NCBI GenBank assembly: GCA_904419745.1
Contig: CAJFSS010000012.1
Span: forward strand, 1 to 64,000
Direction: 5' to 3'
DNA from: Candidatus Pseudoruminococcus merdavium
GTDB taxonomy: Bacteria > Bacillota > Clostridia > Oscillospirales > Ruminococcaceae
DNA length: 64,000 bases
Each line of letters starts with the position of its first letter. Within the stretch, counting starts at the first letter, position 1. The notes below the pieces were generated by a model, which was not told the origin of the DNA, made no database searches, and saw only the letters and a program-made list of their open reading frames with translations. Positions 1 to 64,000 of this stretch are shown one piece after another. A program made the translations under genes and the position numbers.

Positions 1-19
1 ACTACCAGGCCATTTCTTT

Positions 20-95
20 TGGTGGGAACAACAGGGCTCGAACCTGTGACCCCCTGCTTGTAAGGCAGGTGCTCTCCCAGCTGAGCTATGCTCCC
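20..95 (-). tRNA. tRNA-Val (anticodon TAC)
   Basis: A complete cloverleaf can be read on the minus strand. The acceptor pairs GGGAGCA with TGTTCCC, the anticodon loop is CTTACAA with anticodon TAC, the T-loop is GTTCGAG, and the discriminator is A. The CCA end is encoded (20-22). It decodes valine codons GUA/GUG and probably others by wobble. A near-perfect promoter lies at 162-190. Confidence 0.95.
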
Positions 96-161
96 ACACT
101 GTTCCTCATGGTTCACAATTCGTTTGTCCTGAAGGACCACCGCCGTTTTGCGACGTGATTT

Positions 162-190
162 ATAATACCACAGGAACGAAAAAGTGTCAA
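162..190 (-). promoter_or_regulatory. Sigma-A promoter of tRNA-Val
   Basis: The minus strand carries TTGACA (190-185), a 17-base spacer and TATTAT (167-162). This is close to the housekeeping consensus, and the start point would lie about 55-60 bases before the mature tRNA. Seen directly in the sequence. Confidence 0.8.
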
Positions 191-257
191 CAGTTTTTTC
201 CTGGTTTTTGCAAAAAAATTCAAAAACCTTTTTTCTCAAACAAATTCCTTTTATTAG

Positions 258-300
258 AGGGGATTCCGAATGTTCTTTGAATTCATTCGGAAAATCCCCT
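258..300 (-). terminator. Hairpin terminator after hslO
   Basis: An inverted repeat (258-272 with 284-300, two extra A bases in one arm) lies just after the hslO stop. On the minus strand it is followed by an AT-rich stretch but not by a clean T-run, so it may be an imperfect terminator or an mRNA-end stabiliser. Confidence 0.5.
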
Positions 301-306
301 CCCGGA

Positions 307-1188
307 TTATTTTTTTGCATTCTGGCGCAACTGTTCGATTTCCCGCGGAGTGAAATGGTATTTCTTATCACAGAAATGACAACAAATTTCTGTAACTTCC
401 CCACTTTGTACCATGGAAGAAAGTTCTTCTTCCCCCAAACTCAGCAACATTTTTTCTACGCGTTCACGAGTACAGTTACAGCGGTATTCCACCGGGAAAG
501 AATCCAGGATCTCCGGCTCAAACCCAGCCAATGCCTTTTTACAAATATCTTCCGGGGTGAGTCCATCATCCAGCATTTTGGAAACTGGATCCAGAGAGTT
601 GATGTTTGCCTCCAGCTGATCAATGGCTTCCTCTTCCACGCCAGGCAAAAGCTGTATTAGATAACCGCCTGCTGAGCGGATAGTCAAGTTTGGGTTTACC
701 AAAACACCAAGGCCGCAGACAGTCGGAATTTGTTCGCTTGTTGCATAGTAGGAAGTGATATCTTCCGCCACTTCTCCAGATACGATCGGTGTTTGGCCAA
801 TATAAGGTTCTTTGAGTCCCAAATCTTTGATAACATAAAGGGCGCCTTCTCTACCGACAGCCCCACCGACATCCAACTTTCCATACTGATTTAGAGGTAG
901 TTCAACCACCGGGTTTGCCACATATCCTCTGACATTTCCCCGACTGTCGGAAACCGCAATGACAGATCCGGCAGGGCCGTTTCCTGTCAAACGCAAGGTG
1001 ATACTGTTATCTTCCCCTTTGAGCAGGGATCCCATCATAGAAGCGGCGCTGAGCAATCTGCCCAGGGCCGCACTTACGACCGCCGACGTCTTATGAATCT
1101 GTTCCATTTTTCCGACAATATCCGTGGAATCAACAGCGCACATCATAATTCCACCATCTGAAGAAATTGCTCTGATTAATTTTCCCAT
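307..1188 (-). CDS. hslO: Redox-regulated chaperonin Hsp33
   Basis: This 293-residue protein matches Hsp33, a cytoplasmic holdase that is switched on when oxidants release its zinc. The four zinc cysteines are present near the C-terminus: CNC at residues 237-239 and CHFC at 270-273. The N-terminal chaperone domain reads as normal, including the G-R-G-Y-V segment that is typical of the family. The start follows a CGGAGGG ribosome site. The gene lies 14 bases after the methyltransferase stop, so it may be the last gene of a yerC-methyltransferase-hslO transcript. Family assignment is firm; the operon is inferred from spacing. Confidence 0.95.
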   Translation of the reverse strand: MGKLIRAISSDGGIMMCAVDSTDIVGKMEQIHKTSAVVSAALGRLLSAASMMGSLLKGEDNSITLRLTGNGPAGSVIAVSDSRGNVRGYVANPVVELPLNQYGKLDVGGAVGREGALYVIKDLGLKEPYIGQTPIVSGEVAEDITSYYATSEQIPTVCGLGVLVNPNLTIRSAGGYLIQLLPGVEEEAIDQLEANINSLDPVSKMLDDGLTPEDICKKALAGFEPEILDSFPVEYRCNCTRERVEKMLLSLGEEELSSMVQSGEVTEICCHFCDKKYHFTPREIEQLRQNAKK

Positions 1189-1202
1189 AAGCCCTCCGTT
1201 TT

Positions 1203-1955
1203 TTACTTACTTGTGTGTTTTACGACATAGATAACACGCTGACTATCTGGACGGGGAGGTGAAAAACTGTCACTGTCATAACATGCAATCACCTGCAAAC
1301 CAGCTGCCAAGAGCATCGTGCGCATTTCTTCATCCGAATATGCACGTTCGCAAAATAGTTCCTGTGCGCGGTCATACCGGCCATCTTCGCACTCACCGAA
1401 AAAATCCAGTTGGATATCCACCACATGGTTTTGTTCATGGTATTCATTTTGCCAAACACAATAGACATCTTCACAATCATAGACAAAAGTCTCGTTGCCA
1501 AGGATATGCTGATGTTTATAAATCGTATTTGCATCAAATATAAAAATCCCATCTGGATCCAGAAAAAGGGCAATCCGACGAAAGCCCTGCGTCAGTTCTT
1601 CCGGTTCTATAATGTGGTTGACACTGTCCAATGCGCAAATCGCCGCATCAACAGTTCCATACAGATCAAGTTCCTGCATGGATTGGTTTAAAAATAATAC
1701 TCTGCTCCCAAACTCATAGCGTTTTTCATTTGCAATGCCAAGCATCTCTTCTGAGATATCCGCCCCAATAACATCATAGCCCAGCTTTTCCATTTCAAAC
1801 GAAAGGGAGCCTGTACCGCATGCCACATCAAGCAGAATGCCGCGCGAGCCCCCGAATTTTTTAATTAACTGGTCAAAATATGCTGCCCGTGCGGCATAGT
1901 CAACATTGCAGATGAGCTCATCATAGTACTGTGCAAACTCACCATATTGCGCCAT
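1203..1955 (-). CDS. Class I SAM-dependent methyltransferase
   Basis: A protein of 250 residues with the Rossmann methyltransferase motif I (LDVACGTGS, about residues 42-50) and a following acidic motif II (GADISEEML). It belongs to the small cytosolic methyltransferases with an N-terminal F-x-x-Y-Y-D segment. The substrate cannot be told from sequence. I chose ATG 1955 because the residues before it are unlike the family and because an AAGGAAG site precedes it. That start lies one base past the yerC stop, so the two are translationally coupled. hslO follows 14 bases later. Confidence 0.85.
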   Translation of the reverse strand: MAQYGEFAQYYDELICNVDYAARAAYFDQLIKKFGGSRGILLDVACGTGSLSFEMEKLGYDVIGADISEEMLGIANEKRYEFGSRVLFLNQSMQELDLYGTVDAAICALDSVNHIIEPEELTQGFRRIALFLDPDGIFIFDANTIYKHQHILGNETFVYDCEDVYCVWQNEYHEQNHVVDIQLDFFGECEDGRYDRAQELFCERAYSDEEMRTMLLAAGLQVIACYDSDSFSPPRPDSQRVIYVVKHTSK

Positions 1956-1956
1956 G

Positions 1957-2268
1957 TTATTTTTCTTCCTTATTTTTATGTTTTTCATCCAGACGATCAA
2001 AGACAATCCGGTAACCGTCGCATCCATATTCCAAAGATCGATTTACCCGGCTGATAGTCGCTGTAGAAGCTCCCGTTTCCCGTACGATATCGCTGTAAAC
2101 ATACTGCTCATCCAGCATTTTTGCAACCTGAAGCCGTTGAGACAATGCTTTCAGTTCCGGAACCGTACACAAGTCCTCAAAAAATTTATAGCATTCCTCC
2201 ATTGTCTCAAGCGATAAGACAGCTTCAAACAAATACTCTGCATTAACATCCTTTAATCTGCTGTTCAT
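1957..2268 (-). CDS. yerC: YerC/YecD family TrpR-like DNA-binding protein
   Basis: This 103-residue protein matches the YerC/YecD branch of the TrpR superfamily, small helical putative repressors that are common in Firmicutes. The helix-turn-helix reads IVRETGASTATISRVNRSL at about residues 61-79. The N-terminal half (EAVLSLETMEECYKFFEDL) is typical of the family. The ligand of this group is not established, so tryptophan control should not be assumed. It is the first gene of the leftward yerC-methyltransferase-hslO set and is divergent from the BclA-like gene. A small TCCGGA inverted repeat lies in its leader. Confidence 0.88.
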   Translation of the reverse strand: MNSRLKDVNAEYLFEAVLSLETMEECYKFFEDLCTVPELKALSQRLQVAKMLDEQYVYSDIVRETGASTATISRVNRSLEYGCDGYRIVFDRLDEKHKNKEEK

Positions 2269-2518
2269 TTTTTCTCTCCTATCCCCTGTCCGGAAGAATC
2301 CGGAATCATGTCTTTCCTGTCTAAACAGATTTCCAAATGTGTCGGACTATAGTTTAACACTCTACATTACAAAAGTAAATGGCAAAAAAGAAAATCTTTT
2401 CATCAATATTTTGTTTATTCTGTGTATTTTATACACATTTCATCCAATTTTGCAAAAGAAAAATAGCAAGGAACCGATTCTCTTTTTCCTGAATACACTG
2501 GGAATGGAGGTAATTTCT

Positions 2519-3025
2519 ATGAATTTCTATCGCAGCTCCTGCGGCGATTGTTGTCCACGCATTTGCTATGTACCCTGCCCAGTTCATCCAACAACGCCGA
2601 CTGCTCGCCCATATGCTTCTTTTTTGACCAATGGGACTGCTGTCACCAGCGGGACTTCCCTGACATTTACCCCACAAATTAACAAAGGGGGTACCTTGAT
2701 CACAGGGGGAGGCACTACAGCATTGACCTTAGCTGCCAGACATATTTACCAGGTAGACTATACGGTCAATGGAACTTCCTCTTCTGCCGGACTTGTACAG
2801 ATTACTCCGTATCTCAACGGAGTGGCCGCCACATACGGCCAGGCAAATGAGGTAACCCAGGCTTCTCCAAACAATCAGTTTACGCTCCATGGATCCTTCC
2901 TGGTCGATACCACCAATGCACCTGTAACGCTTAATTTGAGATATACAGGAGCTGGTACCGCTACGTTTACAGGAAATGTCATTGTCCATGAAATCGATAC
3001 CACATCCACAACGACCGCTTATTAA
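2519..3025 (+). CDS. BclA C-terminal-like (spore surface) protein
   Basis: A protein of 168 residues. The first 30 residues are rich in cysteine and proline (CGDCC, CYVPCP). The rest is Thr/Gly/Ala-rich and beta-sheet-like, resembling the TNF-like jelly-roll domain at the end of BclA-type exosporium glycoproteins. There is no collagen-like GXY repeat and no signal peptide. The start at 2519 follows GGAATGGAGG with 8 bases of spacing; a longer frame reaching back to 2339 has no site and a hydrophobic stretch I think is not translated. Location on the spore surface is inferred from family resemblance. A strong terminator follows. Confidence 0.7.
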   Translation: MNFYRSSCGDCCPRICYVPCPVHPTTPTARPYASFLTNGTAVTSGTSLTFTPQINKGGTLITGGGTTALTLAARHIYQVDYTVNGTSSSAGLVQITPYLNGVAATYGQANEVTQASPNNQFTLHGSFLVDTTNAPVTLNLRYTGAGTATFTGNVIVHEIDTTSTTTAY

Positions 3026-3039
3026 TCATTTGGGAAACA

Positions 3040-3072
3040 AAAATCTCCGGCTGAATAGCCGGAGATTTTTTA
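3040..3072 (+). terminator. Rho-independent terminator
   Basis: An AAATCTCCGGC / GCCGGAGATTT hairpin is followed by a T-run, directly after the BclA-like gene. Confidence 0.9.
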
Positions 3073-3203
3073 TGTCCCCAAATTTTTCCCTTTATGTTAT
3101 AATTAAATAAAAAGTATAATTTAGCGGAGCACTTGCAATTTTACCTCTTTCAAGCTCTGCCTTTAAGTTTCACCCTGTTATCCCTGAAATTAGGAGGTAT
3201 TTT

Positions 3204-4178
3204 ATGAAATTCGCTGTTATTGGGAGCAATTTTGTCGCAGATTGGTTTCTTAACGCCGGCAAGCGGTGTGAGAATTTCGAACTCTATGCGATCTTTTCTA
3301 GAACAGAAAAACGCGCCCGGGAATATGCGTCCATCCACGGGGCGCCGGTTTACTATACAAAATTAGAACAGTTGGAACAGGATCCCGCTATTGAAGCAGT
3401 ATATCTGGCAAGCCCGACCTATTGTCATGCCAACCAGGCGATTCGCTTAATGAATGCCGGAAAGCATATTCTGTGTGAAAAACCGATTGCCTTTAATGAA
3501 GGGGAATTTTCCAAAATGATAAATGCAGCGCGGGCAAACCACGTGGTCTTATTGGAGGCAATGCGCAGTGATTATTCTCCTGCTTTCCAGTCAGTTCGCA
3601 AGGGGCTTTCCAAACTTGGAACCCTGCGCCGGGCCAGTCTGCGCTTTTGCCAATACTCTTCCCGCTATGACAACTTTAAATGCGGCATCGTAGAAAATGC
3701 TTTTCGCCCAGACATTGCAGGAGGGGCGATTATGGATATTGGTGTCTATCCCATTCACACAATGATTTCCCTATTCGGCGCCCCTCGTTCTGTCAATTCT
3801 CTATTAGTTCCCCTGCATACAGGAGTAGATGGGGAAGGAAGTATCCTGTTTGACTATGGGGAAATGATAGGGGAAGTTACCTACTCCAAAATCACGAATT
3901 CCTCCCTTCCCTGTGAAATCCAGGGAGAAAATGGAAATTTGTTATTTGATCGTATCACAAATATGTCCAAAGTAGAAATCCAGTATCGGGATGGCAGCAA
4001 CGAAATCCTTTACCATCAAACTCCGGACGAAGAGATGCGCTATGAATTGGAAGCTTTCCTCCGGTATGCTTGCGCAGGGATTTTTCCAGAACAGGAACTG
4101 GAAATCACCCGTATGACTCTCGCCTGTATGGATGAAGTTCGAAAAACAGCCGGGATTGTTTTTCCAGCAGACAATTAA
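3204..4178 (+). CDS. Gfo/Idh/MocA family oxidoreductase
   Basis: A 324-residue NAD(P)-dependent dehydrogenase of the Gfo/Idh/MocA family. It has an N-terminal Rossmann fold (VIGSNFVADWF, where this subfamily has a degenerate glycine motif), the EKP motif at 92-94 whose lysine is catalytic, and the D-I-G-x-Y-P-I-H segment at 178-185. The substrate is probably a sugar or inositol derivative but cannot be told. It is a single-gene unit preceded by AGGAGG and followed by a terminator. A second family member lies at 7423-8484 on the other strand and is only distantly similar. Confidence 0.88.
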   Translation: MKFAVIGSNFVADWFLNAGKRCENFELYAIFSRTEKRAREYASIHGAPVYYTKLEQLEQDPAIEAVYLASPTYCHANQAIRLMNAGKHILCEKPIAFNEGEFSKMINAARANHVVLLEAMRSDYSPAFQSVRKGLSKLGTLRRASLRFCQYSSRYDNFKCGIVENAFRPDIAGGAIMDIGVYPIHTMISLFGAPRSVNSLLVPLHTGVDGEGSILFDYGEMIGEVTYSKITNSSLPCEIQGENGNLLFDRITNMSKVEIQYRDGSNEILYHQTPDEEMRYELEAFLRYACAGIFPEQELEITRMTLACMDEVRKTAGIVFPADN

Positions 4179-4182
4179 ACAC

Positions 4183-4221
4183 TATCCGATTCCTTTATCA
4201 TCCTGGAATCGGATATTTTTT
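4183..4221 (+). terminator. Rho-independent terminator
   Basis: A TATCCGATTCC / GGAATCGGATA stem of 11 pairs is followed by six T. It ends the oxidoreductase transcript. Confidence 0.92.
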
Positions 4222-4272
4222 GTCACTATTTTCGGGACTCAGAATAAAATGATATGAAACCCGAAAAAGGCG

Positions 4273-4929
4273 GTGTGGCGAAAGATGGAATCTTGGTATG
4301 CTTCTTTTTTTCAAATTATTCTACTGGTTACGGCACTTTCTGTAGATGCTTTTGTCGCGAGCCTGGCCTATGGCGCTTCCAACATCCGAATTCCCCCTAT
4401 TTCAGTTGTGGTAATCACCCTGGTATGTAGCCTTATCCTGGGCATTTCCCTTTTGTTTGGTTCCCTGATCCGCCCTTTTGTCCCGGCACAGCTGACCAAG
4501 ATTATCTGCTGCGCTGTCCTGATGATTTTAGGTTTTGTGAAACTGTGTGATAGTTCCATGAAGCACTATATTCGTAAACACTGCTCAAACCATAAAGAGA
4601 TTTCTTTTTCCGCTCTACATCTGAAATTTATCCTCAACATCTACGCGGATCCAGTGGAAGCAGATTCCGATCAATCCCATACTCTTTCCCCAAAAGAAGC
4701 CGGATCCCTTGCGACCGCACTTTCCCTGGATGGACTGGCCGCTGGATTCGGTGCGGCGCTTGGAAATGTCCATTTGTTGCAGGCGCTGTTTTGCTCCATT
4801 TTCGTGAATGCCTTGGCCGTACTTTTGGGAAGTTCCATTGGCAACCGGATTGCGCAAAAGGCTTCCTTAGATTTATCCTGGTTAAGCGGTGTCATGTTAA
4901 TAGCGCTTGCCCTATTAAAATTGGTGTAA
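4273..4929 (+). CDS. ytaF: YtaF-like sporulation membrane protein
   Basis: A polytopic membrane protein of 218 residues with about six hydrophobic segments. It has the duplicated LSVDAF / LSLDGLAAGFGAA motifs and the central D-x-D-x-S-H-x-L-S-x-K-E-A segment of the YtaF family, which is related to MntP-type exporters. YtaF is linked to sporulation in Bacillus, but its molecular role is unclear. A GTG at 4273 opens the frame; ATG 4285 is an equally plausible start, because neither has ideal ribosome-site spacing. It converges on the Spo0A-type gene, with a shared bidirectional terminator between them. Confidence 0.85.
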   Translation: MWRKMESWYASFFQIILLVTALSVDAFVASLAYGASNIRIPPISVVVITLVCSLILGISLLFGSLIRPFVPAQLTKIICCAVLMILGFVKLCDSSMKHYIRKHCSNHKEISFSALHLKFILNIYADPVEADSDQSHTLSPKEAGSLATALSLDGLAAGFGAALGNVHLLQALFCSIFVNALAVLLGSSIGNRIAQKASLDLSWLSGVMLIALALLKLV

Positions 4930-4935
4930 AAACAT

Positions 4936-4972
4936 AAAAATCCCAAAGGGCAAATATCCTTTGGGATTTTTA
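4936..4972. terminator. Bidirectional terminator
   Basis: An AAAAATCCCAAAGG / CCTTTGGGATTTTT hairpin has A- and T-runs on either side. It serves both the rightward ytaF gene and the leftward Spo0A-type gene. Confidence 0.92.
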
Positions 4973-4973
4973 T

Positions 4974-5786
4974 TTAAAAAAGATTGCTGGAACGAATTTT
5001 GTCAGCCAGATAGTAGATAAACTCTTTATTGGTCGGTTTGTCTCTATTAGAATTAATCAATTCCGGACAGTGCTGCTTCAGTGCTTCTTCCCCCGCATGA
5101 TTCCATGCGGATTCAATTGCACTGCGTATGGCCCTTTCCACATTTTTGGAAGTGATTCCATATTTTTTAGCGAGAGCCGGATAAATATCTTTTGTAACCA
5201 TCAGGATATCATTGGGGCGTTCAATTGCAATTAAAATGGCATCTACAATCAAACGATATCCCTGTTTCCCGGGCATCAGGGAAATGTAGGACATCTCCGT
5301 TTTGATACGGCGGGTAATCCTTTCTCTTCGTGCATCCTGGGAAACCACTTCTACAACCGGCCTACTTGAAATGTCCGGGCTGTCCGCCTTTTTGCGCAAA
5401 TATTTTCTTGTTCTCAGAATTACATTTACCACTTGTTTTGGGCCATATCCTTTTGTCTGCTTTGTGACAACAAAATCCGCCCCATTGTCCCGGACCATTT
5501 GCAGTGTGGGTTGAGAAGTTGTATTGGTGGTTACTAAAATATAGGGATCAAACGGAAGTCCCAACTGCCTAATACGGAAAATCGCGTCAATTCCATCGCC
5601 CTCACTGAGTTCCAAATCCATGATAACAACATCTGGCAGCATCTCTTTTACCATTTGGATTCCCTGTTCTGCACTTCCAGTTACTCCGACGATTTCCAGT
5701 TCCTCAATTTCTTGGGTGTATTCCTCTAACCGTTTACAATCCTCTTTATCATCTTCTACCAGTAAAAGCCGAATTTTATCTACCAT
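4974..5786 (-). CDS. Spo0A-type response regulator
   Basis: A 270-residue two-domain regulator. Residues 1-125 are a receiver with acidic pocket EDD (11-13), phospho-acceptor Asp57 (MDLE), a Thr pair (VTTNTT) and a lysine after the fourth strand. Residues 155-270 match the Spo0A DNA-binding domain, including VERAIRSAIESAW and K-P-T-N-x-E-F-I. Spo0A is the master regulator of sporulation entry. Here spoIVB, the usual upstream neighbour, is absent, and the receiver end (VVTKQTKGYGPK) differs from classical Spo0A. It could therefore be a paralogue rather than the master copy. Its promoter and palindromes are at 5825-5926. Confidence 0.85.
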   Translation of the reverse strand: MVDKIRLLLVEDDKEDCKRLEEYTQEIEELEIVGVTGSAEQGIQMVKEMLPDVVIMDLELSEGDGIDAIFRIRQLGLPFDPYILVTTNTTSQPTLQMVRDNGADFVVTKQTKGYGPKQVVNVILRTRKYLRKKADSPDISSRPVVEVVSQDARRERITRRIKTEMSYISLMPGKQGYRLIVDAILIAIERPNDILMVTKDIYPALAKKYGITSKNVERAIRSAIESAWNHAGEEALKQHCPELINSNRDKPTNKEFIYYLADKIRSSNLF

Positions 5787-5824
5787 TTATTCCCGTTCTC
5801 CCCCAAAATTCAACAATTTTTTTT

Positions 5825-5853
5825 ATTATAGAAAAGCAAAAAATAAATAGCAA
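5825..5853 (-). promoter_or_regulatory. Predicted promoter of the Spo0A-type gene
   Basis: The minus strand has TTGCTA (5853-5848), a 17-base spacer and a perfect TATAAT (5830-5825), about 40 bases before the start codon. Confidence 0.65.
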
Positions 5854-5881
5854 TAAAAATTCCTAAAATGGATACTTACCG

Positions 5882-5926
5882 TTCCCTATAAGGGAAATTT
5901 CACGCGAAAAAACACGATTTTTCGCG
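5882..5926. promoter_or_regulatory. Two palindromes upstream of the Spo0A-type gene
   Basis: TTCCCT-ATA-AGGGAA (5882-5896) and CGCGAAAAA / TTTTTCGCG with a 6-base centre (5903-5926) lie side by side 30-70 bases upstream of the -35 box. Neither has a T-run in the right place for a terminator of a nearby gene, so they may be operator sites. I see no perfect TGTCGAA Spo0A box. Confidence 0.4.
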
Positions 5927-6026
5927 ACAATTTACGAAAATTCAGGAGGAAAAGGCAGATACAAAAACTGAAATTACTCCTTTCATTTTATGATAAAATT
6001 TCGGCAAATCCGAAATTGTGGATTTC

Positions 6027-6055
6027 TTGCAATTGCCACTGAAATCCCGTATACT
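6027..6055 (+). promoter_or_regulatory. Predicted sigma-A promoter
   Basis: TTGCAA (6027-6032), a 17-base spacer and TATACT (6050-6055), about 37 bases before the small gene at 6092. Confidence 0.7.
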
Positions 6056-6091
6056 ATTAGACAGAAATATTTTGAAGGGAGAAAGTGCAGC

Positions 6092-6343
6092 ATGCTGCAT
6101 CATGGATACGATATCCCCACCATTGCTTATTTTGAAAGCGGCAATGTTTACAGTGGAAACATTGGTACCTTCCGTTACCGGATTGAAAAATCAGAGGACA
6201 AGCTGTTGGCAACGGTATGGCTCAACGATCTGTGTTATGAACTCAGGCAGCAAGCAAAGGAATCTTCGTTTTCCCTTGATACGGATGGCCTGTTGTGCGC
6301 CTTGGACTGGATCGAACAGGAGCGCAAGAACGTTCAAAAATAG
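6092..6343 (+). CDS. Small uncharacterised protein (83 aa)
   Basis: I do not recognise this 83-residue protein. It starts MLHHGYDIPTIAYFESGN and contains a mixed beta-rich middle and a charged helical end (DWIEQERKNVQK). No signal peptide, membrane segment or cysteine motif is visible. The start is supported by a GAAGGGAG site 9 bases upstream and by a good promoter at 6027-6055. A longer frame from 5990 would include the promoter itself and is rejected. The HAD phosphatase gene follows 154 bases later, possibly on the same transcript. Confidence 0.65.
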   Translation: MLHHGYDIPTIAYFESGNVYSGNIGTFRYRIEKSEDKLLATVWLNDLCYELRQQAKESSFSLDTDGLLCALDWIEQERKNVQK

Positions 6344-6497
6344 CAAGAAGAAAATGCCTCCGCCCATTGTTCTCTTTAAAAAAGATAGATAGGATTGGCG
6401 GGCAATTTATGCAATTCTATTGAAACAGGACATCGGATTTGCTAGCAAGCAGAACCACGGAGATGAATTGGATTTACAGAAATGAGGGTACTTCACA

Positions 6498-7319
6498 ATG
6501 GTTAAACTGATCGCACTGGATTTAGACGATACGGTTCTCACCAGTGACCGTACAGTATTAAGCAGCACCATTTTAGCAGTCCAGAAAGCAGCAGCCGAGG
6601 GAATCCATGTCGTAGTTTCTACTGGACGCAATTACTCCAACGCCAAAGAAATTATTGACAAGCTGGGTGTCTGTGAAGTTGTTAGCGTATGCAACGGTGC
6701 CCTTGTCCTTGATTTAAACACAAAGCGGATTATCTACCGCAACTCTATTCGTAAACAGGACATGCAGGCAATCCTGCCGTTTTTGGAAACCCCAGAACTC
6801 TTTTTCCAGCTTTATATCGGCAGTGAAAATTACCGGGATAGGCGCCTGGATAAACTATATCACCAGTACTTTCCAAAACGTTCAGACTCTGATCGGATTG
6901 CCCATATCGTGCCGGATATTCGGGAATTTCTCTGGAATTCCCCTCCGGGAACCGACACCGCGGTAGATAAAATTTTTGCCTACTGCCCCGATACACAGCG
7001 GCTTGCGCAAGTGCGCGCTCAAATTTCCCAAAGAAAAACAGTCCACTTGACCAGTTCCAATATTAAAAACTTTGAGGTAACAAATCAGGGTATTACCAAA
7101 GCGGTTGGACTCCAACAACTGTGCTCCTATCTGGGGGTTGACAAAAAGGACACACTGGCCATTGGAGACAGCGAAAACGACCTGGATATGCTACGGTTTG
7201 CAGGAATAAGCGTTGCCATGGGAAACGCCACGCAAACAGTCAAGGCATGTGCGGACTATATTACCGATTCCAATGACCAGGACGGAATTGCCCATGCCCT
7301 TCAGCATTTCTTAAAATAG
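6498..7319 (+). CDS. Cof-type HAD-IIB phosphatase
   Basis: A 273-residue HAD-superfamily hydrolase of the Cof/YidA type. Motif I is DLDDT (8-12), with Asp8 as nucleophile and Asp10 as acid/base. Motif II is VVSTGR, and motif III/IV is IGDSENDLDML (about 222-232), which binds magnesium. The large C2 cap between them is typical of sugar-phosphate and cofactor phosphatases. The true substrate cannot be inferred. The ribosome site is weak (GAGGG, about 10 bases upstream). A bidirectional terminator at 7386-7417 separates it from the convergent oxidoreductase. Confidence 0.9.
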   Translation: MVKLIALDLDDTVLTSDRTVLSSTILAVQKAAAEGIHVVVSTGRNYSNAKEIIDKLGVCEVVSVCNGALVLDLNTKRIIYRNSIRKQDMQAILPFLETPELFFQLYIGSENYRDRRLDKLYHQYFPKRSDSDRIAHIVPDIREFLWNSPPGTDTAVDKIFAYCPDTQRLAQVRAQISQRKTVHLTSSNIKNFEVTNQGITKAVGLQQLCSYLGVDKKDTLAIGDSENDLDMLRFAGISVAMGNATQTVKACADYITDSNDQDGIAHALQHFLK

Positions 7320-7385
7320 AAAATTGGGGATTCCCAGTTATTTTCTTTTGAATAAGTTTTCGATCAACGGTCGTATGAAGATAAG

Positions 7386-7417
7386 AAAAGGCTTCCTGAA
7401 AAACAGGAGGCCTTTTT
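7386..7417. terminator. Bidirectional terminator
   Basis: AAAAGGCTTCCTG / CAGGAGGCCTTTTT with a 5-base loop and one G-T pair. It sits between the convergent HAD and oxidoreductase genes. Confidence 0.88.
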
Positions 7418-7422
7418 CAGTT

Positions 7423-8484
7423 TTATTCAAACACGATTTCTCTCCCCTGTTGTGAGGAGTCATAGATTGCCTGCATAATTTTTGAGGTAAGCACCGCATT
7501 GTCAATATGGGAGGGCAAGCGCTCTCCAGTGCGGATACAGCGCAAAAATGCATCAATTTCTCGCTGAAACATCGGTTCCATATTATATTTTGGGATCAGG
7601 GTGCAAAGGATGCCGTGTTCAACTCGATAGACTTTGAATTCCTTACCATAAATCAGGCGTACTCCCGCTTTATCGCCCAAAAAGTCAATATAAGTTTCTT
7701 TTTCATCAATATTCTGCGCCCAAGCCCCATTGAGAGAAAACGTCGGCCCCTCCGTACGGATAAAAGCAGAGACAAAATCCTCGACATCATAGGTGCCATC
7801 CAACACGGGCGGGCCTGCCCACATCTTCGTATACGTATAATCCGGTATCGATTTTCCAAGTTTGCTGTATGCCTGGCCAGAAACAGTTTTGGGCTGCGGA
7901 TCTCCCAGACAATACATCACCAAATCAAGGTAGTGGACGCCCCAATCTATGAGTACCCCTCCGCCGGCAATGGCTTTTGTGGTAAAATCGCCCCCGATTC
8001 CGGGAATTGAACGGTGTTCCCGGAAACTGATCACAACATGATAAACTTCTCCTAAATCGCCCCGGTCAATCATTTCCTTAATCAGATTGACGCTTGTATG
8101 AAACCGGTTCACCACGCCGATATTGAGCACCTTTCCCGTCTCATGCTGGACGCGCTGCATCTGAAGAGCTTCTTCATAGGTTCGAGCTGCCGGTTTTTCA
8201 CTTAACACATGTTTTCCTGCGCGCAGAAAATCTGTAGCAATCTGCATATGTACATTGTTCGGGGTGCACACCGATACCGCTTCAATTTCCGGGTCATGCA
8301 AAATATCATGGTAGTCGACAATTGCAGTCCCACATCCATATTGCTCCACGGCATGTCTTGCCCGCTCCGGGATAATATCGCAAAAATATTTGATTTCTGC
8401 TTCCTTGTTTGCCATATAGGCAGGGATGTGTGCAGAATTGGCTATCGTTCCGCATCCAATCACAGCAACTTTTACTTTTGACAT
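7423..8484 (-). CDS. Gfo/Idh/MocA family oxidoreductase
   Basis: A 353-residue dehydrogenase with a canonical Rossmann start (VAVIGCGTIANSAH), the EKP motif of the family (SEKPAARTYEEA, about residues 96-107) and the D-W-G-V-H-Y-L-D segment that contributes the catalytic aspartate/histidine region. Family members oxidise or epimerise sugars, inositols or glycosides. The segment after the catalytic region (QAYSKLGKSIPDYTY) is typical of a carbohydrate-acting subgroup. The exact substrate is unknown and no sugar transporter lies beside it. The start follows AAGGGGCGATTAG. It stands alone between a terminator and a divergent gene. Confidence 0.9.
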   Translation of the reverse strand: MSKVKVAVIGCGTIANSAHIPAYMANKEAEIKYFCDIIPERARHAVEQYGCGTAIVDYHDILHDPEIEAVSVCTPNNVHMQIATDFLRAGKHVLSEKPAARTYEEALQMQRVQHETGKVLNIGVVNRFHTSVNLIKEMIDRGDLGEVYHVVISFREHRSIPGIGGDFTTKAIAGGGVLIDWGVHYLDLVMYCLGDPQPKTVSGQAYSKLGKSIPDYTYTKMWAGPPVLDGTYDVEDFVSAFIRTEGPTFSLNGAWAQNIDEKETYIDFLGDKAGVRLIYGKEFKVYRVEHGILCTLIPKYNMEPMFQREIDAFLRCIRTGERLPSHIDNAVLTSKIMQAIYDSSQQGREIVFE

Positions 8485-8691
8485 CTAATCGCCCCTTTCG
8501 CCAGCTTTTTTTCATCATAGCAAGGCGGTACGAAAAGCACAATCCATGAACTGTTTAAAAGATTTCTTTAATTTTTGTATGTTTTTTACAAAACAAAATA
8601 GAAGTAAAAAAATAAATGGAAATTTTACGGCTAATTAATCAAAAAGTCTTTAGGACATCGGAGAATAGGCGGATATCTTCCGATCTGTCGC

Positions 8692-8720
8692 TTGCTGCAA
8701 TCAAAAATCCGTGTTATGAT
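8692..8720 (+). promoter_or_regulatory. Predicted promoter of the transglutaminase-like gene
   Basis: TTGCTG (8692-8697), a 17-base spacer and TATGAT (8715-8720). It would give a leader of about 135 bases that contains the attenuator-like hairpin. The rest of the 8485-8862 gap shows no gene. Confidence 0.55.
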
Positions 8721-8787
8721 TACCCTATCCTCAAACATAAGGAGAGCGAGGGAAGGCCATGTTCTTTTATGCAGGTTACAAACCCTT

Positions 8788-8839
8788 TGTACGCTAAGCG
8801 TGCAAAGGAAACCAGTTTCCTTTGCATTGTACATTTTTT
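8788..8839 (+). terminator. Possible leader attenuator
   Basis: An 11-pair stem GCAAAGGAAAC / GTTTCCTTTGC with a 2-base turn is closed further out by TGTAC / GTACA and is followed at once by six T (8834-8839). It is built like an intrinsic terminator, yet it lies 24 bases before the start codon and downstream of the predicted promoter. Conditional read-through is therefore an inference. Confidence 0.6.
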
Positions 8840-8862
8840 ACAGCAAAGGAGAATCAGAAATC

Positions 8863-9711
8863 ATGAATCAACAATGGATTCACTATTTACAGAAATACTC
8901 CATATTCCGTGCTACAACTGCAAATCCCATTGCCTATCACAGGGATCCCGTCTCTTCTCAGGAACTTGAGTCACGCTATTCCCTGGAACAAATCGCCGGG
9001 AATGGAGACGCCTTTTCCAAAAGCCTACGCCTGATGCAGTGGATTTCCCATTCTATCAGACATAATGGAGCATATGGGAATGGGGATTCTCAGGATGCTC
9101 TGACCCTGTTATCCCGTTATTACCATAAAAAGCAGTCTGGCATCAATTGCCTGGCACTCTCTATTGTCTTGACAGAATGTTGTTTGGCGCTGTCTATCCC
9201 GGCCCGCGTTGTCTATATGATGCCCTATGACACGAAAGATATTGATAACCATGTGGTCGTGGAAATCTATTGGGATACCTTCAAACGATGGGTAATGCTG
9301 GATCCAACTTATTGCTGTTATATCCATGATGGAAAGGGAACTGCTCTTTCTCTGATGGAGATCCGCAGCAAATTCTGTTGCGGCCATGAAATTTTCTTTT
9401 CCGACACTATCCAGTACAACGGAGAGAACAAGCTTGATTTGGTAGACATTCAAAATTATTACATTAAGAATTTGTTTTTTCTCCGCTGCCGTTCTCATCA
9501 GATATTTGGGGAACATCGTCAATATGGCGAGATGATTGAAATTGCGCCAGACGGTTTTGATGTTCATACCCGTATGGTAGAAAACCTTAAGTACCGGATT
9601 GCTGAATTTGGTTCCTTTCCCATTCTGACACAATGGCTTGCTTATGAAATGCAGTCGGAAAACCCCCATCTTTCTCCTGCACAGTTTTATGAAAGTGGGC
9701 ATATTCTTTAA
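8863..9711 (+). CDS. Transglutaminase-like domain protein
   Basis: A 282-residue protein with the papain-like transglutaminase core: Cys96 (GINCLALS), His130 (IDNHVVVEI) and Asp147 (MLDPTY) in the expected order and spacing. Members of this superfamily are proteases, peptidases or cross-linking enzymes. No signal peptide or membrane segment is seen, so it is probably cytosolic. The substrate is unknown. ATG 8863 was chosen because AAAGGAG precedes it. The longer frame from 8692 would translate through the promoter and leader hairpin. A strong hairpin follows the gene. Confidence 0.8.
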   Translation: MNQQWIHYLQKYSIFRATTANPIAYHRDPVSSQELESRYSLEQIAGNGDAFSKSLRLMQWISHSIRHNGAYGNGDSQDALTLLSRYYHKKQSGINCLALSIVLTECCLALSIPARVVYMMPYDTKDIDNHVVVEIYWDTFKRWVMLDPTYCCYIHDGKGTALSLMEIRSKFCCGHEIFFSDTIQYNGENKLDLVDIQNYYIKNLFFLRCRSHQIFGEHRQYGEMIEIAPDGFDVHTRMVENLKYRIAEFGSFPILTQWLAYEMQSENPHLSPAQFYESGHIL

Positions 9712-9717
9712 TACATA

Positions 9718-9758
9718 CAGTCCCCCTGCCTTCCTATTCTGGGAAGGCAGGGGGACTG
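9718..9758. terminator. Strong hairpin after the transglutaminase-like gene
   Basis: An about 17-pair GC-rich stem (CAGTCCCCCTGCCTTCC with its complement) and a 6-base loop. The T-run after it is poor (TATTTTA), so it may act as an mRNA-end stem or a terminator. Confidence 0.7.
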
Positions 9759-9826
9759 ACTATTTTATGACTTCTTAAGTCCTACTGATAAATAGCATAC
9801 GGGGTATCTCCCATTCCAATCTGCTA

Positions 9827-10459
9827 TTAGAACTCCTTGTTTTGATAAATCCGAATGGAAATCAGACAGGAGACAATCATAAACACAAGCCCTATCAAGG
9901 GAGAACAGCTGAACAGCAGGAATATGATCCGTTCACTGATGGAGACTTCCAAGCCTGTATCCCCTGCCAATAGGAAGATCAACAGTGCGGGGGACATTCC
10001 GATCAGGATAATCAGCACCCTTGCTTTTTCCGCCCCAAATTTGTACACCAGTGGAATCATCAGGGAAATAAGTACCATCCCAAGTGCCATACACAGCAGT
10101 GTGGACGCCACATTTTCCACCATATCCGTACTTTCAGGAAACATCATGCGGAAAACCAAATTTAAAACAGCGACAATTCCTGCTCCTATTCCCAAGATAC
10201 AGCAGGAAAAAAGATATTTCTCCACTACCTGGGCAGTACGGGATACCGGAAGCGTAACCGAATATTCTGAAAAATGCGACATATCGTCATAACTAATTGT
10301 GTTGACTGTCATCCTCAACCCCATAATCAGGATCACTCCGGCAGCCAATGTGACCGTCTCCATAAATACAGCGGTCAACAGGAAAATAGCCATCATCAAC
10401 AGCAGGATTTTACCATACATAGCAAGCAGGCGAAAATCTTTTTTCAACAAGCCGGTCAT
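9827..10459 (-). CDS. ABC-2 type transporter permease
   Basis: A 210-residue membrane protein with six hydrophobic segments, matching the ABC-2 permease group (ABC2_membrane_5-like) that pairs with YtrB/BcrA-type ATPases. Its ATG overlaps the stop of the ATPase gene by 4 bases, so the two are translationally coupled. The conserved ISYDDMSHFSEYSVTLPVSR segment after the second helix is typical of this family. The cargo is not known; such GntR-controlled exporters often respond to cell-wall-active peptides. It is the last gene of the three-gene operon. Confidence 0.88.
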   Translation of the reverse strand: MTGLLKKDFRLLAMYGKILLLMMAIFLLTAVFMETVTLAAGVILIMGLRMTVNTISYDDMSHFSEYSVTLPVSRTAQVVEKYLFSCCILGIGAGIVAVLNLVFRMMFPESTDMVENVASTLLCMALGMVLISLMIPLVYKFGAEKARVLIILIGMSPALLIFLLAGDTGLEVSISERIIFLLFSCSPLIGLVFMIVSCLISIRIYQNKEF

Positions 10460-11310
10460 ACCAACTCCCCCTTTACATAAAAGAGCATAATATCTTCTAA
10501 ACTCGGCTGCTCAGACAGATATTCCCGATAGCGTGCAGCGCATTCCGTCTTCATCAAAAATTCACACCCAAATTCATTTTCCCGGCGACGGATGATATCT
10601 TTTTTCGCAATTTTTGTCGCCTGGCTCCTGGAGCACTTGAGGATTCGGTAATTTTCCAACATCAAATCCTTTTCTTCGGACAGTAAAATCCGTCCATTAT
10701 GGATAAAGGTAATATAATCCGCAATCTTTTGCAGATCACTGGTGATGTGGGACGACATCAAAATAGAGTGTTCTTCATCCTGGATCAATTCAAAAAAGAC
10801 ATCCAGGATTTCATCCCGGACAATCGGATCCAATCCACTTGTCGCTTCATCCAAAATTAGCAGTTTCGGATGATGGGAAATTGCCGTGGCAATGGACAGT
10901 TTCATTTTCATCCCACGGGAAAACTCTTTAAATAACTTGTGAGAAGGGATTTGGAACTGGTAAAGATATTTTTCAAAAAGAGTATTGTCCCAGTTGCGAT
11001 AAATTTTTTCCATCATCGCAGCAATATCGGTTGCACGCATGGGATCGTGGAAGTTGCTGCCGTCAAATACTACGCCGATATCCTGTTTGGCATCCAGCAT
11101 ATCTCCCCGCTGCTCCTGTCCAAACAATTTGATGTTCCCTGAATCTTTTCGCACCATCCCGAGAATACACTTAATAACGGTTGTTTTTCCTGCTCCATTT
11201 TCTCCTATAAAACCCATTACACTCCCCTTTGGCAGGGAAAAGTTAACGTCCTGTAAAGCAAAACTGCCATAGGATTTGCATAAATGCTCTACTTGAAGGC
11301 TGTATTCCAT
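10456..11310 (-). CDS. ABC transporter ATP-binding protein
   Basis: A 284-residue ATPase with Walker A (GENGAGKTT, about 36-44), signature motif variant (EFSRGMKMKLSIA), Walker B (LLILDEAT) and the switch histidine (MSSHI). The C-terminal 80 residues are the extension seen in YtrB/BcrA-type exporters. The signature begins FSRG instead of LSGG, a common variant in this branch. The start is 2 bases after the GntR gene stop, and GGGGAGG lies inside the end of that gene. It forms an exporter with the permease at 9827-10459. Confidence 0.92.
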   Translation of the reverse strand: MEYSLQVEHLCKSYGSFALQDVNFSLPKGSVMGFIGENGAGKTTVIKCILGMVRKDSGNIKLFGQEQRGDMLDAKQDIGVVFDGSNFHDPMRATDIAAMMEKIYRNWDNTLFEKYLYQFQIPSHKLFKEFSRGMKMKLSIATAISHHPKLLILDEATSGLDPIVRDEILDVFFELIQDEEHSILMSSHITSDLQKIADYITFIHNGRILLSEEKDLMLENYRILKCSRSQATKIAKKDIIRRRENEFGCEFLMKTECAARYREYLSEQPSLEDIMLFYVKGELV

Positions 11311-11312
11311 CT

Positions 11313-11687
11313 TTAATCCTCCCCATATAGCATGGTAAGCACCTCAATGAGTTCCTCCAGGGAAATCCCATAAGTCCTTGCAGTCTCCACCGCTTGTGAG
11401 AGATGCTCTTCTACCTGTTTCTGTTTTTCTTCCCGGACAAGTTCCATGTTCTTTGGCGCGACAAAACTCCCTTTTCCCACAACCGAGACAATGTACCCTT
11501 CCCGTTCCAGTTCTTCATAGGCCCGTTTTGTCGTAATCACACTGATACGAAGCTCCTTTGCAAGCAGACGCATGGAAGGGAGCGCTTCCCCCTCCTGTAA
11601 AGTCCCGTTTAAAATCAGGTTTTTCACCTGAGAGACAATCTGCTCATAAATAGGAACTCCACTTGCATTGCTGATGAAGATATCCAC
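11313..11687 (-). CDS. GntR-family (YtrA-type) repressor
   Basis: A 124-residue GntR regulator of the short YtrA class: a winged helix at residues 10-75 (GEALPSMRLLAKELRISVITTKRAYEEL split over the recognition helix) and a short dimerisation tail without a ligand domain. It begins at GTG 11687, preceded by GAGGAAAC. It is the first gene of the operon, and the perfect palindrome at 11707-11731 overlapping its -10 box is almost certainly its own operator. The inducer is unknown. Confidence 0.92.
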   Translation of the reverse strand: MDIFISNASGVPIYEQIVSQVKNLILNGTLQEGEALPSMRLLAKELRISVITTKRAYEELEREGYIVSVVGKGSFVAPKNMELVREEKQKQVEEHLSQAVETARTYGISLEELIEVLTMLYGED

Positions 11688-11706
11688 ATGTGTTTCCTCA
11701 TTTCAT

Positions 11707-11731
11707 ATTGTATATATACTATATATACAAT
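11707..11731. promoter_or_regulatory. Perfect 25-bp palindromic operator
   Basis: Two 12-base arms (ATTGTATATATA and its exact complement) flank one central base. The site overlaps the -10 box and the start point of the GntR/ABC operon, as expected for auto-repression by the YtrA-type protein. Confidence 0.85.
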
Positions 11732-11755
11732 AGATCTTTTATATGCTCTTGTCAA
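11727..11755 (-). promoter_or_regulatory. Promoter of the GntR/ABC operon
   Basis: Minus strand TTGACA (11755-11750), a 17-base spacer and TATTGT (11732-11727). The -10 box lies in the right arm of the operator. Confidence 0.85.
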
Positions 11756-11804
11756 GGGAATTTTGAAAGAAATTTTTTCCTCGTTCTCCCCGTAAAAAGG
11801 AGTA

Positions 11805-11813
11805 TGATATAAT
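11805..11813 (+). promoter_or_regulatory. Extended -10 promoter element
   Basis: TGATATAAT, an extended -10 with a perfect TATAAT, lies about 140 bases before the amidohydrolase. No good -35 box is present. Downstream, at 11834-11850, a weak hairpin is followed by T-rich sequence. Confidence 0.45.
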
Positions 11814-11950
11814 GAGACTGAATTCTTACCTGTTCCTATTCTGGGAACTGTTTTTCGATGTCGTTTTATTCCTCTGGGAGAAGGAACCAGTTTTGTCCCT
11901 GTTTTTCCCATTCCTTATTCTATCCACTCTATTAAAAAGGAGGCAATTTC

Positions 11951-12748
11951 ATGGTAATTGATTTCCATGTCCATACTTTTACAGATTCCCTGGCGCCCAA
12001 AGCCCTGCATAATCTCAATGCAGACGGTTCCAAACCGATGTATACAGACGCAACTGTCTCAGATACCCTTACTAAAATGGAAAAATGGGGTGTTGATCGG
12101 TTTGTCATACTCAGTGTTGCAACCAAACCTACACAGCCAAAACACATCAATGACTGGATTTTAGAACAGCAGAGTCGCAATCCGAACAAAATCATAGGAT
12201 TCGGCGCCCTTCATCCGGATGCACCGGATACATTGGAAGAACTTTCCCGGTTAAAATCACTCGGAATACCCGGGATCAAGCTGCATCCGGATTTTCAGGA
12301 TTTTATGATTGATGAAGAGCGTCTATTTCCCCTGTATGACGCCTGTGCCCAGCTCAACATGGCTATTTTATTCCACTGCGGGTTTGACGCTGTTTCCCCG
12401 GATCTCATCCATGCCCCGCCACACAGGACGGCTAAGGTAGCCGAGCTGTTTCCAAAGCTGACAATGATCTGCGCCCATTTTGGCGGGTATGACCAGTGGG
12501 AAGAGGTTTACAATGTTTTAGCTGGAAAAAACGTCTACCTGGATACCGCATATTGTGCACACAGGATGTCCTCAAAAATGGCGGAAAAAATCATCTCCAA
12601 ACATGGTGCAGAAAAAATCCTGTTTGCCAGTGACTGTCCTTGGGACAATCCCGCCGATACCATCCGGTTTGTGGATAGTCTTGCTATCTCCGAACATGCA
12701 AAACAGCTCATCTTTTCTGATAATGCGCGCAGATTGCTAAAAATTTGA
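11951..12748 (+). CDS. Amidohydrolase family 2 metal-dependent hydrolase
   Basis: A 265-residue TIM-barrel protein of the amidohydrolase-2 group (relatives of 2-amino-3-carboxymuconate decarboxylase). Metal ligands can be seen: H6-x-H8, HCG near residue 141, AHFGG near 178 and SDCPW near 225. Family members hydrolyse or decarboxylate small aromatic or lactone substrates; the actual substrate is not evident. The start follows AAAAAGGAGG. No clear terminator separates it from the following GNAT gene, so the two may share a transcript. Confidence 0.88.
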   Translation: MVIDFHVHTFTDSLAPKALHNLNADGSKPMYTDATVSDTLTKMEKWGVDRFVILSVATKPTQPKHINDWILEQQSRNPNKIIGFGALHPDAPDTLEELSRLKSLGIPGIKLHPDFQDFMIDEERLFPLYDACAQLNMAILFHCGFDAVSPDLIHAPPHRTAKVAELFPKLTMICAHFGGYDQWEEVYNVLAGKNVYLDTAYCAHRMSSKMAEKIISKHGAEKILFASDCPWDNPADTIRFVDSLAISEHAKQLIFSDNARRLLKI

Positions 12749-12823
12749 TCAGGTTGTAAGCAAAAGCCAAGTACACAAAAAACAAGCTCTGAATGGGGTA
12801 GTGATAAAAAGGAGGAAGAAAAC

Positions 12824-13389
12824 ATGATAATTGTACAATACCCTCAACAGGTGGACGCCCAAATGCTCCGGAAGCAGATTTTTCAATTGGAAAATTCCGT
12901 CTGGGAACAGGAGATCCGAAATTAGACAACTGTTTTCCCACACAACCGGATACTTATGTTACTTCCCTTCTCCTTATGGAGGAAGAACAGGTACTTTGCC
13001 ACATTGTCATCCGCAGGCAACAACTTTTCCACAAAGACTGTCGTTATCTGGTATATGGTTTAAGTGAGGTTGTAACACATCCGGGCTTTCGAGGCCAGGG
13101 CTTGGGAACCACTTTAATACGCAAAGCTTCCCTCTTCATTGAAAAACAGGGAGCAGACCTCAGCATTTTTACCTGCAAACCTTCTCTTGTCCCCTTTTAT
13201 TCACAGGGTGGATGGGCAGCAGTACCAGGGGCATGTCTGGTCGGCGGAACGAAAGAACAGCCTTTTCGGAGTGACAGGCTTGGATTGAAAACAATGATAC
13301 AATTTTATTCCCCCCATGCAAAAAAGCATAAAAAGGATTTTGAAAAATCCGATATTTTTTTAGAACTTTCACCACAACAGTTATGGTAA
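12824..13389 (+). pseudogene. GNAT acetyltransferase with a frameshift
   Basis: A strong AAGGAGGA site precedes ATG 12824, whose frame reads 33 codons (MIIVQYPQQVDAQ...) and stops at about 12925. The rest of a GNAT protein continues in another frame, open through 12901-13389. It includes GDPKLDNCFP, then VVTHPGFRGQGLGTTLIRKA, the acetyl-CoA loop, and a normal C-terminus. The two parts together would make an intact protein of about 185 residues. The shift lies near 12880-12905, where TTTTT and AAAA runs occur. It could be a real mutation or an assembly error. Confidence 0.7.
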
Positions 13390-13471
13390 TAAAAAGATTC
13401 CTAAGATTTATATAAACTAAAACATTTGCTATTTTCTAACAAAATAACTGCATAGAAAACCTATTTTTCAG

Positions 13472-13500
13472 TTGCACTCCCCGATATAATCCGGTATGAT
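13472..13500 (+). promoter_or_regulatory. Promoter of sdaAB-sdaAA
   Basis: TTGCAC (13472-13477), a 17-base spacer and TATGAT (13495-13500), about 50 bases before the sdaAB start. Confidence 0.65.
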
Positions 13501-13549
13501 AGAAGTATCACAATCCCGGACATGCCGGGAACAGGAGAGGGGTTTACAT

Positions 13550-14221
13550 ATGGAAATCAGCATTTTTGATGTGCTCGGTCCAATTATGATAGGACCGTCC
13601 AGCTCCCATACAGCGGGCGCGGCCAAGCTTGCCTATACCGCACGAAAAATTGTTGGCGTACCATTTCATAAAGTCGTCTTTTACCTGCACGGTTCTTTTG
13701 CCAAAACCTATCATGGACACGGAACGGATAAGGCGCTTGTTGCAGGTGCGCTGGGATTAAAACAGGACAGCGAACAGCTCAGCAATTCTTTTGAGCTGGC
13801 GAAACAGGAAGGTCTTTTCTATTCTTTCGAGGAAACGGAACTGGAAGGCCGGCACGAGAATACGGTAAGGATGGTTTTTACCGCGGATAATGGGGAAATC
13901 CACGAGGTAACGGGTTCGTCTATTGGCGGTGGGCGCATTCTAATTGTTAATATTGACGGCTGTGAAGTCGAAATCAGCGGGGACAGCCCGACTTTGATTG
14001 TCACGCAATATGATAAGCGAGGTGTGATCAATGATATCTCCTCCGTACTGAACACAAATAACATCAATATTGCTGTCATGAAGCTGACTCGCCAGGGCAA
14101 AGGGGATATTGCCACGACGATTATTGAAACTGACGACGATATTCCAGCCCAGGTGGTCAAACTCATTTCCATGCTGCCGCATATTATCAGTGCGCGCGCA
14201 ATCACTTTAAAAGAAAATTAA
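13550..14221 (+). CDS. sdaAB: L-serine dehydratase, beta subunit
   Basis: A protein of 223 residues with the SDH-beta domain (GPIMIGPSSSHTAGAA, about 10-25) and a C-terminal ACT domain (RGVINDISSVLNTNNINIAVMK split across its first strand and helix). With SdaAA it forms the two-part iron-sulphur L-serine ammonia-lyase that turns serine into pyruvate and ammonia. This is the anaerobic, oxygen-labile type. ATG 13550 is preceded by GGAGAGGGG; the longer frame from 13496 overlaps the -10 box and is rejected. The alpha subunit follows 20 bases later. Confidence 0.95.
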   Translation: MEISIFDVLGPIMIGPSSSHTAGAAKLAYTARKIVGVPFHKVVFYLHGSFAKTYHGHGTDKALVAGALGLKQDSEQLSNSFELAKQEGLFYSFEETELEGRHENTVRMVFTADNGEIHEVTGSSIGGGRILIVNIDGCEVEISGDSPTLIVTQYDKRGVINDISSVLNTNNINIAVMKLTRQGKGDIATTIIETDDDIPAQVVKLISMLPHIISARAITLKEN

Positions 14222-14241
14222 AGGAAGGGGATTATAGTACC

Positions 14242-15120
14242 ATGTACCACAATGGATCGGAATTACTTGCCCTTGCCCAGGAAAAACATTGCCCTATTTC
14301 CGAAATTGTTTTGGAAAATGAAGCACAGGTTTCTGGCCTGCCAAAATCAAAAATAAAAGAAAATCTTCTGACGCATTATCACGTAATGCAAGCATCCGCA
14401 ACGAAGGCGCTTTCAACTGAGCTTCCTACGGTTGGAAATCTTATTAAAGGGGATTCCAAGCGGGTATTTGACTATGCCAAAAAGGGAAACTCCCTGTGCG
14501 GAGAACTCATTAATCTGCTGATGGCCCGTGCCCTCTCCTGCCTGGAAGTCAATGCCTCCATGGGAAGGGTCTGTGCCGCTCCCACTGCGGGTTCCTGTGG
14601 AATTCTTCCCGCTGTCCTGATGACCATGGCAGAACGCCTGAACCTCTCGGATGAGGAAATCGTCCACGGAATGCTGACCGCTTCTGGAATTGGGGCGGTT
14701 ATTACTAGAAACGCCACCGTTGCCGGCGCAGAAGGGGGATGTCAGGCAGAATGCGGGGCAGCCGCTTCCATGGCTGCTGGAGCAGTGGTAGAAGTTGCAG
14801 GCGGTACGCCTGAGCAGGTTTTCCATGCGGCGGCAATTGCTATTAAAAATATTATGGGGCTTGTCTGCGATCCCGTCGCAGGACTGGTGGAATCCCCCTG
14901 TGCCAAGCGCAACGCCTCCCAGGCGGTCAATGCCGTGATCTGTGCGGATTTGGCGCTAGCGGGCGTAAAAAGCGTGATCCCCTTTGACGAAGTCGTGCAG
15001 GCCATGTATAAAGTCGGGCACATGCTTCCTTATCAGCTGCGTGAAACGGCATTGGGCGGAGTAGCGGTTACGGAAACAGGACTAAAAATTGCCGAAGCCC
15101 TGCACGCAAAAAAAAGCTGA
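14242..15120 (+). CDS. sdaAA: L-serine dehydratase, alpha (Fe-S) subunit
   Basis: A 292-residue catalytic subunit. The conserved SMGRVCAAPTAGSCGILPA and CDPVAGLVESPCAKRNA segments hold the cysteines that bind the 4Fe-4S cluster, and the glycine-rich middle is typical. It removes the amino group from L-serine through cluster-assisted dehydration. The length is normal for the split enzyme. It is preceded by AAGGAAGGGG and directly follows sdaAB. No terminator separates it from the small gene at 15182, so that gene may be co-transcribed. Confidence 0.96.
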   Translation: MYHNGSELLALAQEKHCPISEIVLENEAQVSGLPKSKIKENLLTHYHVMQASATKALSTELPTVGNLIKGDSKRVFDYAKKGNSLCGELINLLMARALSCLEVNASMGRVCAAPTAGSCGILPAVLMTMAERLNLSDEEIVHGMLTASGIGAVITRNATVAGAEGGCQAECGAAASMAAGAVVEVAGGTPEQVFHAAAIAIKNIMGLVCDPVAGLVESPCAKRNASQAVNAVICADLALAGVKSVIPFDEVVQAMYKVGHMLPYQLRETALGGVAVTETGLKIAEALHAKKS

Positions 15121-15181
15121 TTCTGTTTTGTCCTCGAAACGAGTATACTGTATTATTCTATTCTTTTCGGGGGAATCCACT

Positions 15182-15439
15182 ATGCAGGGCCATCCACATC
15201 CCGGGCAATCTTCCGGCAAAAAGCAGAAAAGAAAACAACAGGCTCGTTTGCAGGGGCATTCGGAACAAATGGCTGCGGTTGCCAGTACTATCGCTATTTC
15301 CCTTGCCTCCAAATCCAATGATTTGGAGTTGGAAACCCTTGTAAACCTTTTTTCTTTGATTACGCAGACCCTGCGGCTAATTCTTGCGCAGCGTGCGGTG
15401 GATGGAAAATCCGATTTATCAGAAACGATTATTTTATAA
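15182..15439 (+). CDS. Small uncharacterised helical protein (85 aa)
   Basis: An 85-residue protein with a basic, Gln/His-rich N-terminus (GKKQKRKQQARLQGH) followed by two predicted amphipathic helices rich in Ala, Leu and Ser (SNDLELETLVNLFSLITQTL). I do not recognise a named domain with certainty; small proteins of this design are common in Clostridia and unassigned. ATG 15182 follows GGGGGA; the frame extends back to 15089, inside sdaAA's end, without a ribosome site. It ends inside the first arm of the bidirectional terminator at 15438-15477. Confidence 0.6.
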   Translation: MQGHPHPGQSSGKKQKRKQQARLQGHSEQMAAVASTIAISLASKSNDLELETLVNLFSLITQTLRLILAQRAVDGKSDLSETIIL

Positions 15440-15477
15440 AAGCACCCTGAAACCAAAATTGGTTTCAGGGTGCTTTT
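15438..15477. terminator. Bidirectional terminator
   Basis: A 19-pair stem (AAAAGCACCCTGAAACCAA with its complement) and a 2-base turn, with A- and T-runs on each side. It separates the convergent 85-residue gene and DUF2461 gene. Confidence 0.93.
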
Positions 15478-15496
15478 CTTTCTGTTTCCAGCCCTT

Positions 15497-16189
15497 CTAT
15501 TCCCCCGCCTGAAGATGAGGACGGTGGCTTTCCACCTTACATAAAAATTCATAAAATGGCTTCAAAGTAAGAAACTCTGTTTTTAATTTCTCCGCAAGCC
15601 TGTCGGAAAAGATGAGAGGAAAATCTTTGCTCAGACAACCGGCGTCCACATTTTTCCGGTTCAGCCAGTTTTGCATTTCCTCCGGTTCGTCCGGGAATCT
15701 GCTGCGTTTGTACAGATCCCCTTCCAAAGAAAACACCTCTGATTGTTCCAGACATTCTTTTGCTTTCAGGAATACTGGGTCGCGGTGCAAAATCAAATCC
15801 CGGTAGCTCTCCAGGGACTGGCCGCTCATCTTGTAATATCCACAACCGTAGGAAAGCCCATGTTCAGAAATGTCCACATAGAACCCCGGTAATCCATCAT
15901 AGAGCTTTTTATCCCGCATGAAAATCAACCACATATTAGCCCGGTAGAGCATCTTGTCTTTGGAAAAACGGGTATCCCGGTACACCCTGGAAATAGTTTT
16001 CCCTGTCTTTGGCTCGGTGATAAGCATGGGATCGATTTGGAGCATCGTCTCTCCAAGAGCCATGCTCAATTCTACCAGAGGACGCTGTACCAGTTCTTCA
16101 AATTGTGCGCGGTGTTCTTTAAACCACTCGCGGCTGTTGTGCATTCTGTTTTCAAAGAGAAAATCCAGTGTTTGTGCTGAAAAAGGCAT
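15497..16189 (-). CDS. DUF2461 domain protein
   Basis: A 230-residue protein of the DUF2461 family (function unknown). It shows the family's N-R-E-W-F segment near residue 22 and the highly conserved S-R-V-Y-R-D-T-R-F-S-K-D-K block in the first half. No signal peptide or membrane helix is present. The start is uncertain: GTG 16198 overlaps the ligase stop (GTGA), whereas ATG 16189 lies just after it. It is the third gene of the T-box controlled operon. A link with acyl-CoA or amino-acid metabolism is only suggested by that context. Confidence 0.85.
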   Translation of the reverse strand: MPFSAQTLDFLFENRMHNSREWFKEHRAQFEELVQRPLVELSMALGETMLQIDPMLITEPKTGKTISRVYRDTRFSKDKMLYRANMWLIFMRDKKLYDGLPGFYVDISEHGLSYGCGYYKMSGQSLESYRDLILHRDPVFLKAKECLEQSEVFSLEGDLYKRSRFPDEPEEMQNWLNRKNVDAGCLSKDFPLIFSDRLAEKLKTEFLTLKPFYEFLCKVESHRPHLQAGE

Positions 16190-16194
16190 TACTC

Positions 16195-17853
16195 TCACGC
16201 TTTCTGAAAATTTTCCTGCCGAATCTGCGCCCGACGGATTTTTCCACTAATTGTTTTTGGCAATTCTTCGACAAATTCGACAATCCGCGGATATTTATAG
16301 GGTGCTGTCTGCTTTTTGACATAATTTTGCAGTTCTTTTTTAAGTTCCTCCGAAGGTTGATAGTCTTTGGTCAATACAATCGTTGCCTTGACCACCTGCC
16401 CTCTTACCGGATCCGGCGCACCAGTGACTGCACATTCCAGTACGCTTGGGTGTTCCATCAACACACTTTCAATTTCAAAGGGGCCAATCCGGTAACCGGA
16501 GGCCTTGATGACATCATCCGTGCGGCCGACATACCAGTAATAACCGTCCTCGTCTTTCCAGGCAGTATCTCCCGTGTGATACATGCCGTCATGCCATGCA
16601 GCCTTTGTTTTTTCCTCATCCCGGTAATATCCCATAAACAGACCAACCTGTTTTTGTCCTTCTTGGGTACGCACAACAATCTCGCCAACTTCGCCTGGAG
16701 AGACGCTGTTTCCATCTTCATCCACCAGATCTACCTGATACATGGGAGAAGGCTTTCCCATGGAACCTGGTTTTGGTTCCATCCCTTTGAGATTGGCAAG
16801 AAGTAGGGTCGTCTCCGTTTGGCCAAATCCCTCCATCAGTTTCAGGCCTGTATATTCCTGAAAACGGTAATAGACCTCCGGGTTGAGCGCCTCTCCTGCG
16901 ATATTCGCATAGCGCACGCTGGAAAAATCATATCCTTCCATTCCCTCTTTGATAAAGAATCGGAAAATGGTTGGAGGCGCACAGAAAGTGGAAATTTTGT
17001 ATTTTTCAATCAGGTGTAGCAGATCCGCAGCAACGAATTTCTCAAAATCATACACAAAGATGGTGGAACCGACAATCCACTGTCCATAAAGTTTGCCCCA
17101 GGCCGCCTTGCCCCATCCGGTTTCTGAAACTGTCAGGTGCATTTCCCCCGGTTCTTCCGTATGCCAGTGACGTGCTGTTATGATATGCCCCAGGGAATAG
17201 GTGTGGTCGTGCATGACCATCTTCGGGTACCCGGTCGTCCCGGAGGTGAAATAGATTAAAAACGGATCTGTCGCCTTGGTTTCCCTGCGTGCAAAAGTAT
17301 CCGGATACGCTTTGAGTTTTTCGTCAAAATTTATCCAGCCTTCCCGTTCTCCGCCCCTTACCAAAAATTTGGTAGCAAAGGTCGGACATTCCGGCTGTGC
17401 CTGATCTACATGCTCGGAAACCTCTCCTTCCCCGGTACAGACAATGGCAACCGCATCCGAAGCATTGAAGCGATAGACAAAATCTTTTTTCGTCAGCAGA
17501 TGGGTTGCTGGAATCACGACAGCCCCGATTTTGTTAAGGGCAACCAGAGTATACCAGTACTGATAGTGGCGTTTGAGCACCACTATGACTTTATCCCCCT
17601 TTTTGATCCCGAAATCAGTAAACATATTAGCCGCCTGATTGCTCAGTTTACTCATCTGTTCAAAAGTAAACTCCGCAGTTTCCCCCTCTTCATTGCACCA
17701 GACAAGCGCCTTTTCCTTTGGGGTTTCCTTTGCATGGACATCCACCACATCATATCCAAAATTATAATTTTCCGGATAATGGAGTTCAAAATGATTGAGA
17801 ACTCCGTTTTCATCAAACCCCTCGGTACAAAATCTCTGATAAAATTCACTCAT
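16195..17853 (-). CDS. AMP-forming medium/branched-chain acyl-CoA synthetase
   Basis: A 552-residue ANL-superfamily ligase. It has the P-loop YFTSGTTGYPK (201-211), the adenylation motif GFGQTE, the YHTGDTAW motif, and the C-terminal lysine region KTISGKIRR. It activates a carboxylic acid with ATP to the acyl-adenylate and then the CoA thioester. The overall sequence resembles the medium-chain acyl-CoA synthetase group, some of which prefer branched acids such as 2-methylbutyrate. The start ATG 17853 overlaps the regulator gene by 8 bases. Control by a probable isoleucine T-box suggests a branched-chain acid as substrate; that is inference. Confidence 0.88.
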   Translation of the reverse strand: MSEFYQRFCTEGFDENGVLNHFELHYPENYNFGYDVVDVHAKETPKEKALVWCNEEGETAEFTFEQMSKLSNQAANMFTDFGIKKGDKVIVVLKRHYQYWYTLVALNKIGAVVIPATHLLTKKDFVYRFNASDAVAIVCTGEGEVSEHVDQAQPECPTFATKFLVRGGEREGWINFDEKLKAYPDTFARRETKATDPFLIYFTSGTTGYPKMVMHDHTYSLGHIITARHWHTEEPGEMHLTVSETGWGKAAWGKLYGQWIVGSTIFVYDFEKFVAADLLHLIEKYKISTFCAPPTIFRFFIKEGMEGYDFSSVRYANIAGEALNPEVYYRFQEYTGLKLMEGFGQTETTLLLANLKGMEPKPGSMGKPSPMYQVDLVDEDGNSVSPGEVGEIVVRTQEGQKQVGLFMGYYRDEEKTKAAWHDGMYHTGDTAWKDEDGYYWYVGRTDDVIKASGYRIGPFEIESVLMEHPSVLECAVTGAPDPVRGQVVKATIVLTKDYQPSEELKKELQNYVKKQTAPYKYPRIVEFVEELPKTISGKIRRAQIRQENFQKA

Positions 17854-18442
17854 TCCCCTTGTCCTCCTGTTTTTCCTGTGGTTTGAGCACAACTGCCATA
17901 AAGGTACACGGTTTTCCACCCGTAGCAATCATACCGTGCCCATGGCCGGAATCATAATAAATGCAGTCGCCTTCATTCAAAATCTCGACATGCTCTTCCA
18001 TCACGACCTTGAGCTGTCCTTCTAGGATATAATCAAATTCCTGTCCCTCGTGATGGGACAAATGGATTGGCCGATCCTGTTCTTCTTCCCGGTATGGAGC
18101 CGTGACGATGAAAGGCTCTGCAGTCTTCTCTTTGAAAAGATGGGCGATATGTAAGTATTCAAACCCCGCACGGCGTTTGATGGGGATCCCCTGCCCTTTA
18201 CGAGTAATAGTATAAAAAGAAAGTTTTGGGGGTTCCCCGGTCAGAAGTTCAACAATGTCCACTCCAAAATGTTCCGCGCATTTATACAAAAAGGTAAAGG
18301 AAAAATCGTTTTCTCCCGCTTCTGCCGCACGGTATTCTTCCACGGAAGTTTCCGTGACAGCCGCCATTTCCTCTTCTGAAATCTCCAAAATTTCCCGCAA
18401 AGTCCGGATTCGCTCAGCAATTTCCGCTATTTTTCCGTTCAA
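17846..18442 (-). CDS. XRE-family regulator with cupin domain
   Basis: A 198-residue protein with an N-terminal lambda-repressor-type helix-turn-helix (about residues 7-65) and a C-terminal cupin_2 barrel (HLSHHEGQEFDYILEGQLK and GDCIYYDSGHGHGM hold the probable metal ligands). Proteins of this design usually sit beside, and regulate, a catabolic or ligase gene. No ATG is available; I use TTG 18442, placed 6-8 bases after AGGAGGAG (TTG 18445 is the alternative). It is the first gene behind the T-box, which would place both a tRNA sensor and a DNA-binding regulator on the same operon. Confidence 0.88.
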   Translation of the reverse strand: MNGKIAEIAERIRTLREILEISEEEMAAVTETSVEEYRAAEAGENDFSFTFLYKCAEHFGVDIVELLTGEPPKLSFYTITRKGQGIPIKRRAGFEYLHIAHLFKEKTAEPFIVTAPYREEEQDRPIHLSHHEGQEFDYILEGQLKVVMEEHVEILNEGDCIYYDSGHGHGMIATGGKPCTFMAVVLKPQEKQEDKGNE

Positions 18443-18468
18443 CAAAATCTCCTCCTGTTTTTAAATAT

Positions 18469-18509
18469 AAAAAACCCGTCCCACACCTGATACAAGTATG
18501 GGACGGGTT
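18469..18509 (-). terminator. T-box terminator hairpin
   Basis: AACCCGTCCCA / TGGGACGGGTT stem followed by TTTTTT on the minus strand. It is the terminator arm of the T-box leader and lies directly before the regulator's ribosome site. Confidence 0.93.
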
Positions 18510-18757
18510 ATGAATTCTCATTCCCGCGGTACCACCCAAATTGCACTTTTGCAAAGTGCCGCTCAAGGCTCCAACAAGCCTATGGCCTTAACGCGGCCGC
18601 TACGGAAGTACTTACTTGGCCTTTTGCCGTTCAGCCCCCAGCTAAAGAGTGATTTGAAAAGGAGCATTTTTACCGGTTCCCACCAAACCCCCGGCTCTCT
18701 GAAAAAATGGACATTCCCTTTCCTGTCTCTGTCATTGCCATTGTGGGCTATTGATTT
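18469..18757 (-). promoter_or_regulatory. T-box riboswitch, probable tRNA-Ile specificity
   Basis: The minus strand carries the conserved T-box core GGGTGGTACCGCG (18537-18525), followed by the terminator. Upstream is a Stem I with AGAGAGCCGG and GGTGGGAACCGG. I can pair Stem I: CATTTTT with AAAAATG, and GAAAGGG with CTCCTTTTC. The specifier loop then starts AAATCACTC. The best-fitting codon is ATC (18653-18651, Ile), followed by the usual purine. Other frames give TCA (Ser) or CAC (His). The antiterminator bulge TGGT expects a tRNA with discriminator A, which fits Ile and excludes bacterial Ser (G) and His (C). Uncharged tRNA should allow read-through into the operon. Confidence 0.9.
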
Positions 18758-18763
18758 TTTCTT

Positions 18764-18792
18764 ATCTTAACGCTGCGTCCAAAAAATGTCAA
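18764..18792 (-). promoter_or_regulatory. Promoter of the T-box operon
   Basis: Minus strand TTGACA (18792-18787), a 17-base spacer and TAAGAT (18769-18764). The -35 box overlaps the end of the upstream HAD gene. Transcription would start near 18757. Confidence 0.8.
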
Positions 18793-19442
18793 GCGTTTTC
18801 AATGATTTTTTTCAGTTCCTGTGCATTACGTGCAATAAAATCCGCTCCATTTTCCACAAGCTCCGTTTCTTCTCGAAATCCCCAGGTCACGCCAATTCCA
18901 GGGACATGCAGGTTTCTTGCGGTGAGCATATCCACTCCGGAATCCCCGACGAACAGGCAGGATTCCTTCCTGGCATTCATCTGTGCAATCGCATAATTGG
19001 CCTGTGCCGGATCGGGTTTTGTGGGAAACTGCGCGCGGTTACCGAGTACCACAGAAAAAGTATGGCCTGCAAACAGCCGCTTTACAATCTGCACAACAAA
19101 TTCATGCGGCTTATTAGAAAGCACCGCTGTCTGAATCCCCTGCTCTGCAAGCCATGCAAGCAGTTCCGGGATGCCCGGATAGGCATGGGTCTTATCAAAA
19201 CAATGGGCGTCATAATAGGTATTGAAATCCGCTTTAACCGCTGTAAAATTTTCCGGGGTATTGGACTCCCCCAACGCGCGTTCCACCAGTTTATTCGCCC
19301 CATTGCCAACAAAATAGCGGTATTTTTCAATTGGATGCGTTGCAAAACCATGCTTTTGCAACGCATAATTGGTAGCGTCCGCCAAATCCTCCAGCGAGTT
19401 TATCAATGTTCCATCCAAATCAAAAATCACGGTTTTTGTCAT
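18789..19442 (-). CDS. HAD phosphatase, phosphoglycolate phosphatase-like
   Basis: A 217-residue HAD-IA hydrolase. Motif I is FDLDGTL (7-13), motif II SNKPH, motif III K-P-D-P and motif IV VGDSGVDM. The small helical cap between motif I and II is typical of Gph/PgmB-like enzymes. Phosphoglycolate or pyrophosphate is a likely substrate class, but this is not provable here. GGGGGAACACC precedes the ATG. It lies 78 bases after polC with no terminator between them, so it is probably the last gene of the polC transcript. Confidence 0.88.
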   Translation of the reverse strand: MTKTVIFDLDGTLINSLEDLADATNYALQKHGFATHPIEKYRYFVGNGANKLVERALGESNTPENFTAVKADFNTYYDAHCFDKTHAYPGIPELLAWLAEQGIQTAVLSNKPHEFVVQIVKRLFAGHTFSVVLGNRAQFPTKPDPAQANYAIAQMNARKESCLFVGDSGVDMLTARNLHVPGIGVTWGFREETELVENGADFIARNAQELKKIIENA

Positions 19443-19520
19443 TGGTGTTCCCCCATTTTCTGTTTCTTTGTCTTACATACCAAGCAGCGCAGGACACAAT
19501 ACTTCCCACGCTGCCAATTG

Positions 19521-22500
19521 TTAAAAGAAGGTCATCTGGCTACTCTTCGGCAAATCTCCAAACACACCGGCATCTTCCAAAATTTGAATCACGCCTTTTC
19601 CAACGCCCGCACGGGTACTTACTTCATCACAAGAGATGTATTCTCCCTGTTTTCCGGCTTCTGCCAAACTCTGGGCTGCGGCCAGACCCAATCCTTTCAG
19701 GGCATTAAAAGGCAGGCGGATTTTTCCATCCTCAATCTGATAAACAGAGGCGTCTGATTTGTACAGATCCACCGGCAAAAATTCAAACCCACGGCAGAGC
19801 ATTTCATTGATAATCTGCAAAGTGGTATATTGATCCTCCTCTTTTGCCGTGCGTTCATTGCCCTTAGCTTTGAGGGCGTCCATCTTTATCCGGACACTTG
19901 CCTTCCCGCGAACAGCGGCTTCCGCATCAATATCTTCTCCGCGGACCGTAAAGAAAGCGGCATAATATTCCAGTGGTTTATGGACTTTATACCATCCAAG
20001 CCGGATTGCCGCAATGACATAGGCCGCCGCATGTGCTTTTGGGAACATATATTTGATTTTCAGACAGCTGTCGATATACCACTGCGGCACATCGTGCTCT
20101 TTCATCGCCTGGATATGTTCCTCTGTCAGGAGTTTCGGCGCCTTACCTTTACGGGTAATCTCCATAATCTTAAAGGCCATGCTTGGATCCAGTCCCTTGT
20201 AGATCAGGGTCGTCATAATACTGTCACGCGTTCCAATCACATGACCGATATCGCAGGTCCCGGATTTGATCAGATCCTGTGCATTGCCGAGCCAGACGTC
20301 CGTTCCATGGGATAGTCCGGAAATCTGGAGCAAATCGGAAAAACATTTCGGTTGGCAGTCCACCAACATCTGGCGGACAAAGTTGGTACCCATCTCCGGT
20401 AGGGAGAGGGTTCCTGTCTGGCTTCCAATTTCCTCCGGCGTCACACCAAGCGCCTCAGTACTGGTAAACAGGCTCATGACCTCCGGATCGCTCATGGAAA
20501 CGGAGGTAACCGGAATCCCCGTCATGTTTTCCAGGTGTTTATACAAGGTCGGGACATCATGCCCCAGAATATCCAGCTTCAGAATGGTATCATGTAAGGA
20601 ATGGAAGTCAAAATGCGTGGTGACTATATCGGAATCCACAGAATCCGCCGGATGCTGTACAGGGGTAAAGTCATAGACTTCATAATCACTTGGCACAACG
20701 ACCATTCCGCCTGGATGCTGTCCAGTCGTCCGCTTTACGCCGGTACAACCAATTGTCAGGCGGTTTTCCTCCGCACGATGGACAACTTTTCCCTTTTCCT
20801 CCAAATATTTTTTCACATACCCATAGGCTGTTTTATCTGCAACGCTTGAAATAGTTCCCGCTTTAAACACATGGTCGGAACCAAAGAGTTCTTCTGTATA
20901 TTTGTGCGCAGTCGCCTGATAGTCCCCGGAAAAGTTGAGGTCAATATCCGGGGATTTATCTCCATGGAAGCCAAGGAAGGTTTCAAATGGGATATCGTGT
21001 CCATCCCGGTTCATCGGCGTACCGCAGTCAGGGCAATCCTTTGGCGGCAAATCAAAACCGGAACCAACACTTCCGTCCATGATAAATTCACTGTGCTTAC
21101 AGTTGGGGCAGACATAGTGAGGCGCCAGAGGATTTACCTCGGAAATCCCCGCCATAATTGCAACAAAAGAGGAACCGACTGAACCACGCGAGCCAACCAG
21201 ATAGCCGTCGCTCTCCGATTTTGCAACCAGTTTCTGCGCAATAATATAGAGCACCGCGAACCCATGCTTGATAATGGAATCCAGCTCCTTAGAAAGGCGG
21301 TTAGCCACATATTCCGGGACCGGGTCGCCATAAATTTCTTTGGCTCGGTTCCAGGTGATACGCTGGAGTTCTTCCTCTGAACCTTCAATGGTTGGGGTAT
21401 AGGTTCCCATTGGGAACGGGCAGATATCCTCAATTTGATCCGCAATGCGGTTGGTATTGGTGATGACAATCTCCTTTGCCTTTTCCTCGCCCAAATAGGA
21501 GAATTCCTCCAACATTTCATCCGTTGTACGGAAAAAAAGCGGGGGCTGGTTTTCCGCGTCCTTAAAACCCTGACCGGACATTAAAATTTCACGGAAAATT
21601 GCATCCTTCTCATCCATGAAATGCACATCACAGGTCGCCACAACTGGAATACCAAGCTTTTCACCCAGGCGTACAATGGTGCGGTTCATCTCCTGAATTG
21701 CGTGCTCATCCGGCACTAGACCATCTCTGACCATGAACAGGTTGTTCGCAACTGGTTGGATTTCCAAAAAGTCATAAAACTTGGCAATGGAGCACAAGTC
21801 TCCCCAACTCTTTCCGTTTAAAACGGCACGGTACAGCTCGCCGCTTTCACAGGCAGAACCAATAAGAAGACCCTCTCTGAGTTTTTCCAGTTCACTGCGG
21901 GGAATCCTCGGCTTTTTATAAAAATATTTCAGATGGGAATAGGAAATCAGTTTATAAAGATTCTTCAGCCCCTTCTGATTTTTGACAAGCAGAATCATAT
22001 GATACGGCCGCTGGGTTTTATAATCCCCACTGGAAAGCGCCTTATTGATCCCATCCACCGTGGCAATCGATTTTTCTTTGAGCCGAGTTAGCATGTCGAG
22101 AAATACTTTTGCAGTGACTTCCGCATCATCACAGGCACGGTGATGATTAAACGGACCAACCTTCAAATGGTTGACCAAGGTATCCAGTTTATAGTTTTTT
22201 AATCCCGGATACAGAGCCTTTGCAGCGACCAGAGTATCCACATGGCTGTAGGAATATTCCATATTGCATCGGGTAGCGGCAGCACGGATAAAGCCCGTAT
22301 CAAAGTCAGCATTGTGGGCGACAAGAACCGCATCCTGCCCAATAAATTCATAAAACTGCCGGAGAGCTTCCGCTTCTTTTGGCGCGTCCTTTACCATTTC
22401 ATCTGTAATCCCGGTTAAATCCACAATCTTTGCAGGAATCATCTTCTCCGGGTTTACAAAAATATTAAACCGCTCCAAAATCTCCCCATTTTTGACGCGG

Positions 22501-23855
22501 ACAGCGCCAATTTCCGTTATGCGTTCCGATACAGGGTTTAATCCGGTCGTTTCGATATCGAACACCACAAATTCGCCGTCAATGGACATGGTACTCGTCC
22601 CTTTGAACGAAGGGATCATGTCATTAACATAATAGGCTTCCACCCCATAGAGGACTTTAAATTCTCCACCCCTTTTCCGGATTTCGTCCACTGCGTTCAT
22701 TGCCTCTGGAAAGGCCTGCACAACGCCGTGGTCGGTGATCGCAACCGCCTTGTGCCCGAAAGAATAGGCGCGCTTGATAAGTTTTTCTGCTGGAGTCATG
22801 GCGTCAAGTGCGGACATATTCGTGTGCATGTGCAGTTCTACCCGTTTTTCTTCACAGGTATCCCTGCGCTCCACTTTTTTCACCAAACAAATATCATAGG
22901 GCCGGATGGAAATTTCCCGATCATATTTGTCATAGGAGACGTCCCCCCGTACAACCAGAGTATCCCCTTTGGAAAGCTCATCATAGAGATCCGCCTCATC
23001 TTTGTTGCAGATCACTTTAAGATTATTGGAATTGGTGTAGTCCGTAATGGAAAATGTAAATATGACTTTGGATTCATCCCTTGTCACCTTACGTTCAACG
23101 GCAAATAAATCTCCCCACACGACAATGCGCCCACTCATCTCATTAATCTGATTGAGAGGAGTTGGTTTATCCTTAATGGGGCGTCCAGTCAGCACGGACA
23201 AAGAATCGGGTTCAAACGGGAGGTCGCTGATATCAAAGGAAATTTTTCCAATTTTTGTTTCCTTCCTTCCCTTTTTCGCTCCATTTCCCTTGGAAACCGG
23301 TGTGGAAACAACCACCGGAGGTTCCATCTTGGGGGCAGAGGAAATAATTTCCTGGTATTTTTCCTCATTCGGATCCAGGGCGCGCACTCCATCAAAAGAA
23401 ACAGAAATGTTTTTGCTGAATTCTTCTCGTACAATCGCTTCAATTTCCCGGTCACAGCCATGCTGAGTCAGAATTTCATAACCGCCATGAGAAAGGCCAA
23501 TGATAACGGAATCACCTTCCAACGTGATAGAAGCGTCCTCCAAAAAACCGTTGACTATTTTATTCCGGTTTTTCAGCTCTTGAAAAATTTCACTAAAATA
23601 CCCTTCCGACAGTTGATCGGGCCGGTATTTTGGGAAAATACGGACCGAGGACAGCCCGAGCGCCGAAGATATTTTGCGCTCAAGCTGCCCTAGCTTTTCC
23701 TTTTCCAGCAATGATGGGAATACGGTGGTAATCTCCATCGCCGCATGTTCCTGTTCATATGTAATGGATAAAATCTGCGCGCCTTGAGCACAGGAACTCA
23801 GTTCCTGTACATCAAGGTACGCACCGAACAGTTCCAAAAAATCTTTTCTGTGCAA
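19521..23855 (-). CDS. polC: DNA polymerase III PolC-type, alpha subunit
   Basis: A 1444-residue replicative polymerase of low-GC Gram-positives, close to the usual 1430-1440. In order: an N-terminal domain, an OB fold (about 215-325), the PHP domain interrupted by the proofreading exonuclease (ELHMHTN near 341; [10 protein letters not shown] near 432; HNADFDTGF), then the palm, fingers ([13 protein letters not shown]; zinc cysteines CPNC and CPDC just before) and C-terminal duplex-binding part. The frame begins at TTG 23855, preceded by GGGGAACAGGG, 14 bases after ispG. It is the distal part of the isoprenoid/envelope block. Confidence 0.97.
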
Positions 23856-23869
23856 CCCTGTTCCCCGCC

Positions 23870-24922
23870 TTACAGTTTTTCAATTTCAAACATCAATTCA
23901 TCCAGCAAGTTTTCTTCCGGCACTTTGCGAAGGATTTCTCCATGTTTAAACAAAATTCCTTCCCCATTTCCACCAGCAATGCCAATGTCCGCTTCCCTTG
24001 CCTCTCCCGGTCCGTTGACGACACAGCCCATTACAGCAACTTTGATATGCTTGTCCACTTCTCGTAGGCGTTCTTCCACCCTGTTGGCCAAGGTAATCAA
24101 ATCCACCTTCGTCCGTCCACAGGTTGGGCAGGAAACCAGTTCTGCCCCCTTGGAATACAGACCGATACTCTTTAAAATATCTTTTGCAGCATAAACCTCC
24201 CGCACCGGATCGGCGGTCAGGGATACGCGGATAGTATCGCCAATTCCATCTACCAGCAGGGAACCCAGCCCCACTGCTGATTTGATCAATCCCATCCGTT
24301 CCGTTCCCGCTTCTGTCACGCCAAGATGCAGCGGATAATCACACTGCTTTGCAATGAGACGGTAAGCATCTATCATTTCAGAGACATTGGAAGATTTAAT
24401 GGAGATGACAATATCCTCAAAATCAAACTTTTCCAATAAACGGACATGGTAAAGAGCACTTTCCACCATTGCTTCGGCGCTGGGCCTTCCATATTTGGCA
24501 AGAATATGGCGCTCCACGGAACCGGAATTGACGCCAATGCGGATAGGGATCCCTTTCTGCCGACAGGTATCTGCGACTTGCTTGACCCTGGAATCCTCGC
24601 CGATATTTCCTGGATTGATACGAATTTTATCCACCCCGGCAGCCGCAGATTCCAGTGCAAGCCGGTAATCAAAGTGAATATCTGCCACCAATGGAATGCT
24701 GACCGCATTTTTGATTGCCTCCACGGTTTTCACCGCGCCCATCTCCGGTACGGCAAGACGGATAATTTGGCATCCCGCCTCTTCCAGACGTTTTGCCTGC
24801 TCTACATTTCCAGCAATATCCAGAGACGGAACGTTCAGCATGGACTGAATGGCAATCTCATGGGTTCCTCCAATGGCAAGGCCGCCGATTTTTACTTCCT
24901 TTGTTTTTCTGCGTTCTCTCAT
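23870..24922 (-). CDS. ispG: 4-hydroxy-3-methylbut-2-enyl diphosphate synthase
   Basis: A 350-residue IspG (GcpE), which uses a 4Fe-4S cluster and reduced ferredoxin/flavodoxin to turn MEcPP into HMBPP in the MEP isoprenoid pathway. Cluster ligands are visible as Cys265, Cys268 (CPTC), Cys300 (GCVVNGPGE) and Glu307. The N-terminal TIM barrel reads normally ([20 protein letters not shown] in part). Length is typical for the two-domain bacterial form. GGGGAGG precedes the ATG. It sits between rseP and polC, the classical Clostridia order. Confidence 0.97.
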
Positions 24923-24949
24923 GTCGTTCCTCCCCTATTTTCTACCTTG

Positions 24950-25978
24950 TCATTGGAATAGTTTAACGATGTCGTTAAAGGTTACCACAACAAACAGCAA
25001 CATCAAAAGTCCAAAGCCAATCATATGCACCCAGCCTTCATGTTCCGGTTTCACCGGCTTACGACGAATTCCCTCAATAATTAGGAAAACCAATCGGCCG
25101 CCATCCAACGCCGGAACGGGCAAAAGGTTGAACACGCCGAGATTCACCGTGATAAACACTACAAGCAGCAGCAGGGAACGCCCGCCCATGGTAGAAGCTT
25201 CCCCAATTGCCGAGGCAACACCTACCGGGCCGGAAAGCTGGTTTAAACCGAATTGTCCAGTTATCAAATCAATCAGTGAACTCCATACCAGCTTAACAAC
25301 AGACAAAGTCCAACATGCCGACTGCTTTAGAACACCGAAAAAGGTCTTTTCCACACCATAGACCTTAAAGTCAATATTCGTCCCGGTTACACCGTCCCCT
25401 AAATCCTCTGTCTGAAAAGTGACCCCCGTCAATTTTACTTTTTCCCCATTTCTTTTGACCACCATATCCACAACCCCGTCCCTATCGCGTAGAAGGCCAT
25501 AGACAATGTCATTGTCAATAAACACATGGGAACCATTGATGGAAAGGATTTCATCCCCCACCTGCAAGTACTGGTTGCTGATAGCGCCCTCATTAAACTG
25601 GGCAATCTTAGTAGTACCAACCAGATTCATGGTGGACACCAGGATAATCAACAGAATAAAGCCGAGAAGCAGATTCATAAATGCGCCGGCAACCACTACA
25701 AGGATTCTTCTCCAGACAGGCTTGTTGCAAAATGCACGCTCATCCTGGCTGGTATCGTCCTCCCCTTCCATAGCGCAGTAGCCGCCAATGGGGAGCAAAC
25801 GCAGGGAATACTTTGTCTCCCCTTTTACAAAACCACAAAGACGTGGGCCCATTCCCAGTGCAAATTCATTGACCCGAATTCCCATGGCCTTTGCAACCAG
25901 GAAATGCCCTAATTCATGAATAAAAATTAAAAGTCCAAATACTAAAATGGTAATGATAATCGTGAGTACAATATTCAA
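24950..25978 (-). CDS. rseP: RIP metalloprotease RseP (site-2 protease)
   Basis: A 342-residue intramembrane zinc protease. The active-site HELGH is at 21-25 in the first membrane segment, a PDZ domain occupies about 120-200, and the second active-site motif NLLPVPALDGGRL lies in the third membrane segment. It cleaves anti-sigma factors and signal-peptide remnants within the membrane. The frame starts at TTG 25978 with a weak ribosome site, 22 bases after dxr; translation may depend on coupling. Confidence 0.95.
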   Translation of the reverse strand: MNIVLTIIITILVFGLLIFIHELGHFLVAKAMGIRVNEFALGMGPRLCGFVKGETKYSLRLLPIGGYCAMEGEDDTSQDERAFCNKPVWRRILVVVAGAFMNLLLGFILLIILVSTMNLVGTTKIAQFNEGAISNQYLQVGDEILSINGSHVFIDNDIVYGLLRDRDGVVDMVVKRNGEKVKLTGVTFQTEDLGDGVTGTNIDFKVYGVEKTFFGVLKQSACWTLSVVKLVWSSLIDLITGQFGLNQLSGPVGVASAIGEASTMGGRSLLLLVVFITVNLGVFNLLPVPALDGGRLVFLIIEGIRRKPVKPEHEGWVHMIGFGLLMLLFVVVTFNDIVKLFQ

Positions 25979-26000
25979 ATTTTAATTCACAACCCATCTG

Positions 26001-27155
26001 TCAAAATTTTTTGGCCGCATGGGTGCGCACATATTCGCGCGCCGCCTTATCTGCCTCCAGGATTTCCTCCAATGTATACTCCTCGACCTGTTTTTGCTTT
26101 CTCATTGCCTCATCAACAAGGGTAAAAATATCCGTAAACCCGATTTTATCCTGCAAAAACAGGCGTACCGCCTCTTCATTTGCCCCGTTTGCCGCACAGG
26201 GGAACAATCCACCGCGCTTGATTGCCTCGCGACAGGTTCTGATCAAAGGAAAAGTCTGTTCATCAGGCGAGTAAAAAGTGAGTTTTCCATATTCGGTAAG
26301 GCTCAGCCTACCGACTGGGCAAGACGTCCGCTCCGGATAGGTCAGTGCATACTGGATGGGAATTTTCATATCCGGCACTCCCAACTGCCCAATCACAGAA
26401 TAGTCCTCGTACTCTATCAATGAGTGTACCACACTTTCCCGGTGTACGACAATCTCAATTTGTTCTGGGCGTACTCCAAACAACCAGACAGCCTCAATCA
26501 GTTCCAGTCCCTTATTCATCATGCTGGCAGAATCAATTGTGATTTTTGCGCCCATATCCCAGTTTGGATGTTTTAAGGCGTCCTCTTTTTTTACCTGCCT
26601 GAGCTGTTCTGACGTATAACCAAAAAAAGGACCTCCCGATGCAGTCAATATGATTTTATTCACCCGGTTAATGGGATTATGCCCACCCAGGGATTGGAAT
26701 ATTGCAGAATGTTCGCTGTCAACCGGTAAAATTTTCACCCCATTCTTACGCGCGGTTTCCATAACAAGCTTTCCGCCTGCAACCAGAGTCTCCTTATTGG
26801 CAAGTGCCAACTGCTTTTTTGCTTCCAATGCGGCAAGCGTGGGGCGAAGGCCTACCATCCCAATTACAGAATTTAACACCATATCGGCTTGTTCCAGCCG
26901 AACGAGTTCACAAAGCCCCTCTTCCCCGCTGAGTACCTGCGTCCCTGTATCCGCAATACGCTGTCTTAAATCCTTCGCGGCATCTTCCCGCACCATACAC
27001 ACCGCGTGGGGATGAAACTCTCTCACCTGCCGCTCCATTTGCTGCACATTTGAATGGGCGGACAACCCTGTAACGCCAAACCCGTGCTTTCGCACGACGT
27101 CCAGTGCCTGCGTCCCAATGGAACCTGTAGAACCTAAAATTACCAGTTGTTTCAT
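26001..27155 (-). CDS. dxr: 1-deoxy-D-xylulose 5-phosphate reductoisomerase
   Basis: A 384-residue Dxr (IspC), the NADPH-dependent enzyme that makes MEP, the second step of non-mevalonate isoprenoid synthesis. The NADPH loop GSTGSIGTQALDV is at 8-20, the metal/substrate motif VDSEHSAIFQ at about 150, and the S-A-S-M-M-N-K-G-L-E segment at about 210. Length and ends are normal. It lies between cdsA and rseP. A hairpin occurs in the 136-base gap after cdsA (27185-27220). Confidence 0.97.
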   Translation of the reverse strand: MKQLVILGSTGSIGTQALDVVRKHGFGVTGLSAHSNVQQMERQVREFHPHAVCMVREDAAKDLRQRIADTGTQVLSGEEGLCELVRLEQADMVLNSVIGMVGLRPTLAALEAKKQLALANKETLVAGGKLVMETARKNGVKILPVDSEHSAIFQSLGGHNPINRVNKIILTASGGPFFGYTSEQLRQVKKEDALKHPNWDMGAKITIDSASMMNKGLELIEAVWLFGVRPEQIEIVVHRESVVHSLIEYEDYSVIGQLGVPDMKIPIQYALTYPERTSCPVGRLSLTEYGKLTFYSPDEQTFPLIRTCREAIKRGGLFPCAANGANEEAVRLFLQDKIGFTDIFTLVDEAMRKQKQVEEYTLEEILEADKAAREYVRTHAAKKF

Positions 27156-27184
27156 AAGACTAACACTCTCACATTATGAAAATT

Positions 27185-27220
27185 CAGACAACCTGTCGGC
27201 TGTTGCGTTCAGGTTGTCTG
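27185..27220 (-). other. Hairpin between cdsA and dxr
   Basis: Perfect 11-base arms CAGACAACCTG / CAGGTTGTCTG with a 14-base loop. No T-run follows on the minus strand, so it is more likely an mRNA processing or stability element than a terminator. Confidence 0.6.
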
Positions 27221-27291
27221 TACAATTTCCGGGCTCCTTTTCGATTACCTCATACAGGCAATCCATCTCATACTGCTTCTCTCAAGCATTG

Positions 27292-28122
27292 CTATCCAGC
27301 GATGGGGAAGTATTTTACTACCAGAAAAACAAACGGTGCTACAAACATTAAACTGTCAAACCGGTCGAGGATCCCTCCATGTCCCGGCATAATAGAACCA
27401 AAATCCTTAATATTGCACTGCCGTTTGATGCAGGAAGCGGAGAGATCTCCCAGTTCCCCAATTATTGAAGCTGCGCATCCAGTCAGAGCAAGCAGCAAAA
27501 AGTCAATTTCCACCATGGTACCAGAAGAAGAACAGATCGCCTGATAAACCAGTCCGGCAATTACCGCGCCGATAGTACTGGCAAGAACGCCGCCAACAGC
27601 CCCTTCCCAAGTTTTATGCGGACTGATATAGGGCGCCATTTTGTGCTTTCCCAAAAGACGTCCGGTAAAATAGGCGCCGCTGTCGGTAATCCATGCTGCA
27701 ATAAACATGATGAAACAATAGAACATACTATGTTGCGGATGAACCACCTTCATATAAGCAATGGTGCTAAACGCGAAAGAGGTTACAAAAGTGGTGAAAA
27801 ACATGGTTGCGACTTGGGAAACCATTACCCGTTTGGAATCCGCAATCACCACAATGAACTGCGCGATTACATAGACAAAGGTGATCGGCATAACGTAGTG
27901 GCTCAGTCCTTGCATCATAAAAAAAGGAACCAAAGCGGAAAATGCGAAATTTACTATGGAAAGCGGGATGTTTTTCAAAAGCCCATAAGCATGCAAAATC
28001 TCATAGGTTGCCATCATACAGATGATACTGACAATGACATTAAAGACCGGCGTATAGTAAAAAAACAAGGCGGCAAACAGGATTACAATTAAAATTGCCG
28101 CAGTGATAATACGCTGTTTCAT
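27292..28122 (-). CDS. cdsA: Phosphatidate cytidylyltransferase
   Basis: A 276-residue multi-pass membrane enzyme that makes CDP-diacylglycerol from phosphatidate and CTP. About eight hydrophobic segments are visible. The family signature is intact near the end: S-C-I-K-R-x(5)-D-F-G-S-I-M-P-G-H-G-G-I-L-D-R. ATG 28122 was chosen (MKQRIITAA) because it lies just past the uppS stop with an AAGGGG/GGGGG region upstream. The longer frame would overlap uppS extensively. Confidence 0.95.
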   Translation of the reverse strand: MKQRIITAAILIVILFAALFFYYTPVFNVIVSIICMMATYEILHAYGLLKNIPLSIVNFAFSALVPFFMMQGLSHYVMPITFVYVIAQFIVVIADSKRVMVSQVATMFFTTFVTSFAFSTIAYMKVVHPQHSMFYCFIMFIAAWITDSGAYFTGRLLGKHKMAPYISPHKTWEGAVGGVLASTIGAVIAGLVYQAICSSSGTMVEIDFLLLALTGCAASIIGELGDLSASCIKRQCNIKDFGSIMPGHGGILDRFDSLMFVAPFVFLVVKYFPIAG

Positions 28123-28126
28123 CCCC

Positions 28127-28846
28127 TTATATTCCCCCAAATCTTCTGTCTCTGCTCTTAAATTCCTCAATTGCCGCATCAAGATGTTTTTCTTTAAAAT
28201 CCGGCCAGAGTACGTTCATATCAACGAATTCCGAATAAGCGCATTGCCAAGTCAGGAAATTGGAAATCCGGTGTTCTCCACTTGGACGGATGATCAGATC
28301 CGGATCAGGCTGTCCCGCCGTGTAGAGTTCCCCAGAAAAAAGTTCTTCCGTAATCGACTCGGGGGAGAGCTCCCCATTCACTGCCTGTTGCGCCAATTCA
28401 CGCGCCGCCATGACAATTTCTGCACGACCTCCATAGTTGACCGCCACATTTAAAATCATTCCCTTGGAATCCCTGGTCCGCGCTTCAGCATCAGCCATCA
28501 TTCGGCGGATATCTTCAGCAAGCGGCGCGCGGTCTCCAATAAATCGCACAATAATATCTTTCCTTGTCTGCTTAAAAGAATTCTTCAAATAACTGCGCAG
28601 CAAATCCATAATGGTGTCGACTTCTTCTTTTGGCCTAGCCCAGTTTTCTGTTGAAAAGGCATAGACTGTCAGAACCTCCACACCAATTTTCGCACAATAA
28701 TTTGTAATCTTTTGAAATGTGTCTGCGCCCACTTTATGGCCCGCGGTTCGCGGCAGGCCTCTCTGTTTTGCCCAGCGGCCATTTCCATCCATAATAATGC
28801 CGATATGGCGCGGCACGCCTTGTATTTTCTGTGGTTCACGGCCCAT
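28127..28846 (-). CDS. uppS: Undecaprenyl diphosphate synthase
   Basis: A 239-residue cis-prenyltransferase producing the C55 lipid carrier for peptidoglycan. The substrate loop HIGIIMDGNGRWAKQRG near the N-terminus, the GGRAEI motif, and the RPSGEHRISNF motif (catalytic Arg/Ser) are all present. ATG 28846 follows GGGGAGG with about 10 bases of spacing; the longer frame starts at a TTG without a site. It is followed 4 bases later by cdsA, as in most Firmicutes. Confidence 0.96.
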   Translation of the reverse strand: MGREPQKIQGVPRHIGIIMDGNGRWAKQRGLPRTAGHKVGADTFQKITNYCAKIGVEVLTVYAFSTENWARPKEEVDTIMDLLRSYLKNSFKQTRKDIIVRFIGDRAPLAEDIRRMMADAEARTRDSKGMILNVAVNYGGRAEIVMAARELAQQAVNGELSPESITEELFSGELYTAGQPDPDLIIRPSGEHRISNFLTWQCAYSEFVDMNVLWPDFKEKHLDAAIEEFKSRDRRFGGI

Positions 28847-28877
28847 TTTGCCCGTGCCTCCCCATAACGTATTTGAA

Positions 28878-28912
28878 GCGCAGCCCAACCGGAATGCTCC
28901 GCCGGGCTGCGC
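28878..28912 (-). other. Hairpin between frr and uppS
   Basis: GCGCAGCCC / GGGCTGCGC arms around a 17-base loop, without a T-run. It is probably an intra-operon mRNA stem. Confidence 0.6.
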
Positions 28913-28930
28913 CTTGTCCGATACAGAATA

Positions 28931-29485
28931 CTAAATTTCCATGATCTCTTTTTGTTTTTTTGCTACAACTTCATCCACAAGTTTGCAGTATTTGTCTGTC
29001 AAGGTCTGGAAATCTTTCTCCGCCTCTTTCAAATCATCTTCTGTAATTTCAGAATTCTTTTTCATTGCCTTAAATTTATCAATTCCATCCCGGCGGATAG
29101 AACGAACAGCGATTTTCCCCTCTTCTCCATATTTGGAAATCTGTTTGGTCAATTCTTTTCTGCGTTCCTCTGTCAGCTGAGGGAATGCAATCCGGATGAC
29201 ACGACCGTCATTTGTCGGGTTAATTCCGATATCAGAAGCCATAATTGCCTTTTCAATCGCTTTGAGAGCAGACATGTCCCATGGCTGAATCACCAGAATC
29301 CGGGCGTCAGAAACAGAAACCGCCGCCATCTGATTGATTGGGGTTGGGGCGCCATAATAATCCACAAGTACTTTATCCAAAACTGCTGGATTGGCACGTC
29401 CTGCACGGATTGTTGCAAGTTCTTTTTCCAAAGCATGCACGCTTTTTTGCATTTTTTCCTCAAAGGGTTTGTACTGTTCATTCAT
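28931..29485 (-). CDS. frr: Ribosome recycling factor
   Basis: A 184-residue RRF, which with EF-G splits post-termination ribosomes. The family pattern is clear: the N-terminal helix (MEKK-like: EEKMQKSVHALEKEL), R-A-G-R-A-N-P in the first long helix, and the C-terminal helical bundle ending in KQKEIMEI. AGGAGG lies upstream of the ATG, 23 bases after pyrH. pyrH-frr adjacency is nearly universal. Confidence 0.98.
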   Translation of the reverse strand: MNEQYKPFEEKMQKSVHALEKELATIRAGRANPAVLDKVLVDYYGAPTPINQMAAVSVSDARILVIQPWDMSALKAIEKAIMASDIGINPTNDGRVIRIAFPQLTEERRKELTKQISKYGEEGKIAVRSIRRDGIDKFKAMKKNSEITEDDLKEAEKDFQTLTDKYCKLVDEVVAKKQKEIMEI

Positions 29486-29508
29486 AGGGGTGTTCCTCCT
29501 GTATCTGC

Positions 29509-30213
29509 TTATTTTACGAGAGTACCGATCGGCTCTCCTTTAACTGCTTTGACAAGGTTTTCCGGCTGTTCAATATTAAACACCAGGATGGGAAGGTTAT
29601 TATCCCTGCACATAGAAGCGGCTGTACTGTCCATGACAGCAAGCTCTTTATTGAGGACTTCGCTGAATGTCAGTTCCTCATATTTGACAGCATCATCGTA
29701 TTTGTGAGGATCTTTGTCATAAACCCCATCAACCATAGTAGCTTTAAAAATAATATCCGCATCAATTTCTGCCGCACGGAGTGCAGAAGCGGTATCGGTT
29801 GAGAAAAACGGGTTTCCAGTTCCACATCCGAAAATGACGACTCTCCCCTTTTCCAGATGACGGACTGCACGGTTGCGGATATAGGGTTCTGCTACCTGTT
29901 GCATGGCTATTGCGGTCTGCACACGCACTGGGACGTCAAGCTGTTCTAGCGCATCCCCAAGAGCCAAGGCATTCATCACAGTACCGAGCATCCCAATATG
30001 GTCGGCGCGAGTTCTATCCATTTTTCCACTGGAACGTCCTCTCCAGAAGTTTCCTCCCCCGACAACAATCCCAATTTCCACACCAAGCTCCGTACATTCC
30101 TTGATATATTTGCAGATATTTAAAATCACATCAAAATCAAGGCCAAATTTTTTTTCTCCAGCCAGCACTTCTCCGCTGAGCTTTATCAAGATGCGTTTGT
30201 ATTTCAAAGACAT
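29509..30213 (-). CDS. pyrH: Uridylate kinase
   Basis: A 234-residue UMP kinase of the amino-acid-kinase fold, making UDP from UMP. It shows KLSGEVLAG near residue 9, the GGGNFWRG loop, and the [11 protein letters not shown] segment; the T-V-D-G-V-Y nucleotide site follows. ATG 30213 is preceded by GGGGAG; the extra N-terminal residues of the longer frame would overlap the promoter at 30244-30272. It is the first gene of the pyrH-frr-uppS-cdsA-dxr-rseP-ispG-polC block. Confidence 0.97.
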
Positions 30214-30243
30214 CGTAATCACTCCCCAGTTTTCTCTCCTGTT

Positions 30244-30272
30244 ATTGTACAATAATGGCAGTTTGATGTAAA
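30244..30272 (-). promoter_or_regulatory. Promoter of the pyrH operon
   Basis: Minus strand TTTACA (30272-30267), a 17-base spacer and TACAAT (30249-30244), about 30 bases before pyrH. Confidence 0.75.
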
Positions 30273-30704
30273 GAGAAAAATAAAAGCTTCCTTACACTGT
30301 TAAAGTTTTTTCTAACTTTCACCCTTTTCAAAGAAATGATTGATAAAAATTTCCCATCTGCCATTATAGGATTTCAAATAGGGATTTTAAAGCTGTATCC
30401 AAAGGATTTCATAGCGATTTTTTCTCATTCCCGGCTAAAACATACTGTTACAGGAAATAAAGTACCACTACATTTTAAAGGATATTGTGATTCTCTTTCG
30501 CTCAAACCATACAAGTCCGTTTCGTAATCCGGGCAAAATTATTGGAGATTCCAATTGGAGAACGATGTATTTGTCAATTTTGTCCAAATGATAAACTGAC
30601 TATCTTTCGGAAAAGGCACTTTCTTCCCGCGCTATGGGCACCGATGTATCAACATGTCATTTTTCCGGTTCTAACTCAAAAGTAGCCTGTCAGTCTGACA
30701 AAGA
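30273..30704. other. Gene-free stretch between pyrH and tsf
   Basis: About 430 bases without a convincing gene. A 63-codon plus-strand frame (30336-30527) has no ribosome site. An open plus-strand stretch at about 30495-30686 with CxxC-like cysteines lacks a start, and may be a decayed gene or chance. I see no terminator, repeat or riboswitch in it. Confidence 0.5.
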
Positions 30705-30735
30705 GAAAAGCCCGAGATAAAATTTATCTCGGGCT
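30705..30735 (-). terminator. Terminator after tsf
   Basis: AGCCCGAGATAAA / TTTATCTCGGGCT, 13 pairs, followed by TTTCTCTTT on the minus strand. It ends the rpsB-tsf transcript. Confidence 0.9.
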
Positions 30736-30758
30736 CTGATTTCCTCTTTATCAAGGGA

Positions 30759-31676
30759 TTATTTCATCATGCTGGCAACTTCATCTGCAAAATTGTCTTC
30801 TCTCTTTTCAAGGCCTTCGCCCTTCTCATAGCGGACAAAACCAACAATTTTTATGTCGCCGCCGAGTTCTTTGGCAGTGTTTGCAGTGTATTTCGCAACA
30901 GAAATATCACCATCTTTGATAAATGGCTGTTCAACCAGGCAGTTCTCCTTATAAAACTTTCCAAGTCTGCCCATAACCATTTTCTCAGCAATATTTGCTG
31001 GTTTACCCTCGTTGATTGCCTGAGCGGTAAGGATTTCTTTTTCCTTCTCGATTACGTCAGCCGGGACATCTTCCTTATTGGTATAAGTCGGGTTTGCAGC
31101 AGCAATTTGCATAGCAATGTCCTTTGCATATGCCTGGAACTCCTCTTTTGCTGCAACGTCAGCAGATGTTTCAAATTTTGCAAGGATGCCAATTCTTCCG
31201 CCGCCATGGATATAGGTAACAAGAGTTCCTTCCATTCTGGCGAAACGACGAATCTTCATATTTTCCCCAATGGTGAGGATTTTCTCACGGAGCATTTCCT
31301 CTACAGTCTGCTCGCTGCCGGAAGCTTTTTCTGCAAGAAGAGCAGTAACATCAGCCGGATTTTTTTCAATGACTGTGCGTGCACAAGTATCAACGAATTT
31401 CTGGAAATCTGCATTCTTTGCAACAAAGTCTGTCTCGGAGTTAACTTCGATGATGACGCCACAATTGTTTTCATCATTGATCAGGGCATAAACAAGTCCC
31501 TCAGCCGCAATACGGCCGGCTTTTTTTGCCGCAGCAGCCAGGCCCTTCTCACGAAGAAGTTCAATTGCCTTTTCTGCATCGCCGTTTGCTTCAGTCAGTG
31601 CCTTCTTACACTCCATCATACCGCATCCGGTTCTCTCACGGAGTGCCTGTACATCTTTTGCTGTAAAAGCAGCCAT
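30759..31676 (-). CDS. tsf: Elongation factor Ts
   Basis: A 305-residue EF-Ts, the nucleotide-exchange factor of EF-Tu. The N-terminal UBA-like module (VQALRERTGCGMMECKKAL) with the TDFVAKN motif of the core (about residue 82) and two coiled-coil-flanked core subdomains is intact. It follows rpsB by 94 bases, with a terminator-like hairpin between them that may reduce tsf expression relative to rpsB. The start is backed by TAGGAGG. Confidence 0.98.
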   Translation of the reverse strand: MAAFTAKDVQALRERTGCGMMECKKALTEANGDAEKAIELLREKGLAAAAKKAGRIAAEGLVYALINDENNCGVIIEVNSETDFVAKNADFQKFVDTCARTVIEKNPADVTALLAEKASGSEQTVEEMLREKILTIGENMKIRRFARMEGTLVTYIHGGGRIGILAKFETSADVAAKEEFQAYAKDIAMQIAAANPTYTNKEDVPADVIEKEKEILTAQAINEGKPANIAEKMVMGRLGKFYKENCLVEQPFIKDGDISVAKYTANTAKELGGDIKIVGFVRYEKGEGLEKREDNFADEVASMMK

Positions 31677-31721
31677 TTGTATTCCTCCTAAAACTTTCTG
31701 TGAAAAGTATCAGTTTACCTG

Positions 31722-31753
31722 AAAAATGCCCTAACAGAAGCTGCCAGGGCATT
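31722..31753 (-). terminator. Intra-operon terminator between rpsB and tsf
   Basis: AATGCCCT / AGGGCATT with a 13-base loop, followed by TTTTTC on the minus strand. It is moderately stable; partial read-through into tsf would be needed, since no separate tsf promoter is obvious. Confidence 0.65.
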
Positions 31754-31770
31754 CTCCTTATTCTCTTGAA

Positions 31771-32508
31771 TTATTCAGCCTGCTCGTCAGATTCCTCAGC
31801 CTGTGCTGCCTCTTCTTCGGTCTGCATGCCCTGACGCCCCTCAATGATAGCGTTTGCCATAGTGGAGGAGATCAGTTTCACAGCACGGATTGCATCGTCG
31901 TTGCCCGGAATGACGTAGTCGATCTCATCCGGATCGCAGTTGGTATCAACAATTGCAACGATGGGGATACCAAGCTTCTTTGCTTCGGCTACAGCAATTC
32001 TCTCTTTTCTCGGGTCAACGATAAAAAGAGCGCCCGGAAGTTTATCCATGGTTTTGATGCCACCGAGGAATTTTTCTAGCTTTTCAATTTCAAGATTCAG
32101 TTTGACAACTTCCTTTTTCGGAAGCAGGTCAAAAGTGCCATCCTCTTCCATTTTACGCAGCTGTTCAAGGCGATCAATTCTGCGGCGGATGGTTTTGAAG
32201 TTGGTCAGCATGCCGCCGAGCCAACGGGCGTTGACATAATGCGCACCTGCACGTTCCGCTTCTTCGCGAACGGATTCGCCGGCCTGCTTTTTGGTTCCAA
32301 CGAACAGCACGCTCTCGCCATTTGCAGAGAGGTCACGGATGAACATATAAGCTTCCTCAAGCTTTTTCACCGTTTTCTGCAGGTCAATAATGTAAATACC
32401 ATTTCTCTCAGTAAAGATGTACTGAGCCATTTTCGGGTTCCATCTTCTTGTCTGATGTCCAAAATGAACACCTGCTTCAAGAAGCTGTTTCATAGAGACT
32501 ACACCCAT
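31771..32508 (-). CDS. rpsB: 30S ribosomal protein S2
   Basis: A 245-residue S2 protein, normal in length. It has the N-terminal [19 protein letters not shown] signature, the F-V-G-T-K-K-Q-A segment and the second signature [15 protein letters not shown] 32508 (MGVVSMKQL) follows TAAGGAGGAAC. The longer frame from 32583 lies in the leader and is rejected. It is the first gene of rpsB-tsf. Confidence 0.98.
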
Positions 32509-32615
32509 TTGTTGTTCCTCCTTAGGTTTTTTCCTCCGCCGGCATTCCCTGTCGAGCAACGTCCTCCTTTTGAAAGAACGCACCAGCTACAGCATACCTG
32601 GCGTGTGATTTTTGC
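32509..32615 (-). promoter_or_regulatory. rpsB leader, possible r-protein autoregulatory RNA
   Basis: About 107 bases between the promoter and rpsB. An imperfect hairpin (CGCCAG with CTGGTG) occupies the first part, and two extra purine-rich GGAGG blocks follow. Firmicutes rpsB leaders are known to carry S2-responsive structures; whether this is one is inference. Confidence 0.4.
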
Positions 32616-32621
32616 CATAAA

Positions 32622-32650
32622 AGAATACCACAAAATAGTTCATTTGGCAA
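32622..32650 (-). promoter_or_regulatory. Promoter of rpsB-tsf
   Basis: Minus strand TTGCCA (32650-32645), a 17-base spacer and TATTCT (32627-32622). Confidence 0.75.
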
Positions 32651-32664
32651 GCTTTTTTTCAAAT

Positions 32665-32955
32665 TTAGCCGAAAAGCCATTCTAAAAACTTATTTTTCCG
32701 CCTGATTTTTCCCCGACATGGTTCACAACTAACTAAAATTGTATCTTCGCCAATCACATTGATGTTGGACCAGGGGATCACAATATCATCCTCCCGCCCA
32801 AGCAATCCGAAGCACTTCAGCTTCCCATAGACAACCAAAGCCACCACCTGGGCGCATTTGGTATCCACTTCCACATCGCAGACATTGCCAAGGCAAGCGC
32901 CATTGCGAACATTGATGACCTGTTTGCAGCAGAGTTCTTTAAACCGGCAGTTCAT
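32665..32955 (-). CDS. YlmC/YmxH family sporulation protein
   Basis: A 96-residue PRC-barrel protein of the YlmC/YmxH family, which is widespread in spore-formers and often encoded near sporulation genes. The pattern L-C-C-K-Q-V-I-N-V-x-x-G-x-x-L-G and the PWSNINVIGEDTILV segment are characteristic. Its molecular role is unknown. It lies 56 bases after the mazG-like gene and 15 bases before the rpsB promoter; it is probably expressed with the mazG-like gene. Confidence 0.85.
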   Translation of the reverse strand: MNCRFKELCCKQVINVRNGACLGNVCDVEVDTKCAQVVALVVYGKLKCFGLLGREDDIVIPWSNINVIGEDTILVSCEPCRGKIRRKNKFLEWLFG

Positions 32956-33011
32956 GGCAGGTTCCCCCTTTATACATCCATTGTATTCAAAAGGGAATGT
33001 CCATTATTCCG

Positions 33012-33323
33012 TCATTTTCCCTGGGTTTCCGCCTTAATTTTTACGCCGTTTTTCTCCACATAGACCCTGTTTTTGTTAATTTCCATTTTCCGGAGGATTT
33101 CGCTTTCCAAGTCAATATTCAGAATCTCTGATAGACCCAGTAGGTAGATGGCTACGTCTGCGAGTTCTTCTCCAACATCATCCCGCTTTTTTCTCCAGGC
33201 GTCAAAGGCCTCCGTCAGTTCTCCATGGGTTAGACAAAATTCCATACAGATATCTGTGGTGTTAAACCCTTTGTCCACCTTATTTTGATATACGCTTTTT
33301 TGAAGCTCTTTCAGTTCCACCAT
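33012..33323 (-). CDS. MazG-like nucleotide pyrophosphohydrolase family protein
   Basis: A 103-residue all-alpha protein resembling the MazG-like domain. It has an E-x-x-E pair (FCLTHGELTEAFDAW) and a second acidic pair (DVGEELADVAIYLLGL), which together form the magnesium site in pyrophosphohydrolases. Members clean up non-canonical nucleoside triphosphates. ATG 33323 is favoured (MVELKELQ) with GGGAG upstream; the longer frame adds eight basic residues. Its promoter is at 33436-33464. Confidence 0.78.
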   Translation of the reverse strand: MVELKELQKSVYQNKVDKGFNTTDICMEFCLTHGELTEAFDAWRKKRDDVGEELADVAIYLLGLSEILNIDLESEILRKMEINKNRVYVEKNGVKIKAETQGK

Positions 33324-33435
33324 AGTATTTTTCTCCCTTTTCCGCATTCGAGTCCCTTTAGAACAACGGGCAAACCCAATTCCTTCTACAACAATAGACC
33401 CGTTTTTTGATCCATTTCATAGCTCTATTATTCCT

Positions 33436-33464
33436 ATTATAAAAATACTTGACTGTAAACACAA
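33436..33464 (-). promoter_or_regulatory. Promoter of the mazG-like gene
   Basis: Minus strand TTGTGT (33464-33459), a 17-base spacer and TATAAT (33441-33436). It touches the terminator stem of the ABC exporter operon. Confidence 0.65.
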
Positions 33465-33498
33465 GGGGAATGGCCCATTTCGGAACAAGCCATTCCCC
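33465..33498 (-). terminator. Terminator after the ABC exporter operon
   Basis: GGGGAATGGC / GCCATTCCCC, 10 pairs with a 14-base loop. On the minus strand the following tract is only TTGTGTTT, so it is a moderate terminator. Confidence 0.7.
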
Positions 33499-33508
33499 AA
33501 ATCCACAG

Positions 33509-35101
33509 CTATTTTTTGTTGAGTTCAATATTGTCAAGAACGTTCCTGCACAAAAACAAAAGCAGGGTGCTCAAGAGCAGGTTAAAAATGAGGGTTCCCA
33601 ACAGGCCAATTCCTATCTGGAGTTCAGCGGATACCGGAACCAAAATCCCAAGCAGCACGCCGCCCAATATACCTGGCAGACAGAGTAAAATCATCACAAT
33701 GAAGTATAAAAACATCAAAAGACCTTTACTCGCAATTTTCCCCAAAACTCTTTGGCTGAGGATGTTCCCCGCCATAAATACCATACCAAATCCAAAGCGT
33801 GCGAGAATCGCCGCCACAATTTCTACTGGAGACGCTCCTATAATCAAACCAATCAGCAGCATGGTCACTGTCGCATCCACTGCAACTTTACAGATGTTTT
33901 CCATACAAAGGTGGATAAGCTTGGAAAACGGACGTTCCGGAATCAGATAGACATAATGAATATCGAGTTCACGCAGCCATCTGCCGGTAGCACTGGTAAA
34001 AAGTTGAAAGTAAGTAAACATGGAAAACATGCCGATAAGTCCGAAATCCCTCATGAAAAAGGCCATGATCCCTCCAATGACCAGAAACAACAGGGACATT
34101 TTATCGAAAAAGAAAATCCCGGCACGACGGTTTTCCAGCATGTGCTTGTAATAGAATACACCAGCTCCCCAGCCTTTTCGCAGGCCAGTATGTCCACGGT
34201 TGACTTTCCCTCCAGTAAGGCTGAGACTGGCCTCCTGAACTTTTCCCTCTTTTGCCGCTTCCTTTTGGGCATAGGTCACTTCTGTCGCCTGAAGAACATC
34301 TTCATAATAATCTGACTGCATCTTTGTAATAAGCAGAACCATCGCAGCAATAAAGAGAACCATCAGGGCAAGAAACAAAAATGCCATCCCCATGTTTCTG
34401 GTAAGCGCCATATAGGCAAAGGATTTTGCCCAGCCCAAAACCGGAAAAAATGACGCCAGCGGGGACGCCGCCCCTTCGGACAGGGATTCCAGCGGGTTGA
34501 TAAACCCATTTTGGACAAACGGATAGGCCACCGCCAAAACAAGCAGAGCAACAAATGCATAAAGCCCTATGCGCATCCAGCGTTTTCTAACCGGATTTCC
34601 ATTGACAAAAATGTATATCGCCATGGCGGTAATTTCCGCACAAAAATAAGTAAAACCATACCCCAAGACAAGCAGGAAAAGCTGCCCCAGATCCACGCCA
34701 TAAGTATTATGCAGCAGCCCATATTCAAAAAAGATAAAAACCCCAACCCATAAAGTCATTCCCACCTGCCGGATAAGGCCATAAAACAAAATCCGTTTGG
34801 GTCGGATGGGAGCGGAAAACAAAAGGTTTACATCTGCCATGGTAAAAAAGGTTGCCCCCGAAGAAAACCCTTTGAGTACATCCGCGACAAAAATCATGCC
34901 ATAAAAGGCAAGGACGATCAGCCCAAGTTCTTCCATGGGACGCGGTTCCCAGCCCGCTCCATTGTTTCCATTTCCCACAAAAATCAGGAAAACCATCAGG
35001 CCAAGAAACAACAGATAGGCAATCAACCGTGCCGGTCGCTTTTTCAATTCCTGAATTCCATTTTTAAGAGTGGTCAAAGTCAGATAACGCAGCGCGCTCA
35101 T
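33509..35101 (-). CDS. Putative ABC exporter membrane protein
   Basis: A 530-residue membrane protein with about twelve hydrophobic segments, matching the putative ABC_export family, which always pairs with an ATPase. A soluble, charged stretch of about 60 residues lies mid-protein (QSDYYEDVLQATEVTYAQ and following). The cargo is unknown. Its start overlaps the stop of the ATPase by 4 bases (ATGA), so the pair is translationally coupled. Neighbours give no hint of substrate. Confidence 0.85.
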   Translation of the reverse strand: MSALRYLTLTTLKNGIQELKKRPARLIAYLLFLGLMVFLIFVGNGNNGAGWEPRPMEELGLIVLAFYGMIFVADVLKGFSSGATFFTMADVNLLFSAPIRPKRILFYGLIRQVGMTLWVGVFIFFEYGLLHNTYGVDLGQLFLLVLGYGFTYFCAEITAMAIYIFVNGNPVRKRWMRIGLYAFVALLVLAVAYPFVQNGFINPLESLSEGAASPLASFFPVLGWAKSFAYMALTRNMGMAFLFLALMVLFIAAMVLLITKMQSDYYEDVLQATEVTYAQKEAAKEGKVQEASLSLTGGKVNRGHTGLRKGWGAGVFYYKHMLENRRAGIFFFDKMSLLFLVIGGIMAFFMRDFGLIGMFSMFTYFQLFTSATGRWLRELDIHYVYLIPERPFSKLIHLCMENICKVAVDATVTMLLIGLIIGASPVEIVAAILARFGFGMVFMAGNILSQRVLGKIASKGLLMFLYFIVMILLCLPGILGGVLLGILVPVSAELQIGIGLLGTLIFNLLLSTLLLFLCRNVLDNIELNKK

Positions 35102-35808
35102 GGATGTTCCCCCTGTCCTTCGGTAATGGAGAAGAACAGATCTTCCAGGCTCTCTCCGCTGGCTTCAATTTGGGTACGGTACCGGGTGGCAGCAAACTCC
35201 CCATTCATCATAATATGCGCAACATCCCAGTAATCCTCCACGCTGTCCAGCATATGCGTGCTGATGAGTACGGCAGTCCCATTGTCCCGGAGTTCCCGGA
35301 ACATCTCCTTGAGCTGTTTGATTGCATGGGGATCTAGTCCAACCATTGGTTCATCGAATATAATAACTTTGGGTCGGTGAAGCAATGCACAGCAGATACT
35401 CAGCTTTTGCTGCATACCTTTGGAGAGTTCTTTTCCAAGCTTGTCCTTCTTATCGTTTAGTTCAAACCGTTCCAGCAGCCGGTCTGCCTCCTGCTGCCAG
35501 TTTTCCAGACGGTAAGCTCGCCCAATGAATTCCAAGTGTTCAGACACGGTTAAAAGATCATAGACCGCCGGCATTTCCGGCACATAGCCGAGCAGCCTTT
35601 TTGCCTCAATACTCTTGTTCGGATGCCCATCAATGGTAATTTCCCCTTCAAAACGCAAAAGGCCGGTAATACATTTGATGATTGTTGATTTCCCCGCGCC
35701 ATTTGGCCCGAGCAGAATAGCAATCTGTCCATCCCCGACAGACAGGCTGATATTGTTGTTTGCCAACACATTTCCATAGCGTTTGGTGACATTTTTCACC
35801 TCAAACAT
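35098..35808 (-). CDS. ABC transporter ATP-binding protein
   Basis: A 236-residue ATPase: Walker A GPNGAGKST near residue 35, Q-loop region, signature variant ELSKGMQQKLSI, Walker B KVIIFDEPMVGLDP and the switch His in STHML. The end lacks the long BcrA extension. ATG 35808 follows GAGGGTGGGG; the in-frame GTG 35820 lies inside that site. It is the first gene of the exporter pair, behind the promoter at 35855-35883. Confidence 0.92.
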   Translation of the reverse strand: MFEVKNVTKRYGNVLANNNISLSVGDGQIAILLGPNGAGKSTIIKCITGLLRFEGEITIDGHPNKSIEAKRLLGYVPEMPAVYDLLTVSEHLEFIGRAYRLENWQQEADRLLERFELNDKKDKLGKELSKGMQQKLSICCALLHRPKVIIFDEPMVGLDPHAIKQLKEMFRELRDNGTAVLISTHMLDSVEDYWDVAHIMMNGEFAATRYRTQIEASGESLEDLFFSITEGQGEHP

Positions 35809-35854
35809 GTCATTCCCCACCCTCTTTTTAAGTTCAAGAATTTTACATGTCTGA

Positions 35855-35883
35855 ATGATATATCAAGAGATGATATATGTCAA
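35855..35883 (-). promoter_or_regulatory. Promoter of the ABC exporter pair, with internal inverted repeat
   Basis: Minus strand TTGACA (35883-35878), a 17-base spacer and TATCAT (35860-35855). Within the spacer and -10 box, ATATATCA / TGATATAT arms surround a 5-base centre, which looks like an operator. Confidence 0.75.
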
Positions 35884-35930
35884 GCAACTTTATGTTTTCT
35901 TAAAGATTCCAAGAAATTTTCTTCTGCATA

Positions 35931-35967
35931 AAAAAAGACGGTTGATTGTTTATCAACTGTCTTTTTT
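35931..35967. terminator. Bidirectional terminator
   Basis: AAAAAAGACGGTTGAT / ATCAACTGTCTTTTTT with a 5-base loop and one G-T pair. It is probably the terminator of the leftward araC-type gene. The rest of 35968-36181 shows no recognisable gene (see findings for a start-less open frame). Confidence 0.88.
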
Positions 35968-36181
35968 CATATTCCATGTTTTGTATGGTTAATACATTGT
36001 ATCCCGTGCTCTCAAAAGTACAAATACGCAATTCCACGATAGATCTTTGCACTTCACTGGGCGTTTTCGGTACCTCCTTATTAAATACCTGGGGCTTATC
36101 CGCTAAACATCTGCCGCCATAGCTGGAATACCCTGCCGAATGTGAGTAACTCTGTCTTTTTTATAAGCTGGAATTCGTTTA

Positions 36182-37081
36182 TCAATTTGTATATCGTGCC
36201 GGAATAGCGAATCTTGCTCCCGTACTGGTATCTGCGCCAAAGTTAAAACTTGGAGCCACATCATATGCGAATTGATATCCATATAAAGCGGGGTTATATT
36301 TTCTTATTGCCATAGATAGGCTTTCAATTGCTTTACTGAAATTCTCCTCATTTTCATATGGCTCTCCTTGAAAATAAAGCATGATACATTCTGGAAGCTC
36401 CACAATTTTATACTGCTCTGGGAGTTCTTTATCATAATTTAAAGGGACTTCGACCCCCGCCGCTATTTTTGAAAACCCATGTTCCACGAATCTATCCGGA
36501 AGCTCCAGTAAAGCAGCAGGTTCCATTTTTTCTACAATGCTATTCAGAAGCCCTTCCCATTCACAGCCCACCTCTTCACAATACGAAAAATAATCCTGCG
36601 CAGTATGCGACGGAAGATAAATCAGTTTTCTTCTTTTGCGTTCTTTTACAGTAACCGTACAAAAATTCCACTCATTACTCATAGACAATTCCTCCTTGTG
36701 TTTCAACAGCGTACCATAATGACTGATCGGATGAGGAGTGAAAAGTGGAAGAGCCACTTTTTTGTCACGATATACAGAGGGCGTTATGTGAAACCTCTTG
36801 TAAAATGAACGTAAAAATCCCTCATGTGATTGAAAATGACTATTCAAAGCAACTTCTAGGATGGGCTTTTTCGTATTCAGCAATTCATTGGCACTTTCCG
36901 TTAGGCAAACAGCATTTATATATTCCTGCAAAGTTTTATGAAAATATTTCTTAAAAAAGCGATTGGCTTGCCGCTTGGAATACCCAACTGTGGAGCAGAC
37001 ATTATCCGCATGAAAGTCCCCGTCTTTATAATGTGCGCGTATATAATTCTGCATTTTCAAAACTGCTTCTATCTCTTTCAC
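36182..37081 (-). CDS. AraC-family regulator with GyrI-like effector domain
   Basis: A 299-residue regulator. The AraC DNA-binding domain with two helix-turn-helices occupies about residues 8-110 (VCSTVGYSKRQANRFFKKYF and HFQSHEGFLRSFYKRF are the recognition parts). The remainder (about 140-299) resembles the GyrI-like/Rob-type ligand-binding fold. This order, DNA-binding first, is that of the Rob/SoxS-like group. The frame starts at GTG 37081 after GGAGATG. It stands alone between terminators and its own extended -10 promoter; codon use is more AT-rich than in the neighbours. The effector is unknown. Confidence 0.88.
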   Translation of the reverse strand: MKEIEAVLKMQNYIRAHYKDGDFHADNVCSTVGYSKRQANRFFKKYFHKTLQEYINAVCLTESANELLNTKKPILEVALNSHFQSHEGFLRSFYKRFHITPSVYRDKKVALPLFTPHPISHYGTLLKHKEELSMSNEWNFCTVTVKERKRRKLIYLPSHTAQDYFSYCEEVGCEWEGLLNSIVEKMEPAALLELPDRFVEHGFSKIAAGVEVPLNYDKELPEQYKIVELPECIMLYFQGEPYENEENFSKAIESLSMAIRKYNPALYGYQFAYDVAPSFNFGADTSTGARFAIPARYTN

Positions 37082-37157
37082 TCAATCATCTCCATCCATA
37101 TTGTATTAGGTTTATATGGAATTTGTCTTGACCGATTTGGACAACTTTTATTTATTC

Positions 37158-37166
37158 ATTATAACA
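37158..37166 (-). promoter_or_regulatory. Extended -10 promoter of the AraC-type gene
   Basis: Minus strand TGTTATAAT (37166-37158) is an extended -10 with a perfect TATAAT but no good -35, about 70 bases before the start. The rest of 37082-37311 is AT-rich and empty. Confidence 0.5.
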
Positions 37167-37311
37167 TGATATTTTAATGCTATCGTTCTTTTTTCAAAAT
37201 CAACCTATGATTTGAAAGCCGTTACATAGGAATCTTCTCGATGACTTAACCGATTTTATATCAACCGGAAACTGGAACCCCATATTTTTTGTAGTCTTCT
37301 GCCCAAAACAA

Positions 37312-37338
37312 AAAAGGCCCTGAAGAAACAGGGCCTTT
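37312..37338 (-). terminator. Terminator of the SsuABC-like operon
   Basis: AAAGGCCCTG / CAGGGCCTTT with a 6-base loop, followed by TTTT on the minus strand. Confidence 0.9.
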
Positions 37339-37363
37339 GCTCTATTATGCTGTCAAAAAGCAG

Positions 37364-38374
37364 TTATTTGCTCTCCTTCATAACCTTCTCGGCAAAGCTG
37401 TTGTTGACAATTTTATCATAAGGGGCTTTTTCATCCAGTTCTCCCGCCTCAATGATGACTTCCTGAAGGCGATCAAAGGACTCTTGGGTGAGCACTGGAT
37501 CGGTATTCCATGCATCGATGGATTTATAGCGTTCCACGCAGGACGCCAGGGTTTCCAGGTCGGTATCCGGGAAAGATGGTTCAATCGCCTCGGCAATTTC
37601 CTCGGCGCTGTGTTCGTTCACCCATTGCTGTCCACGGTAAACGGCGCGGGTAAACGCCTCTACAACGTCGCTGTTTTTTTCAAGATAGCTTTGTTTTGCA
37701 AAATATGCGGTATAGGGAATATCCCCTGCCTCCTCACCAATGGAGGATACAATGTATCCCTGGCCTTCTTTTTCCAGAGTGGACGCCGTTGGTTCAAACA
37801 GGGAAACATAGTCCCCGCTTCCGCCAACAAAGGCTCCTGCCATTGCGTCAAACTGGATACTGTCATCGAGGATAATGTCTTTTCCAGGTTCCAATCCCTT
37901 CTGCCGCAGCACATAGCATAGCGTCATATAGGGTACACCGCCTTTTCTTCCGGGCAGAATGGTTTTACCCTTCATTTCAGACCAGTCAAAATTTTCATTT
38001 GGTTCTCTGGCAACAATAAAAGAACCATCTCGGCGGGTCATTTGTGCAAATACCTGAGGATAATCCTCATTGCCTTCGTTATAGACATAAATCGCGGCCT
38101 CGGGTCCAGCAAAACCAATATCAATCTGTCCGCTCAACACGGCTGCCATTGCCTTATCCGCACCGCCTGCATTGGACAGTTCCAGTTCAATCCCTTCTTC
38201 TTCAAAAAAACCAAGATTGATAGCTGCATACTGAGGTGCATAGAAAATCGAGTGAGTCACTTCGCTCACGCGGACCTTGGTTTTCCCCTCCTGTTTTGTA
38301 CCGCACCCAGTAAAAGTACCAAGACACAACGCCCCACATAACAGCAGCGCCAGTGCTTTCATTCCTTTTTTCAA
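37364..38374 (-). CDS. ABC transporter substrate-binding lipoprotein (SsuA/TauA/NMT1-like)
   Basis: A 336-residue lipoprotein: an N-terminal signal with lipobox TGC at about residues 22-24, followed by the NMT1/SsuA-type periplasmic-binding fold (APQYAAINLGFFEEEGIELEL in part; D-I-G-F-A-G-P-E-A segment). The family binds sulfonates, taurine, nitrate, or thiamine-precursor pyrimidines. No sulfonate monooxygenase or thiamine gene lies nearby, so the ligand is open. The start is TTG 38374 with GGGAG 7 bases upstream. It is the last gene of the ATPase-permease-binding protein operon. Confidence 0.9.
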   Translation of the reverse strand: MKKGMKALALLLCGALCLGTFTGCGTKQEGKTKVRVSEVTHSIFYAPQYAAINLGFFEEEGIELELSNAGGADKAMAAVLSGQIDIGFAGPEAAIYVYNEGNEDYPQVFAQMTRRDGSFIVAREPNENFDWSEMKGKTILPGRKGGVPYMTLCYVLRQKGLEPGKDIILDDSIQFDAMAGAFVGGSGDYVSLFEPTASTLEKEGQGYIVSSIGEEAGDIPYTAYFAKQSYLEKNSDVVEAFTRAVYRGQQWVNEHSAEEIAEAIEPSFPDTDLETLASCVERYKSIDAWNTDPVLTQESFDRLQEVIIEAGELDEKAPYDKIVNNSFAEKVMKESK

Positions 38375-38401
38375 ACTGCATTCTCCCTTTCTGAAGTAAA
38401 A

Positions 38402-39220
38402 TTAGGGCTTGTGGCTCAGCCGACTGTTGACAAAGCGTTCCAACAAAACAACCGCTTCATACATCAGTGCAGCCACCACAGCCAAAATAATCACGCTCGC
38501 CATCACCAAATCCAGTTTAAATACCTGGCCCCCGTAGACAATCAGATACCCCAGCCCGGCTTTGGAAACAAGGAATTCTCCCGCAATGACACCGACCATG
38601 GAAAGGCCGATATTGACTTTGAGCGAGTTAAACAGAGTGTGCACATTGGAAGGCATGACAATCTTTAAAAAAATCTGTCGTTTGGTCGCCCCAAATGTGC
38701 GGGCCATTTGAATGGTTTCCACATCCGTATTTAAAAAACCATGTAACACATCCATAATCGTGACAATCAGGGAAATGGCAAGCGCCATTACAATAATCGC
38801 CTGCATTCCCGCACCTACCCAGATAATGATGACTGGGCCAAGCGCAATTTTAGGTAGGCTGTTGAGAACCACCAAAAACGGCTCCATCACTTTAGAGAGG
38901 TAACTCGACCACCATAGTGCTACGGCAACCAAGGTTCCAAGGACCGTCCCAAGCAAAAAGCCGATGAGGGTTTCATAACAAGTGACGCCAATATGCATCC
39001 ACAAATCATCCTGGAACAGGCTGACATAGGTATCGAGAATCCGGGATGGCTGGCTGAGAATAAAGCTGTCAACAATCCCGACCCTGGCAAGAACTTCCCA
39101 AAGAACAAGAAATACGACCACAATGGAAACCTGGATTACAAGAATGGAGCGTTTACGCCTTTTTTTGTGACGAAGATAGATTTGACGTTCTTTTGAAATC
39201 GTTGTTTCAGACATGGACAT
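38402..39220 (-). CDS. ABC transporter permease (SsuC/TauC-like)
   Basis: A 272-residue BPD-type permease with six membrane segments and the cytoplasmic EAA loop (ARTFGATKRQIFLKIVMP, about residues 170-187) that docks on the ATPase. The basic N-terminus (LRHKKRRKR) precedes the first helix. ATG 39220 overlaps the ATPase gene by 14 bases and is preceded by GGAAAGAG; an in-frame TTG at 39223 is possible. It belongs with the binding protein and ATPase on either side. Confidence 0.93.
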   Translation of the reverse strand: MSMSETTISKERQIYLRHKKRRKRSILVIQVSIVVVFLVLWEVLARVGIVDSFILSQPSRILDTYVSLFQDDLWMHIGVTCYETLIGFLLGTVLGTLVAVALWWSSYLSKVMEPFLVVLNSLPKIALGPVIIIWVGAGMQAIIVMALAISLIVTIMDVLHGFLNTDVETIQMARTFGATKRQIFLKIVMPSNVHTLFNSLKVNIGLSMVGVIAGEFLVSKAGLGYLIVYGGQVFKLDLVMASVIILAVVAALMYEAVVLLERFVNSRLSHKP

Positions 39221-39992
39221 CAAGCTCTTTCCAAATTAAATTAAAATATTTACTAAATTCGGGCTGTTCCCGGCACAACAAGGGGGAACGTTGCGGCAAA
39301 TCAAAGGTAATCGTATGGATTTCCTTTACCGTTGCCGGACGGCCGGTCATCACGACAATTCGATCGGACATGCTAATACTTTCCGGGATGTCGTGGGTAA
39401 CCATCAAAGTGGTTTTCCCCTCCTGTTTCAAAATCCGGTAGACATCATCCGTTACGGCAAGGCGGGTCTGATAATCCAACGCAGAAAAAGCCTCGTCAAG
39501 CAAAAGAATATCCGGTTTTACCGCCAAAGTACGGATTAGTGCCGCGCGCTGGCGCATTCCCCCGGATAACTGGGACGGATATTTGTCTTTAAATTCATAC
39601 AAACCGTATGTCTGCAATAGTTGTTCTGCATATTCCACATTTTCTTTTGTTTTTCTATTTTGGATTTCCAAACCAAGCAGGACATTATTTAAAATTGTGC
39701 GCCATTCCAGCAGGTTATCCTTTTGCAACATATAACCAATTTGAGGGGATACTCCGGAGACCTTTTTCCCTCCGACATAGACGTTGCCATGAGTTGGTTG
39801 CTCAAGCCCCGCGATAATGGACAGCAAAGTTGATTTACCGCATCCACTGGGACCTACCAGGGATACAAATTCCCCCTGTTGCACTGTAAACTCAATATCG
39901 TCAAGTGCAGTGACTTCACCATTTTCCGCCTGGTATTTTTTGATAATATGGTCAATTTTCAAACTTTCCAATGTTTCCCTCACCTCTCCCAT
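39207..39992 (-). CDS. ABC transporter ATP-binding protein (SsuB/TauB-like)
   Basis: A 261-residue ATPase of the nitrate/sulfonate/taurine branch. Walker A GPSGCGKST near residue 46, signature LSGGMRQRAALIR, Walker B ILLLDEAFSALD and switch His in VTHDI are all present. A GGAGAAAA site lies about 14 bases before the ATG. It is the first gene of the operon. The 170 bases upstream show no clear -35 box, TPP riboswitch or CysB-like site that would tell the substrate. Confidence 0.94.
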   Translation of the reverse strand: MGEVRETLESLKIDHIIKKYQAENGEVTALDDIEFTVQQGEFVSLVGPSGCGKSTLLSIIAGLEQPTHGNVYVGGKKVSGVSPQIGYMLQKDNLLEWRTILNNVLLGLEIQNRKTKENVEYAEQLLQTYGLYEFKDKYPSQLSGGMRQRAALIRTLAVKPDILLLDEAFSALDYQTRLAVTDDVYRILKQEGKTTLMVTHDIPESISMSDRIVVMTGRPATVKEIHTITFDLPQRSPLLCREQPEFSKYFNLIWKELDVHV

Positions 39993-40166
39993 TTTTAATA
40001 TTGAATTTTCTCCTTTGGGATTACTGTATTATATTCCTGCGCCATCGCCGGGGTGAGAGCAGCGCTTTTTTCATCAAAAAACACATCAAAAAAGAACAAA
40101 AAGCGTAGATTTTCTGTCCTGTTTCTGATAAGCTAGTATTCATGACAGGCTTGGAGGTTATGGATT

Positions 40167-41381
40167 ATGGAAAATAAAAAAGCAGTCAAAAACTGCCTGC
40201 TTGTTGCTACCTATGCTTTGGTTTTATATTTTCTTTTGACAAATTACCAGTCCGTATTTTCCCTGATTTCCCGGTTCTTAGGAATTTTGAGCCCTTTTCT
40301 TTTTGGAATCTGTCTGGCGTTTGTATTAAACTTATTCATGCGTTTTTTGGAAGAAAAACCAATCGCCTTTTTGGAACGTAAAACGAAGAAAAAACTTGGG
40401 AAGTTTAAACGTCCAATTTCAATTGTCCTTTCGTTTTTGTTTTTAATTTTAGTTCTGACAGCCCTGATTCTCTTTGTCATCCCGCAGTTGACAAAAAGTG
40501 TAAAAATGCTTGTCAGCAGTATGCCATTTTATCTCAATGCACTGGAAGCTTTCATCAATATGACCATGGCGGAATGGGGAATCGACAGTATCGTCCTGGA
40601 TCAGATTGCAATCAACTGGGGAGACATTATCCAGAAAGTCGGAACTTTTATTGCCAATACCATTCCGCATCTGCTCAATATCACGGTCAGCATCACCACC
40701 AGCATTTTTAATATGTTTATGGGCATCATCATTGCCATCTACCTGCTCGCAAGCAAGGAAAACCTGATTACTAATGTGAAACGGGTTTTATATGCCTTTT
40801 TACCCAGAAAAGTCTGCGACAAGACGGTTTATGTTGGCAGCAAACTCAACGAATCACTGGGAAACTTTATCTCCGGACAGTTAATAGAGGCCTGCATTAT
40901 CGGTACGCTATGCTTTATTGGCATGACGATTTTCCAGATGCCCTATGCACTACTGGTCAGCGTCATAGTTTCCATCACCGCTCTGATCCCTATTTTTGGC
41001 GCCTATATCGGCGCTTTTGGGGGAGCGTTTATCATAGTCATGGTAAAACCCATATCAGCCATTTGGTTTTTAATTTTCATCGTCTGCCTGCAACAGTTTG
41101 AAGGCAGTGTTATCTATCCCCGTGTAGTCGGAGGTTCCATTGGCCTTGGAGGGCTTTGGGTTATGTTTGCGTTAATTGTTGCCGGTAGTTTTTTCGGATT
41201 GCCGGGAATGCTCATCGGTATCCCTGTATTTGCAGTCCTCTATTCTCTGCTCAGCCTTTCCACTCGCAAACGCCTTACGAAAAAGGGATTGATCGTCCAT
41301 ACCGCAGGACCTGCAACTGATTTTATTCCCCAACCGGAAACCAAAGAAGAACATGATAAGCAGGAAGGGGCTCAAAAATGA
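40167..41381 (+). CDS. AI-2E family membrane protein
   Basis: A 404-residue protein of the AI-2E (PF01594) family: a pair of N-terminal helices, a soluble middle (about 95-160), then about five helices including the conserved FQMPYALLVSVIVSITALIP region. The name is historical; known members act in sodium/proton exchange, quorum-signal export or sporulation. No function can be assigned. TTGGAGG precedes the ATG. The end overlaps the cupin gene by 4 bases. A second family member, YtvI, is at 48271-49368. Confidence 0.88.
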   Translation: MENKKAVKNCLLVATYALVLYFLLTNYQSVFSLISRFLGILSPFLFGICLAFVLNLFMRFLEEKPIAFLERKTKKKLGKFKRPISIVLSFLFLILVLTALILFVIPQLTKSVKMLVSSMPFYLNALEAFINMTMAEWGIDSIVLDQIAINWGDIIQKVGTFIANTIPHLLNITVSITTSIFNMFMGIIIAIYLLASKENLITNVKRVLYAFLPRKVCDKTVYVGSKLNESLGNFISGQLIEACIIGTLCFIGMTIFQMPYALLVSVIVSITALIPIFGAYIGAFGGAFIIVMVKPISAIWFLIFIVCLQQFEGSVIYPRVVGGSIGLGGLWVMFALIVAGSFFGLPGMLIGIPVFAVLYSLLSLSTRKRLTKKGLIVHTAGPATDFIPQPETKEEHDKQEGAQK

Positions 41382-41767
41382 ATTTGCCTGAGATCTTTTC
41401 AAAAAGCGATGCTATTCATGTGGAAAAGATAAACGGCACGGTAGTAGACTATTTTATTTTCCCTGAATTTGAAATTCATCGCAACCGTATTCCTCCTCAC
41501 TGTACGCAGGAATGGCACTTTCACTCCAAGATTGAAGAGGTGATCGTGGTCACACAGGGAGAATTGGTGCTTTCCTGGATGGAAAATGGGAATTTAAAGC
41601 GCCGGCCAGTTGTACAAGATGAAATTATACGGGTAAAACGGTCCATCCATACGCTTTCCAATGAAACAGATTTTCCCTGTCTGTTTACAGTCTTCCGTTT
41701 TGTCCCCGATGGGGTGGATAAACGAGAACTTATCAAACAGGATAAGACCATTTTAAAGAAAAATTGA
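41378..41767 (+). CDS. Cupin-domain protein
   Basis: A 129-residue single-domain cupin. Likely metal ligands are in HCTQEWHFHSKIEEVIVV (His, His, Glu pattern near residues 41-55) and a histidine further on (RSIHTLSNE, about residue 91). Such small cupins may be isomerases, dioxygenases or binding proteins; no substrate can be told. It overlaps the AI-2E gene by 4 bases, so the two are translated together, and a terminator follows directly. Confidence 0.8.
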   Translation: MNLPEIFSKSDAIHVEKINGTVVDYFIFPEFEIHRNRIPPHCTQEWHFHSKIEEVIVVTQGELVLSWMENGNLKRRPVVQDEIIRVKRSIHTLSNETDFPCLFTVFRFVPDGVDKRELIKQDKTILKKN

Positions 41768-41770
41768 CAG

Positions 41771-41806
41771 TACCGCTTTTCCAGTAACAGGAAAGGCGGT
41801 ATTTTT
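41771..41806 (+). terminator. Rho-independent terminator
   Basis: TACCGCTTTTCC / GGAAAGGCGGTA with one G-T pair, followed by TTTTT. Confidence 0.9.
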
Positions 41807-41898
41807 ATTCCCCTTGTTTTATAGGAAAAAAGTTCCTTACAGGCAGATCCCAACTGGTGAATGGAGAACTCCCAAACCGACTTGCGACTTTTCCCGCC

Positions 41899-41927
41899 TT
41901 GTTTTCTCCGTCCCGTTATCGTATACT
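41899..41927 (+). promoter_or_regulatory. Promoter of esterase-gpsA-rarA
   Basis: TTGTTT (41899-41904), a 17-base spacer and TATACT (41922-41927), about 30 bases before the esterase start. Confidence 0.65.
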
Positions 41928-41957
41928 AGAAGCATTACAAAAAGGAGGCGAAAAACT

Positions 41958-42725
41958 ATGGCCTTGCTTTCTTGCCATATTTATTCCTCTGCTTTAAAAA
42001 TGGGGACGGGCGTCCATGTCATTCTCCCTTTAGATATGGATTCGTGTTGTAAAATCCCGCTGCGAACCGTCTATCTTTTGCATGGGCTGACGGATGATTA
42101 TACCTGTTGGCTGCGGCGTTCCAACATAGAATCCTATGCACTTGCCCATGGGTTTGCCGTTGTTATGCCGGAGGTGCAACGCAGTTTTTACACAGATATG
42201 GCGTCCGGTATGGCATATTTTACTTATATCTCAAAAGAACTTCCCGACCTGTGCGAGAAGATGTTCCCTCTTTCCCAATGCCGAGAAGACCGCTTTGTTG
42301 CCGGGCTTTCTATGGGCGGGCATGGCGCGCTCAAATGCGCCCTGACTTATCCGGAACTCTATGCGGCCTGCGGAGCATTCTCTTCGGCGGTGGATATTCG
42401 GCAATTGTTTGCACAACCGGAAAATTCCGTACTCTCCGGGGAATTCTCTGCTATTTATGGGGAGAGCATTTCAGATAAAGAGGACGTCTTTCGTCTAGCG
42501 GAGCAGGCCGTCCAGGCTGGAGGGCCTCTTCCGAAGCTTTTTTTAAGCTGTGGCACACAGGATTTCCTGTACGAAAATAACGAACGCTTTTATCAGCATT
42601 TGGTCAAACTCGGCTACACGGTGCAGGGATATGAGGCACAGGCTGGGCACGAATGGCCGTTTTGGGACGAAAGTGTAAAACGAGCTCTGGCGTTTTTTGA
42701 CAGCAGTATGGAAGGACGGATGTAA
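41958..42725 (+). CDS. Alpha/beta-hydrolase esterase (EstA/FrmB-like)
   Basis: A 255-residue esterase of the tributyrin-esterase/esterase-D group. The nucleophile elbow GLSMGG places Ser118; the oxyanion/His-Gly motif LHGLTDD lies at 41-47; a C-terminal GHEWPFWDE holds the catalytic His. Members act on short acyl esters or S-formylglutathione-like substrates. ATG 41958 follows AAAGGAGG; the longer frame back to 41814 covers the promoter. It is first in an esterase-gpsA-rarA run with 2-26 base gaps. Confidence 0.88.
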   Translation: MALLSCHIYSSALKMGTGVHVILPLDMDSCCKIPLRTVYLLHGLTDDYTCWLRRSNIESYALAHGFAVVMPEVQRSFYTDMASGMAYFTYISKELPDLCEKMFPLSQCREDRFVAGLSMGGHGALKCALTYPELYAACGAFSSAVDIRQLFAQPENSVLSGEFSAIYGESISDKEDVFRLAEQAVQAGGPLPKLFLSCGTQDFLYENNERFYQHLVKLGYTVQGYEAQAGHEWPFWDESVKRALAFFDSSMEGRM

Positions 42726-42727
42726 TT

Positions 42728-43687
42728 TTGAAACTATCAGTGATTGGAAGCGGTCGTTGGGGGGGATTTATCGCATGGTATCTTGATCGAATGGGGCATG
42801 ACGTCGCAGTCTGGGGAAGGGAAAGCTCCCAGCACTACCTGCAAATCCGTCAAACACGTAGTAATGGGCTGATCACATTCCCCAACTCGATTGAACTGAG
42901 TACGGATCTCCCCTATTGTGTTCATCGGACAAAAGTCCTGGTGATTTCGATTAGTTCCCAGAACCTGCGCAGCCTGCTGGCCCAGCTGGCGCCACTTCCT
43001 GTGGACGGGAAACTGATTGTCCTGTGTATGAAAGGGATTGAGGAAACTACAGGAGATAGACTCACCCAGATCGTACACGAAGTACTGGGCGACCGGGTAA
43101 TCAGCGCCATATGGGTGGGTCCCGGACATGTACAGGAATTTACCCGGGGGGTTCCCAATTGCATGATTATTGATTCCGACAACGAAACCGTCAAGCGTCA
43201 GATTGTTCACGATCTCTCCAGCGATCTGATCCGTTTTTATTACGGCACCGATCTCATTGGAAACGAAATTGGGGCGGCTAGCAAAAATGTTATTGGCATT
43301 GCGGCGGGGATGCTCGATGGGCTGGGGCGCACCTCGCTCAAAGGCGCCCTGATGGCCCGAGGCGCCAGGGAAATCTCCCGTCTCATCAAAGCAATGGGCG
43401 GGAATGAGATGACTGCATATGGCCTTTCCCATCTGGGGGACTATGAAGCCACCGTCTTTTCCCCACACAGTCACAACCGAAAATTCGGGGAACTATTTGT
43501 CAAAGGGGAACCTTATGAGGAATTAGCGGAAGGAGTTTCCACTGTAAAGGCACTGATGCTGTTAAAAGAGCGTTATCAGGTGGACTTACCCATCTGTGAT
43601 GCAGTGTATCAAGTCATCCACCTTAAGCAGGAGCCAAAGAAAGTCCTCTCCGGTCTCTTCCTGCGTACGTTAAAAGATGAATTTTAG
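42728..43687 (+). CDS. gpsA: Glycerol-3-phosphate dehydrogenase [NAD(P)+]
   Basis: A 319-residue GpsA-family dehydrogenase that makes sn-glycerol-3-phosphate for phospholipids. The Rossmann loop is GSGRWG (7-12), the K-N-V-I-G-I-A-A-G segment holds the catalytic lysine, and the L-S-G-L-F... C-terminus is near normal length. It starts at TTG 42728 with GGAAGGACGG upstream, within the end of the esterase gene. A slightly shorter and more divergent form than typical GpsA, so a paralogue with another role is possible. Confidence 0.85.
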   Translation: MKLSVIGSGRWGGFIAWYLDRMGHDVAVWGRESSQHYLQIRQTRSNGLITFPNSIELSTDLPYCVHRTKVLVISISSQNLRSLLAQLAPLPVDGKLIVLCMKGIEETTGDRLTQIVHEVLGDRVISAIWVGPGHVQEFTRGVPNCMIIDSDNETVKRQIVHDLSSDLIRFYYGTDLIGNEIGAASKNVIGIAAGMLDGLGRTSLKGALMARGAREISRLIKAMGGNEMTAYGLSHLGDYEATVFSPHSHNRKFGELFVKGEPYEELAEGVSTVKALMLLKERYQVDLPICDAVYQVIHLKQEPKKVLSGLFLRTLKDEF

Positions 43688-43713
43688 TAAACTTCAGGAA
43701 AGGAGCCATTTAA

Positions 43714-44985
43714 ATGCCGCTTGCCGATAAAATCCGCCCGCAGACGCTGGACGACGTGGTCGGACAAAAGCATATCCTCGGCGAAGGCAAGGTCCTGCGC
43801 CGCATTATTGAATCGGGCCACATCCCAAACCTGATTTTTTACGGGCCGTCCGGTGTCGGCAAAACCACAGTCGCCCGCATTATTGCAAAAAGTACAAACA
43901 AAAAACTGCACAAACTCAATGGGACGACCATTTCCATTGCGGATATCAAGTCTGTCATCAGCGAATTGGATACGTTTGCCGGATATAATGGCGTCCTGCT
44001 CTATTTGGATGAGATCCAGTACCTCAACAAAAAGCAGCAGCAAACTCTGCTGGAATACATTGAGGACGGTTCTATCACTCTGATTGCCTCCACAACGGAA
44101 AATCCCTATTTTTATATCTACAACGCCATCCTCTCACGTTGTACGGTTTTTGAGTTCAAAAGTGTTCAACCGCAGGAAGTTGTGCCTGCTGTTTCCCGAG
44201 CATTCACTTTGATGGAAGAGGAAATGGGACATCCCCTGGAAGTGGAAAAGGGCGTCTGCGAATACATTGCACAGGCCTGCGGCGGGGATGTAAGGAAATC
44301 TCTCAACGCAGTGGAACTATGTTCCCTTGCCGCCAAACAAAATGAGGGAGCCTATCAAGTCTCTTTGGCGGACGCCGAACAGGTTGCCCAAAAAAGCGCC
44401 ATGCGCTATGACCGGGAAGGGGATGAACACTATGATTTGCTCTCCTCTTTCCAAAAATCCATGCGCGGTTCCGATCCAAATGCAGCTCTGCATTATTTGG
44501 CAAGGCTGCTGGAAGCAGGCGACCTGCCCTCCGTATGCAGGCGTCTGATGGTCTGTGCCTGTGAAGATGTAGGGCTTGCCTATCCGCAGGCCATCCCCAT
44601 TGTCAAGGCCTGTGTGGATGCGGCATTCCAGGTAGGACTACCGGAAGCCCGTATCCCATTGGCAGACGCGGTGGTTCTTGTTTGCAACGCCCCGAAATCC
44701 AATACCGCCTACGTAGCGGTGGATTTAGCGATTGCTGATATCCGCGCTGGAAAGGTGGGGCCAATCCCCCGCCAGTTGCAAAACAAACATTATGACGGCG
44801 CAGAGGTGGAGAAAAAAGGACAATTTTACCAGTATCCCCATGATTTTCCCGGTCGGTGGGTGGATCAGCAATATTTGCCGGATATTATCAAAAACGCACA
44901 GTACTACCATTTTGGGGAAAATAAAAATGAACAGGCATTCAAACAGTACTGGGACAGAATTAAAGGAGATAAAAATAAAGGGTAA
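43714..44985 (+). CDS. rarA: Replication-associated recombination protein A
   Basis: A 423-residue AAA+ ATPase of the RarA/MgsA/WRNIP1 family, acting at stalled replication forks. Walker A is GPSGVGKTT (44-52), Walker B LLYLDEIQYL, sensor-1 ASTTENP, followed by the family-specific C-terminal tetramerisation domain (NKHYDGAEVEKKGQFYQYPHD is its conserved end, here only partly quoted). AGGAAAGGAG precedes the ATG. It follows gpsA by 26 bases and ends inside the terminator's A-run. Confidence 0.95.
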   Translation: MPLADKIRPQTLDDVVGQKHILGEGKVLRRIIESGHIPNLIFYGPSGVGKTTVARIIAKSTNKKLHKLNGTTISIADIKSVISELDTFAGYNGVLLYLDEIQYLNKKQQQTLLEYIEDGSITLIASTTENPYFYIYNAILSRCTVFEFKSVQPQEVVPAVSRAFTLMEEEMGHPLEVEKGVCEYIAQACGGDVRKSLNAVELCSLAAKQNEGAYQVSLADAEQVAQKSAMRYDREGDEHYDLLSSFQKSMRGSDPNAALHYLARLLEAGDLPSVCRRLMVCACEDVGLAYPQAIPIVKACVDAAFQVGLPEARIPLADAVVLVCNAPKSNTAYVAVDLAIADIRAGKVGPIPRQLQNKHYDGAEVEKKGQFYQYPHDFPGRWVDQQYLPDIIKNAQYYHFGENKNEQAFKQYWDRIKGDKNKG

Positions 44986-45015
44986 AAATGCGGGGAAAAA
45001 TTCCCCGCATTTTTG
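44984..45015 (+). terminator. Terminator after rarA
   Basis: AAAAATGCGGGGAA / TTCCCCGCATTTTT with a short AAA loop; T-run included. Confidence 0.92.
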
Positions 45016-45036
45016 TCCGCAAAAAATCCTGTAGAA

Positions 45037-45069
45037 TAGAAAAGAACCGGGCAGATTCCTGCCCGGTTC
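45037..45069 (-). terminator. Terminator after lysC
   Basis: GAACCGGGCAG / CTGCCCGGTTC with a 4-base loop, followed by TTTTCTATT on the minus strand. Confidence 0.9.
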
Positions 45070-45079
45070 CTGCTATCTC

Positions 45080-46285
45080 TTATTCAAAAAAAGCACTGTG
45101 AATGGCATTGATCGCGCGTTTTGCAGCAGAAGCCTCCACCAGCACGGAAATTTTGATTTCGCTGGTAGAAATCAGCTGGATATTGACATCCGCACTGGCA
45201 AGTGCATCAAACAAAGTTGCCGCGACGCCGGGGTTCGACTGCATCCCAGAACCAACAATGGAGACTTTTGCTACATCTTCATCATAGCGCAATTCATCAA
45301 TCCCATATTCCTTCTGGATGGATTGGAGCAATTCCATAGCCTGTTCCCGATCCTCTTTGGTGACGGTAAAACTGATATCCTTCTTCCCACCTACACTGAC
45401 TGTTTGCAGGATAATATCGACATTTATTTTTTTGCTCGCAAGCATCATAAAAATCTTCGCTGCCATACCGACCGTATCCGGTACGCCGATAACGGAAATT
45501 CGTGCGACGTTATCGTCACAGGCGACGCCGCGAATGAGCATCTTTTCCACAGTTACAACCTCCTTAACTTTCGTGCCAGGCAGCTTTTGCATGCTTGAAA
45601 GCACTTCCAGTTCCACATTATATTTCATTGCCATCTCCACGGCGCGGCTTTGCAGTACCTGTGCACCCAGGGATGCAAGTTCAATCATCTCATCAAAAGT
45701 GATTTCCGATAGTTTTTGCGCCCCCGGTACAATCCGTGGATCTGCTGTATAGACTCCATCCACATCCGTATAAATCTGGCAAACGTCCGCCTCCAGCGCC
45801 GCAGCAAGCGCCACCGCCGAAGTATCCGATCCCCCACGCCCGAGCGTAGTAATATCGTCATACTTGGATAGGCCTTGGAAACCCGCTACCACCACAATAT
45901 TGCGCTTAGCAAGTTCATTTGCAATACGTTCTGTATCAATCCGATCGATCCGCGCCTTTCCATGGGAAGAAGTGGTCTGGAATCCCGCCTGCCATCCGGT
46001 CAGGGAAATGACCGGAAACCCCAGCGCCTCAATTGCCATGGCAAGCAGGGAGATGGAAATCTGTTCCCCAGTGGAGAGCAGCATGTCCAGTTCCCTTGCA
46101 GACGGGTGGCGGTTGACTTCCGACGCTTTTTCAATCAAATCATCCGTCGTATCTCCCTGAGCGGAGACCACAACCACAACATTGTTCCCCTGTTCATATG
46201 TCTGCGTCACAATGGACGCCACATGAAAAAGGCGTTCCCTGTCCGCAACAGAGGTGCCCCCGAATTTCTGTACTACTAAGTTCAT
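45080..46285 (-). CDS. lysC: Aspartate kinase
   Basis: A 401-residue aspartokinase, the first step to lysine/DAP, threonine and methionine. The N-terminal KFGGTSV (7-13) and the GRGGSDTSAVALA block mark the kinase; two C-terminal ACT domains (from about residue 260) are the feedback-control part. The length matches the lysine/threonine-sensitive ACT-containing type. GAGGGG precedes the ATG. It is the last gene of the ACT protein-hom-lysC set. Confidence 0.96.
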   Translation of the reverse strand: MNLVVQKFGGTSVADRERLFHVASIVTQTYEQGNNVVVVVSAQGDTTDDLIEKASEVNRHPSARELDMLLSTGEQISISLLAMAIEALGFPVISLTGWQAGFQTTSSHGKARIDRIDTERIANELAKRNIVVVAGFQGLSKYDDITTLGRGGSDTSAVALAAALEADVCQIYTDVDGVYTADPRIVPGAQKLSEITFDEMIELASLGAQVLQSRAVEMAMKYNVELEVLSSMQKLPGTKVKEVVTVEKMLIRGVACDDNVARISVIGVPDTVGMAAKIFMMLASKKINVDIILQTVSVGGKKDISFTVTKEDREQAMELLQSIQKEYGIDELRYDEDVAKVSIVGSGMQSNPGVAATLFDALASADVNIQLISTSEIKISVLVEASAAKRAINAIHSAFFE

Positions 46286-46314
46286 TGTCCTGTCCCCTCA
46301 AATCACGGTTAATA

Positions 46315-47562
46315 TCAATAGTCCAGCCTGCGGATTAACCCCAGCAGTTTTGCATCCGCAATGGACTGGAATTTTGCAAGCGTGTCATCCAGCGTCCGCT
46401 CCACAGTTTCCGGCGTTAAAAAGGCGATTTCATCTTCCGGCTGCCCCTTACGGCTGAGAACGGTGATTTCTCCGAACATCTTTTCTGCAATTTCGGTTGC
46501 GCGCTTCGTATCCAGCACTTTGGCGCGTACATAATAAGAGAGCACGGCCGTTTTGGCGTCCACCACATAGTGATCCGGTGCGTCTTCCCAGTACATAGTG
46601 GCAATGTTTTCCGGATTTTTCACCTCTTCAATGACATCTGCAACCACCGCGCTGGCAGTTGGCAGTTTTCCCGCACCCTTGCCATAGAACATAACGTCCC
46701 CGGTAATATCCCCGCGTACAAGGATTCCATTAAACACATCGTCCACGCTGGCAAGTTGGCTGTCGGTGGATAACAGCGCCGGACACACCCGGATGACAAT
46801 GGTGTTCTCCTCAAAATTACGTTTTACCCACCCAATCAGCTTAATCACGCTATCACAGTCTTCCGCATAGGCTACGTCCTCCGGAGTAATTCTGGTAATT
46901 CCCTCCACCTCTACCTGTTGGGGATAAACGTGCCGCCCAAAGGCAAGGGAAGCAAGAATACAGATTTTCCGGCAGGCGTCAAATCCTTCCACATCAGCTG
47001 TCGGGTCTTTTTCCGCATAACCGAGACGCTGTGCCAGTGCCAAAGCATCCTCAAAAGACATCTGTTCTTTAATCATTTTGGTGAGAATAAAATTTGTGGT
47101 ACCATTGAGAATTCCCGCGATCTCACTAATCTGGTTAGCAGCAAGACACGCATGCAGAGGATGGATAATCGGGATTCCCCCGCCAACGCTCGCCTCAAAC
47201 AGGAAATTGCGGTTGTGTTCTCTTGCAATTTTTAGCAGCTCGTTGCCTTTGACTGCGACAAGCTCCTTGTTGGATGTAACGACATTTTTCCCGCTAAGCA
47301 AGCTCGCCTTGACATAATCATAGGCCGGATGGACTCCTCCCATGACCTCCACGACAATGGAAACCTCCGGATCCTGTAAAATCACATCAAAATCCTGAAC
47401 AAATTTTTCTTTATAATCCACATCGTAATCATGCCGTACCAGCACATATTTTGCCTCAATGGTCTGTCCAGTTTTGCGCTCGATACTCTTTTGATTCTTT
47501 TTTAGGACTTCCATCACGCCGGAGCCAACAACACCATGCCCCAAAACCGCGATTTTTACCAT
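46315..47562 (-). CDS. hom: Homoserine dehydrogenase
   Basis: A 415-residue enzyme reducing aspartate semialdehyde to homoserine. The NAD(P) loop is VLGHGVVGSG (5-14), the G-G-G-I-P-I-I-H segment and the catalytic K-D-P-T-A-D-V-E-G-x-D-A block are present, and a C-terminal ACT domain provides threonine feedback. ATG 47562 follows AGGAGG; the longer frame lies in the gap after the ACT gene. It sits between lysC and the ACT protein, an aspartate-pathway operon. Confidence 0.96.
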   Translation of the reverse strand: MVKIAVLGHGVVGSGVMEVLKKNQKSIERKTGQTIEAKYVLVRHDYDVDYKEKFVQDFDVILQDPEVSIVVEVMGGVHPAYDYVKASLLSGKNVVTSNKELVAVKGNELLKIAREHNRNFLFEASVGGGIPIIHPLHACLAANQISEIAGILNGTTNFILTKMIKEQMSFEDALALAQRLGYAEKDPTADVEGFDACRKICILASLAFGRHVYPQQVEVEGITRITPEDVAYAEDCDSVIKLIGWVKRNFEENTIVIRVCPALLSTDSQLASVDDVFNGILVRGDITGDVMFYGKGAGKLPTASAVVADVIEEVKNPENIATMYWEDAPDHYVVDAKTAVLSYYVRAKVLDTKRATEIAEKMFGEITVLSRKGQPEDEIAFLTPETVERTLDDTLAKFQSIADAKLLGLIRRLDY

Positions 47563-47616
47563 ATTCTTTCCTCCTGACATCCGATGTATTTCCACAAATA
47601 GATAGGATGGGCAACA

Positions 47617-48060
47617 CTATTGCCCGGAAAGGACACGCGCTTCCACAACACCCGGCATCCCGCGTATCAGGGAAATCAGCTGGCTGATGTCCATCTGTAG
47701 TTCATCGGTCCGCGCCGAAATGGCTACAGGAGCCACGCCGTCAACCGGAATATTCTGGTTAATCGTCAGGATATTCAGGCCTGCGCCAGACAAATTGTTG
47801 AGCAGTTCAGAAAGCCGGCCGGGTTCATCGCCCAACGTGACCGACAATGTGACCATTTTTCCAGCGACCCCACGGTCATATTCATAGACTTTATCCTTAT
47901 ATTTATAGTAGGCGCTGCGGGAAATTCCCATTACTCGTGCCGCCTCCGACAAATTTTTGACCTTTCCCTGGGCCAGCAGTTTTTTTGCCTGTACTACCTT
48001 TTTAAAAATATCCGGGAGCACATCAGAGTCCACTAAAAAATAGCAGGTATGACTTTCCAT
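47617..48060 (-). CDS. UPF0735 ACT-domain protein (PheB-like)
   Basis: A 147-residue protein with an N-terminal helix-turn-helix-like segment (LSEAARVMGISRSAYYKYKD) and a C-terminal ACT domain (from about residue 70). This is the UPF0735 family, historically called PheB. It often precedes hom in Firmicutes, suggesting a role in aspartate-family control; its activity is unknown. ATG 48060 (MESHTCYFLVDSDVLP) gives the family's normal length; the longer frame begins at a TTG 57 bases upstream. Confidence 0.88.
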   Translation of the reverse strand: MESHTCYFLVDSDVLPDIFKKVVQAKKLLAQGKVKNLSEAARVMGISRSAYYKYKDKVYEYDRGVAGKMVTLSVTLGDEPGRLSELLNNLSGAGLNILTINQNIPVDGVAPVAISARTDELQMDISQLISLIRGMPGVVEARVLSGQ

Positions 48061-48133
48061 GTTGTGAATCACCGTCCTGTTCTGTTCTTTTTTGTTTTGA
48101 AGAGTGTGCTCGTCCAAAACTCACTTGTTTACG

Positions 48134-48139
48134 ATTATA
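48134..48139 (-). promoter_or_regulatory. -10 element upstream of the ACT-hom-lysC operon
   Basis: A perfect minus-strand TATAAT about 75 bases before the ACT gene, without a recognisable -35 box. Confidence 0.35.
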
Positions 48140-48270
48140 CTACAAGCCACACATTTTTCCTATCCCTTTTTTCGGAAATTTTCGACTGAGTATAAATGTT
48201 CCCGTTTTGTATAAAATACGATGGAAAAGATTTTTCCGTTTCATTCAAATCGTAATAGGGGAGGATTGCC

Positions 48271-49368
48271 ATGACCACTTCAAGAAAAAAAGAAATCCTG
48301 CTCAATATCACTTTTTATGCGGTCGTGGCGGCTTTGTTTTATCTCTGTTTTAAAGTTTTAATTCCCCTGTTTCTCCCCTTTGTCATAGGCTTTATCATTG
48401 CTGTCCTTTTGCGTCCTCTTACCCAGTTTTTATGCGGGCGTTCCAAATGTTCAGGCAAACTATGCTCTATTTTTGTGCTGTTGTTTGTGTACACGGTAGT
48501 AACTGTTCTGTTATGGTTTGCACTTACTGGCTTTTTTGGAGAACTAACCGCTATTATCCAGAGCCTGCCGGAAGTGTATCGTCAAAACATTGAGCCACTG
48601 ATCCAGACCGTTTCCAACTGGTTAGATGGGTTGTTTTCCCGTTTTCCTCCCGATGTCTATGCGCAAATCAGCGGATTATATACGGCGCTGGAACAGTCCG
48701 CTTCCTCCATTGTAACAACTATATCCACAAAACTTCTGGAATCCATTCCCCTACTGCTCAAAAATCTGCCAAACTGGATTTTGACCGCAGTTTTTGCCGT
48801 GATGTCCTCTTTCTTTTTCAGCCTGGATTACCTGGATATCATGAGTTTCCTGACAAGGCAGCTCCCCAAACGCATCCGTGGAATTGTGTTCGAAGCAAAA
48901 ACCCATTTTCTCGGAACCGTTACAAAATATCTCAAGGCCTACACCCTGCTATTTCTACTTACTTTTGTGGAATTGTTTATTGGCTTTTGGCTGATTGGGA
49001 TTGATTATGCAGCCACAGCAGCATTTCTGATCTCTTTTGTCGATTTTCTGCCCGTCCTTGGCACCGGAGCGGTCCTTCTTCCCTGGATATTCCTGGAGGC
49101 AGCACAGGGCCATTTCACCCTGGCCATTGGCCTGACGGTCATCTTCTTTGCTACAGGAGCAATCCGTAATGTTGCAGAACCAAAAATCCTGGGCAAACAG
49201 GTGGGGCTGCATCCTCTCATCACTCTGATTGCCATGTATGTAGGGGGAAAACTGTTTGGACTCATTGGGATTTTTGGCGTCCCGTTTGTTGTGGTCATCC
49301 TCAAAAATCTGCATGACAGCGGCAGGCTTCATCTGTACAGAGAAAAAAAGACGTCCCAGTCAAACTGA
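48271..49368 (+). CDS. ytvI: Sporulation integral membrane protein YtvI
   Basis: A 365-residue AI-2E-superfamily membrane protein with the YtvI pattern: hydrophobic pairs at the N-terminus, a soluble amphipathic middle (about 90-165), and the C-terminal bundle containing F-V-D-F-L-P-V-L-G-T-G. YtvI is a sporulation-associated family with no biochemical role established. GGGGAGG precedes the ATG. It converges on the DUF6483-like gene; their stop codons are 3 bases apart in opposite directions and lie inside a shared terminator hairpin. Confidence 0.9.
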   Translation: MTTSRKKEILLNITFYAVVAALFYLCFKVLIPLFLPFVIGFIIAVLLRPLTQFLCGRSKCSGKLCSIFVLLFVYTVVTVLLWFALTGFFGELTAIIQSLPEVYRQNIEPLIQTVSNWLDGLFSRFPPDVYAQISGLYTALEQSASSIVTTISTKLLESIPLLLKNLPNWILTAVFAVMSSFFFSLDYLDIMSFLTRQLPKRIRGIVFEAKTHFLGTVTKYLKAYTLLFLLTFVELFIGFWLIGIDYAATAAFLISFVDFLPVLGTGAVLLPWIFLEAAQGHFTLAIGLTVIFFATGAIRNVAEPKILGKQVGLHPLITLIAMYVGGKLFGLIGIFGVPFVVVILKNLHDSGRLHLYREKKTSQSN

Positions 49369-49379
49369 CAGGACGTCTT
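49348..49379. terminator. Terminator overlapping two convergent stop codons
   Basis: AAGACGTCC / GGACGTCTT with an inner CAGT / ACTG pairing. On the minus strand it is followed by seven T. The stop codons of ytvI (49366-49368) and of the minus-strand gene (49362-49360) are both in the hairpin's upper part. Confidence 0.9.
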
Positions 49380-49749
49380 CAATTCCAAAGAGCTTCCGTA
49401 CATCCGCAAACCCTTCGGCAATTTCTTCTCTGGAAAAATCATGTTTTGCCAGCTCTTCCTCTTCCATCTCATATAGAGTCAGGTAAAACTGGATGGCGCT
49501 TGCAAAATTTTCCGGTGTACATTCTTCTTCCAATGCTTCAAATAAGCGGTTCTCCGCCTCATTGAGTTTTCCCTGCCGCACTAAAAGAATCAATTCGGTA
49601 TCTAAATCGTCATTTTTCTGCTGGGCGGTCTGATCATAGAGGATGATTTCTTCTTCCTGTGCCTCCCGGTGTAATACCGTTTTGGAAAGAAACCTCACCA
49701 GCATACTGATTTCCCTGAGTACAAAGTCACTATAGTCCCTGCGTATCAC
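49360..49749 (-). CDS. DUF6483-like uncharacterised protein
   Basis: A 129-residue acidic, helix-rich protein (GTG start at 49749, MIRRDYSDFVLREISMLVRF in part), similar to what I recall as DUF6483. The sequence suggests tetratricopeptide-like helices (GKLNEAENRLFEALEEE). Function unknown. The GTG overlaps the ispE stop (GTGA), and GGGAGGAGG lies inside ispE, so translation is coupled. The longer frame to 49842 overlaps ispE further and is rejected. Confidence 0.75.
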   Translation of the reverse strand: MIRRDYSDFVLREISMLVRFLSKTVLHREAQEEEIILYDQTAQQKNDDLDTELILLVRQGKLNEAENRLFEALEEECTPENFASAIQFYLTLYEMEEEELAKHDFSREEIAEGFADVRKLFGIEDVLSV

Positions 49750-50633
49750 CGTGCGTCCTCCTCCCGGATCAGTTCCACGCCCTGCTTCACCGGATAACAC
49801 AGATAGGCGCGTTCTCCGGCGTCTATCAGGCCTTTGACGCACATTTTTGCCGGGTGCTCCTGTTCAAATACGGCAAATACCGCCGTCCCGCTTCCGGTCA
49901 TCATAGAAAAAATTGCCTGATGGGTATGGAAATACCGGCAAAACGAAAAGACGTCCTCGATTTCAGTCACCTGCATAAAAACATTGCCGCAATAGAGCCC
50001 GGCAGTAGGAATATCGCCTGTCCGGAGAAAATCCTCTACCTGCTGTACCGGAGGATGGACAAGTTTGCAGCTGTCAATCTTTTCAAACGCCTGTGCTGTG
50101 CTCATCCCTTCCCGCGGCTTGGCAATGGCGATTGGAAGTTTGGGAAAATCCGGCAGCGAGGTCAGTCGTTCCCCAAATCCACGCACTCGCATAGTTCCGC
50201 CCTGGATACAAAACGGGACGTCCGCACCCAGGCGTTCTCCAAGTTTACAGAGTTCCTCCTCTGTCAGACCGTAACTGAATAATTCATTGATCCCCACAAG
50301 CACGGCGGCGGCGTCAGCGCTACCGCCCGCCATCCCCGCCTGTTCGGGAATATTTTTTTTCAGCTCGATCGATACTCCAAAATCCCGCTCTTCCAGCTCC
50401 CTAAACAACAGATCAGCCGCCTGATAGGCCAGGTTCCTCTCGTCACATGGAATCTCCTTTCGATCACAGGAAAGAGAAATCCCCTGTGTCTCGGCCTTTG
50501 TCAAAACCAGTTCGTCGCACAGGCTGACAGACTGTAAAATCATATCCATCTCATGGTATCCGTCCGGGCGTTTTCCCAGCACGTCCAGCGTGAGATTGAT
50601 TTTTGCATACGCATATGCACGAATCGACTGCAT
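49746..50633 (-). CDS. ispE: 4-diphosphocytidyl-2-C-methyl-D-erythritol kinase
   Basis: A 295-residue GHMP kinase of the MEP isoprenoid pathway. It has the N-terminal AYAKINLTLDVLGKRPDGYH signature (here 7-26), the ATP loop AGMAGGSADAAA near residue 96, and the C-terminal TGSGTAVFAVF motif. It phosphorylates CDP-methylerythritol. AAAGGAGG precedes the ATG. Together with dxr and ispG in this window it shows that the organism uses the non-mevalonate route. Confidence 0.96.
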   Translation of the reverse strand: MQSIRAYAYAKINLTLDVLGKRPDGYHEMDMILQSVSLCDELVLTKAETQGISLSCDRKEIPCDERNLAYQAADLLFRELEERDFGVSIELKKNIPEQAGMAGGSADAAAVLVGINELFSYGLTEEELCKLGERLGADVPFCIQGGTMRVRGFGERLTSLPDFPKLPIAIAKPREGMSTAQAFEKIDSCKLVHPPVQQVEDFLRTGDIPTAGLYCGNVFMQVTEIEDVFSFCRYFHTHQAIFSMMTGSGTAVFAVFEQEHPAKMCVKGLIDAGERAYLCYPVKQGVELIREEDAR

Positions 50634-50647
50634 GGTATCCCTCCTTT

Positions 50648-51790
50648 TTACAAATCAAATAATCGGAACCGTTTGATATCAATCGCCCTGACCGGGCACA
50701 TTTCATGGCAGCAAAAACACCGAATACAGTTTCCATACTGGATATGCGCCTTACCTTGTCGCACGAAAATTGTGTGCTGCGGACAACTTTCCGCACATTT
50801 TCCACAACCAACGCAATCTGAACGACGGATTACCGGACGGGGTTTTGCAACCGTTCCAACCAGAAAAGCCACGGGTTTTTGAAAAAGCCTGGGAACATTG
50901 CCGGAAAAGTCGGTTTCTTTGGAATGCGGATGTAAGAAATCCTTCACCGGGAAAAAATCCCCCGTGTCCCCGCACAGGGAAATTCGGTCGCCTCCTTGAC
51001 ACAGTCCGCGTTTTTTGGCCGCGCGGATAGTCCCGATTTCATCTTCTTCAAACCCGATAAATTGGGCAAGCACGCAGTCAAGCGCATAAGGGTTTGTCGC
51101 CCCGAACAGATATCCTGTGTGCCGGGGCGTTCCCCCGGACGGGCCATCCCCTTCCATTGAGATTACCGCGTCAACCAGGGTAAGATCCGGGTGAACACAT
51201 TCACACAAATCCACAAGCATTTCACAAAAATCTTCCTTTTTGGGAAACCGGCAGTGAAATTCCGGCTTCATCAGCCCAGGAACACAGCCAAACAGGTTCT
51301 TTACCCCTCCAGAGAGCATTGTCATTCCATGGGTTTTCAATTTTGCAACTGAAATGACAAAATCCGCCTGTAATACTGGAGTAATCAACGGGAAAGAGGA
51401 AACCCGACGGTATCCCTGAAGCTGCCGGGTTCCATTGGTCACATCGTAGTTTAAATGCGCAGACATCCCTTCTACCGCTTCCATCATACCGCTTACCTGG
51501 TAGATTCCGGTCAGGGTCCCAACATTATACAGCCCTCCCGGGCTGTCCGCCACCACAATATCCTCCACGCCCAACTCATTGAGCCTGCGGATCACCGCAC
51601 GGATAACTCCGGGATGGGTCGTGGTCGCTTGCTCCGGTGACCGTTTCATTAACAGGTTTGGTTTTATCAAAACCCGTTTTCCCTTCATTTTTGTGAAATC
51701 ATAGTCCAAACACGCAAATTGACGGCAGACACTCTCATAGAGTGTCTGCTCGCTATAGTCCGGTGTTTTGGACAATACTACCTTGTCCAT
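50648..51790 (-). CDS. DUF362 / 4Fe-4S ferredoxin-domain protein
   Basis: A 380-residue protein with an N-terminal DUF362 domain (about 1-300; GKRVLIKPNLL and HPGVIRAVIRRL are typical) and two C-terminal 4Fe-4S motifs, CVGCGKCAESCP and CIRCFCCHEMCP. Proteins of this kind are thought to be iron-sulphur proteins of anaerobic electron transfer or cofactor maturation; no role is proven. It lies between ispE (14 bases) and the aminotransferase (16 bases). An iron-sulphur supply role for the nearby IspE-pathway would be speculation. Confidence 0.88.
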   Translation of the reverse strand: MDKVVLSKTPDYSEQTLYESVCRQFACLDYDFTKMKGKRVLIKPNLLMKRSPEQATTTHPGVIRAVIRRLNELGVEDIVVADSPGGLYNVGTLTGIYQVSGMMEAVEGMSAHLNYDVTNGTRQLQGYRRVSSFPLITPVLQADFVISVAKLKTHGMTMLSGGVKNLFGCVPGLMKPEFHCRFPKKEDFCEMLVDLCECVHPDLTLVDAVISMEGDGPSGGTPRHTGYLFGATNPYALDCVLAQFIGFEEDEIGTIRAAKKRGLCQGGDRISLCGDTGDFFPVKDFLHPHSKETDFSGNVPRLFQKPVAFLVGTVAKPRPVIRRSDCVGCGKCAESCPQHTIFVRQGKAHIQYGNCIRCFCCHEMCPVRAIDIKRFRLFDL

Positions 51791-51806
51791 TTTCTCTGCC
51801 TCTTGT

Positions 51807-52976
51807 TTATTTCAATGTAGTTAAAAAAGACTCTATCCTCTTGAGCGCCTCCTGGATATGGCTAAGCGAATAGGAATAGGAGACGCGCACATACCCTTCC
51901 CCGCTTTCTCCAAAGGCATTACCAGGCACCACAGCTACTTTCTGGCTGTAAAGCAGGCGCTCACAGAATTCCTCGGAGGAAAGACCGGTACTCTTAATGC
52001 ATGGAAAGATATAAAAAGCTCCGCGTGGTTCAAAGCAGTGTAACCCAAGCGAATTGAACCCGTCGACAATCAAGCGCCTGCGCATGTCGTATTCTTCTCT
52101 CATCTGGGCCACGTTTTCCTCACAATCCCGCAGGGCTTTTACCGCTGCATACTGGCTTGTTGTAGGAGCGCACATGATCGCATACTGATGGATTTTCAGC
52201 ATCTGCGCCATCACCTGTTTTGGCGCACAGGCATATCCCAGGCGCCAGCCGGTCATGGCAAACGCCTTGGAAAATCCTCCGACCAAAATGGTGCGCTCCT
52301 GCATTCCATCAATTTCCGCAATGGAAACATGGCGTTCCCCACCATAGGTAAGCTCCCCATAAATTTCATCCGAAAGCACCATGATATTGGTATCCCGGAG
52401 CACTTCGGCGATTGCTTCCAGATCCTCCCTGCGCATGACAGCGCCAGTTGGGTTGTTGGGAAATGGGAGGACGAGCAATTTTGTCCTTTTTGTGATTTTA
52501 TCCTGAAGTTCCTGGGGAGTCAGACGGAATTCATCCTCCTCCTTTGTCTCAATGGGGACAGGAACACCGCCGGACAGCACGGTTATGGGATGGTAACAGA
52601 CAAAACTCGGTTCTGGAATCAGGACTTCGTCTCCTTCCTCCACAAAAGCACGGATAGCAATGTCGATTGCCTCCGAACCGCCGACTGTTACTACAATTTC
52701 ATCTTTCCTATCGTATTCCAGGCAAAAACGCCTGCTTAAATACTCCCCGATTTCATCTTTTAATTCCTGTAACCCAGCGTTTGCTGTATACCAGGTTTTG
52801 GAATCCTCCAAAGAGCGAATTCCAGCTCGCCGGATAATCCACGGAGTTTTAAAGTCAGGTTCCCCAACGCCCAGGGAAATGACCCCTTCCATTTCTCCCG
52901 CCAAATCAAAAAAGCGGCGGATACCGGAAGGTTTTAATCCCGTGATGCGTTTTGAGAGTAGTTTTTGGTAATCCAT
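51807..52976 (-). CDS. PLP-dependent class I/II aminotransferase
   Basis: A 389-residue fold-type I aminotransferase. Substrate and PLP residues can be seen: S-L-G-V-G-E-P-D-F near residue 36, PFPNNPTGA, VLSDEIYGEL, and the Schiff-base lysine in GGFSKAFAMTGWRLG (about 235). This resembles aspartate/aromatic aminotransferases of the PatA type. Its ATG overlaps the Lrp-family gene's stop (TGATG). The coupling to an Lrp regulator suggests amino-acid-responsive control. The exact amino acid is unknown. Confidence 0.9.
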   Translation of the reverse strand: MDYQKLLSKRITGLKPSGIRRFFDLAGEMEGVISLGVGEPDFKTPWIIRRAGIRSLEDSKTWYTANAGLQELKDEIGEYLSRRFCLEYDRKDEIVVTVGGSEAIDIAIRAFVEEGDEVLIPEPSFVCYHPITVLSGGVPVPIETKEEDEFRLTPQELQDKITKRTKLLVLPFPNNPTGAVMRREDLEAIAEVLRDTNIMVLSDEIYGELTYGGERHVSIAEIDGMQERTILVGGFSKAFAMTGWRLGYACAPKQVMAQMLKIHQYAIMCAPTTSQYAAVKALRDCEENVAQMREEYDMRRRLIVDGFNSLGLHCFEPRGAFYIFPCIKSTGLSSEEFCERLLYSQKVAVVPGNAFGESGEGYVRVSYSYSLSHIQEALKRIESFLTTLK

Positions 52977-53455
52977 CACAGGGAGGGAAACCTCCTTTCA
53001 TCCTTTTCTTCAGCCGCAAAGGAAATATTGTCATACTTATAGCGTTTGAGAATAAAATGAGTCGCCGTAGAGAGTACGGAATCCACAACCGCCAGTTTAT
53101 AGGCCACAAACATCGCCACATCCTGGAAGGTCTTTCCCACTACATTGACAGCGAGATCAAAACCGCCGGACATCAAAAATACGCTTTTCACTTCAGAAAA
53201 TTCAGCAATTTTTGCAGCAATTTCTTCAAAGCCTCGGTCTGCTTTTGGCGTTACTTTCAACTCAATCAGTGCCTCTACATAATGGTGATCGGCCTGTTCC
53301 CAGTCCACGACCGCCTTATAGCCCTTAATAATCCCATCCTTTTCAAACTGTGCGATTTCTTCTGTAACCTCCTGTTCCGTCCGATCAAGCATCACCGCGA
53401 GCTGTTTTGTCGTGAGATGGGCGTCCCTTTCCAGTAATTGCAATAGCCGTTTCAT
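52976..53455 (-). CDS. Lrp/AsnC family transcriptional regulator
   Basis: A 159-residue regulator with an N-terminal winged helix (about 3-60; LTTKQLAVMLDRTEQEVTEEI in part) and a C-terminal RAM/ActR ligand domain (KSVFLMSGGFDLAVNVVGK segment). Lrp-family members bind amino acids and form octamers. It is directly upstream of, and overlaps, the aminotransferase gene; control of that gene is the natural guess. GGGGGAATGACAGG precedes the ATG. Confidence 0.92.
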   Translation of the reverse strand: MKRLLQLLERDAHLTTKQLAVMLDRTEQEVTEEIAQFEKDGIIKGYKAVVDWEQADHHYVEALIELKVTPKADRGFEEIAAKIAEFSEVKSVFLMSGGFDLAVNVVGKTFQDVAMFVAYKLAVVDSVLSTATHFILKRYKYDNISFAAEEKDERRFPSL

Positions 53456-53475
53456 CCTGTCATTCCCCCTATTTT

Positions 53476-54297
53476 TTATTCCTCCACTAGCCGGATCAGC
53501 TGTGGTTGATGACGTTTATAATAGACCGTATAGCGGAACCCCGCCCTCCAGAGAATCTCATATGCTTTTTGAAAATCCCCTGCCAAATCTTCTCTTCTGT
53601 GTGCATCCGACCCAATGGTCACATATTCTCCTCCAAGCTCATAAAACCGCTTGAGCAGCCATTCTGACGGCATGGTATCCCCTAATTCCTGTCGCAATCC
53701 AGAGGTATTAATTTCCAAAGCCTTGTGCGCCCCGGCAAGATTTTTCAAAATTTGTTCGATTTTGTTTTCAAACGGAGAAAGATCATATTGTTTTCCTGTC
53801 GCGCGGGCATAATAGCGCAGAGGATAGGTCAGGTGTGCGAGACTGTCAAAGTGTTCCCACTTGGAAGTTTCAATCAGCTCATCAAAATACGCCGCAAAAG
53901 CATCATACGGGTCTTCCCGGTTGTAATCAATCAAATGGAATGGGGTAAAGCCGGCCACCTGATGCACTGAAGCGAGATGAAAATCCCGTTGATACATTGT
54001 GGCGATTCTATTTGCCCGTTCCAAGTTTTGCATTGGCTGACCAATTTCCATCCCGGAAAGGACATCCAGCCGTCCAAAAAAGACGTTTTTCTCTTTCAGG
54101 CAATCAATATAGGAATCCCTAACTGCCTGGTTCCAACGGCTATTTTCCGGAAGATCACATTCGTAATGATCCGTGATGGCAATGCCGTCCAATCCAATTT
54201 CACATGCGCCTACACAAAGATAAGTTGCTGAGTGTTGTGCATCCGGGGAATTATCCGAATGCACATGATTATCATATCTCTTTACCGGATGAATCAC
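53476..54297 (-). CDS. PHP-domain histidinol-phosphatase-like protein
   Basis: A 273-residue PHP phosphoesterase of the HisK type. Metal ligands are visible: D-N-H-V-H-S-D near residue 9-15, T-D-H-Y-E-C-D, the G-M-E-I motif, and S-D-A-H near the end. Members dephosphorylate L-histidinol phosphate in histidine synthesis; no other his gene is in the window. It begins at GTG 54297, preceded by AAGGGGGAACG, and is the first gene of the minus-strand run ending with the DUF6483-like gene. Confidence 0.85.
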   Translation of the reverse strand: MIHPVKRYDNHVHSDNSPDAQHSATYLCVGACEIGLDGIAITDHYECDLPENSRWNQAVRDSYIDCLKEKNVFFGRLDVLSGMEIGQPMQNLERANRIATMYQRDFHLASVHQVAGFTPFHLIDYNREDPYDAFAAYFDELIETSKWEHFDSLAHLTYPLRYYARATGKQYDLSPFENKIEQILKNLAGAHKALEINTSGLRQELGDTMPSEWLLKRFYELGGEYVTIGSDAHRREDLAGDFQKAYEILWRAGFRYTVYYKRHQPQLIRLVEE

Positions 54298-54714
54298 AAT
54301 CGTTCCCCCTTGTTTTGACGGCTTTTCCCTGCCGTCTTTTCATCTTTTCTTTCTTTTTTGTACTGTAAATAAAGTAACAAATTTCTATTGCAATCATATA
54401 AGCAACCTGTAAAATATGGTATAATAAAAAAGCAGCCCAACTTTCCAATGATTTTCACATCCATTTTGCACCATTTACAAGTTGAAATTCCGTTAATTTC
54501 CGAAAAACTGGGATGTAGAAGAAAGTATAATAGGTGATTATACCATATTTTTATCATGATTCCTATATGCTTTCTTTCAAATGCGGAGAATCTTAGTGAA
54601 AATATCCGTACCCACTTTTGGCAAACTGTGTTATGATGTCCATATGCTTTCACAATTTACCGCATTACATTCCTTTTATAAAAACCTTTTTGCGAAAACC
54701 GGAGGGAACAGACT
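54298..54714. other. Gap upstream of nadE
   Basis: About 420 bases, AT-rich, between divergent genes. A weak extended -10 (TGTTATGAT, 54629-54637) points towards nadE. A GACGGC / GCCGTC hairpin (about 54316-54337) lies just upstream of the PHP gene's ribosome site. A 119-codon minus-strand frame here has no ribosome site and poor coding character. I see nothing else. Confidence 0.4.
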
Positions 54715-56598
54715 ATGAAATCCATTGTTAGAGTAGCAGGTATTTCCAACAAAATTGTTGCGGCCAATCCCACTCTTTGCTGTGAGGAAATTGGAAATGC
54801 AATAACAAAGATTAAACCCGAAGAACCGGATATTGTGGTTTTCCCGCGGCTATGTCTTTCCGGGAGCAGCTGTGAAGCGCTATTTGGCTACGAAGTACTG
54901 GCAAATGATGCAAAGAAGGCCCTTTCCAGTATTATGGAACGAACAGCAAACTCCCATGCAGTTTATTTAATTGGAATGCCTTTGCTTGCGGGGGGAACGC
55001 TTACAGAAGTCTGTGCTGTTATTCACCGTGGCATGTTGGTGGGATACCTCTCCTGTGAAGGGGCTTTTCTGAGTGAGGACGGAACAATCGCAGATACGGA
55101 TATTTTGCCCGATACAACCGTATTTTCCTGCGGTTCCCTGCGGTTTTGCATCCTTCCCTCCAAAGTGGACGCTCTTCCTGAGAGGCTTGGGGGAATCTCT
55201 CGGCTTGGCTGTGATCTGATAATTGTCCCTTCCTGTGACCCGGCCACTGCAGGTTCCGTACGTAGTTCCCGGGAAATTGCCAAAGCGGTCAGCGCATCAA
55301 CCGGTTGTGCGGTAGTCGTGGTCAACGGCGGCGTAGGAGAAAGCAGCGCTCCCCATATTTATCAGGGGTTTGTATGTATTTGTGAAGATGGGGAGGAAGT
55401 CGCCTTTGCGCAATCCGCTTTTGAAACTGTGAACTGCGTTTATGATATAGACGCCGATATTGTCCACGCACAGCGAAAAAGACATGGTCCACTCTATAAC
55501 GGAGCTTCCCGGATAACTCCGGCTTTTTTCTCCTTCCCTGCAATGGAGAAACTCGGAAAGCTGAAACGTCAAGTGCCGCGTAACCCATTCCTTCCCAGAG
55601 ATCCACAGCGGATGGACAGTTATTGTGAAGAAATTTTCTCCCTGCAATCCGATTCTCTGGCGCTTCGTATGAAGCACATTGGCTGCCGTCAACTGGTTTT
55701 GGGTATTTCCGGAGGGCTTGACTCTACCCTTGCCCTTCTGGTAAGCGTGAGCGCCTGTGACAAGCTTGGAATCCCCCGTGAAAATATCACTGCTGTAACC
55801 ATGCCAGGATTTGGCACAACGGATCGCACCTATTTTAATGCGCTCCATCTCATTGAAGAACTCGGATGCGTCAGTCGCGATATCTCTATCCGTGCAGCGG
55901 TTACCCAACATTTTGAAGATATTTCCCAAGATCCGGCTAATAAAGACGTCACCTATGAAAATGCACAGGCAAGGGAACGCGCCCAAATTTTATTAGACAT
56001 TGCCAACCAAGTCGGCGGTCTTGTGGTGGGAACCGGGGATCTGTCCGAGGAAGCTCTCGGATGGTGCACTTTTGCAGGAGACCATATTGCCAATTTCAAT
56101 GTGAACACAGATATCCCAAAAACACTTATTCGCATCATCGTTGGGAAGGTTGCCAACAAACCGGAGTTTGCCAATGTGCGGGATATCCTCCTGGATATCC
56201 TGGATACCCCGGTCAGCCCAGAGCTTCTTCCTCCGGATGAAACTGGAAAGATTCAGCAAAAAACGGAGGTGATTCTCGGCTCATATGAGCTGCATGACTT
56301 CTTTATCTACTATTTTATCCGGTATCGCCTTGCACCTTCCAAACTCTATGAATACGCCTGCATAGCCTTTGAGGGGATGATGGAGCCGGACTATATCCGG
56401 GAAAAGCTTACCCTTTTCCTCAAACGCTTTATTACCAATCAGTTTAAGCGCAGTTGTTCGCCGGACAGCGCCGCCATTGGTCCCGTTTCTCTTACAGCAG
56501 GAGAGTTTTCCTTCCCCTCCGATATTTCCCCGGCAATGCTCTTAAAAGAACTCAATGACTACCTGGAAACATCCACACAATCCAAGCATACATTCTGA
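54715..56598 (+). CDS. nadE: NAD+ synthetase, two-domain form with degenerate glutaminase
   Basis: A 627-residue NadE: an N-terminal nitrilase-like glutaminase domain (about 1-290) and a C-terminal ATP-pyrophosphatase domain that amidates NaAD ([12 protein letters not shown] at 331-342; [34 protein letters not shown]). The synthetase motifs are intact. In the N-terminal domain, positions that normally hold the Glu-Lys-Cys triad read Arg45 (FPRLCLSG), Cys114 (VGYLSCEG) and Ser149 (FCILPSKVD). Glutamine use therefore looks lost and free ammonia likely. GGAGGG precedes the ATG; the ACT and PFL genes follow. Confidence 0.9.
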
Positions 56599-56615
56599 AA
56601 CAAAAGGAGATTTAT

Positions 56616-56885
56616 ATGAAAGCTGTCATTACTGTTATTGGAAAAGATATGGTAGGAATTCTTGGCAAAGTATGTAACACATGTTCCGAAAAAAACGTCA
56701 ATGTCCTGGAAGTTACACAATCTGTTTTACAGGATTTATTCGTTATGATTATGATGGTGGACATCTCCGCCATGACCTGTAATTTGGCAGAATTTTCTGA
56801 CAACATGGAAATGCTTGGCCGTTCCCTTGGTCTCTCCATCCATGTTATGCACGAGGATATTTTCCATTCTATGCACCGAATTTAA
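56616..56885 (+). CDS. ACT-domain protein (UPF0237)
   Basis: An 89-residue single ACT domain ([23 protein letters not shown] is the ligand-type loop, partly quoted) of the UPF0237/GcvR-like family. It always pairs with the PFL-like gene that follows. Such proteins bind amino acids, but the ligand here is not known. CAAAAGGAG precedes the ATG. It lies 17 bases after nadE and 17 before the PFL gene. Confidence 0.93.
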
Positions 56886-56902
56886 ACTGGAGGTTCCCTG
56901 CA

Positions 56903-58261
56903 ATGATTAACACCACTGAAATTTTAGAAACAATTCAGATGATTACCGAGGAACACCTCGACATTCGGACAATTACCATGGGAATTTCCCTGCTTGACTG
57001 CTGTGACCCGGATATTGACAGGGCCTGCGAAAAAATATATCGGAAAATTACGCAAAAGGCCAAAAATCTAGTAAAAACCGGAGAGGACATTGAAAAAGAA
57101 TATGGAATTCCCATCATCAACAAACGGATTTCCGTCACTCCAATTGCAATGGTATTGGCTGCTTGTGAAAATAAAGACGCCGTCCGTTTTGCAAAAACTC
57201 TTGACCGTGCAGCTCAAACCGTAGGGGTTAATTTCATCGGGGGCTACAGTGCCCTCGTACAAAAAGGATTTGCAGCGGGCGATAAAGAACTAATTGCATC
57301 CATTCCGGAGGCGCTTGCCCAGACAGAGCGCGTTTGCTCCTCCGTCAATATTGGTTCGACAAAAACCGGTATTAACATGGACGCCGTGCGAATTATGGGA
57401 GAAACAGTTAAGCGCAGCGCGGAATTAACCGCTGATCGAAATTGCATTGGAAGTGCAAAACTGGTCGTGTTCTGTAATGCACCGGAGGACAATCCCTTTA
57501 TGGCCGGGGCCTTCCATGGTCCAGGGGAACCGGACTGTATTTTGAATGTTGGTGTATCCGGTCCGGGCGTTGTTCGAGCTGCAATCGCAAAGGCCAAAGG
57601 ATGTTCCATCTCTGAAATTGCAGATATTATCAAACGCACTGCTTTTAAAATCACCCGTATGGGGCAACTGGTCGGTACAGAAGCTTCTAAACGACTGGGC
57701 ATCCCGTTTGGGATTGTAGACCTTTCCCTTGCCCCCACTCCAGCAGTCGGGGATTCTGTTGCCCATATCCTGGAAGAAATGGGACTGGAAACCTGTGGGG
57801 GGCCTGGAACCACTGCCGCCCTTGCGCTGCTCAATGATGCAGTGAAAAAAGGCGGCGTTATGGCGTCCTCCCGTGTTGGTGGGTTGTCCGGCGCTTTTAT
57901 CCCGGTCAGTGAGGATGCGGGCATGATCGCTGCCGCACAACGTGGAGTGCTCCATCTGGAAAAGCTTGAGGCCATGACCGCGGTCTGTTCTGTTGGACTG
58001 GATATGGTGATTGTACCGGGAGATGTCACCCCGGAAATCATATCCGGAATCATCGCAGATGAAGCAGCCATTGGTATGGTCAATTCCAAAACAACGGCAG
58101 TCCGTCTGATCCCCGCCATCGGTAAACAGGTGGGGGATACGCTTGAATTTGGGGGTCTGCTCGGATATGGGCCCGTAATGCCTGTTAACATCGCATCCCC
58201 AGCCGAATTTATCGCACGGGGAGGAACTATTCCCGCACCTCTACAAAGCCTGAAAAATTAA
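56903..58261 (+). CDS. PFL family protein (UPF0210/DUF711)
   Basis: A 452-residue protein of UPF0210 (DUF711), distantly related to pyruvate formate-lyase but without the glycyl-radical loop. Typical blocks are [24 protein letters not shown] and [10 protein letters not shown]. The ACT-PFL pair is found across many anaerobes and has no proven reaction. CTGGAGG precedes the ATG. It ends the nadE-ACT-PFL run; the strong terminator at 58323-58362 follows. Confidence 0.93.
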
Positions 58262-58322
58262 TCTTCAAAAGAAAATCCCAGGACATCATTCTGGGAAGGA
58301 GATAAATCGAGCATGATTTGCT

Positions 58323-58362
58323 AAAAGGAAACCGGAGAGCTACCGCTCTCCGGTTTCCTTTT
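58323..58362. terminator. Bidirectional terminator overlapping a coding end
   Basis: AAAAGGAAACCGGAGAGC and its exact complement with a 4-base loop, 18 pairs, flanked by A- and T-runs. The second arm codes for the last residues of the leftward GNAT gene, whose stop is at 58340. Confidence 0.93.
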
Positions 58363-58981
58363 GCCGAATATAATCTTCCCTGGTAATCACATATACTCTG
58401 GAATCTTTCACACGATCTTTGTGAATAATCTTTTTATCCGATTCAAACCGCATTCCGGCTTTTTCCATTACTCTTCCAGAAGCAGGGTTTTCCCACAAAT
58501 ACTCTGCGCTAACCCGTTCAAAATGCAGTACTTCAAAGCCATACTGTAGTACCGCCTTGAGTGCTTCTGTTGCAAAGCCCTGGCCCCAATAAGAACGCGC
58601 CACGCAATACCCGATATCCGCAGTGCGTCCCAATTTGCTGATATCGTGAAAATCAATAGAACCAATAATGCAATCCGTCCCCTTTAGAACAAGCGCCCAG
58701 TTATAAAATTCTCCCTGCCGGTACATCTGTTCCCAAGCATGGATGACTCGTTTTGTCACCTGTACATTTTTGTGTGCTTCCCAATTGACAGTACTTGCTA
58801 CCACTTCATCACTCATCCAACGGTCAAAGACCTGTTGCGCGTCGCGGTGGGTAAAATGTCTTAAAATTAGGCGCGGTGTCTCGATCACCTTATGCCGCTC
58901 ATAAAAAGCCATCATGAAGAAATTCCCCGCCTTCTTCCATACTCCCAATGTCGATCCAGCCAACTGCTTTTTTCCTAACAT
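58340..58981 (-). CDS. GNAT acetyltransferase (RimJ/RimL-like)
   Basis: A 213-residue acetyltransferase of the Acetyltransf_3 type: IETPRLILRHF near the start of the domain, the acetyl-CoA loop GYCVARSYWGQGFATEAL, and the R-V-S-A-E-Y-L-W-E-N-P-A-S segment with V-M-E-K-A-G-M. Substrates in this group are ribosomal protein termini or small amines. The start is uncertain: ATG 58981 has GAGGG 5 bases upstream, while ATG 58915 (MMAFYERHK) fits the family's usual N-terminus. It ends inside the terminator stem. Confidence 0.85.
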   Translation of the reverse strand: MLGKKQLAGSTLGVWKKAGNFFMMAFYERHKVIETPRLILRHFTHRDAQQVFDRWMSDEVVASTVNWEAHKNVQVTKRVIHAWEQMYRQGEFYNWALVLKGTDCIIGSIDFHDISKLGRTADIGYCVARSYWGQGFATEALKAVLQYGFEVLHFERVSAEYLWENPASGRVMEKAGMRFESDKKIIHKDRVKDSRVYVITREDYIRQKETGER

Positions 58982-59220
58982 CAATACCCTCTTGCTCCTT
59001 TGTTTATAACCAGATTCGATGCATGGCTGACCTGCCCGCTGCATTTCCTTATGCAGAGACTATCTTTTTCAGACAATTTGTGCTATCATCATTAACATTG
59101 AAGTTATAAACCCTGCCATTTTCTTACCCTATTTTACCATACAAAAAAGTAAAGAACAACGAAAAAAATGTCGCTTTAAAACGTGCAGTAAGAGAAACTT
59201 TTCTATGAAAGGAAATGAAT

Positions 59221-59706
59221 ATGCTGATAAAACAAAAAGAAATTTCGCCTTCCCTTCCTCAAAAACTTGCCGCCCTGTTAGAAGGAGAACACAATTGTAT
59301 AGCCAATCTTTCAAACGCCAGCGCCCTCCTTTTTGAAATGATTGACAACATCAATTGGGCCGGATTCTACCTGTTACATAATAAGGAACTCATTCTTGGT
59401 CCATTTCAGGGAAAAGTAGCTTGTGTTCATATTGCACTTGGAAAAGGCGTTTGCGGCACTGCAGCCAGCCAGGATCAAACGCTTATTGTGGATAATGTCC
59501 ATGAGTTTGCGGGCCATATTGCGTGCGACAGTGCTTCCAACTCGGAAATCGTCATTCCCTTACATGCCCATGGCCAAGTAGTTGGCGTACTGGATATTGA
59601 CAGCCCTCTATTCTCCCGGTTTTCTTCTGCAGAGGCCCGGTTGCTTGAGCAAGCTGCAAAGATTATTGAAAATTCCTGCGATTTATCCGTTTTGTCCACC
59701 CTATAA
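59221..59706 (+). CDS. msrC: Free methionine-(R)-sulfoxide reductase (GAF type)
   Basis: A 161-residue GAF-domain protein of the fRMsr family, which reduces free Met-R-SO using thioredoxin. The three conserved cysteines are present: Cys68 (VACVHI), Cys78 (GVCGTAA) and Cys102 (HIACDSASNSEI). The I-N-W-A-G-F-Y-L segment is diagnostic. The frame has two in-frame ATGs; 59221 has the better AAAGGAAA spacing than 59215. A strong terminator follows. Confidence 0.94.
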   Translation: MLIKQKEISPSLPQKLAALLEGEHNCIANLSNASALLFEMIDNINWAGFYLLHNKELILGPFQGKVACVHIALGKGVCGTAASQDQTLIVDNVHEFAGHIACDSASNSEIVIPLHAHGQVVGVLDIDSPLFSRFSSAEARLLEQAAKIIENSCDLSVLSTL

Positions 59707-59824
59707 CTCTTATCTTGATATTTCTGGAAACACACATAGCCATATCAAACCGGAAATCCTTGTCCCCGGCTGGTCCTTTTATGGGATCCTTTCAGGTCAT
59801 TTTTGTGATAAAAAGAAGTCTAGC

Positions 59825-59861
59825 AACAAAGCCAGTACCCTGGAGTACTGGCTTTGTTTTT
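59825..59861 (+). terminator. Terminator after msrC
   Basis: CAAAGCCAGTAC / GTACTGGCTTTG with a 6-base loop, followed by TTTT, about 120 bases after the stop. Confidence 0.9.
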
Positions 59862-59952
59862 GCATTTACATGAAATATATGTAAGTAGATACAAAATACT
59901 TTCCTTTATGATTTCTTCATTTCCACTCTTGTATAATCCCAAATTCAGATAC

Positions 59953-59989
59953 AAAAAACGTCCTCTTTCCAAGAAAGAGGACGTTTTTT
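59953..59989. terminator. Terminator of tRNA-Gly
   Basis: AAAAAACGTCCTCTTT / AAAGAGGACGTTTTTT with a 5-base loop, 4 bases after the mature tRNA-Gly end on the minus strand. It would also work on the plus strand. Confidence 0.93.
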
Positions 59990-59992
59990 GTA

Positions 59993-60066
59993 TGGAGCGG
60001 ATAGCGGGAATCGAACCCGTAACCTCAGCTTGGGAAGCTAATATTTTACCATTAAACTATATCCGC
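59993..60066 (-). tRNA. tRNA-Gly (anticodon CCC)
   Basis: Read on the minus strand: acceptor GCGGATA with TATCCGC, anticodon stem TTAGC / GCTGA around the loop TTCCCAA (anticodon CCC), T-loop GTTCGAT, discriminator T, and an encoded CCA (59995-59993). It decodes GGG. Confidence 0.95.
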
Positions 60067-60080
60067 ATGTCTGTTTTTAT

Positions 60081-60109
60081 ATTATAAATGGTTCCAATCC
60101 AAATTGCAA
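60081..60109 (-). promoter_or_regulatory. Promoter of tRNA-Gly
   Basis: Minus strand TTGCAA (60109-60104), a 17-base spacer and TATAAT (60086-60081). Confidence 0.8.
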
Positions 60110-60236
60110 GAGAAATTTTAGAAAATCCTCAAAAAACTAAAAACAGGGGTTCCCTTTTCCGTATCCATATCAACAATGTACGCTTTCCTGCATAAGTTAG
60201 TACTATATCATATTCTGGGAACCTGGAGGGAACCTT

Positions 60237-60980
60237 ATGCCCATTATTTATCTCAGCCCATCCACACAGGAGTGGAACCCATATGTAGATGGCGGCAACG
60301 AAGAATACTATATGAACCTGATTGCAGACGCCATGGAACCTTATCTTCGTGCAAATGGCATTCAGTTTGTCCGCAATACGCCGGATATGACAGCCGCCTC
60401 TTCCATACGCGCATCAAATGCGGGAAACTATGACTTACATGTTGCCCTGCACTCCAATGCTGCACCGGCAGGACGAGAGGGTCAGGTACGAGGCAGTGAA
60501 GTCTATTATGCCGCCGTCAGCCGCAATGGAAAACGAGCGGCCGACATCATTGCCAATAATTTAAAACTGATTTATCCGGATCCAAACAGGGTACGCGCTC
60601 TGACAACAAATAATTTGGGGGAAGTTACTAAAACAAAAGCGCCCGCAGTTTTGATCGAATTTGCATACCACGATAATCCCGAGGATGCACAGTGGATACG
60701 CGATAACATTGATGAAATAGCCCAAAACGTGGTACTTTCCCTCACAGAATACTTTGGTATCCCATTTGTGACGCCGGTACCGATCCGATACGGTCGAGTC
60801 CGTGTATCCCCAGGTAGTTATCTGAATATTCGGTCTCGTCCCGCTTTAGACGCCCCTGTGATCCGCAGGGCATACAATGGGGAAACCCTCGCCATTGTAG
60901 GCCAGACAGACGGTTGGTATGTGGTGGAAATCGATGATGTTGTCGGCTACGCTTACAGCGATTACATTGTTGTAGCTTAG
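60237..60980 (+). CDS. N-acetylmuramoyl-L-alanine amidase with SH3 domain
   Basis: A 247-residue Amidase_3 protein (about 1-180), which cuts the bond between N-acetylmuramic acid and the stem peptide, plus a C-terminal bacterial SH3 domain (about 185-247; YLNIRSRPALDAPVI). The zinc-site residues read EE in GGNEEYYMN, H-S-N in VALHSNAAP, and E in VLIEFAYHDN. The opening LSPSTQEWNPY is that of the spore/phage-type amidases. No signal peptide is visible; export would need another route, such as release from the mother cell. CTGGAGGG precedes the ATG. Confidence 0.9.
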   Translation: MPIIYLSPSTQEWNPYVDGGNEEYYMNLIADAMEPYLRANGIQFVRNTPDMTAASSIRASNAGNYDLHVALHSNAAPAGREGQVRGSEVYYAAVSRNGKRAADIIANNLKLIYPDPNRVRALTTNNLGEVTKTKAPAVLIEFAYHDNPEDAQWIRDNIDEIAQNVVLSLTEYFGIPFVTPVPIRYGRVRVSPGSYLNIRSRPALDAPVIRRAYNGETLAIVGQTDGWYVVEIDDVVGYAYSDYIVVA

Positions 60981-60992
60981 AGAAAATATATC

Positions 60993-61029
60993 AAAACAGG
61001 CATGGAGGAGTATGCTCCATGCCTGTTTT
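60993..61029. terminator. Bidirectional terminator
   Basis: AAAACAGGCATGGAG / CTCCATGCCTGTTTT with a 7-base loop. It serves the amidase and the convergent small gene. Confidence 0.92.
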
Positions 61030-61030
61030 C

Positions 61031-61234
61031 TTAATCTTCTACCACTATTTTGTTGGGTGCATGCGCTCTGAGCGGGCAAAACTGAGAAGTTCTACAGCCA
61101 ACCATAGAATGATATGCGCAGCTTTCTCCATCTGCTGTATAGACTTTGCCATCTTCTGAAGTATAGTGGACGTCAATACTGTAGTCCATTTGCATTGAAG
61201 GGCAAAAACCATTGTAGGAAACCCATTTTTCCAT
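61031..61234 (-). CDS. Small cysteine-containing protein (67 aa)
   Basis: A 67-residue protein with five cysteines (FCPSMQ, ESCAYH, VGCRTSQFCPL), the kind of spacing seen in small metal- or disulphide-containing proteins. I do not recognise the family. AGGTGAG lies 4-5 bases before the ATG, and the gene converges on the amidase with a shared terminator. The order C-P-x(n)-C-x(n)-C-x(5)-C-P-L looks constrained, but no homologue can be named. Confidence 0.55.
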   Translation of the reverse strand: MEKWVSYNGFCPSMQMDYSIDVHYTSEDGKVYTADGESCAYHSMVGCRTSQFCPLRAHAPNKIVVED

Positions 61235-61476
61235 TTTCTCACCTGATTCCAGTTATGGCCCCTGTTTTTTACAGGCAGCATTTAAAAAGATTTCTTGTCA
61301 TATTATAACATGGGATACTGCCAGATACAAGAACAGGTACTCTATTTTCATTTCTATTTTTTTCCATAAAAATTGGCCATTTGTTGTCTAAATGAAAACA
61401 CAATGTTAAATCGCACATATTTTCACTTTATTTTTTAAAGAAAATATAATTTTAGCATGATTTTTTTTTGTATTTA

Positions 61477-61485
61477 TGCTATAAT
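61477..61485 (+). promoter_or_regulatory. Extended -10 promoter of the GNAT gene
   Basis: TGCTATAAT, an extended -10 with a perfect TATAAT, about 110 bases before the gene. The preceding 200 bases (from 61280) are AT-rich without a gene. Confidence 0.55.
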
Positions 61486-61508
61486 GGAAAAAAGCTGATA
61501 GAAAGAAT

Positions 61509-61578
61509 GGCAAATGACATATACTTCTATGGTATGTCCGTCTGACAGGCGGCCAATTTTGTTTCAGCCTACTTTGCC
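61509..61578 (+). promoter_or_regulatory. Structured leader, type unknown
   Basis: GGCAAA (61509-61514) pairs with TTTGCC (61573-61578) and encloses three smaller helices: GACATA / TATGTC, CCGTCT / AGGCGG and GGC / GCC. The ribosome site AGGAGG follows at once. The shape is that of a multi-way junction regulatory RNA, but I cannot match it to a known riboswitch. Confidence 0.45.
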
Positions 61579-61595
61579 GATAGGAGGAATTTTAT

Positions 61596-62414
61596 ATGTT
61601 TGAACTCAATAAAAAAAGAACCAGCGATGATGTTGATCTCCTGTTTTCCGATTGGTATGACGATATGACCCTTCTTGCCTTGGAAGAAGGAAAAACTGAT
61701 GCGCATATTTATGTGGATAATTTGGATTTTGCCCATGTAGCCATCATTCTTCGTGGATTCCGAATGAGAATTGCCGGCGATCCCTTGGACAAAAATGTCG
61801 TTGCAGCAGTACAGGATTTCTTCGATAACGTACTGATCGGCAATACTGATCCAGATATGCCAAAATATCTGATTATCTATTACCAGGAATCTGAATGGCA
61901 GGATGTCCTGCTCAATATTCTTTCAAAAATCAATCCGAAATATTTTGCACGTACTTATTACCGGCTGAATATGCTCGATCACATTCCGGATGTCCCATTG
62001 CTGGAGGGCCACCGTTTTGTCAATATTGAAGAAGTTTACAATACCATGCAGGATTATGAAAACTACAAGACTGTGGTGCAGGAAATGCAGTCAGAAATCT
62101 CCAGCCCGGAAAACTTTTTAAAATATTGCTTTGGTGTATGTACTGTAAAAGACCATACAATTACCGGATGGGCTATGGCGGAATATGTCAATCTTTCCGG
62201 CTGTGAAATTGGTTTTAACATTCCCGAAGAAAATAAAGAAACGGAAAATACCGCCCCTGCCCTGATAGCGGAATTCATGCGTATGGCAAAAGACCGTGGC
62301 CTGCAATATGTTGGATGGAGCGGATACAAACACAATTCTTTTGGTGCCGAAGCTGTACAGGCAGCGGGTATGAAACACACAAAGGATTATCCTTGTATTT
62401 ATGTAGATCTTTAA
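61596..62414 (+). CDS. GNAT-family acetyltransferase
   Basis: A 272-residue protein whose C-terminal half (about 150-272) resembles GNAT_acetyltran (PF12746-like): a mid-domain core with T-G-W-A-M-A-E-Y-V and the final V-G-W-S-G-Y-K-H-N-S-F-G-A-E-A-V-Q-A-A-G-M-K segment. The N-terminal half is an acidic, unassigned extension. The substrate is unknown. AGGAGG precedes the ATG. It stands alone between its structured leader and a terminator. Confidence 0.75.
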   Translation: MFELNKKRTSDDVDLLFSDWYDDMTLLALEEGKTDAHIYVDNLDFAHVAIILRGFRMRIAGDPLDKNVVAAVQDFFDNVLIGNTDPDMPKYLIIYYQESEWQDVLLNILSKINPKYFARTYYRLNMLDHIPDVPLLEGHRFVNIEEVYNTMQDYENYKTVVQEMQSEISSPENFLKYCFGVCTVKDHTITGWAMAEYVNLSGCEIGFNIPEENKETENTAPALIAEFMRMAKDRGLQYVGWSGYKHNSFGAEAVQAAGMKHTKDYPCIYVDL

Positions 62415-62443
62415 TAATTGTCTTTATCACCACTTCATGAGAA

Positions 62444-62486
62444 AATAAATATCCCCCTCTCCATTTAGGAGAGGGGGATATTTATT
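62444..62486. terminator. Bidirectional terminator
   Basis: AATAAATATCCCCCTCTCC and its exact complement, 19 pairs, with a 5-base loop. It separates the GNAT gene from the convergent oadG-like gene and touches that gene's stop codon. Confidence 0.94.
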
Positions 62487-62614
62487 TATTTACTGGTAAA
62501 TTTATTGAGCGCCATCATAATCAAAATAATGGTCACGGCAACAATAAATATGCCAAGCATTCCCCAGCCCATAATGGGAAGAGAATTCAAAAATGCACCG
62601 AAATCGATCTTCAT
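62486..62614 (-). CDS. OadG-like small membrane subunit (42 aa)
   Basis: A 42-residue single-pass membrane protein (MKIDFGAFLNSLPIMGWGML, then a hydrophobic helix FIVAVTIILIMMA and a short basic tail). It lies 12 bases after oadB and has an AGGAGAAAGG ribosome site. The position, size and topology match the gamma subunit of sodium-pumping decarboxylases, which holds the complex together. It is shorter than classical OadG (about 80 residues) and lacks the C-terminal metal-binding part. Confidence 0.75.
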   Translation of the reverse strand: MKIDFGAFLNSLPIMGWGMLGIFIVAVTIILIMMALNKFTSK

Positions 62615-62626
62615 ACCTTTCTCCTC

Positions 62627-63751
62627 CTATCTGGCCACCAGGCTTAAAATCAGGCCGCCGGCAATGACAGATGCAATCTGACCGGAGACATTTGCACCGA
62701 CTGCATGCATGAGCAAGAAGTTCTGCGGATCTTCTTTCAGGCCCATTTTATGGATAACACGTGCAGACATCGGAAATGCTGAAATACCTGCTGCTCCAAC
62801 CATTGGATTGATCTTTTTCTTGCTGAACAGATTGAGGAATTTTGCAAAGAAAACACCACCAACCGTATCAAAAATAAAGGCAATCAGACCAAGGCCCATG
62901 ATCAGAAGGGTTTCCGGAGTCAGGAACAAGCTTGCCTGCATTTTTGTTGCAATGGTAATACCAAGCAACAGAGTTACCAGGTTTGCAAGAGCATTTTGAG
63001 CGGTCTCCGAAAGAGAATTGAGTACGCCGCATTCCCGAATCAGGTTACCAAACATCAAAAATCCAATCAGGGAAACAGAACGTGGTGCAACAATTCCCGC
63101 AACCACTGTGATGAGAACCGGGAACAGAATTCTTGTCATTTTGGAGACATTTTTCTGTTCATAAGGCATCCGGATCATACGCTCTTTTTTGGTGGTAATC
63201 AAACGGATGACAGCCGGCTGGACAATCGGCACAAGCGCCATGTAGGAGTATGCCGCCACAATAATTGCACCGATGTACTTAGAATCAAAATAGTTAGCGA
63301 CAAAAATGGAAGTCGGACCATCCGCTGCACCAATGATACCAATGGAAGCAGCATCTTTAATCTCAAATCCGAACAGGGACGCCAAGCTGATCGTAAAGAA
63401 AATACCAAACTGGGCCGCCGCACCAAATAAAATCATCTTCGGGTTGGAAAGCAATGGACCGAAGTCAATCATTGCGCCAATACCAATGAAAAGCAGCAAC
63501 GGGAACAGCTCATTTGCGATACCCGCATTAAACAGAATATCAATGACGCCCTCTTCGGTCCCGGTGTCATAAATCTGTGTAACCGCACCAGAAAGCGGGA
63601 GGTTAACCAGAATAGCACCAAAACCCATTGGCAACAACAAAGTCGGCTCCATCTCTTTCTTAATGGCAAGATAGATCAGAACACCGCCGATGACCCACAT
63701 GACCACTTGCTGCCAGGTAATGTTGAGTACATTTGAAAATAGATCTCCCAT
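62627..63751 (-). CDS. oadB: Sodium-translocating decarboxylase, beta subunit (OadB/GcdB/MmdB family)
   Basis: A 374-residue polytopic membrane protein of the OadB family, the channel through which biotin-decarboxylation exports two sodium ions. The conserved IGAADGPTSIFVANYFDSKY block, the N-P-M-V-G-A-A-G-I-S-A-F-P-M-S-A-R segment and the NFLLMHAVGANVSGQ end are intact, including the Asp-Gly-Pro ion-site motif. ATG 63751 is preferred over 63760 for spacing from GAAGG. No carboxyltransferase or biotin-carrier gene is next to it. A probable manganese riboswitch lies upstream. Confidence 0.92.
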   Translation of the reverse strand: MGDLFSNVLNITWQQVVMWVIGGVLIYLAIKKEMEPTLLLPMGFGAILVNLPLSGAVTQIYDTGTEEGVIDILFNAGIANELFPLLLFIGIGAMIDFGPLLSNPKMILFGAAAQFGIFFTISLASLFGFEIKDAASIGIIGAADGPTSIFVANYFDSKYIGAIIVAAYSYMALVPIVQPAVIRLITTKKERMIRMPYEQKNVSKMTRILFPVLITVVAGIVAPRSVSLIGFLMFGNLIRECGVLNSLSETAQNALANLVTLLLGITIATKMQASLFLTPETLLIMGLGLIAFIFDTVGGVFFAKFLNLFSKKKINPMVGAAGISAFPMSARVIHKMGLKEDPQNFLLMHAVGANVSGQIASVIAGGLILSLVAR

Positions 63752-63861
63752 AAATCCCATCCTTCAGTTTAATTTTATCAATCAATCCTTTGTCCATTTT
63801 TAATTTAAAAAATATTGAACGCCGGATTCATTTTGTAGTTTATCTGCAGAAGGGTTTCTAC

Positions 63862-63911
63862 AAAAAAAGACCTTTATGACAGAGCACATTCAGCAACTGT
63901 CATAAAAGTCT
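63862..63911 (-). terminator. Terminator of the riboswitch expression platform
   Basis: Minus-strand arms GACTTTTATGACAG and CTGTCATAAAGGTC (14 pairs with one G-T) around a 14-base loop, followed by seven T. The first arm contains the riboswitch's P1 3' strand (63908-63901). Confidence 0.92.
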
Positions 63912-63998
63912 CGCTTTTTAAAGTATGTGCAGATTTTTTTCAAAACCGGTATGGTGCGACATACTACGGGGCAAGCCCGCAAGCTACTCCCTTTTATG
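63901..63998 (-). promoter_or_regulatory. yybP-ykoY (manganese) riboswitch aptamer
   Basis: The minus strand begins CATAAAAG, then GGAGTAGC, and ends AGCGAGA followed by CTTTTATG. The outer strands pair perfectly as an 8-pair P1. The two inner blocks match the conserved Mn-binding loops of yybP-ykoY aptamers (GGAGUAGC and AGCAAGA) in order, with a spacing of about 100 bases. The 3' strand of P1 is shared with the terminator arm, so metal binding should block termination and switch the downstream genes on. The aptamer type is recognised from memory of known examples; the promoter lies beyond the window. Confidence 0.78.
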
Positions 63999-64000
63999 AA

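Follow-up and report, generated by a model that had tools for sequence, protein, structure and literature searches.

Close to one end of the window, the 64,000-nt stretch of DNA that was analysed, the minus strand carries a structured leader RNA followed by a gene for an OadB-family membrane protein and a gene for a 42-residue partner, here termed mini-gamma (Table 1). The partner matches no Pfam family and scores 16.2 bits with NCBIfam NF040909 ('OadG-related small transporter subunit'), below the 25-bit cut-off. In agreement with a preliminary description of this DNA, no open reading frame for a decarboxylase or a biotin carrier was found by eye beside the pair, either in window positions 55000–64000 or in positions 2000–9000 of L001, the record of the window locus that includes the upstream flank of the leader. 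In oxaloacetate decarboxylase (OAD), the C-terminal domain of the gamma subunit docks the alpha subunit, and alpha together with the biotin carrier is the energy source for Na+ export. The residues that we take to be essential for Na+ and carboxybiotin (D203, Y229, N373, G377, S382, R389 and N412) are all present in the window OadB, so the decarboxylase function has not been lost by mutation.

Table 1. Features of the leader and of the two genes that follow it, in window positions.
Feature	Position	Strand	Basis or remark
yybP-ykoY-type (manganese) aptamer	63900..63999	minus	P1.1, L1, P1.2, P2, P3.1-L3-P3.2; fold, R1 78.6 bits, family covariation
L1 block GGGAGUAGC	63983..63991	minus	alignment of 29 leaders
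AGCGAGAC block, forming the 3´ strand of P1.2 and the 3´ side of L1	63908..63915	minus	direct reading, alignment
L3 adenine at the position of A41 in L. lactis and A48 in X. oryzae, which discriminate Mn	63952	minus	alignment
Intrinsic terminator (expression platform), shares the P1.1 3´ strand	63862..63912	minus	fold; same layout in relatives
oadB-family membrane protein, 377 aa	62627..63760	minus	PF03977, 2.3e-156; alternative start 63751
42-aa mini-gamma with a single hydrophobic stretch (by eye)	62486..62614	minus	too short for the gamma C-terminal domain

The leader folds into a yybP-ykoY-type aptamer that lacks P4. As had been proposed, P1 contains eight pairs between CATAAAAG (63998–63991) and CTTTTATG (63908–63901), and an additional pair is located at its base (U63999–A63900). 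The two conserved aptamer blocks also lie where they had been placed; the first reads GGGAGTAGC at 63991–63983. The first eight of the nine L1 nucleotides, GGGAGUAG, are invariant in the 29 aligned leaders, and the last C is conserved in at least 90%. L3 of the window copy reads CCA where UCA is expected, and the discriminating adenine, A63952, is kept. The column of this adenine is conserved in at least 90% of the alignment; the L008 row is misaligned there and reads ACA by eye. A role of the L3 adenine in Mn discrimination is described in PMC6754395. The terminator, which consists of a 16-pair outer stem followed by a T run, uses the same bases as the 3´ strand of P1, a further point on which the preliminary description holds. 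The folding energy is -23.5 kcal/mol for the terminator alone and -27.9 kcal/mol for the aptamer. Compared with shuffled sequences, 199 of 200 fold worse than the aptamer (z -2.4) and 0 of 200 are as good as the aptamer with the terminator (z -4.2). The same sharing of P1 by a terminator was observed in 28 of 33 oadB leaders under a strict rule, with 0.28 expected (L049 was not placeable), and in 32 of 33 under a looser rule, with 8.6 expected.

A promoter with a perfect 12-of-12 match to the consensus (TTGACA-17-TATAAT) is located just outside the window, 28 nt upstream of the aptamer (L001 3056–3028). It is the sole promoter-like site in L001 2700–3200 at a threshold of 9 of 12, at which 1.2 ± 1.1 sites are expected; no consensus promoter, which the preliminary description had named as a possible objection, therefore lies between the terminator and oadB. 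A 7-nt palindrome (TTGTTTT/AAAACAA; L001 3008–3027) just behind the -10 element could be an operator. A TetR-like gene, assigned by eye (L001 3091–3726, minus strand), ends approximately 35 nt upstream of the promoter. Elsewhere in the window, a T-box leader was observed at 18496–18744 on the minus strand (103.3 bits).

Orthologues of the window OadB were obtained from a genome search (15 rows with at least 69% identity, the window included) and a contig search (the best 80 of 589); among these best 80 of 589, the best named relatives come from records titled Oscillospiraceae, Eubacteriales, Ruminococcus and Bittarella, so the source bacterium is likely clostridial. Many of the orthologues carry GGAGTAG at about -130 to -310. 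Alignment A1 comprises 29 of the 32 motif-bearing oadB leaders, with the long L013, L056 and L075 left out. With a hand-drawn structure, 88.6% of its cells pair, 19 of 25 pairs are changed on both sides, and P1.1-L1-P1.2, P2 and P3.1-L3-P3.2 are all present with covariation. The covariation score is 0.450 versus 0.176 ± 0.014; a slid control (0.08–0.14) is biased toward the structure because the structure was drawn on the same A1 rows, and the gap is large nonetheless.

A covariance model, R1, was built from these 29 oadB leaders only, with no other gene family in training. The window copy scores highly with R1 (Table 1) but is itself a training row, so the recurrence of the aptamer upstream of other orthologues is the stronger argument. 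R1 detects the aptamer upstream of 35 of the 95 loci in the clade, or 34 of 94 when L055 is removed, which duplicates L005 (same sequence, aptamer present). The remaining 60 of the 94 have no aptamer at their own 5´ end, with L041, L048 and L073 offering too little upstream sequence. The idea that a different Rfam element stands in for the aptamer in these 60 orthologues was rejected, since a scan of 19 of them at gathering cut-offs gave one tRNA and nothing else. On a quick protein tree, the 34 aptamer-bearing OadBs are scattered, with 19 changes of which at least 7 are forced by starred branches. At canonical OadB loci, the aptamer was found in 0 of 16, a result that is slightly weakened by L017 and L031, each with under 300 nt upstream. 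Thus far the preliminary description stands, as sequence comparison supports the manganese-riboswitch class, the ON-switch layout and the unusual target: a yybP-ykoY-class member with a terminator platform ahead of an orphan OadB pair is recurrent in this lineage. Ordinary leader hairpins formed by chance, without a switch, would agree with the lack of an RF00080 match in the window. We reject this explanation because of the covariation in A1. The repeated occurrence of the aptamer, upstream of 34 orthologues, and the kinds of gene that follow it also speak against chance, and the probability is practically negligible.

An GGGGAGUAG-like L1 block and a GCGAGAC/GCAAGAC block are present, and GGAGUA was observed in 39 of 40 oadB-led matches; the aptamer-led leader of L006/G023 has an altered L1, GGGCGUAG. 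An extra hairpin or insert occupies the P4 position in L035, L068, L070 and L082, and a hairpin is present there in the Halothermothrix element described below. A mini-gamma follows OadB in nearly all aptamer-led relatives. No gamma C-terminal domain was detected in the 34 aptamer loci; as the same searches recover this domain in no more than 4 of the 15 canonical loci, the case for a missing docking domain is based mainly on gene length. Mini-gammas with long tails (approximately 96–127 aa) occur in seven orthologues with Lachnospiraceae-titled records (L064, L071, L073, L074, L095, L107 and L111), at which no aptamer was found (L073 has little upstream sequence). One aptamer-led OadB locus is closely followed by a fluoride riboswitch (RF01734, above its cut-off; L007 2792–2881).

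According to the preliminary description, the Rfam model RF00080 should report this leader above threshold once the flank is included. This expectation failed, as RF00080 gives no match in the window leader, which we hold to be a limit of the model. RF00080 exceeds its cut-off in 0 of 21 relatives (4 of 21 matched below it), and it also misses the leader of mntP in the window's own genome; the lack of a match is therefore a minor objection to the oadB leader. In the 14 named control genomes, 5 matched and 2 were above the cut-off. RF00080 was also absent when 14 oadB loci, the window included, were scanned at E 1; SSRC10 (RF02617) matched below its cut-off at 7 of the 14 leaders. SSRC10 is the best Rfam match of the window leader, with 32.5 bits and E 1.2e-4 at 63862–63997 (cut-off 56). 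Since the Rfam manganese model misses aptamers of this kind, the manganese regulons of the order are under-annotated.

R1 also matches leaders of genes outside the oadB family. In two 6-kb stretches of E. coli K-12 searched with filters off, the top matches are the mntP and alx leaders (22.6 and 18.9 bits; next best 8.7). A second match in the genome of the window is located directly ahead of mntP (PF02659, 3.4e-54). With stricter filters, R1 gave 43 matches in 61 genomes (the window's own and 60 relatives), and at least 120 of 245 genomes of the order contain a match. All 43, with the 80 best-scoring of the listed order-wide matches not already covered, were classified by the gene behind the aptamer. 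These 123 matches lead to OadB (40), P-type ATPases (27), MntP (23), CaCA Na/Ca exchangers (21) and others (12: CitMHS 5, Na/Pi 2, Band 7 2, TetR-like by eye 2, unassigned 1). For Band 7 and for every transporter family other than OadB, one or two members were checked with Pfam; the remaining matches were assigned by blastp to these members or to each other, and two MntP (G047 and G004) by eye. Among the classified matches, no gene follows the manganese riboswitch more often than OadB. Its share is inflated, since R1 was trained on oadB leaders and the best-scoring matches were chosen for classification; this bias does not touch the occurrence of the other families. Example loci with MntP, CitMHS- and Na/Pi-type transporters, Band 7 and TetR-like genes are L152, L121, L123, L147, L143, L135 and L239. 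A single partner gene for all cases was rejected, as the partners are mixed (MntP, ATPase, CaCA, CitMHS), and so was the idea of OadB as a replacement of MntP, which is encoded in 222 of the 245 genomes of the order. Of 20 mntP leaders, each taken from a different one of the 40 genomes in which the aptamer precedes oadB, 3 contained the aptamer (G251 among them) and 17 had none at the sensitivity of R1.

Homology to the proven aptamers, together with the copies ahead of MntP and ATPase genes, points to Mn2+, and it is very probable that Mn2+ is the ligand and that the aptamer works as an ON switch. In a simple count of sequence patterns, the L3 type of L. lactis and E. coli alx occurs in 35 of 40 oadB, 18 of 21 CaCA and 0 of 23 mntP leaders, and the type of X. 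oryzae and E. coli mntP occurs in 23 of 23 mntP and 2 of 40 oadB leaders; 3 of 40 oadB leaders have neither type, and the window copy fits neither exactly. The L3 subtypes thus split by target, as in E. coli, and may differ in threshold or in pH response. The prevalence of one L3 type in oadB leaders and of the other in mntP leaders, with CCA in place of UCA in the window copy, would also agree with an oadB-leader aptamer that has drifted to another ion, such as Na+, Ca2+, Co2+ or Cd2+. Such a drift is very improbable. Each of the two L3 types is represented among known Mn riboswitches (UCA-A41 in L. lactis and ACA-A48 in X. oryzae, PMC6754395; alx and mntP in E. coli, PMC9603457), the discriminating adenine is kept, and the Na+ (DUF1646) riboswitch is absent from the 8 cmscan matches up to E 10.

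In two further records, OadB is located behind a metal transporter gene that is itself led by the aptamer. In a Halothermothrix sp. DTU029 MAG (L081), an aptamer with a P4-like hairpin and a terminator (2124–2236) precedes a P-type ATPase (PF00690/PF00122/PF00689), and OadB follows 18 nt behind the ATPase stop and is itself followed by a mini-gamma. R1 gives this aptamer only 19.6 bits (E 0.32 in a search of 99 sources, 2.2e-4 in 601 bases), and RF00080 gives it 17 bits. The same ATPase-OadB junction was observed in L042, in which the contig begins inside the ATPase gene. In a Ruminococcus MAG (L051), an aptamer (30 bits, E 0.0011), mntP (PF02659) and OadB follow one another on the same strand; with 288 nt between mntP and oadB, a common transcript is uncertain. 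An MntP-like gene lies behind OadB in L041, and a divergent ATPase is present in L093. Blast of the 95 clade loci gave no further MntP or ATPase neighbours except weak ATPase matches in L056. R1 found nothing at E 0.001 in the whole-genome records of L081, L042 and L051; given that the L081 element is plain by eye and the L051 element reaches 30 bits, R1 under-counts.

The aptamer family, the shared terminator, the upstream promoter, the lack of an adjacent alpha or biotin-carrier gene, the recurrence in relatives and the retained OadB residues are all read from the sequences themselves. Our main reading, to which we assign a probability of roughly 0.57, is that the leader (63999–63862) is a manganese riboswitch with a terminator that switches on a pair which is likely a Na+-coupled exporter of Mn2+ or a similar metal. 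The pair is likely a Mn-induced metal exporter because an RNA that resembles manganese sensors in sequence and fold lies ahead of it and no decarboxylase gene was found beside it. A role in metal or sodium homeostasis, one of two possibilities raised in the preliminary description, is favoured, given that the aptamer also fronts MntP, P-type ATPases and Na/Ca exchangers, that OadB stands behind aptamer-led genes in two records and that the OadA locus has no aptamer. By the published L. lactis mechanism, binding of Mn2+ would stabilise P1 and block the terminator, so that oadB and the mini-oadG would be switched on at high Mn2+. The pair might then move Mn2+ through the elevator-type OadB fold in exchange for Na+, with the carboxybiotin step perhaps unused without the gamma C-domain; alternatively, it could act as a helper of Mn2+ export. 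Export of Mn2+ itself by the pair stands slightly short of even odds. More tentatively, OadB and the mini-gamma may be founders of a new manganese exporter family, a sodium-pump subunit that lost its decarboxylase, retained the Na+ site of the elevator-type fold and was taken up into the manganese regulon. If true, a well-known family of energy-conserving pumps contains metal exporters, and the annotation 'oxaloacetate decarboxylase beta subunit' would mislead in such clostridia.

The riboswitch could be a Mn2+ ON switch ahead of a pair that moves Na+ only, and that tunes the Na+ gradient for Na+-coupled Mn2+/Ca2+ exchangers or the Na+/pH balance in Mn or alkaline stress. This is consistent with the complete set of Na+-site residues and with the CaCA exchangers that share the aptamer (21 of 123), one genome, G024, having both an aptamer-led CaCA exchanger and an aptamer-led OadB. 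It also agrees with E. coli alx, whose L3 resembles that of most oadB leaders and which responds to alkaline pH as well as to Mn (PMC9603457). We nevertheless consider a Na+-only pair unlikely, as the alpha subunit and biotin carrier, the known energy source of OAD, are not encoded beside it, and the aptamer partner in the window's own genome and in G008 is MntP rather than a Na+ exchanger.

A different function would be that of a conditional beta/gamma decarboxylase module, which receives alpha and the biotin carrier from elsewhere and is induced by Mn2+ for a Mn2+-dependent enzyme or pathway. Each of the 10 genomes with an aptamer-led OadB that were checked encodes a PF02436 protein (OadA-type by length in most) at another place, and the window's genome contains a carboxyltransferase, a biotin carrier and OadA in a row at C1:104000–116000 (L250), with no OadB beside them (calls by eye; OadA by PF02436). 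In the Clostridium records L106 and L089, moreover, OadBs of the same clade lie inside a citrate-lyase/OAD operon with OadA and the biotin carrier. Against this module, the OadA/biotin-carrier locus of the window's genome has no aptamer (best 14.3 bits, E 0.53), and a second OadB with approximately 46–54% identity was observed in 8 of 8 aptamer-OadB genomes examined. The second OadB adjoins OadA in G023 and G038, and in the window's genome it adjoins an OadG-like protein of 128 aa (by eye). The mini-gamma, in addition, is too short for an alpha-docking domain, and we regard the module as quite unlikely. In the flanks of the 95 clade loci, OadA is located near L106, L089 and L086 and a biotin carrier near L106, L089, L058 and L060; none of these loci is aptamer-led, and only 16 of the 34 aptamer loci have at least 3 kb on both sides. 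In this comparison and in that of the gamma C-terminal domain, the duplicate L055 was grouped with the aptamer-less loci. A clade-specific residue that marks Mn transport was sought and rejected: D295 and others also occur in the OadB of the Clostridium decarboxylase operon, and none of the residues detected is thus a sign of altered substrate use.

The riboswitch class is known, and the OadB target is new to us. The targets of Mn riboswitches in the parts of the literature consulted are exporters, and the texts searched, in part and with the two 2015 founding papers outside their scope, contain no report of a yybP-ykoY or Mn riboswitch paired with OadB. The window leader shares the L1 GGGAGUAG, the L3 adenine and the AGCGAGAC block with the known yybP-ykoY elements (RF00080; L. 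lactis yoaB, X. oryzae, E. coli mntP and alx), and its layout is that of the P1-terminator competition described for L. lactis in PMC11087558. It differs from them in its target, an OadB-family pair, in the lack of P4, in the CCA of L3 and in the absence of an RF00080 score. Compared with the OAD beta-gamma complex (PDB 6iva/6iww), the window OadB has 377 rather than 433 aa, the gamma partner is reduced to 42 aa, and the pair has a Mn-type leader and no alpha or biotin carrier nearby. The Na+-I (DUF1646) riboswitch is likewise an ion riboswitch ahead of OAD genes, fronting pycB in Acetivibrio, which is described as an oxaloacetate decarboxylase gene in PMC9337991; it belongs to another RNA class and senses another ion than the window leader. 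SSRC10 of S. pyogenes resembles the window leader in its blocks, L3 and terminator; unlike the oadB leader, it is catalogued as an sRNA and is followed by a gene for a putative calcium transporter (PMC3675131). Because of this downstream transporter and the identical consensus blocks, SSRC10 is itself probably a misfiled Mn-riboswitch leader.
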